DNA of 32,921 nucleotides from Sulfuricurvum sp. (GTDB taxonomy: Bacteria > Campylobacterota > Campylobacteria > Campylobacterales > Sulfurimonadaceae): NCBI GenBank assembly GCA_003245815.1, contig QKCD01000017.1, positions 1 through 32,921 of the forward strand, in the 5' to 3' direction. The translations under genes were made by a program, and so were the position numbers. This document shows positions 1 through 32,921 of this stretch, piece after piece. A model generated the notes under the pieces. That model did no database searches, was not told the DNA's origin, and worked only from the letters and a program-made list of their open reading frames with translations. How positions within the stretch are numbered: position 1 is the stretch's first letter; every line of letters begins with the position of its first letter.

Positions 1-152
1 ACAACGATTCTTTCTATCGGGGAAAGAACAAGCGATTTCAAGACGTTTCAATGCCCTATGGAACAGCCTGTATTACGGGGTTTAATGCACTGCGACCTAT
101 GGTCGTAAACGGAGAGTGTGAATCGTACAAAAAGCGCATTTTTGTGACATAA
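1..152 (+). CDS. 3' end of a truncated CDS, unknown product (…NDSFYRGKNKRFQDVSMPYGTACITGFNALRPMVVNGECESYKKRIFVT*)
   Basis: Open frame from the window edge (codons from nt 3) to TAA 150-152; protein-like composition. Cut by window edge, no family recognised. Confidence 0.4.
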   Translation, partial: NDSFYRGKNKRFQDVSMPYGTACITGFNALRPMVVNGECESYKKRIFVT

Positions 153-302
153 CTAGTCAGGTCCACGTTGATCCGGGGAGAAATATTGAAGTTTTTGCGT
201 TGTGCTATCACATCATTGTGATATGTGATGTCGCCAGGTGAGGCTCTCTTATAAGGGGGAGGAGGAGGTTGGGGGGATGAAGGAGAGGGGAGAGGCCTCG
301 TC

Positions 303-842
303 CTATTTTTTCTGTTTTTGGATCTTTTTGTACTCTTTTTCGAACTTCTTCCGGCGGCTGTAGGAGAGCTTTTCGATAAAGAGTCTCCCCTCAAGGTGGT
401 CGATCTCGTGCTGGATCGCGATGCTGAGCAGACCGTCGGCACGGATCGTCCGTTCGTTGCCGGCACGGATCGTCCGTTCGTTGCCGTGGCGGTCCTGATA
501 GCGGAGCGTGAGGGTTTCGAACCGTTCCACGTCTTCGTAGAAGCCCGGGACGCTGAGGCAGCCCTCTTGGTAGAAGGTGCTGCCGTCGGTTTCGAGAATC
601 ACGGGATTGATGATCTCCAGGAGTTCCTCTTTGGGCTGATGCCCCTCCTCGTCGGCGAGGTTGATGATCAGAGCGCGGATCGGGCGGGCGACCTGGATGG
701 CGGCAAGACCGATGCCGTTGGAGGCGATCATCGTTTCGTACATATTGTCGAGAAAGGTGTGGAGGCCGGCATCGAAGCGTGTGACCGGCTCCGAGCGCTC
801 TTTAAGGCGCTTGTCGGGGTAGGTGACTACGGGAAGGATCAT
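303..842 (-). CDS. def: Peptide deformylase
   Basis: GIGLAAIQV, EGCLSVPG and QHEIDHLEG motifs of peptide deformylase. Contains an in-frame 8-aa tandem duplication. Confidence 0.95.
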   Translation of the reverse strand: MILPVVTYPDKRLKERSEPVTRFDAGLHTFLDNMYETMIASNGIGLAAIQVARPIRALIINLADEEGHQPKEELLEIINPVILETDGSTFYQEGCLSVPGFYEDVERFETLTLRYQDRHGNERTIRAGNERTIRADGLLSIAIQHEIDHLEGRLFIEKLSYSRRKKFEKEYKKIQKQKK

Positions 843-1912
843 CAGCCCTTGCCTTCCTCGGGGGCCGCTTCGGGCTCCCTGTGAACCTTATAGCCCGACG
901 GGATCTTGTCGGCGGCGCTCATGGCGTCAAGGGCGTGAATCACCTGCTCCTCAACGCCCTGGTCGGCCATGATGGCCTTGATACCGACGGAGATTTTGAG
1001 GTGGATCTCCCGTTCGGCGAGGAAGAAGTTGCTTGATGAGACCAGATCGCAGAGCCGTTCGGCCGCTTTTTGGGCATTGGCCAAATCCGTGTGCTTGAGA
1101 ATGACGGCAAAGACCCCCTTGCCGTAGTGGGCGACGATGTCGCTGCGCCGGGAGGTCTTCATCAGCAGCCGCGCGATGGTGCGGACCATCAGAGTGACGG
1201 CTTTTTCATTGGCGATATCGGAGACCAGGGATTTCGAGAGTTCGATCATGATCAGCGAACTGTGGTGCTTGAACTCGGAGACGAGGCTCAGCTCCTGTTC
1301 GAGTTTGCTGAGGAGGTAGCGCTTGTTGTAGACCCCGTAGCGGTTGTCGAAGATGGTGTCCTGCTCGACGTTTTTGATCAGCGACGCCGTCTGGTCGTAA
1401 TGCTGCTTGATCTGCTCGACCTGTTTCTTCAAAATACCGTTAAGCTTGTCCAGGTCGTCCTGTAGGGTGTCGATGACATGCATCGCCATCTGCTCGTCGG
1501 GGCTGGTGCCGAGTTCGGCCTTGCGCTTATCGAGCAGTTTGGACATCAGGGTCATATTCTTGTAGATGTTGGCCAGGACCTGCAGCAGGTTTCGGATGGA
1601 GGAGAAGCCCTGTTTGAGGCTCTTCTCCAGGGCGATCGTCTTCTCGGCGTCGTTGTCCTCTTCGAGTTCGAGGACGGCGCTGATCTGCTTGCGCAGGCTT
1701 TCGCTCTTGTCCTCAAGCAGGCGGTCGAAATAGAGGGAGAAGTTGTTCGGGGTCGGGGGAAGGTTGTCGTTGATCAGCGAGGCAAGGACCTCTTTGGCGT
1801 AGACTTCCATCTCGCTCGCCGGCTCGTTGATGTCGGCGGTCCCGAAGGGGACGCTATCGTTCGGAGTCGGGACCGATTTGATGTTGCGCCGTTTTCTGAT
1901 GGACCCTGCCAT
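842..1912 (-). CDS. GGDEF-fold protein with degenerate active-site motif
   Basis: C-terminal DNRYGVYNKRYL…RRSDIVAHYGKGVFAVILKHTD…KISVGI follows the diguanylate cyclase pattern, but GGDEF is replaced by GKGVF. Helical N-terminal region. Confidence 0.8.
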   Translation of the reverse strand: MAGSIRKRRNIKSVPTPNDSVPFGTADINEPASEMEVYAKEVLASLINDNLPPTPNNFSLYFDRLLEDKSESLRKQISAVLELEEDNDAEKTIALEKSLKQGFSSIRNLLQVLANIYKNMTLMSKLLDKRKAELGTSPDEQMAMHVIDTLQDDLDKLNGILKKQVEQIKQHYDQTASLIKNVEQDTIFDNRYGVYNKRYLLSKLEQELSLVSEFKHHSSLIMIELSKSLVSDIANEKAVTLMVRTIARLLMKTSRRSDIVAHYGKGVFAVILKHTDLANAQKAAERLCDLVSSSNFFLAEREIHLKISVGIKAIMADQGVEEQVIHALDAMSAADKIPSGYKVHREPEAAPEEGKG

Positions 1913-1918
1913 ATGACC

Positions 1919-2509
1919 TCACTCGGAATCTTTTTTGACTAATACTTCGTCAATGATACCATAATCCCGGGCTTCGGCGGCGCTCATGAAGTTGTCGCGG
2001 TCCGTGTCCTTTTCGACCTGTTTGACGCTCTGGCCCGTCTGCTGGGCAAGGATACCGTTGAGCTCCTCTTTCATGCGCAGGATCTCCTTGGCCTGGATGG
2101 CGATGTCCGTCGCCTGTCCCTGGGCACCGCCGAGGGGCTGGTGGATCATGATGCGCGCGTGCGGCAGGGCGTAGCGTTTGCCCTTGGTGCCGGAGCTGAG
2201 CAGGAAGGCACCCATGGAGGCTGCCTGGCCGATACAGATGGTGACGATGTCCGGACGGATGTAGTTCATCGTATCGTAGATCGCCATCCCCGCGGTGATG
2301 ACGCCACCCGGGGAGTTGATGTAGAGGTAGATGTCTTTATCAGGGTCTTCAGCCTCGAGGAAGAGCAGCTGCGCCACGATGCTCGCGGCGACCTGGTCGT
2401 GAACCTCGCCGCTGAGCATGATGATGCGGTCTTTGAGCAGGCGCGAATAGATGTCGTACGAACGCTCGCCGCGCCCGCTCTTTTCAATGACGTAGGGAAC
2501 GTAATTCAT
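1919..2509 (-). CDS. clpP: ATP-dependent Clp protease proteolytic subunit
   Basis: [14 protein letters not shown] (catalytic Ser) and [13 protein letters not shown] (catalytic His) motifs; full length 196 aa. Confidence 0.97.
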
Positions 2510-2511
2510 AA

Positions 2512-3813
2512 TTAGTCTTCTTTGATTTTGCTGTTGAGCAGTTTGCTCAGGACCTTGTCCTCGATCATTGCCATCTGGATCGCCGGGAGGTAGCCCGCGT
2601 TTTTGTAGTGCTCGTAAGCCTGCGCCGGGTCCTGACCCATCTGCATCGCTTCGAAGTAGATCGTCTGCATGACTTCCTGCTCCGGTACTGCGATGGACTC
2701 CGCCTTGGCGAGGGCGTCGATGATGAAGGTCGCTTTCACGCTTCTGGAAGCGTCTTCGCGCAGGGTCTCGCGCAGCTCTTTAACCTTCTCTTCGCTCTCT
2801 TTGAGCGCGTTGAGTTCCTCTTCGCTCAGTTCGCGCGCCTTTTTGTTCAGCGCCATGTCCATCTCCTGCTCGACGACGAAATCCGGCAGGTCGAAGATGA
2901 AGGTGTCGACAAACTTCTCGAGCAGGTTCGGTTTCAGTTCGTCGTTGTAGAGCTTGCTCAGCTCTTCGCTCTCGATCTGCTGTTTGACCTTCTCTTTGAG
3001 GAGGTCAAGCGTCGCATTCTCGTCGCCCGGGAGCATTTTCTTCGCCAGTTCGTCGTCGATCGCGACTTCGCCCTTGGTCTGGATCGCGTTGACTTTTACT
3101 TTGAACTGGGCCGGTTTGCCGGCGAGTGTTTCGCTGCCGTAGTTCTCCGGGAAGGTGACCTCGATCGTCTTCTCTTCGCCTTTTTTCATACCGATGACCT
3201 GGTCTTCGAAGCCCGGGATGAACTGGCCGCTGCCGAGTCTGAGGGAGAAGCCTTCCGCTTTGCCGCCCTGGAACGCTTCGCCGTCGATGAAGCCTTCGAA
3301 GTCGATCAGCGCTGTGTCGCCCGCGACGAGTTCGCGATCCTCTTCGACGTCAACGTAGGGCGCCTGTGCCTGTGCCAGGTCCGTGATGCGTTTCATGACC
3401 TCTTCGTCGGAAACGGCCGGTTTTTCGAAGGCGTCGACCAGCGCGGCGTAGTCGCCGAGCTCGATGGCCGGGCGCATCGCGATCTTGACCATGACGTCGA
3501 TCATGTCGTCGGTTTTGTCAAACTTGGCGATCTGCGGTTCGCCGATGAGCATGTCGTTGGCGATCTCCATCATCTCCAGACCGCGGCTGAGCAGTTCACG
3601 CAGTGCTTCCGCTTCCGCATCCTGGACAAGGCGCTCGCCGTACTGCTGTTTGACGGCGGAAACCGGCACTTTGCCCTTGCGGAAGCCCGGGACTTTGGCA
3701 GATTTGGTGAGCTCTTTGGCAATTTTCTCGAGGTTGGCGTCGATCGTACCGCGGGTGATTGCCGCGTTGATCTCTGCATTGGCGCTGTTGATTTTGTTGA
3801 CTTTGATATCCAT
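2512..3813 (-). CDS. tig: Trigger factor
   Basis: N-terminal ribosome-binding motif GFRKGKVP and PPIase/FKBP-like segment [19 protein letters not shown]; 433 aa; adjacent to clpP. Confidence 0.96.
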
Positions 3814-4012
3814 TAGGACCCTTTATGCGATGGAATTTTTCTGGCCGCGGGAGGTCAGTTTATAATTTTGGGCAATACTAGCGAAAAAGGGCTAATAAGT
3901 CCATTAGGCGCTGCGCCGGAGGGCTCGCGAAGGGCCCTTTTCAGCTTAAAAGTGGTATAGTCACACCATACAATGCAAGCACGCCAAAGCGGCGATCAGA
4001 AGGGCATCTGAA

Positions 4013-4597
4013 GTGAAAGAGAACGAACAGGCCGCCTTCGAAGCGGCGGTCAGGACGATGATACAGAGTGTCGGGGAAAACCCCCGGCGCGAGGGGCTGC
4101 TCAAGACCCCCGAACGTGTCTTTAAGGCCTACCAGTTTATGTACGGCGGTTACGCGGAGGATCCGGAGGCGATCCTCAAATCCGCCCTTTTCACCACCTC
4201 CAACGACGAGATGGTACTGATCAAGGATATCGAGTTCTACTCGACCTGCGAACACCACCTGCTCCCTATCATCGGCCGGGCACACGTCGCCTATATTCCC
4301 AACGGCAAGGTTGTGGGACTCTCCAAGATCCCCCGCGTCGTAGATGTCTTTTCCCGCCGGATGCAGATCCAGGAGCAGCTGACCGAGCAGATTGCCGACG
4401 CGATCATGGGGACGATCGAACCCAAGGGGGTGGCGGTCGTCATCCAGGCGCGCCATATGTGCATGGAGATGCGCGGCGTCGAAAAGATCAACTCCACGAC
4501 GACCTCCAGCGCCCTGCGGGGACTCTTCAAAAGCGACCAGAAGACCCGCATGGAGTTCTTCAACCTGATCAATTCGCCGGCGGGGACGCGCTACTAG
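4013..4597 (+). CDS. folE: GTP cyclohydrolase I
   Basis: [34 protein letters not shown] motif; GTG start. Confidence 0.95.
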
Positions 4598-4663
4598 TGC
4601 CGCGCTAGGGGGGACGCGTGAAGAGGAACCTGCCGCGACGAATGCCCTCCGAGGAGTATACGA

Positions 4664-6004
4664 ATGCCCTTTAAGGCCCTGAGAGAGCGTATTACGTCGC
4701 AGAAGCTCTCTGTCCCCTTCGGTACGGTCGTGCGCATCAGCGCAACGGTCATCGTGGCCGAGGGGATGCACGCCAGCATCGGCGACACTGTCACCATCGT
4801 TTCCCAGGTAAGCGGCGACGAGACACTGGGGATGGTGACGGAGATCGAGGGGCTGCGCTTCTTCATCACTCCCTTCCGCTTTATCGAGGGGTTCCGCACC
4901 GGCGATAAGGTCTACCTGAACCAAAACGGCCTCAATATCCCCGTCGGGGATGCCTTGCTCGGCCGGGTTGTGGACCCTTTCATGCGCCCTATCGACGGCA
5001 GGGGGCCGATCCACTGCCTCCAGAGCGAGGCGATTATGAAAGAGCCGATCGCCGCGATGAAACGGGGGATGATCGACGAGGTCTTCAGCGTCGGCGTCAA
5101 GACGGTCGACGGGCTGCTCACCTGCGGCAAGGGGCAGAAGCTGGGAATCTTCGCCGGCAGCGGCGTCGGCAAGTCGACGCTGATGGGGATGATCGTCCGT
5201 GGTGCGGAGGCCCCGGTGAAGGTGGTCGCCCTGATCGGCGAGCGGGGACGTGAGGTACCGGAGTTCATCCAGAAGAACCTCGGCGGCAACCTGGAGAATA
5301 CGGTGATTATCGTCGCCACGAGCGACGATTCGCCCCTGATGCGCAAGTACGGGGCCTTTGCGGCGATGAGCGTCGCCGAGTTCTTCAAGAACCGGGGGCA
5401 GGACGTGCTCTTCATCATGGACTCGGTGACACGCTTTGCAATGGCCCAGCGTGAGATCGGGCTGGCCCTGGGGGAGCCCCCGACCTCCAAGGGGTACCCT
5501 CCCTCGGCCCTGACCCTGCTGCCGCAGCTGATGGAGCGGGCGGGCAAGGAGGAGGGGAAGGGCTCGATCACCGCCTTCTTCACGATCCTGGTCGAGGGGG
5601 ACGACCTGAGCGACCCGATCGCCGACCAGTCCCGCTCCATCCTCGACGGCCACATCGTCCTTTCGCGGGAGCTGACGGACTTCGGCATCTATCCCCCTAT
5701 CCACATTCTCAACTCCGCATCGCGGGTCATGAACGACATCATCAGTGTCGAGCATTTCGAAGCGGCCAAAAAGTTCCGACGCCTCTATACTTTATTAAAA
5801 GAGAACGAGATGCTGATCCGCATCGGGGCCTACGTGAAGGGGAGCGACAGGGAGCTGGACGAGGCGATTGAGAAGAAGGAGGCGATGGAGCGCTTCATGA
5901 GCCAGGGGGCGATGTACAAGACGACGTTCCGGGAATCCGTCGAGGCGATGATCGCGATGATGGGTATTTCGCCGAAGGGAGCGGTGGCGCGGGATCAAGC
6001 TTAA
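4664..6004 (+). CDS. fliI: Flagellar export ATPase FliI
   Basis: Walker A GIFAGSGVGKSTLMGM, ALIGERGREVPEFI, RFAMAQREIGLALGEPPTSKGYPPS; 446 aa. Order folE-fliI matches what I recall for Campylobacter. Confidence 0.95.
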   Translation: MPFKALRERITSQKLSVPFGTVVRISATVIVAEGMHASIGDTVTIVSQVSGDETLGMVTEIEGLRFFITPFRFIEGFRTGDKVYLNQNGLNIPVGDALLGRVVDPFMRPIDGRGPIHCLQSEAIMKEPIAAMKRGMIDEVFSVGVKTVDGLLTCGKGQKLGIFAGSGVGKSTLMGMIVRGAEAPVKVVALIGERGREVPEFIQKNLGGNLENTVIIVATSDDSPLMRKYGAFAAMSVAEFFKNRGQDVLFIMDSVTRFAMAQREIGLALGEPPTSKGYPPSALTLLPQLMERAGKEEGKGSITAFFTILVEGDDLSDPIADQSRSILDGHIVLSRELTDFGIYPPIHILNSASRVMNDIISVEHFEAAKKFRRLYTLLKENEMLIRIGAYVKGSDRELDEAIEKKEAMERFMSQGAMYKTTFRESVEAMIAMMGISPKGAVARDQA

Positions 6005-6042
6005 GCAGCATTAAGCCTTAGGATTGCTTAAGCATATTCTAA

Positions 6043-7389
<1,347 letters not shown>

Positions 7390-7419
7390 AAAGCGAAAAG
7401 CAGAAAAAAAGGAGACCCA

Positions 7420-8394
7420 ATGGCAAAGAATGATTTGTTGGGCGGTTCCCTCTGGGACCAGTATTCGAAAAAAGTTACCGACCTGATGAACAACCCGCAG
7501 CATCAGGGCGAAATCACCCAAGAAGAGGTCGAGGCGAACGGCAACAAGCTGATCGTCGCCGATTTCGGTGCCGAGAGCTGCGGCGACGCGGTACGCCTCT
7601 ACTGGGAAGTTGACCCTGAGACGGACATGATCGTCAACTCCAAGTTCAAGAGCTTCGGCTGCGGTACGGCGATCGCCAGCTCCGACATGATGACCCAGCT
7701 CTGTATCGGCAAAACGGTTCAGGAAGCGGTCAAAATCACGAACATCGACGTCGAGAAGGCGCTGCGCGACGATCCGGAGACTCCGGCGGTTCCGCCCCAG
7801 AAGATGCACTGTTCCGTGATGGCCTACGACGTCATCAAGAAGGCGGCGGGGATGTACCTCGGCGTCGAGGCGGAGAGCTTCGAGGAGGAGATCATCGTCT
7901 GTGAATGTGCCCGCGTCTCCCTGGCGACGCTGCGCGAAGTAATCAAGCTCAATGACCTCAAAACCATCGAGCAGGTTACGGACTACACGAAAGCCGGCGG
8001 CTTCTGTAAATCCTGTATCAAACCGGGCGGCCACGAGGAGCGCGAGTACTACCTCGTCGACATTCTCGCCGACGTCCGCAAAGAGATGGACGCCGAGAAG
8101 ATGGCGGCCGCGGCCAACGCAGGCCTTGCCGGCAACTTCGAGGAGATGACCCTGGTACAGAAGATCAAGGCGATCGACGCCGTGATCGACGAAAGCGTCC
8201 GCCAGTTCCTTATTATGGACGGCGGTAACATGGAAGTCGTCGATATCAAGGACTCCGGAGATTACATCGACGTCTACATCCGCTACCTGGGCTCTTGCTC
8301 CGGTTGTGCCAGCTCGACGACGGGTACCCTCTACGCGATCGAGTCGACCCTGAAAGAGAAGCTCTCCCAGAAGGTCCGCGTCCTGCCGATCTGA
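7420..8394 (+). CDS. nifU: NifU Fe-S cluster assembly scaffold (IscU-like + [2Fe-2S] + Nfu domains)
   Basis: N-terminal ADFGAESCGDAVRLYWEV…FGCGTAIASSDM, central CECARVS…CKSCIKPGG, C-terminal Nfu GSCSGCASSTTGT. Confidence 0.94.
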   Translation: MAKNDLLGGSLWDQYSKKVTDLMNNPQHQGEITQEEVEANGNKLIVADFGAESCGDAVRLYWEVDPETDMIVNSKFKSFGCGTAIASSDMMTQLCIGKTVQEAVKITNIDVEKALRDDPETPAVPPQKMHCSVMAYDVIKKAAGMYLGVEAESFEEEIIVCECARVSLATLREVIKLNDLKTIEQVTDYTKAGGFCKSCIKPGGHEEREYYLVDILADVRKEMDAEKMAAAANAGLAGNFEEMTLVQKIKAIDAVIDESVRQFLIMDGGNMEVVDIKDSGDYIDVYIRYLGSCSGCASSTTGTLYAIESTLKEKLSQKVRVLPI

Positions 8395-8701
8395 TTTTAT
8401 ACGCCAAAGGAGCACAGCCCCTTTGGGCACGCTGCCGCCGAGTCCGCCCTAAAGCAACATTCCTTCGGGAGCGGTTCTCTTGTCTTCGGCAGCGGGCCCG
8501 TGCCCTTGGCGCTCCGGGGCCGCTCTTCCCGAACGCTTTTTTCTTACTTCAAATGTTTCTTCTCAGGCACTTTTGCCCGTTTTTACGACACACGAAGTGC
8601 ACCATCCCTCTTCCCGTTTTTCGTTTCCAGGCGCGCAAGTGCAACACCGTTCACCAATCACTTCACTAGCTACCAGCTGCCAATAACCGCGCCGAAGAGG
8701 C

Positions 8702-9310
8702 TTAGCTCTTCTTGTTGTAGGGGAGGCCCCGGTTGGTCTTTTCGAAGGTCTCGATAAGCCGTGTTTCATCCTCTTTGGAGAGGGTACCGCTGGCGATGGT
8801 GTCGAGGATCTTCTCGGCCATCCGTACCTGCAGCTCCTTCTCCTTGATGCGCATCTCCTGTTCGAGGGTGTCGCTGTGCATCTTCAGTCGGTCTTCACGC
8901 CGTTTGCGCAGGAAGTAGACCGCTGCCGCCAAAAGGGCGGTGAAAAGCAGCGCTGCGGCGGCAATCGCGGTGATACCCATGGTGTAGCCGTTGTCCGCCT
9001 CCCGCTGCTGGGCTTCGCTCTGCCGAAGGGCGACGGCTTTGTCCGCCCCGATCTTCTCGAGGGCCGTCTGCTGCTGCAGCCGCTGCATCTCGAGGTCGCG
9101 TTCGCGGTTGATCCGGGCGATCTCTTCCCGGCTCTGTGCCTCGATCTTCGCAACGGCGACGGCACTGTCCGCTTCGGCACGGGGTACGGCAGTTCGCTGT
9201 GGCACGGATTGGCCCATGAGATGGGGCTGCTGTTGGGCACTTCCGCGTTCCTCGCTACACCCCATCATCAGGAGCAGGAGGGCAAGGGTCGCGAGCAGGG
9301 CGCGTATCAT
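8702..9310 (-). CDS. Predicted lipoprotein/membrane protein with coiled coil
   Basis: Lipobox-like N-terminus MIRALLATLALLLLMMGC, charged coiled-coil region, second TM segment (GITAIAAAALLFTALLAAAVYFL), charged C-terminus. 7 nt from phoH-like gene. Confidence 0.7.
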   Translation of the reverse strand: MIRALLATLALLLLMMGCSEERGSAQQQPHLMGQSVPQRTAVPRAEADSAVAVAKIEAQSREEIARINRERDLEMQRLQQQTALEKIGADKAVALRQSEAQQREADNGYTMGITAIAAAALLFTALLAAAVYFLRKRREDRLKMHSDTLEQEMRIKEKELQVRMAEKILDTIASGTLSKEDETRLIETFEKTNRGLPYNKKS

Positions 9311-9317
9311 TGTTGTA

Positions 9318-10781
9318 TCAGAGGTTCTTGTCGAACCACTTCGCGACTTCGCTGCGGATGGTGTGGCGCAACTGGATGCCGGCGATGAAGTCGCTGTGGC
9401 TTGCCTTGTTGAGCATCGTCACGAGGGCGTTGCGCCGCTTGGAGAGGAAGGGGTGGTCGATTTGGTTGGGATCGCCCATCAACACGAGCCGGGTCTCTTC
9501 ACCCATCCGGGTGCCGATCAGCTTCAGGGTGGCGTTGGTCATGTTCTGGGCTTCGTCGATGATAACGAATTTGCGGGAGATCGTCGTGCCGCGCATATGG
9601 GCGATGTCCATCACCTCGATGTTGTGCTTGGCCATGAAGAGCTCGGTCGCGTTCTCCCGCTTGGGGGAGTTGATGTTGCCCGTATACTCGACCTGGGACT
9701 CGATGGAGCGCTGGGTCTGGTGCTCGATCGTGAAGTTGATGGCGGAGTAGAGGGGGTACATGAAGTAGCCGAGCTTCTGCTCCTGGTCGCCTTTACGGAA
9801 GCCCAGTTCCGCCTGGGGGTCGGAGGCGGTGACGGTGTTGCGGGCGTAGACGATCCCCTCCACGATCCCCTCGCTGACGAGTTCCAGACCCGCCTGCAGG
9901 GCGATGAGGGTCTTGCCGGACCCGGTCGATCCGGCGACGACGGTGATGTAGTTGCGCGGGTGGGTGAGCAGGGTGAAGTAGAACTTCTGTTCGAGGTTGA
10001 TCGGGCGCACAAGGCTGTCGTCGAAGAACTCGCCGAAGCGGCGGTCGAAATCGCACCACTCCAGCTGGTTGTGCTGGGTGACGGCGTAGCGCTGGCGGCC
10101 GGTCTCGTAGATCTCGTGGTTTTCGCTCTGTGCCTCTTCGATAAAGGTGATCTGTTCGAAGCAGCGGTGTTCTGTATCCTCCGGGAGTTCCGGGGTGTCG
10201 TGGTAGTGGTAGGTGTAGGCGAAGTCGATCTCGTCGGGGCGTTCGACGCTGGCGTTACGGATCGACTCCGCCGCGATCTGCTCGACCTGGGCGGCGATCT
10301 TGAAGGAGATGTCGTTGGTCAGCAGGGTAAGCCCGTAGTCCTTGGCGATCTCGCCGATCTTCGCATCGTTGAGCCCCTTGCTCGCCTGGAAGTGGTCGCT
10401 GACACGGTAATACTCGCGGAAGATGATGTAGAGGTCGATCGGTTCCGCGTCGCTGCTGTAGAGCGAGGTGTCGAAGGCCAGGGTGAGCTTGTAATACTTG
10501 TCGTTGTCGCAGTGGCCGGTCTGGCGGCAATGGCACATTCCCTCCGGCAGTTCGCTGAGGGCGACGGTCTGGCCGCGGCTGACATCGGCGAGGCGGAAGA
10601 ATTCGCGAGCCCTGAAACCCGCCTCGGAGCGCATATCGTCTTTTTTACCGTTCATTTCGGCGAGGACGATATTGGTGATGACGACGATGTTCTTGTTGTT
10701 CTCCGAGATCCGCAGGATATTGGCGGGATCATCGAGGATGACGGAGGTGTCTAGTAGGTAACAAGTCTGATCGGAACCCAT
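9318..10781 (-). CDS. PIN domain–PhoH ATPase fusion (PhoH2/YlaK type)
   Basis: N-terminal PIN (CYLLDTSVILDDP…VLAEMNGKK…LLTNDISFK) and PhoH ATPase (VVAGSTGSGKTLIALQAG; FVIIDEAQNMTNATLK; GDPNQIDHPF). Confidence 0.92.
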   Translation of the reverse strand: MGSDQTCYLLDTSVILDDPANILRISENNKNIVVITNIVLAEMNGKKDDMRSEAGFRAREFFRLADVSRGQTVALSELPEGMCHCRQTGHCDNDKYYKLTLAFDTSLYSSDAEPIDLYIIFREYYRVSDHFQASKGLNDAKIGEIAKDYGLTLLTNDISFKIAAQVEQIAAESIRNASVERPDEIDFAYTYHYHDTPELPEDTEHRCFEQITFIEEAQSENHEIYETGRQRYAVTQHNQLEWCDFDRRFGEFFDDSLVRPINLEQKFYFTLLTHPRNYITVVAGSTGSGKTLIALQAGLELVSEGIVEGIVYARNTVTASDPQAELGFRKGDQEQKLGYFMYPLYSAINFTIEHQTQRSIESQVEYTGNINSPKRENATELFMAKHNIEVMDIAHMRGTTISRKFVIIDEAQNMTNATLKLIGTRMGEETRLVLMGDPNQIDHPFLSKRRNALVTMLNKASHSDFIAGIQLRHTIRSEVAKWFDKNL

Positions 10782-10884
10782 GAGGCGGCCCATCCTTTAT
10801 ATAGATAATCTATTATACTGGGTTTGGGACGGGGTTTTTGCTTAAAAGCCGTGCAATGGCAGGCGGCAGAGGCCGCCGCGTCGG

Positions 10885-11226
10885 CTAGTAGCCGCAGTAG
10901 TTGCCGTCGCAGCCGGGGACGGCGCCGGCATCCTTGGCGTTGTTGGTGAGGAAGTCGAAGAGATCCTCCTTGCGGCTCTGGTAGTAGCCCTCCTTGAGCA
11001 TCTCCAGGGCTTTCGGGGAATCTTTGTGCAGGGCGGCCATCTCCGCGTCCCCCTTGTCATAGATCTCGTCCCACTCATCCATTGTCAGCATCCCGGCACC
11101 ACGGAACTCGCTGCCGTGGCACTCCTTGCAGAGTTTCTGGTAGGTTTTGATGCCCTGTTCGTTGTAGACGGCGTGGGCCGACGTAAAGGCCAAAAGGAGC
11201 AGGAGGGGGGTGAGGTGTTTCTTCAT
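10885..11226 (-). CDS. Periplasmic c-type cytochrome
   Basis: Signal peptide MKKHLTPLLLLLAFTSAHA; single CKECH heme-binding motif; C-terminal CDGNYCGY. Confidence 0.8.
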   Translation of the reverse strand: MKKHLTPLLLLLAFTSAHAVYNEQGIKTYQKLCKECHGSEFRGAGMLTMDEWDEIYDKGDAEMAALHKDSPKALEMLKEGYYQSRKEDLFDFLTNNAKDAGAVPGCDGNYCGY

Positions 11227-11229
11227 GGG

Positions 11230-11637
11230 TTATTCCTTCATTTTGTGCTGGCGTTTTTCGACATCGTCGAGGATCAGGTTGAAATCATCGCTGCCCCAGT
11301 AACCGCGGGTGTAGTCGATGACCTTCCCTTCGGCGGTGAGGAAGTAGCACATCGGTACGACGACGGCTTTGAGTTCGGCGGGGTAGACATCCTTGTCGCG
11401 GGTGACATGAACCGAGCGGTAGTCCGCCTCGAGGCGTTTGACGATGGCGTCGTCACGGAAGGTGGTAGCTTCGAGCTTTTTGCACCAGGTGCAATCCTCG
11501 GTGGAGATGAAGACGAAAATCTTCTTCTGCTCCTGCTGGGCGTGCTGCTCGGTGGTCGCGTAGTCGGGATACCAATGGATTTCCGCGGCACCGAGAAGCG
11601 CCGCAGTGGCGATCAGTGCCCAAGCACTTCGTAACAT
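11230..11637 (-). CDS. Periplasmic thioredoxin-fold protein (thioredoxin_7/SoxW-like)
   Basis: Signal peptide; FVFISTEDCTWCKKLEATTF active-site CxxC; PMCYFLTAEGKVI (cis-Pro like). Confidence 0.82.
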   Translation of the reverse strand: MLRSAWALIATAALLGAAEIHWYPDYATTEQHAQQEQKKIFVFISTEDCTWCKKLEATTFRDDAIVKRLEADYRSVHVTRDKDVYPAELKAVVVPMCYFLTAEGKVIDYTRGYWGSDDFNLILDDVEKRQHKMKE

Positions 11638-11751
11638 TTTTTCATTCCTTTTACTGAATGTTAGGGTAGGCTAAGTATGTAAAGTGTAAAGTGCTACTTA
11701 ACGTTTTATAAGTATAGGTGTTGGAACTTAAAACCACGTTAAGATAAGAAA

Positions 11752-12435
11752 ATGGAATATAAAATCTCAGAGCTGGTTCAACAAACGGGCGTCAGCAAGT
11801 CAACGATTCTCTACTATATCAAAGAGGGGCTGCTGCCCGAAGCGAACAAGGTCAAGCCCAATGTGCACTACTATAACGACCGCCATATGGAGCTGATCAA
11901 ATATATCAAGTACATGCAAAACGAGATGCACTGCTCCATCGCGCAGATCAGGAAGATCCTGGAACACCAGAACCGCTCATTCTCAAGTTCGGTGTCGATG
12001 CTGGTACCGCTGGTGGAGTCGTTGACGGGGATGATCAGCGAAGACAGCCGCTACAGTGCAGAGGAGGTCATCGAGGCGGCGGGTATCGACAGGGAACACC
12101 TGCAGCAGCTGCTTGATGACGGGATTGTGGCCCCGACGCAGGAGGGGCGCTTCGGCGAGCGTGACCTCTCCGTCATCCGGCTGGTCGTCGCCTATGGGGA
12201 GCTTGGGCTGGACCGCGAGATCCTCTCTGCTTACCTCGAAAGCGCCAAAAGCCTCGCCCGCCTGGAGTGCCGACTGCAGACCGCGCTCTGTTCGAAACGC
12301 GATTCGGCGGAGTTTTCACAGCTGTGGCACGTGTTGTTCGAAACCGTCCTGACGGCAAAACCCTATATTCACAACAACCATACCTACCGGGCGTTTCTGG
12401 AGATACTGAAAGAGGAGATCGGCGCGGAGCCGTAG
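11752..12435 (+). CDS. MerR-family transcriptional regulator with apparent second HTH-like segment
   Basis: N-terminal YKISELVQQTGVSKSTILYYIKEGLLPE; second similar segment YSAEEVIEAAGIDREHLQQLLDDGIVAP. Confidence 0.87.
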   Translation: MEYKISELVQQTGVSKSTILYYIKEGLLPEANKVKPNVHYYNDRHMELIKYIKYMQNEMHCSIAQIRKILEHQNRSFSSSVSMLVPLVESLTGMISEDSRYSAEEVIEAAGIDREHLQQLLDDGIVAPTQEGRFGERDLSVIRLVVAYGELGLDREILSAYLESAKSLARLECRLQTALCSKRDSAEFSQLWHVLFETVLTAKPYIHNNHTYRAFLEILKEEIGAEP

Positions 12436-12445
12436 GCGGGAGGCG

Positions 12446-13519
12446 TCAGGCGTAGTAGCCTTTGAGCCCCTCCATCGTACGCCCCATGTTGAGCAGCAGC
12501 AGGTCGGCGACGACGAGGGCCGCCATCGCTTCGGCGACGATGGAACCCCGCGGTGCGACACAGGGGTCATGACGCCCCTTGAGGGCGCAGTCGACCTCTT
12601 CGCCCTGCGTCGTGACGGTATGCTGCTCGATGAAGATGGAGGGGGTCGGTTTGAAGTAGACGTTGAGGGTGACATCCTCGCCGCTGCTGATGCCTCCGAG
12701 GATGCCGCCGGCGTGGTTGCTCTCGAAGCCGCTGCGGCGGATCGGGTCGTTGTTGGTCGAACCGAAGGCCGCGGCGCTCTGCATCCCGTCGCCGATCTCC
12801 ACCGCCTTGACGGCGTTGATCCCCATCATCGCGTCGGCGAGCAGGGCGTCGAGTTTATAGTAGAGCGGCTCGCCGAGGCCTGTGGGCATGCCGCTGATTC
12901 GGACCGCCGCGACGCCGCCGACAGAGTCGTGGCGGTTCTTCGCTTCGAGGATGGCCTCTTTCTGGGCCGCTTCGACCCCTGGGTCGAGGGCGTAGATCTC
13001 GCTTTCGGGCGCATAGTCGAAATCGAGGTGTTGCGCTTGGATGCCGTGGATTTCGCGGATGCCGCTCTGGACCGTGATGCCCACCTGGCGGAGCATCAGC
13101 TTCGCTACGGCGCCGGCAGCGACGCGGGCGGCCGTTTCGCGGGCGCTGGAACGGCCGCCGCCGCGGTAGTCGCGGATGCCGTACTTGTGCCAGTAGGTGA
13201 AGTCGGCGTGGCCCGGACGGAAGATATCCTTGACGTTGGAGTAGTCGCCGGATTTCTGGTTGGTGTTGTAGATGACCATGGCGATCGGCGTGCCGGTACT
13301 TTTCCCTTCGAAGACGCCGCTGAGGATCTCGACGGCGTCATCCTCTTTTCGGGCGGTTTCGAACTTGCTCTTGCCCGGCTTGCGGCGGTCGAGTTCGCTC
13401 TGGATGAAGGATTCGTCGATCTCCAGCCCCGCGGGAACGCCGTCGACGACGCAGCCGATCGCCTTGCCGTGGGACTCCCCGAAGGTCGTGAAACTGAAGC
13501 GGATGCCGAAACGGTTCAT
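12446..13519 (-). CDS. aroC: Chorismate synthase
   Basis: [48 protein letters not shown]…[10 protein letters not shown]. Confidence 0.97.
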
Positions 13520-14196
13520 GAAAGTTCCTTATTGAGCAGTTCGATCGCCTTGCCGGCGGCCTCCTGCTGAGCAATTTTTTTACTTTTGCCGACGGAGCGG
13601 CCGTACTCCCGGTTTTCGATCAGCACGGCGACCTCGAACTCTTTTTTATGGTCGGGGCCGCGGGAGCCGATCAGCTTGTACTCGGGGGTGATGCCGAAAT
13701 GGGCCTGGGTCAGCTCCTGGAGCGTCGTCTTGTAGTCTTTGAAGAGGGTGTCCAGGGACATGTCGGGATGGACCGCTTCGAGCAGCCTGACGGTGATGGT
13801 GCGGGCCTGTTCCAGCCCCGCTTCAAGGTAGATCGCGCCGATCACCGCTTCGTAGGCGTTGGAGAGGAGTGAGGGCTTCTGACGCCCCCCGTTGTTCTCC
13901 TCGGCATTGGAGAGGTAGATGTAGTTCCCGAGCGTGACATGGTTCGCCAGCCGGGTGAACCCCTCCTCGTTGACGAGGGAGGCGCGGAGCTTGGAGAGCT
14001 TGCCCTCGTCGAAGCCCGGGAACTGGCTGAAGAGATACTCGCCGACGATGAGGTCGAGTACCGCGTCGCCGAGGAATTCGAGACGCTCATTATTGTAGGG
14101 CTGTTTGTAGCTTTTATGGGTCAGCGCTTCAATAAGGAGCTGTTTGTTCTTGAAACGGTAGTGCAGGGACGTTTCGAGCTGTTCGAGCAGGTCCAT
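13516..14196 (-). CDS. rnc: Ribonuclease III
   Basis: [21 protein letters not shown] signature and C-terminal dsRBD; likely start ATG at 14196 (the longer ORF from 14424 overlaps rnhA). Confidence 0.95.
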
Positions 14197-14209
14197 AGGG
14201 TCTCCTTGG

Positions 14210-14656
14210 TTAGGGTTCGCATGTCGCGCCGTGGCGCGTTTTCTGATGCAGGGCTTCGCCGCGGGCGATGGCGTCGCACTGCTCGTTCTCGTCGTGGCCG
14301 TCGTGTCCCCGCACCCAGACCGCCTGGATGCGGTGGGGGGCGGCGGCTTCGAGGTAGGCCTGCCAGAGGTCGGGGTTCTTGACCTTGGCGAAACGGCGCC
14401 GTACCCACCCCTCGAGCCATTCATTGATCCCCCTCACGACGTAGGAGGAATCGGAGGTGATCACCACCTCGCAGGGCTCCTTAAGGGCGCGGAGCCCCTC
14501 GATGACGCCGCGCAGCTCCATCCGGTTGTTGGTCGTATGCGGCTCTCCCCCGCGGATGACCCGCTCGTGGCCGTTATAGCGCAGGATCGTCCCGAATCCT
14601 CCCGGGCCGGGGTTACCCAGGGCAGAACCGTCACTGAAAAGAGAGATGCGTTTCAA
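14210..14656 (-). CDS. rnhA: Ribonuclease HI
   Basis: [56 protein letters not shown] start inside the 3' end of the upstream TPR gene. Confidence 0.93.
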
Positions 14657-15674
14657 AACGTTCCTTCACCAGCATTGGTTCGCTCCAGACGGAGTCGATG
14701 GCATTACAGTTGGGGCAGCGGTGAAAGGCGAAGGGAAGGACCTGTTTGCAATGGCGGCAGAGGTATTCGAAGGTGAGTGTCGCCCCCGAATGGCCGCCTT
14801 TGTGAAGCTTGATCAAAACATCGAGTTCGAAGGTATCGCTGTTTTGAGCATGGTCCACAAACCCTTTCGCGCTGAAGAGTTCCCGCAGATAACCGTTGTG
14901 TGCAATTATATCGAAATCGCACTGATGGGGTTCTAAACGCCAGAGGATGTCGCTGATGCGTTCCGCCTGCGCCTGGTCGAAGTGGCGCCACGCCTTCCCG
15001 GGAGCGTGTCGGAAGAGGTACTCGAAGACCATATAGGCGAGCATATGGTGGGTTTCGTAGCGGGCGATGAGGGCGTCGGTTTTCTCGTCGGGACCGATGG
15101 TCGTGTCGTGCAGAAGCGCCAGCAGCTCGAGGTAGTGGCGTTCCTTTCGGGCGTCGCTGCCCAGTTCGTCGAGGGGCTCGAGGACGTCGAGAGCGCTGCG
15201 GTAGTCGTTGAGCCGCTCGTAGACCAGCAGCAGGTAGTGCAGGGCCTGGGGCGTACGGGGATGGTGCCGCAGGATCTGCAGGAAGATCTCCTTGGAGCGC
15301 TCGAGGAAACCGGCCCTGAAATAGGTCTGTCCGAGGAGAAAGAGCGTGTCCCGCCGTTCTGAGGGGTCCTGCTGCCGCTCGATCAGCAGCTGGTAGATCT
15401 CGATGCTCTTTTCGAAGTCGCCGTTTTTCGTGTAGGAGTTGGCCAGCAGCAGCCACGACTTCTCCGACATGGTGCCGCTGCCGATCAGGTCGGCGAGTTC
15501 GTTTTTGCTCGGCAGGGTGTGGAACTGCCTTAGGAAGCGGTCGAGGTGGCGGTGGTCCTCCTTCGCCTTGAAGCGTCCCCACCAGTAGCTGAAGAAGGCG
15601 ATGACGAAGATCAGGACGAAAAAGACGATGACACCGAAAAGGGGATCGCGGAATTCGATGAATAAACCGTCCAT
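14631..15674 (-). CDS. TPR membrane protein with C-terminal rubredoxin-like zinc motif (LapB/YciM-like architecture)
   Basis: N-terminal TM (VIVFFVLIFVIAFFSYWWG), TPR-like helices, C-terminal CRHCKQVLPFAFHRCPNCNAID. Likely start ATG 15674. Confidence 0.78.
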   Translation of the reverse strand: MDGLFIEFRDPLFGVIVFFVLIFVIAFFSYWWGRFKAKEDHRHLDRFLRQFHTLPSKNELADLIGSGTMSEKSWLLLANSYTKNGDFEKSIEIYQLLIERQQDPSERRDTLFLLGQTYFRAGFLERSKEIFLQILRHHPRTPQALHYLLLVYERLNDYRSALDVLEPLDELGSDARKERHYLELLALLHDTTIGPDEKTDALIARYETHHMLAYMVFEYLFRHAPGKAWRHFDQAQAERISDILWRLEPHQCDFDIIAHNGYLRELFSAKGFVDHAQNSDTFELDVLIKLHKGGHSGATLTFEYLCRHCKQVLPFAFHRCPNCNAIDSVWSEPMLVKERFETHLSFQ

Positions 15675-15798
15675 ATAATGCGCGCTCCTTTGGCGTGGTC
15701 GGAGAAGATTATAGCCAATAGGAACTAAACGCATCACCGGGAAGCGGGCCTATCATGAATATGTGATAAAAATGCGACGTTAAAATAATAATTATATC

Positions 15799-15827
15799 TT
15801 GACTTAATACGTCAAAAAGAGTACAAT
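15799..15827 (+). promoter_or_regulatory. Sigma-70-type promoter (TTGACT-N17-TACAAT) with inverted repeat TTGAC-N7-GTCAA over the -35
   Basis: TTGACT 15799-15804, TACAAT 15822-15827, 17-nt spacer; TTGAC 15799-15803 / GTCAA 15811-15815. Confidence 0.75.
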
Positions 15828-15865
15828 GACGATGAAACTGAAAAAAGTAGGGGGTTTAATCGCTA

Positions 15866-16531
15866 ATGACAGTCTGTTATATTCGACCCGATAAATCCTT
15901 CGACGGGGCCTTCGAGCAGCTTAAAACGGTGAATGCCTACATTGAGCGCAAGGGGTTGACCGTCGACCAGGAGTTTATCGACCAGAAGTCTCAGAACAAG
16001 CGGTTGAGCGAACGCAACGAAGTCCTGTCGTTTTTTCAGTCATTGCGTGACAGTACGGTGATCGTGTACGATGCCTGGGTACTGAGTTCGTGGATCGAAG
16101 ACCTGGTACAGATGATTAGTTGTCTGTTGAAAAACGGGATGCGGATCCACTTCGTCAAGCCGTCAGTCATCATCGACCGCAGCAGCGATACGGTGGTGGT
16201 GCTGGGATTGATCGACCAGCTGCGTCAGACACTGCAGCAGGATGCCAAGAAGGCGATCGGCAGACCGAAGGGAAGCCGTTCCGCGTCAAAGTTCGATCAG
16301 TTCCATGACGATATCATCAGACATCTTAGAGATCATAAAAGCGTCAGCGAGATGGCCCGTATTTTCGGGGTGAGCCGGAGTTCTTTAAAAGATTACATCG
16401 AATCGCGCGAGCTGAAAGAGGTGGCGTTCGGAGGACACAGCATGGAGCTGCCTGAAAACGGAGAAGCGCACGTGATTAAAACCATAAACTGCCCGGACAG
16501 CGGGCAACAACAGATGAAGGAGCATAGATGA
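15866..16531 (+). CDS. Serine recombinase (resolvase N-domain)-like protein with HTH, lacking catalytic serine; probable regulator
   Basis: Resolvase-like fold pattern (CYIRPDKSFDGAFEQLKTVNAYIERKG…VIVYDAWVLSSWIEDLVQMISCLLKNGMRIHFV) plus Hin-like HTH (DHKSVSEMARIFGVSRSSLKDYI); RVST and DRLxR motifs absent. Confidence 0.8.
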   Translation: MTVCYIRPDKSFDGAFEQLKTVNAYIERKGLTVDQEFIDQKSQNKRLSERNEVLSFFQSLRDSTVIVYDAWVLSSWIEDLVQMISCLLKNGMRIHFVKPSVIIDRSSDTVVVLGLIDQLRQTLQQDAKKAIGRPKGSRSASKFDQFHDDIIRHLRDHKSVSEMARIFGVSRSSLKDYIESRELKEVAFGGHSMELPENGEAHVIKTINCPDSGQQQMKEHR

Positions 16532-17970
16532 GTGTAGAGGCAAGCAGCACACAGGCTGTAAAACAAAGGACGCCGTGGCGTATTATGCGCTACTGGTTTT
16601 TCGGCGGGATTACGCTGTTCGCACTGTTGGCACCGTGGATTCGGGTGAACGAGAATCACCTCTTCCTGCTGAGTTTTGACAAGCTGAAACTGCACCTGAT
16701 GTTCGTACAGTTCGATATGCAGGAGATGTACCTGATGCCGTTCCTGCTGATGATCCTCTTTATCGGCGTTTTCGGGATCACAGTAGTCGGCGGCCGGGTA
16801 TTCTGCGGCTGGATGTGTCCCCAGACTATTTTCCGTACCATCTATCGCGACCTCATTGAGACGAAGCTGTTGAAGCTGCGCAAGCGGATCAAGAACAAGC
16901 AGCAAGAACCCGACATGTCCAAACCGGAGAACAAGACGAAAAAAGTGATCGCCATGCTGCTCTGGACGGCGCTCGCCTTTGTCGCGGCGGCGGACTTTAT
17001 GTGGTTCTTCGTACCGCCGGAGGATTTCTTCGCCTATATGATGAACCCGGGTGACCATATGGTGCTCGTGACGACGGTTTTGATCATCGTCGGCTTCCTG
17101 CTCTACGACGTGGTCTTCATGAAGGAGAACTTCTGTGTCTACGTCTGCCCCTACTCCCGGATCCAGTCGGTACTCTATGACGACGATACGGTTATGGCGA
17201 TCTACGACGAACACCGCGGCGGCAAGATCTACAGCGAAGAAAAAGAGAAGATGTACACCAAGCAGAAAGATCTGCAGGCGGTCGAACCAAACGCCGAGTG
17301 TACGGCGTGTGAAAGCTGTGTGACGGTCTGTCCGACCCACATCGACATTCGCCAGGGTCTGCAGCTGGAGTGTATCAACTGTCTGGAGTGTGTCGACGCC
17401 TGTACGACGGTCATGGGCAAACTGGGCAAAGAGAGCCTGGTCCGCTGGTCGAGCGACCGCGAGGTGCTCTACCGCAACGGCAAAACCCAATACTTCCGTC
17501 CGAAGATCATCGGCTACATCGTCGTCCTGCTGATCGTCAGCGCGATTCTTGGGGTCATGGGCAGCAAGAAAGAGCATATGCTGCTGAACGTCAACAAAGA
17601 GAATCGTCTCTACGACATTACGGTACTGGATGACGGCCGCCACAAGGTGGATAACGCCTACATCTTCCTGCTGCAGAATACGCAGAACGTAGACCATACG
17701 TACTACTTCGACATCATCGCGCCGAAGGGTATGGAGGGCAAGATCAAGATCGCCAAACCGAGCGATCCGTTCAAAGTCCGCCCGGAAGTCAAAAAGAAAC
17801 AGATCGTCCTGCTCTATACGGACGAGATGCTTGTCGACGACGCGACGAAGGATACGGTCATCCCGATCACGATCCGCGCCTACGCCCTCGAAGACAAAGA
17901 GAATATCGTGGTTGAACGTCAGTCAACCTTCACCTTCCCGCGTTCGGACATTTTCAAGAACGCGAAGTAA
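16528..17970 (+). CDS. ccoG: Cytochrome c oxidase accessory protein CcoG (polyferredoxin)
   Basis: CGWMCPQTIFR, CVYVCPYSRIQSVLYD, CTACESCVTVCPTHIDIRQGLQLECINCLECVDAC; multiple TM; C-terminal Ig-like domain. Confidence 0.95.
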   Translation: MSVEASSTQAVKQRTPWRIMRYWFFGGITLFALLAPWIRVNENHLFLLSFDKLKLHLMFVQFDMQEMYLMPFLLMILFIGVFGITVVGGRVFCGWMCPQTIFRTIYRDLIETKLLKLRKRIKNKQQEPDMSKPENKTKKVIAMLLWTALAFVAAADFMWFFVPPEDFFAYMMNPGDHMVLVTTVLIIVGFLLYDVVFMKENFCVYVCPYSRIQSVLYDDDTVMAIYDEHRGGKIYSEEKEKMYTKQKDLQAVEPNAECTACESCVTVCPTHIDIRQGLQLECINCLECVDACTTVMGKLGKESLVRWSSDREVLYRNGKTQYFRPKIIGYIVVLLIVSAILGVMGSKKEHMLLNVNKENRLYDITVLDDGRHKVDNAYIFLLQNTQNVDHTYYFDIIAPKGMEGKIKIAKPSDPFKVRPEVKKKQIVLLYTDEMLVDDATKDTVIPITIRAYALEDKENIVVERQSTFTFPRSDIFKNAK

Positions 17971-17971
17971 C

Positions 17972-18007
17972 CGCGGGCAGCCAGGTGCTGCTCCCGCGAT
18001 CCCCTTT
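17972..18007 (+). terminator. Probable Rho-independent terminator of ccoG
   Basis: CGCGGGCAGC-loop-GCTGCTCCCGCG hairpin (2-nt bulge) directly after ccoG stop, followed by CCCCTTTTTCT. Confidence 0.6.
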
Positions 18008-18222
18008 TTCTCTACGTCGTTTTTCCCCTTTATTTTTCTTCAGCCCGTTTATCGATGCTTTCTGCGGTCGTTGACAGGTGACGGTTTCGCTCTATGGCAT
18101 ACCCGGATGCCGCAGCGTATCAATGTGCCGACAGTGCCGTGCGGCTGTTGTCATAGGGTCGTTTTGAAACGGTAGAGGGGGTGTTGTGTGTGGGGTTGAA
18201 GGCCAGGGGCCTTCGGGGAGGT

Positions 18223-19218
18223 TTAGACGAGGACGGCTTCGCGCGCGCCCGCTTCGAGGGCACCGATGATGTAACCGTCGGTATTGGCGAGCAGGGCGTC
18301 GACGTCATCGGGACGGACGACGAGGACCATGCCGACGCCCATGTTAAAGGCGCGGAACATCTCGGCGCGCTCCACATGCTGGCCGATGAGGTCGAAGATC
18401 GGCAAGGTGCGGATGCTGCGCTCCTGGATGACGGCGCGCAGTCCCTCGGGGAGGACGCGGGGAAGGTTCTCGACCAGGCCGCCGCCGGTGATGTGCGCCA
18501 GTGCCTGGATCTTCTCCTTGTTCGCCTTGAAGGTCTTGACGTAGATGCGGGTCGGTTCGAGCAGGGTTTCGATCAGCGGTTTGCCGTTGAAGTCGTCGTC
18601 GAACTTCATCCCCATTTTCTCGAAGAGGACTTTGCGGGCCAGGGAGAAGCCGTTGGAGTGGATCCCAGAGCTCGGCAGGGCGATCAGGACGTCGCCTGCG
18701 CGGACCTGCGTCGTGCGGTCGAGTTCGCTCTTCTCGGCGATACCGACGGCAAAGCCGGCCAGGTCGTAGTCATCTTCGGAGTACATGCCCGGCATCTCCG
18801 CCGTTTCACCGCCGATCAGGGCGCATTCCGCCTGGCGGCACCCTTCGGCGATACCGCTGACGACCGCCGTGGCGGCATTGACGTCGAGTTTTCCCGTGGC
18901 ATAGTAGTCGAGGAAGAAGGAGGGGGTACCGAAGTTACAGATGAGGTCGTTGACGCACATCGCGACGAGGTCGATGCCGACCGTGTTGTGGATGCCCGAT
19001 TCGATGGCGAGTTTGAGTTTCGTGCCGACACCGTCCGTGGCGGCGAGCATCACCGGTTCCCTGAAGCCCGTCGGGAGCTCGAAAGCACCGGCGAAGGAGC
19101 CGATGCCGCCGACAACGCCGGGGACGGCCGTGGACTTGACAAGGGGTTTGATGTTTTCGACAAAGCTGTTGCCCGCATCGATATCGACACCGGCATCTTT
19201 GTAGCTGATTTGGCTCAT
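18223..19218 (-). CDS. purM: Phosphoribosylformylglycinamidine cyclo-ligase (AIR synthetase)
   Basis: YKDAGVDIDAGNSFVENIK, ATDGVGTKLKLA, GGETAEMPGMY, ALPSSGIHSNGFSL. Confidence 0.96.
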   Translation of the reverse strand: MSQISYKDAGVDIDAGNSFVENIKPLVKSTAVPGVVGGIGSFAGAFELPTGFREPVMLAATDGVGTKLKLAIESGIHNTVGIDLVAMCVNDLICNFGTPSFFLDYYATGKLDVNAATAVVSGIAEGCRQAECALIGGETAEMPGMYSEDDYDLAGFAVGIAEKSELDRTTQVRAGDVLIALPSSGIHSNGFSLARKVLFEKMGMKFDDDFNGKPLIETLLEPTRIYVKTFKANKEKIQALAHITGGGLVENLPRVLPEGLRAVIQERSIRTLPIFDLIGQHVERAEMFRAFNMGVGMVLVVRPDDVDALLANTDGYIIGALEAGAREAVLV

Positions 19219-19293
19219 GGATACTCCGCATGAAAAATTAGCGGAGTATAACAGATGTGAGGTTATGAAGGGATTAAGGGGAGGGCTGCGGCG

Positions 19294-19518
19294 TTACGCT
19301 TCGCTGCCCTCTTGCTCTTTTTTGTCGTAGCAGGAACCGAACATCTTTTTAAAGGCCCAGAGGGAGGGGCAGAAGTCGGTGAAGGCCCAGACGACGACCA
19401 TCAGGATGACGAAAGTCTGCAGGACGACGGCGATCTGCGTCATCCCCTGGACGAAGAGTACCATACAGACGGTGAGGACGATGCCCATCAGAAAGCGTTG
19501 CATTTTTTCAGCGCACAT
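19294..19518 (-). CDS. Small membrane protein (DUF2892/YgaP-like)
   Basis: 74 aa, two hydrophobic segments, TDFCPSLWAFKKMFGSC motif resembling DUF2892 proteins. Confidence 0.6.
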   Translation of the reverse strand: MCAEKMQRFLMGIVLTVCMVLFVQGMTQIAVVLQTFVILMVVVWAFTDFCPSLWAFKKMFGSCYDKKEQEGSEA

Positions 19519-19732
19519 AGAAGTTCCTTTGTGTAGATGTTATCAGTGGTGCAATTATAACGAATCACGAAACGGAGGTTAATTTCAGGTAATTTTTGAA
19601 ACACCCAAGATTTAATTGCCATTAAAGCACGGGACAAGCGGGGCGGTTCAATAACGCTTTAATACTAAGGTGTTAAAATCGCGGAAATTTTGCGAAACAG
19701 CCTCCGTGATGCAGGCGATTAGGATAGTGAGA

Positions 19733-20284
19733 ATGAAAACATTTATCTACCCCGAGATGATGGTGCATGTCCCTTTGTGTACCCACAAAGAGCCGCAGCA
19801 GGTGCTGATCGTCAGCGACGATGCCGCGGCGCTGGAACATGAAGTCGCCCGCCACCATGACATCGCGGCCAAAAGCGTGGCCGCTGCCGGCGTCCTTGAC
19901 GCCCTGCGCAGCGAAGCGGACCAGAGCGCCGACGTCATCCTGCTCGAAGGCACGACGGACGCGGCGGCGGTCGCCCACGCTAGCCGTATTCTCAAGGGGG
20001 ACGGTTTGATGGTGATGCAGCACCCTGCGCTCGACGACACCGACGCCAACACGGCGCTGATGCAGGTGCTCGGCAACTACTTCAAGATCATCATGCCCTA
20101 TCATGTCGGCAACGGAACGACCCTGCTGCTCGCTTCCAAGTCTTACCATCCGACGGCGGACCTGATCCTGCAGCGCGCGGACCTGCTGGAAGGGCAGCAG
20201 TACTACAACTGCGACATCCACCCGGCCGCCTTCGCGATGCCCAACTACGTCCGCAAAGCCTACCTCGGAATCATCAAGAACTGA
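19733..20284 (+). CDS. Spermidine synthase-like protein, apparently lacking the N-terminal domain
   Basis: C-terminal YYNCDIHPAAFAMPNYVRKAYLGIIKN and central Rossmann-like part resemble the epsilonproteobacterial SpeE found next to coaE; only 184 aa from ATG 19733. Confidence 0.6.
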   Translation: MKTFIYPEMMVHVPLCTHKEPQQVLIVSDDAAALEHEVARHHDIAAKSVAAAGVLDALRSEADQSADVILLEGTTDAAAVAHASRILKGDGLMVMQHPALDDTDANTALMQVLGNYFKIIMPYHVGNGTTLLLASKSYHPTADLILQRADLLEGQQYYNCDIHPAAFAMPNYVRKAYLGIIKN

Positions 20285-20407
20285 TGGCACCTATTGATTG
20301 GCATACGCCAAATGAGCAAAACAAGGGTACCGTTCGGCGCAGCCGATGTTTCTCTGAAAGCCCATTTGACTACGCTAACGCTGAGTTCACTTCAGCAGTG
20401 GGCTCGC

Positions 20408-20431
20408 GCCATTACGAGGTTTCGTAATGGC
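20408..20431 (+). promoter_or_regulatory. Hairpin covering the coaE start codon
   Basis: GCCATTACGA-GGTT-TCGTAATGGC perfect 10-bp stem; coaE ATG is 20427-20429. Confidence 0.6.
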
Positions 20432-21023
20432 TTTTAAATACGCGATCGCACTGACCGGGGGAATCGCGACGGGAAAGAGTACCGTCGCCTCCCTGCTGGG
20501 CCTTGGAGGCCTGCGCGTCATCGACGCCGATGCGATCGCCCATAAACTCCTTGACCAGCATACGGCGTGGGTTGAGACGACCTTCGGCGCCGAGTATGTG
20601 AAAAATGGCAGGGTCGACCGCGCGGCGCTGGGGAAGCTGGTCTTTGCCGATACGGGGGCCAAGACGGCCCTCGAAGCATTCCTGCACCCGAAGATCCGCG
20701 AGGCGATCGAGGCCGAGAGCGAACGGCAGGACCGCTTCGCCTTTCCCTACCTGATCGACATCCCCCTCTTTTTCGAGACCGGAGCCTACGATATCCGTGA
20801 CTGCGTCGTCGTCTACACCCCCAAGCAGCTCCAGCTTGAACGCTTTATGAAACGCAACGGCTTCTCCGAGGAGGAGTCGCTGCGCCGCATCGAATCGCAG
20901 ATGGATATCGAGGAGAAGAAGCGGCGCGCCACCTGGGTCATCGACAACAGCGGCAACCTCAAGCACCTCCAGAAGGAGTGCGAGCACTTCGTTGAGATGA
21001 TCAAGGCGAAGTACCACTACTAG
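20427..21023 (+). CDS. coaE: Dephospho-CoA kinase
   Basis: ALTGGIATGKSTVASLLGLGGLRVIDADAIAHKLL; LIDIPLFFE; 198 aa. Confidence 0.93.
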   Translation: MAFKYAIALTGGIATGKSTVASLLGLGGLRVIDADAIAHKLLDQHTAWVETTFGAEYVKNGRVDRAALGKLVFADTGAKTALEAFLHPKIREAIEAESERQDRFAFPYLIDIPLFFETGAYDIRDCVVVYTPKQLQLERFMKRNGFSEEESLRRIESQMDIEEKKRRATWVIDNSGNLKHLQKECEHFVEMIKAKYHY

Positions 21024-21094
21024 GAACCCCTGTTTTTTGGGGGTGGTTCCGATCTGCTGTATAATTGCACACAAACATTATCCAGGAAGCGCCC

Positions 21095-21847
21095 ATGATG
21101 CTCGCCAAATACAGTGCCAGCGGCAACGATTTCGTCCTCTTCCATACCTTTGTCAAAAAGCCGCGCAACGAGCTCGCACGGCTGCTATGCGACCGCCAGA
21201 ACGGGATCGGCGCCGACGGCCTGATCGTCCTCGTTCCCCACGGGGATTACGACTTCGAGTGGCAGTTCTACAACGCCGACGGCTCCGACGCGGAGATGTG
21301 CGGCAACGGCAGCCGCGCCTGCGCCCACTACGCGGCGTCGCGCGGCCTCGCTCCGGAGACGATGTCCTTCCTGACCATCGCCGGCGAGATCAAAGCCCGG
21401 GTGGAGGGGAACATGGTGCAAAGCGACCTCACCCCGCCCGTGATCAAGGCGCAGGGGATCGTCGAAGGGGGCAAAACCTGGTGGCTGATCGACACGGGGG
21501 TGCCGCACCTGGTCACCTTCGACGCGGATATCGGGGTATTCGACATCGCCGAAGCACGTGCGCTGCGCCACAAATACAACGCCAACGTCAATATCGCCCT
21601 GGTCCAGGAGGACGGCTCGCTGCGGGTCCGCACCTACGAGCGCGGCGTCGAGGACGAGACCCTCGCCTGCGGCACCGGGATGGCGGCCTGTTTCTATCGC
21701 GCCAACCGGGAGGGGATGGTCGGTAACCGCGCGGAAGTCTACCCCCGCAGCGGCGAGACCCTCTACCTCGGCCTCGATGGCGCGACGATCACCTTCAAAG
21801 GCGCGGTCAGGGAGATCTTCGAGACCTCCTGGGCGGGAGCGCTCTAG
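21095..21847 (+). CDS. dapF: Diaminopimelate epimerase
   Basis: KYSASGNDFVLF, MCGNGSRACAHYA, ERGVEDETLACGTGMAA; start ATG 21095. Confidence 0.95.
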   Translation: MMLAKYSASGNDFVLFHTFVKKPRNELARLLCDRQNGIGADGLIVLVPHGDYDFEWQFYNADGSDAEMCGNGSRACAHYAASRGLAPETMSFLTIAGEIKARVEGNMVQSDLTPPVIKAQGIVEGGKTWWLIDTGVPHLVTFDADIGVFDIAEARALRHKYNANVNIALVQEDGSLRVRTYERGVEDETLACGTGMAACFYRANREGMVGNRAEVYPRSGETLYLGLDGATITFKGAVREIFETSWAGAL

Positions 21848-21855
21848 GCCTTCCC

Positions 21856-22350
21856 ATGGCCGTGAAAGCGCTGCGCTTTGTCGCCGACTGCCACCTCGGC
21901 AGGACGGCGAAATACCTCCGGCTTCTCGGTTACGACACCCTCTATTTCAACCATATCGCCTATTTCAACCATATCGCCGATGATGACCTTATCGCACTGG
22001 CACAGGCCGAGGGACGTATCATCCTGACGCGGGACCGGGAGCTTTCGCAGCGTAGGGATGCCCCCTGCTACTTTCTCGAAAGCGTCGACACGGTGGCGCA
22101 GATGGAGGAGCTGATCGGACGTTTCGCGCTTGCCGCAAATGCCGCCGTGCTGACCCGCTGCTTGGTCTGCAATACTCCCCTGCAGCCGATCGACAAAGCG
22201 CAGGTGCGCGACCGCATCCCCCCGAAGATCGATCGCTTCTTCGACGCGTTTGACTACTGCCCGAGCTGCGACAGGGTCTACTGGCACGGGGACCACTACA
22301 AGCGGATGAAGCACTTTGCGGAACTGCTGCTGGGGAATGGAGCAAAATAG
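21856..22350 (+). CDS. Mut7-C RNase domain protein with zinc ribbon
   Basis: RFVADCHLGRTAKYLRLLGYDTLY…GRIILTRDREL…CLVCNTPL…YCPSCDRVYWHGDHYKRM. Carries an 18-bp tandem duplication. Confidence 0.88.
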   Translation: MAVKALRFVADCHLGRTAKYLRLLGYDTLYFNHIAYFNHIADDDLIALAQAEGRIILTRDRELSQRRDAPCYFLESVDTVAQMEELIGRFALAANAAVLTRCLVCNTPLQPIDKAQVRDRIPPKIDRFFDAFDYCPSCDRVYWHGDHYKRMKHFAELLLGNGAK

Positions 22351-22417
22351 ACGGGAATGATTGAGGGAGTATCTCTGCCTCGAAGAGGCAAGCTTTAGCG
22401 CCATAGCGGCAAGCGTA

Positions 22418-22442
22418 GCCATAGGAACTTGGTTCCTATGGC
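22418..22442. other. Perfect 11-bp-stem inverted repeat in convergent intergenic region
   Basis: GCCATAGGAAC-TTG-GTTCCTATGGC between the Mut7-C and prfA stops. Confidence 0.7.
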
Positions 22443-22459
22443 GTTCTAACAAATGTGGC

Positions 22460-23527
22460 TTAGAACCCCGCCGCCTCGATGCTTTTCGCCTGGGCGTCGG
22501 CGATGAGCATGTCGATGATCTCGTCGAAGGTGCCGGCGGTCATGATCTCGCTGAGCCGATAGAGGGTCAGGTTGATCCGGTGGTCGGAGATCCGGTTCTG
22601 GGGGTAGTTGTAGGTCCGGATGCGTCCGCTGCGGTCGCCGGTGCCGACCTGCTGGCTGCGCGCCGCCCCCTCCTTGGCCATCTGCTCCTGCATCTGCATA
22701 TCGTAGAGGCGGGCCGCGAGGACCTTCATCGCCTTTTCCTTGTTCTTATGCTGGGACTTCTGGTCCTGGTTGGTGACGACGATGCCCGAAGGCAGGTGGG
22801 TGATCCGTACGGCCGAGTCGGTCGTGTTGACGGACTGGCCGCCGCATCCCGAAGAGCGCATGACGTCGATTTTCAGGTCGTTGGGGTCGATCTTGACCTC
22901 GACCTCTTCGACCTCGGGCATAATCGCCACGGTGATCGCGGAGGTATGGACCCGCCCCTGGGACTCCGTCGCCGGGACGCGCTGGACACGGTGGGTACCG
23001 CCTTCGTATTTCATACGGCTGTAGACCTTGTCACCCTTGATGAGGGCGATGATCTCCTTGTAGCCGCCTGCTTCGGAGGGGCTGGAACTCATGATCTCGA
23101 TCTTCCAGCCGCGCACCTCCGCATAACGGGTGTAGGCGCCGAAAAGGTCGCCTACGAATATCGCCGCTTCGTCGCCGCCGGTACCGGCCCGCATCTCGAT
23201 GATGGTGTTGCGGTCGTCGTTGGGATCCTTTGGCACCATCAGAACCTTGATCTCCTCCTCGAGGGGTTCGACCTGGGGTTCAAGCTCCTTGAGCTCCTCC
23301 TTGGCCAGTTCACCCAGTTCCGGGTCGTAGATCATGGCCTTGTTCTCTTCGATGTCGGCCAATAGCTTTTTGTACGCCGTGGCTTTTTCGTAGATGGGGA
23401 GGAGGGAGGACTGTTCTTTCGAGAGCTCCGTCATCTTTTTGATGTTGGAGGCGATGTCGGGGGAACTGAGCAGATTGCTCAGCTCGTTGTAGCGCGCGAT
23501 AAAGGGGGTCAGTTTATCGGCAAGCAT
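22460..23527 (-). CDS. prfA: Peptide chain release factor 1
   Basis: [46 protein letters not shown] (GGQ). Confidence 0.97.
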
Positions 23528-23546
23528 AGAGAGTGGTCTCTATATC

Positions 23547-23807
23547 TTAGAGTGCGTTGACAGCTTGGTGCAGACGGCTGACTTTGCGTGCAGCGGTCTC
23601 TTTCTTCAAGATACCCTTGCTTACGAATTTGTGGAGCTGCTGGTTTGCTGTTTTCAGCGCTGCAGACGCTTCCTCTTTGTTACCCGCATCGATTGCCGTG
23701 CGGACTGCCTTCACGATGTTTTTCAGACGTGTGCGGTAGAAACGGTTGCGTTCAGTGCGCTTCTCAGTCTGGCGGATACGTTTGATTGATGACTTGTGGT
23801 TTGCCAT
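23547..23807 (-). CDS. rpsT: 30S ribosomal protein S20
   Basis: [30 protein letters not shown]…[21 protein letters not shown]. Confidence 0.97.
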
Positions 23808-23930
23808 ACGCATTTATCCTTGTCAAATTTTTTTTAGGGTAGAATACTACCTTAAAGATTCTTAAAATTAAGTTACGTTTTATACGCTCCCCGATGAAAT
23901 ATCGGACAAAATGGCACCAAAGAGAGGGAA

Positions 23931-25271
23931 ATGAAACTATTTGGAACAGACGGGGTCCGCGGGGAAGCGGGCTCATTTTTGAACGCCGAACTGGCGATGA
24001 AGGTCGCTATGGCGGCGGGCGTCTACTTCAAAAAGAGCGCCCGCACGAAGAAGATTCTTGTCGGCAAGGATACCCGCCGCAGCGGCTACATGATTGAAAA
24101 CGCGATTGTCAGCGGTTTGACGGCTGTCGGTTACGATGTGATCCAGATCGGACCGATGCCGACCCCGGCGATCGCCTTTCTGACGGAGAACATGCGCTGC
24201 GACGCGGGGATCATGATCTCCGCGAGCCACAACCCCTACGGCGACAACGGGATCAAGTTCTTCGACGCCCAGGGGAACAAACTCTCCGAAGAGGTGGAAG
24301 CAAAGATTGAGGCGATCCTCAAGGCCGATAGCAAGATCGGGGAGCATTCCGTTACGGGCAAGGCGATCGGCCAGGCGAAGCGGATCGACGACGTGATCGG
24401 CCGCTATATCGTCCAGCTGAAGAATTCCTTCCCGACGGAGCTGACCCTGCAGGGGCTGCGCATCGTCCTCGACACGGCCAACGGCGCCGGCTACAAGGTG
24501 GGACCGACGGTGCTCGAGGAGCTGGGCGCGGAGGTCATCGTCCTGCACGATGAGCCCGACGGCTTCAATATCAACGAGGGGTGCGGGGCGCTTCATACGA
24601 AGGACCTGCAGGCCGCGGTGAAGAAGTACCGCGCCGATCTAGGGATTGCCCTCGACGGCGACGCGGACCGTGTTGTCATCGTGGACGAGAAGGGGGAGGT
24701 TGTCGACGGCGACCAGCTCCTGGGTGCGATGGGGCTCTACCTGCAGCGTACCGGCCAGCTCAAAGGCGGCGGCATCGTCGCGACGGTGATGAGCAACCAG
24801 GGGCTCGAAGACGCGATGGCGCAGCACGGCCTGACGCTCCATCGCTCCAACGTCGGCGACAAGTATGTCCTGGAGATCATGAACCGCGAGGGGATCAACT
24901 TCGGCGGGGAGCAGAGCGGTCACGTCATTCTGCGCGACTTCGCCAAGACCGGTGACGGTCTGGTGAGCGCCCTGCAGGCGCTGGCGCTGATCATCACCTC
25001 GAAGGAGCCGGCGAGCAAGGCACTGCGCCCCTTCGAGCTCTATCCCCAGAAGCTCGTCAATATCCGCGTCGACGAGAAAAAGCCGCTGGAGACGATCGCG
25101 GGGCTCTCTGAACGACTGCAGGAGCTCGACGCGGCGCATATCCGCCACCTGATCCGCTACTCCGGTACGGAGAACAAGCTGCGCATCCTTCTCGAGGGCA
25201 AGGATGCCAAAGCGATGGAAGCGGCGATGGAGACGCTGGTCGCCTTCTTTAAGAAAGCGCTCAATGGGTAG
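23931..25271 (+). CDS. glmM: Phosphoglucosamine mutase
   Basis: [63 protein letters not shown]. Confidence 0.97.
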
Positions 25272-25716
25272 GTTTTATCTTGTTCTGTTTCTGGCGCTGC
25301 TGGGGACCTTTATCGTCGACCAGAACATCAAGGCGCTCTTTCTGGAAGGGTTCCGTTTCTATACGGAATGCATCGACCTGATCCTTGTCTTCAACAAGGG
25401 GGTCGCTTTTTCCATGTTCGCATTCCTGGAGGAGTGGCTCAAGTGGCTGCAGCTGCTGCTGATCGGGGGAATCCTCGTCTTTTTCCTTCGGCAGCGCAGT
25501 CTCTGTTACGCCGTTCCGGCAGGTTTCCTGGTCGGTGCGGGGCTCTCCAACGTCTACGACCGCTTCATCCACGGCGGTGTGGTCGACTACGTCTACTGGC
25601 ACTGCGGGTTCGATTTTGCGGTTTTCAACTTTGCCGACGTGATGATCGACGTGGCTGTCGTCTGGATGCTGTTGCTCAATTTCAGGCCGCGGTGGTGTAC
25701 GAAAACGGAAGAGTAA
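25264..25716 (+). CDS. lspA: Lipoprotein signal peptidase
   Basis: [54 protein letters not shown]; overlaps glmM 3' end. Confidence 0.93.
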
Positions 25717-25720
25717 GGGG

Positions 25721-25745
25721 GCACAAACGCATTTTTGTGCATTTT
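25721..25745 (+). terminator. Possible weak terminator hairpin after lspA
   Basis: GCACAAA-CGCATT-TTTGTGC followed by ATTTTG. Confidence 0.4.
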
Positions 25746-25814
25746 GTCCCGAATGCCCTTAAATTCAGGAAGATTTAATATTTAGATTGTTATCATTTCG
25801 TCCCTTCAGCAAAT

Positions 25815-25889
25815 GGTCGCGTAACTCAGTGGTAGAGTGCCACCTTGACATGGTGGTGGTCACTGGTTCGAATCCAGTCGTGACCACCA
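25815..25889 (+). tRNA. tRNA-Val (anticodon GAC)
   Basis: GGTCGCG…GGTAGAGTG…CCACC-TTGACAT-GGTGG…GGTTCGAATCC…CGTGACC-A-CCA; acceptor, anticodon and T arms pair; CCA encoded. Confidence 0.95.
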
Positions 25890-26009
25890 TTTGCATCTGA
25901 AAATCACCCTCAATATTTAACTTTCCCCATAGTATTTTTCTGGTAAAATCCAAAACTTTAAATTGAAGCACGATACGCTAAATAGAATGCTATATAGGAT
26001 TTTATATAT

Positions 26010-27818
26010 ATGGATCAAATCGCCATTAAGCACAATGATGAAATCATGGACCTCCAGACCGCCGCGGTACGCGGTTTTGAAGGGAACGCCATTGTACTCG
26101 ACAACTCCGCCGACGCCCTGGAGGTGATTCGCCACTCTACGGCCCACCTGATGGCCCAGGCGATCAAGAACCTCTACCCCAGCGCGAAGTTTTTCGTCGG
26201 CCCGGTGGTGAAAGAGGGCTTCTACTACGACTTTAAAGTGGAAGAGGAGATCGGCGAGGGGGACCTCAAAAGCATCGAGAAAGAGATGCTGAACCTCTCC
26301 AAGAAGAAGCAGGAGATCGAACGCTACGAGATCAGCATGGATGAGGCGAAGGCGAAGTTCGCCGGCGACCATCTGAAACTGGCGGTCATGGAGCGGATTC
26401 CCAGTGAGACCGTCTCCATCTACAAACAGGGGGACTTCGAAGACCTCTGCCGCGGACCGCACGTCCCCAACACGAAATTCCTGCGTTTTTTCAAGCTGAC
26501 GAAGATCGCCGGCGCCTACCTCGGCGGCGACAGCAAGAACGAGATGCTCACCCGCATCTACGGCATCGCCTTCGCGGACAAGGAGTCCCTGAAAGCCCAC
26601 CTCGACATGATTGCCGAGGCGGAGAAGCGCGACCACCGCAAGATCGGCGCGGAGATGCGGCTCTTCACCTTCCGCGAGGAGGTCGGTGCCGGCTTCCCGA
26701 TCTGGCTTCCGGCCGGGTCCCGCATGCGTTCACGCCTGGAGGGGCTGCTCTTCAAAGCCCACCGCAAGCGCGGCTACGAGCCGGTACGCGGTCCCGAGAT
26801 GCTGCGCTCCGACCTCTGGAAGGTGAGCGGCCACTACCAGAACTACGGCGAGAACATGTACTTCACGAACATCGACGAGCTGGAGTTCGGTGTCAAACCG
26901 ATGAACTGCGTCGGCCACATCAAGGTGTACGAGCACGACCTGCGCTCCTACCGCGACCTGCCGTTGAAGTACTTTGAATACGGCGTCGTTCACCGCCACG
27001 AGATGACGGGGGCGCTGCACGGCCTCTTCCGCGTCCGTGAGTTCACCCAGGACGATGCGCACATCTTCTGTACGGCGGACCAGATCGAGGAACAGATCAT
27101 CGAGATCGTCGATTTTATCGATAAGATTATGACGACGTTCGGTTTCGACTACCAGATGATGATCTCCACCAAACCGGAGAAGGCGGTCGGTTCCGACGCT
27201 ATCTGGGAGACGGCGACCAACGCTCTGAAGACGGCGATGGACCGCAACAATCTCGCCTACGGCATTGACGAGGGCGGCGGGGCCTTCTACGGTCCGAAGA
27301 TCGACATCAAAATTACCGACGCTATCGGCCGTGAGTGGCAGTGCGGAACGGTGCAGCTCGACTTCAACCTGCCGGAGCGTTTCACCCTGGAGTACAGCGG
27401 TGCGGAGAACGACAAAATCCAGCCGGTCATGATCCACCGGGCGATTTTAGGTTCATTTGAGCGATTTATTGGTATATTGACGGAGCATTACGCGGGCGAA
27501 TTCCCCATGTTCATCGCGCCGACGCAGGTCGCTATCATCCCGATCGCCGAGTCGCACAACGCCTACGCCAAGGAGTTGGCGGACAAACTGATGGACATCG
27601 GGGCCGACAGCGAGATCTATAATAAAAACGAAAGTCTCAACAAACGGATCCGCACCGCGGAAAAAGGGCGTGTGCCGATGATCGTTGTGCTCGGTGACGA
27701 AGAGGTGGAGAACCGGTCGGTGGCGATCCGTGACCGCCGCAGCCGTGAACAGTACAACCACACCGAGAACGAGTTTCTGGCACTGATCCAAACAAAACTA
27801 AATGAGGTACATTTTTGA
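26010..27818 (+). CDS. thrS: Threonyl-tRNA synthetase
   Basis: [66 protein letters not shown]; anticodon-binding domain. Confidence 0.97.
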
Positions 27819-28342
27819 ATAAAAAGAAAGATCGCGTCATCATGAACGATGACATCAGAGTCCCCGAGGTCCGCTGTGTCGTAGATGGCGGCGAAGCACT
27901 AGGCGTAGTTCCGACCGATGTCGCGATGGACAAAGCCAACGAACTGGGACTCGATCTCGTCCTGATCTCCCCGACGGCCAAACCGCCGGTCGCGAAGATC
28001 ATGGACTACGGTAAATTCAAGTACCAAGAAGAGAAGAAGAAGAAAGAGGCCCGCAAGAAGCAGGTCCGCATCGAGGTGAAGGAGATCAAGCTCTCCGTCA
28101 AGATCGCCGACAACGACATCAACTACAAGGTCAAGCACGCGCGCGAATTCCTCGAAGAGGGCAAGCACGTCAAGTTCCGCGTCTTCCTGCGCGGCCGCGA
28201 GATGGCGCATCCCGAGGCGGCCAAAGATGTTCTGCTGAAGGTCTGGCCGATGGTCGAGGATCTGGGGGTGATGGACAAAGAGCCCCGTCTCGAGGGACGC
28301 TACTACAACATGCTCGTCCTGCCGCAGGACAAAAAGAAATAA
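27815..28342 (+). CDS. infC: Translation initiation factor IF-3
   Basis: [69 protein letters not shown] start overlapping the thrS stop (alternative ATG 27842). Confidence 0.95.
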
Positions 28343-28577
28343 GCCTCGCATAGCTTCCGTTGCCTCCGACCGGGGACAACGGTCGCCGCTTCCACCTCCA
28401 CTACTTTTCCCATTCATTGGATCTCTCAAAAGAGCGCAGCTATCACAGCAGCGTGTGTTGCAGTAACTGTGTGTCAGGTCGTTTCCGACGGCGTTTAAAC
28501 AGATGTTTATTCGATATGAAAACAGTATATTGTTAGCTGAGAGGGATTGACGGTTTGAAGTGTGTGTCGGGTAGGAA

Positions 28578-28680
28578 CTCCCCTCCAGATACCTGCGGCA
28601 CATAACCAAGCGGGGTGGGCTGCTATGTTCCCATCCTGACCCAGTATCCCGCAAGACCATTGCACAGGTCTAAAGGGGAG
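28578..28680 (-). ncRNA. ffs: Small signal recognition particle (4.5S) RNA
   Basis: Reverse strand CTCCCCTTTAGACCTG…GGGTCAGGATGGGAACATAGCAGCCC…CAGGTATCTGGAGGGGAG: conserved apical SRP core (GGUCAGG…GGAA…AGCAGCC) and complementary ends. Confidence 0.88.
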
Positions 28681-28724
28681 CGCTCAAAGCATCGCGGCGA
28701 TGCTCTCAGCGCTGAGAGGGTGGA

Positions 28725-28730
28725 AGTATA
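28725..28730 (-). promoter_or_regulatory. Candidate -10 element for ffs
   Basis: Reverse strand TATACT about 45 nt upstream of the conserved ffs 5' end. Confidence 0.4.
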
Positions 28731-28805
28731 GCGAAAAACAGGCGGGATTTCAATGGATGCGAAGGCGGTACCGGATTTGCTTGATGCGCTGCACGGAGAT
28801 CGGGC

Positions 28806-28833
28806 TAAACTTCGGCGCTTTTTGACCGATATA
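28806..28833 (+). promoter_or_regulatory. Sigma-28 (FliA) promoter upstream of fliD
   Basis: TAAACTTC-N11-ACCGATAT compared with consensus TAAAGTTT-N11-GCCGATAA; exact spacing; about 40 nt before fliD ATG. Confidence 0.8.
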
Positions 28834-28873
28834 CTCTTAACGAACAGCTACACCAGTATAAAAAGGATCCAAG

Positions 28874-30253
28874 ATGGCAGGTTCAATCAGTTCGCTCGGT
28901 ATCGGCTCGGGGGTATTGACCTCCGATGTGCTCGATCAGCTCCGTGCCGCGGATGAAGCGAATCTCATCACGCCGCTGGACAGAAAAATCGAGGTCGAAA
29001 AACAGAAAGCGACCGCGTACAATCTCCTCGATACGCTGATGACGACCTTTAAAAGCAGTGTTTCGTCCCTGAGCTACGATTCCCTTTACCAGAACCGTAC
29101 GGTGGATGTGACGGGGGGCGACCTCGGCGTGAAAGCCGAGGCGGGCTCGGATGTCGGGACATTCACCCTTGAGACGGTGGCCCTGGCGAAGAAAGAGATC
29201 CAGCAGTCGGGTGCGTTTGCGTCGACAGGCGATACGGTGGCGGCCGGGCCGGGGACGATGACCATCGCGATCGGCGGCAGCAGCTACGATATCGCCTATA
29301 CCGACACGATGACGCTCTCCGAACTGGCCCAGGCGATCAACGACGCGGCCGGCAGCAAACTGACGGCGTCGGTCCTGCAGACCGGAACCGGCGCCTACAG
29401 CCTGGTCCTCTCCTCCGATACGACGGGAGCGGACCAGGCGATTACGGTCACGGATACTCCCGATGTCCCGGGATCAGGGCTCGCAGCGGCATTGACGAGC
29501 GGGATGGCAACGATCCAGAACGCCGACGATGCTACCTTCAAATACAACGGCATCACCATCACGCGCACCAGCAACGAGGTCTCGGACCTGATCAACGGGG
29601 TCACCCTGACCCTGAAGACGGAGGGGGAGTTCGCCAACGTGACGGTCAAACAGGATCAGGATGCCATCGCCACGGAGCTCAAGCTCCTGGTGGAGAACTA
29701 CAACAACCTGATCACGAATCTCTCCGATATGACCAGCTACAATGCGGAAACGGGCGCGACCGGCGTCTTCAACGGCAACAACTTCATCAAGTCGATCGCC
29801 CGCGAGATCAACGCCGTCATCACCTCCGTCGATGGAGAGAACAACTCGCTCGTCAACTACGGGATCGAGATCGACCGCTACGGGGTGATGAGTTTCGACG
29901 AGACGGCCTTCAAAGCGAAGATGAATGATGACCCGGCGGCGGTCGAAGCGTTTTTTGCCGGCAGTTATGACACTACGACCGGTGCGACGACGACGGGCAT
30001 TTTCGAACGGCTCAACGACAAACTGACGGAGTTCACCGGTTACAACGGCCTGATGGACAATTTCAAGTCCGATATGGACACGCGGCTGGAGTCAATGAAC
30101 GATCAGCGCAGCCGTCTTCTGGCCTCCCTTGACACCCGCTACGCCATCCTCGAGAAGCAGTTCATTGCCTACGACGCGATCATCAGTAAGCTCAACGCCC
30201 AGTTTCAATCACTGCAGCAGATGATCGACGCGGCGGCAAACAGTAATAACTGA
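28874..30253 (+). CDS. fliD: Flagellar hook-associated protein 2 / filament cap FliD
   Basis: N-terminal GSISSLGIGSGVLTSDVLDQLRAADEANLITPLDRKIEVEKQKATAYNLL; C-terminal LEKQFIAYDAIISKLNAQFQSLQQMIDA. Confidence 0.92.
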   Translation: MAGSISSLGIGSGVLTSDVLDQLRAADEANLITPLDRKIEVEKQKATAYNLLDTLMTTFKSSVSSLSYDSLYQNRTVDVTGGDLGVKAEAGSDVGTFTLETVALAKKEIQQSGAFASTGDTVAAGPGTMTIAIGGSSYDIAYTDTMTLSELAQAINDAAGSKLTASVLQTGTGAYSLVLSSDTTGADQAITVTDTPDVPGSGLAAALTSGMATIQNADDATFKYNGITITRTSNEVSDLINGVTLTLKTEGEFANVTVKQDQDAIATELKLLVENYNNLITNLSDMTSYNAETGATGVFNGNNFIKSIAREINAVITSVDGENNSLVNYGIEIDRYGVMSFDETAFKAKMNDDPAAVEAFFAGSYDTTTGATTTGIFERLNDKLTEFTGYNGLMDNFKSDMDTRLESMNDQRSRLLASLDTRYAILEKQFIAYDAIISKLNAQFQSLQQMIDAAANSNN

Positions 30254-30336
30254 TATCCCCATAACCTCCAAAATCCGCAGGCGGGCCGATTTACAGGGAG
30301 GGTTGGATACAATCTCTCATGCTAACGCAAGGATGA

Positions 30337-32462
<2,126 letters not shown>

Positions 32463-32463
<1 letters not shown>

Positions 32464-32921
32464 TGCGGAACCTCTTTCTCATCATCCAGGCTCGCATGAC
32501 CTCGACGCGCCTGCCCGGCAAGGTGATGCTTGAGATCTGCGGGGTGCCGGTGCTGGAACTGATGCTTCGGAGGCTGGAGCGGTTCCGCGACCAGATCATC
32601 ATCGCCACGACCAACGACGGCAGTGAAACTCCCATCGTCGCGCTCTGCGAGCGTCTGGGCATCCGCTATTTCCGGGGGAGTACCGACAATGTCCTGGAAC
32701 GCTACTACCAGGCAGCCTCCCATTTCGGCGCCCGCGCTGGCGATACCGTCGTACGCTGTACCAGCGACTGCCCCCTTATCGACCCCGAGATCACGGCGAA
32801 GGCGATTGCCTGTTTCGAAGAGACCTCCTATGACTACCTCTCCGCGGGGGTGCACAGCGGCTACCCCCGGGGGATGGATACGGAGGTCTTCGGATTTGAA
32901 CTCCTCGCAGAGGCGCACCGC
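32463..32921 (+). CDS. SpsF/PseF-like cytidylyltransferase-family protein (partial, runs off window)
   Basis: MRNLFLIIQARMTSTRLPGKVMLEICGVPVLELMLRRLERF…CTSDCPLIDPEI; overlaps pseC stop (TGATG). Confidence 0.85.

Follow-up and report, generated by a model that had tools for sequence, protein, structure and literature searches.

A serine recombinase homologue upstream of ccoG has lost its predicted catalytic residues and is a probable autoregulated transcription factor in Campylobacterota

In a 32,921-nucleotide stretch of DNA from Sulfuricurvum sp. (contig QKCD01000017.1 of GCA_003245815.1, here called the window), a gene resembling the small serine recombinases runs directly into ccoG, which raises the question of what a recombinase with an apparently dismantled active site is doing at this locus. 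An initial annotation, made from the letters of the DNA, read the gene as a recombinase domesticated as a transcription factor that possibly regulates itself and controls cytochrome oxidase maturation. Its 221-aa open reading frame and the 4-nt ATGA overlap with the start of ccoG were both recovered here (Table 1). The identity of ccoG is unambiguous (TIGR02745, 464 bits), and its product is a cupric reductase that aids cbb3 assembly (PMC8267372). On the other side, a homologue of the divergent 368-aa frame is found beside the regulator gene in many relatives, though not all, and is treated here as a neighbour whose status as a target is only putative. The explanation that we consider very probable is that an exapted, catalytically dead serine recombinase serves as an autoregulated transcription factor that binds a 41-bp repeat and represses its own gene and ccoG, with a wider regulon in the window's family and a thiol-reactive signal as the probable input.

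Table 1. Positions of the regulator gene, its neighbours and its predicted control elements in the window
Feature	Position	Strand	Remarks
Divergent open reading frame	14631..15737	-	368 aa as listed; neighbour of the regulator gene
Operator O1	15774..15815	.	42-bp inverted repeat GCGACGTTAAAA...TTAATACGTCAA; right arm in the -35/-10 spacer
Promoter TTGACT-N17-TACAAT	15799..15827	+	sigma-70-type
Dyad TTGAC-N7-GTCAA	15799..15815	.	noted in the initial annotation; -35 hexamer plus O1 right arm
Operator O2	15826..15866	.	41-bp inverted repeat ATGACGATGAAAC...GGTTTAATCGCTAA; transcription start region to first base of the start codon
Regulator gene (predicted catalytically dead small-serine-recombinase homologue)	15866..16531	+	221 aa; from open reading frame, profile, fold and alignment
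Regions of the regulator protein			resolvase-like fold, residues 1-129; HTH, residues ~142-190; invariant C86 and C209
HTH recognition region	16340..16408	+	nearly invariant SVSEMARIFGVSRSSLKDYIESR, residues 159-181; coding stretch
ccoG, cytochrome c oxidase accessory protein	16528..17970	+	TIGR02745; ATGA overlap with the regulator gene

Three further features of the window were recorded outside this locus. On the minus strand, 25851-26008 matches the Rfam family HPnc0260, a bacterial antisense RNA (64.1 bits, cut-off 59), and overlaps the 3' half of a tRNA on the opposite strand (25815-25886). The peptide-deformylase-like frame at 303-842 (-) contains a short in-frame tandem duplication, GNERTIRAGNERTIRADG, and the unrelated frame at 21856-22350 (+) contains another, YFNHIAYFNHIADDD; each may be real or an artefact of assembly.

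The resolvase-like N-terminal domain that had been proposed for the protein was borne out by profile search, with a match to Resolvase (PF00239) at E=2.7e-6 and 28 bits against a cut-off of 23.3, and the same family was matched by 49 of 53 relatives. The proposed C-terminal helix-turn-helix (HTH) also stood, as HTH_7 was matched by 33 of the 53 relatives, although the window protein itself reached only E=0.13 for that model. A single-sequence phmmer search of the PDB returned nothing but chance HTH or repeat matches, so a family profile was required to detect homology to known structures; the profile built from the alignment of the 53 relatives (profile A1) matched gamma-delta resolvase (1gdt) over 29-176 with an E-value of 5.6e-7. 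In addition, an AlphaFold2 model of the protein (pLDDT 83.5) gave as its best Foldseek matches in the PDB a gamma-delta/Hin chimaera, Tn3 resolvase and other serine recombinases (E 4e-7, prob 1.00), with a further fold match to the Sin-DNA regulatory complex (2r0q). Profile search, PDB sequence match and fold prediction agree that the regulator is a homologue of the small serine recombinases.

Upstream of the gene, the near-canonical promoter described in the initial annotation was confirmed. The dyad that had been placed over the -35 is also real, being unique in the window (0.03 expected per window by chance), but the operator is a larger repeat, O1, of which the dyad includes only the right arm. 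The 17-bp dyad was rejected as the operator on the grounds that divergent families (e.g., L053 and L063) keep a pair of arms 41 bp across and do not keep a perfect TTGAC-N7-GTCAA. The consensus is an inverted repeat of 40-42 bp, TTGACGAWWAAA-N17-TTTWWTCGTCAA, the geometry of which is conserved across families. The left arm of O1 is degenerate in the window (GCGACG) and intact in many relatives, and the right arm of O2 falls between a Shine-Dalgarno-like AGGGGG and the ATG. The upstream regions of relatives show, in order, TGACG..., TTGACttttatcGTCAA over the -35, TATAAT, TGACGATGAAA at the start site and TTTAATCGTYA at the start codon.

In scores with the half-site TTGACGAWAAA, the arms pair at 40-42 bp from tip to tip. 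Nearly all relatives have O1, over the -35 and the spacer, and O2, which spans +1 to the ATG, is a feature of the window's own family, f1, which we judged to be Sulfurimonadaceae-like and refer to as the home family. When the right arm was held fixed in 17 promoters from other families and every other offset was scored, a single peak appeared at 40-41 bp, with a 3-position window mean of 9.99 against a median of 5.09. The own-promoter site was also present in four genomes that had played no part in defining the motif (G282, G293, G318 and G391). Among the 33 sites at other targets that the search pattern collected, there was also an enrichment, not required by that pattern, of a T placed two positions inside the AAA (52/66 arms). 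At the own promoter, and likewise in four promoters of SQR-like genes, the right arm TCGTCA lies within the 17-nt spacer between -35 and -10.

It is the position of the sites, with an arm in the spacer and O2 lying over the transcription start and start codon, that leads us to favour repression rather than activation, and from this placement the regulator is probably a repressor. The same protein could instead be an architectural or DNA-looping factor that shapes these promoters with no signal-dependent repression, in the manner of resolvase dimers that occupy accessory sites and take no part in catalysis. Serine recombinases are known to bind accessory sites, as in the Sin-DNA regulatory complex, and the long 41-bp span and the two tandem sites suggest a higher-order assembly. 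However, sites lying on the -35 and -10 elements and on the start codon are where a repressor would sit, and the invariant cysteines of the protein suggest that its activity is regulated. We consider a purely architectural role improbable. For a repressor as well, the 41-bp span and the tandem arrangement may call for a tetramer or for bent DNA.

In order to follow the operator beyond its own promoter, genomes were scanned with the strict pattern and with up to three mismatches, using the reversed pattern as a control. At up to three mismatches, 10 gene-bearing genomes of the home family contained 37 sites (4 for the reversed pattern), and 12 gene-less genomes of the same family contained 5 weak sites (8 for the reversed pattern). 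With up to two mismatches and with own-promoter sites excluded, 16 sites were found in the 10 gene-bearing genomes versus none in the 12 gene-less ones. The strict pattern was present in 37/45 gene-bearing versus 1/12 gene-less home-family genomes (Fisher p 4e-6), a test in which the related genomes are non-independent and own-promoter sites, which vanish together with the gene, are counted.

A recurrent target among these sites is a divergent promoter between an operon encoding a small one-TM protein, an M48 peptidase and a prmC-like protein, and a gene for a small Cys-containing membrane protein. The predicted operator of this locus in the window's own genome (G000:C85:2970-3008, L105) is the one further convincing site there besides O1 and O2. 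Searches with relatives of the two small proteins matched no Pfam or NCBIfam family. In nine gene-less genomes, the M48 orthologues lack the operator, the best candidates there having 4-7 mismatches; the positive M48 loci came from the pattern search itself, and it is the negative side of this comparison that is unbiased. An operator on a promoter need not be bound by the product of that gene, and the 41-bp repeat might therefore belong to another regulator that merely counts the recombinase-like gene among its targets. We regard this as very unlikely, given that the sites are gone genome-wide in related gene-less genomes, the M48 orthologue included, that the HTH is the best-conserved portion of the protein in the alignment of relatives, and that the operator is composed of resolvase-like inverted half-sites.

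Other recurrent predicted targets of the recombinase-like regulator include an SQR-like flavoprotein gene, with MsrA and ketopantoate-reductase genes nearby, which carries the operator in several relatives, as well as genes for c-type cytochromes, a rhodanese, a NifX-like protein and an ArsP-like permease. The SQR-like gene was rejected as a universal target, as the copy in the window's own genome has no operator site. The ccoNOQP genes were likewise rejected, with no site above shuffled background at any of 30 ccoN loci. The earlier suggestion of control over oxidase maturation is accordingly supported for ccoG itself and does not extend to the oxidase genes. Scans of 12 genomes from other families found convincing sites at the own promoter and little elsewhere, and for this reason the regulator-ccoG operon looks to have been autoregulated ancestrally, with the wider regulon appearing as a later expansion within the home family.

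Half-sites arranged as inverted repeats with an AT-rich centre resemble resolvase sites, and O1 and O2 stand in tandem like the sub-sites of res, so that the possibility of a working site-specific recombinase, unusual in its active site and with the 41-bp repeats as its crossover (res or inversion) sites, has to be weighed. The catalytic residues were aligned across the 53 relatives, in the numbering of a gamma-delta resolvase reference sequence, with a second reference (L066) taken from the data. The alignment upheld the reported loss of the nucleophilic serine and of R68: position 10 is D in the window protein and Ser in 0/53 relatives, and R68 is replaced in 53/53, by V or T. The position of R71 is mostly S, T or N and that of D67 usually W, the DRLxR segment of the window protein reading W-V-L-S-S. 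In the E124/R125 region of helix E, the R125 column is gapped in 48/53 relatives. The earlier statement that the active-site arginines are missing therefore holds for R68, R71 and the R125 region and fails for R8 and R45, each kept in 51/53 relatives; these two, together with the pocket residue Q19 (53/53), had been overlooked.

As judged from the alignment, catalysis is lost along with the catalytic serine, the arginines of DRLxR and a portion of helix E. In favour of an active enzyme, R8, Q19 and R45 are retained and some members (e.g., L006 and L054) have a Ser at position 9, one ahead of the catalytic one. This neighbouring serine is not conserved, however, and the gene is a single-copy chromosomal one fixed next to ccoG in many families, with sites in the promoters of unrelated operons. 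Together with the missing residues, these observations make an active recombinase highly unlikely.

The gene is under strong purifying selection. In 11 close pairs dN/dS was 0.02-0.12, from which we conclude that the protein is maintained and not decaying. The regulator was matched in 69 genomes among 100 relatives, and profile scores over 397 sampled Campylobacterota genomes were bimodal, with ~98 genomes at E<1e-48 and, after a gap, a second group at ~1e-16 to 1e-23 that consists mostly of another degenerate recombinase (family f9). Phage and plasmid collections yielded distant recombinases only (~25% identity), and the gene was rejected as part of a mobile element. A decaying mobile-element relic caught upstream of ccoG, which the missing catalytic residues and the recombinase nature of distant plasmid and phage relatives might suggest, is refuted by this selection signal and is further opposed by the near-invariant HTH, the conserved operator and the presence of the gene in ~98 genomes of the phylum-wide sample.

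Linkage to ccoG had been proposed at the outset as a check. All homologues at tblastn E<1e-19 with downstream DNA available immediately precede ccoG in the same orientation, at a gap of mostly -4 to +40 nt (maximum 176 nt), with the one exception of G076, in which the regulator gene is truncated and the operator is still present. In that genome, an SQR-like flavoprotein gene lies immediately 3' of ccoG (L200, G076:C45), with the truncated regulator and the operator on another contig, and this adjacency is an independent contextual link between the regulator system and the SQR-like gene. In G098, frameshifts and stops disrupt the copy of ccoG that adjoins the regulator (L049, ~4700-6200), the regulator is intact, and an intact ccoG is found elsewhere (C1:133815-135164). 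Genomes without the regulator retain ccoG. Two genomes, G077 and G094, each carry two equally scoring ccoG copies, of which only one adjoins the regulator.

The f9 proteins form a separate case. The homologues at L064:3989-4618 (-) and L065:3974-4609 (-) were rejected as orthologues, being away from ccoG and lacking both cysteines and the operator. They represent a different degenerate serine recombinase upstream of rplI-hslVU, in which Ser10 is lost and NVFGR stands in place of DRLGR, and similar scores were found in many f9 genomes. This is possibly a second, independent domestication.

As to what the regulator might sense, C86 and C209 are invariant in 53/53 relatives, and neither gamma-delta resolvase nor L066 has an equivalent of them; the conserved C-terminal Cys falls in a low-confidence region of the AlphaFold2 model. 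The two invariant cysteines suggest thiol-based sensing, and a signal might enter through them and through the catalytic pocket, which is partly preserved. From these residues, the regulator probably responds to a thiol-reactive signal, with reactive sulfur species, redox state or copper as the leading candidates because the predicted targets include the CcoG, SQR-like, rhodanese and cytochrome genes. SqrR and BigR, reactive-sulfur repressors of the ArsR family, likewise have two conserved cysteines, and some of the targets here (SQR-like, rhodanese and respiratory genes) recall theirs. In contrast to SqrR and BigR, the regulator has an unrelated fold, the SQR-like gene of the window's genome is without an operator, and sensing is putative. 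A more elaborate picture, which we advance only tentatively, is that of phylum-specific one-component regulators in which the R8/Q19/R45 pocket and the two cysteines would detect a ligand that is thiol-reactive or anionic (reactive sulfur, redox or Cu), and in which a tetramer bound to tandem res-like sites of 41 bp would silence a ccoG-anchored respiration and sulfur regulon.

The domestication as an autoregulating transcription factor put forward in the initial annotation is supported by residue loss together with dN/dS, by ccoG synteny, by the operator shared across families and by the co-occurrence of gene and operator. That annotation had noted neither the full geometry of the operator nor O2, the further targets or the two invariant cysteines. 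As a mechanism, we infer that a small serine recombinase of the resolvase/invertase type lost catalysis and became a dedicated transcription factor, which as a dimer or tetramer would bind the 41-bp inverted repeat through its HTH. Occupation of the site over the -35 and spacer and, in the home family, of the second site from +1 to the start codon would exclude RNA polymerase, and the autorepressor would in this way also set the level of the co-transcribed ccoG, which encodes a cupric reductase and cbb3-oxidase assembly factor. In the home family, the regulon would have been extended to further envelope, respiratory and sulfur genes.

Among known systems, Tn3/gamma-delta resolvase (TnpR), Sin and the Hin/Mpi invertases share the N-terminal resolvase fold and the C-terminal HTH, and the predicted sites of the regulator resemble those of small serine recombinases in their inverted half-sites with an AT-rich inner part and in lying over the own promoter. 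The regulator differs from them in lacking the catalytic Ser, R68, R71 and the helix-E Arg region, in having two invariant Cys, in residing off mobile elements at a fixed position beside ccoG, and in having extra targets. Sites of small serine recombinases measure ~25-34 bp, and the 40-42-bp sites of the regulator are longer than known resolvase sites. Tn3 TnpR bound at res autoregulates both tnpR and tnpA (PMC7157771), and because Tn3-type resolvases already autorepress at res promoters, regulation here may be a legacy of the ancestral enzyme, now released from recombination.

Recruitment of mobile-element DNA-binding proteins as host regulators has precedents in Ner/SfsB, antitoxin-derived Xre and RHH proteins, as reviewed in PMC8987985, the passages of which consulted here name no serine recombinase turned non-catalytic host transcription factor. 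As in those cases, a mobile-element DNA-binding protein appears to have been adopted by the host; unlike them, the catalytic domain has been kept but is predicted to be dead. A search of literature accessible without subscription found no description of this family, no experiment on it and no report of an inactive serine recombinase as a regulator or of ccoG regulation in Campylobacterota, and a word search of a 2019 review of respiratory regulation in this phylum found no recombinase, resolvase or ccoG.

If this explanation is true, the regulator would provide a clear example of how a serine recombinase, its catalysis lost, can become a widespread transcription factor of the cell that reads an operator code of its own, and in which the autoregulation of resolvases at res has been retained and extended to host genes for respiration and sulfur metabolism. 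The predicted sites and targets are directly testable, and annotations of the type "recombinase family protein" may conceal other regulators. The Campylobacterota, in the Sulfurimonadaceae-like family and several others, would gain a regulator unmentioned in the literature searched.
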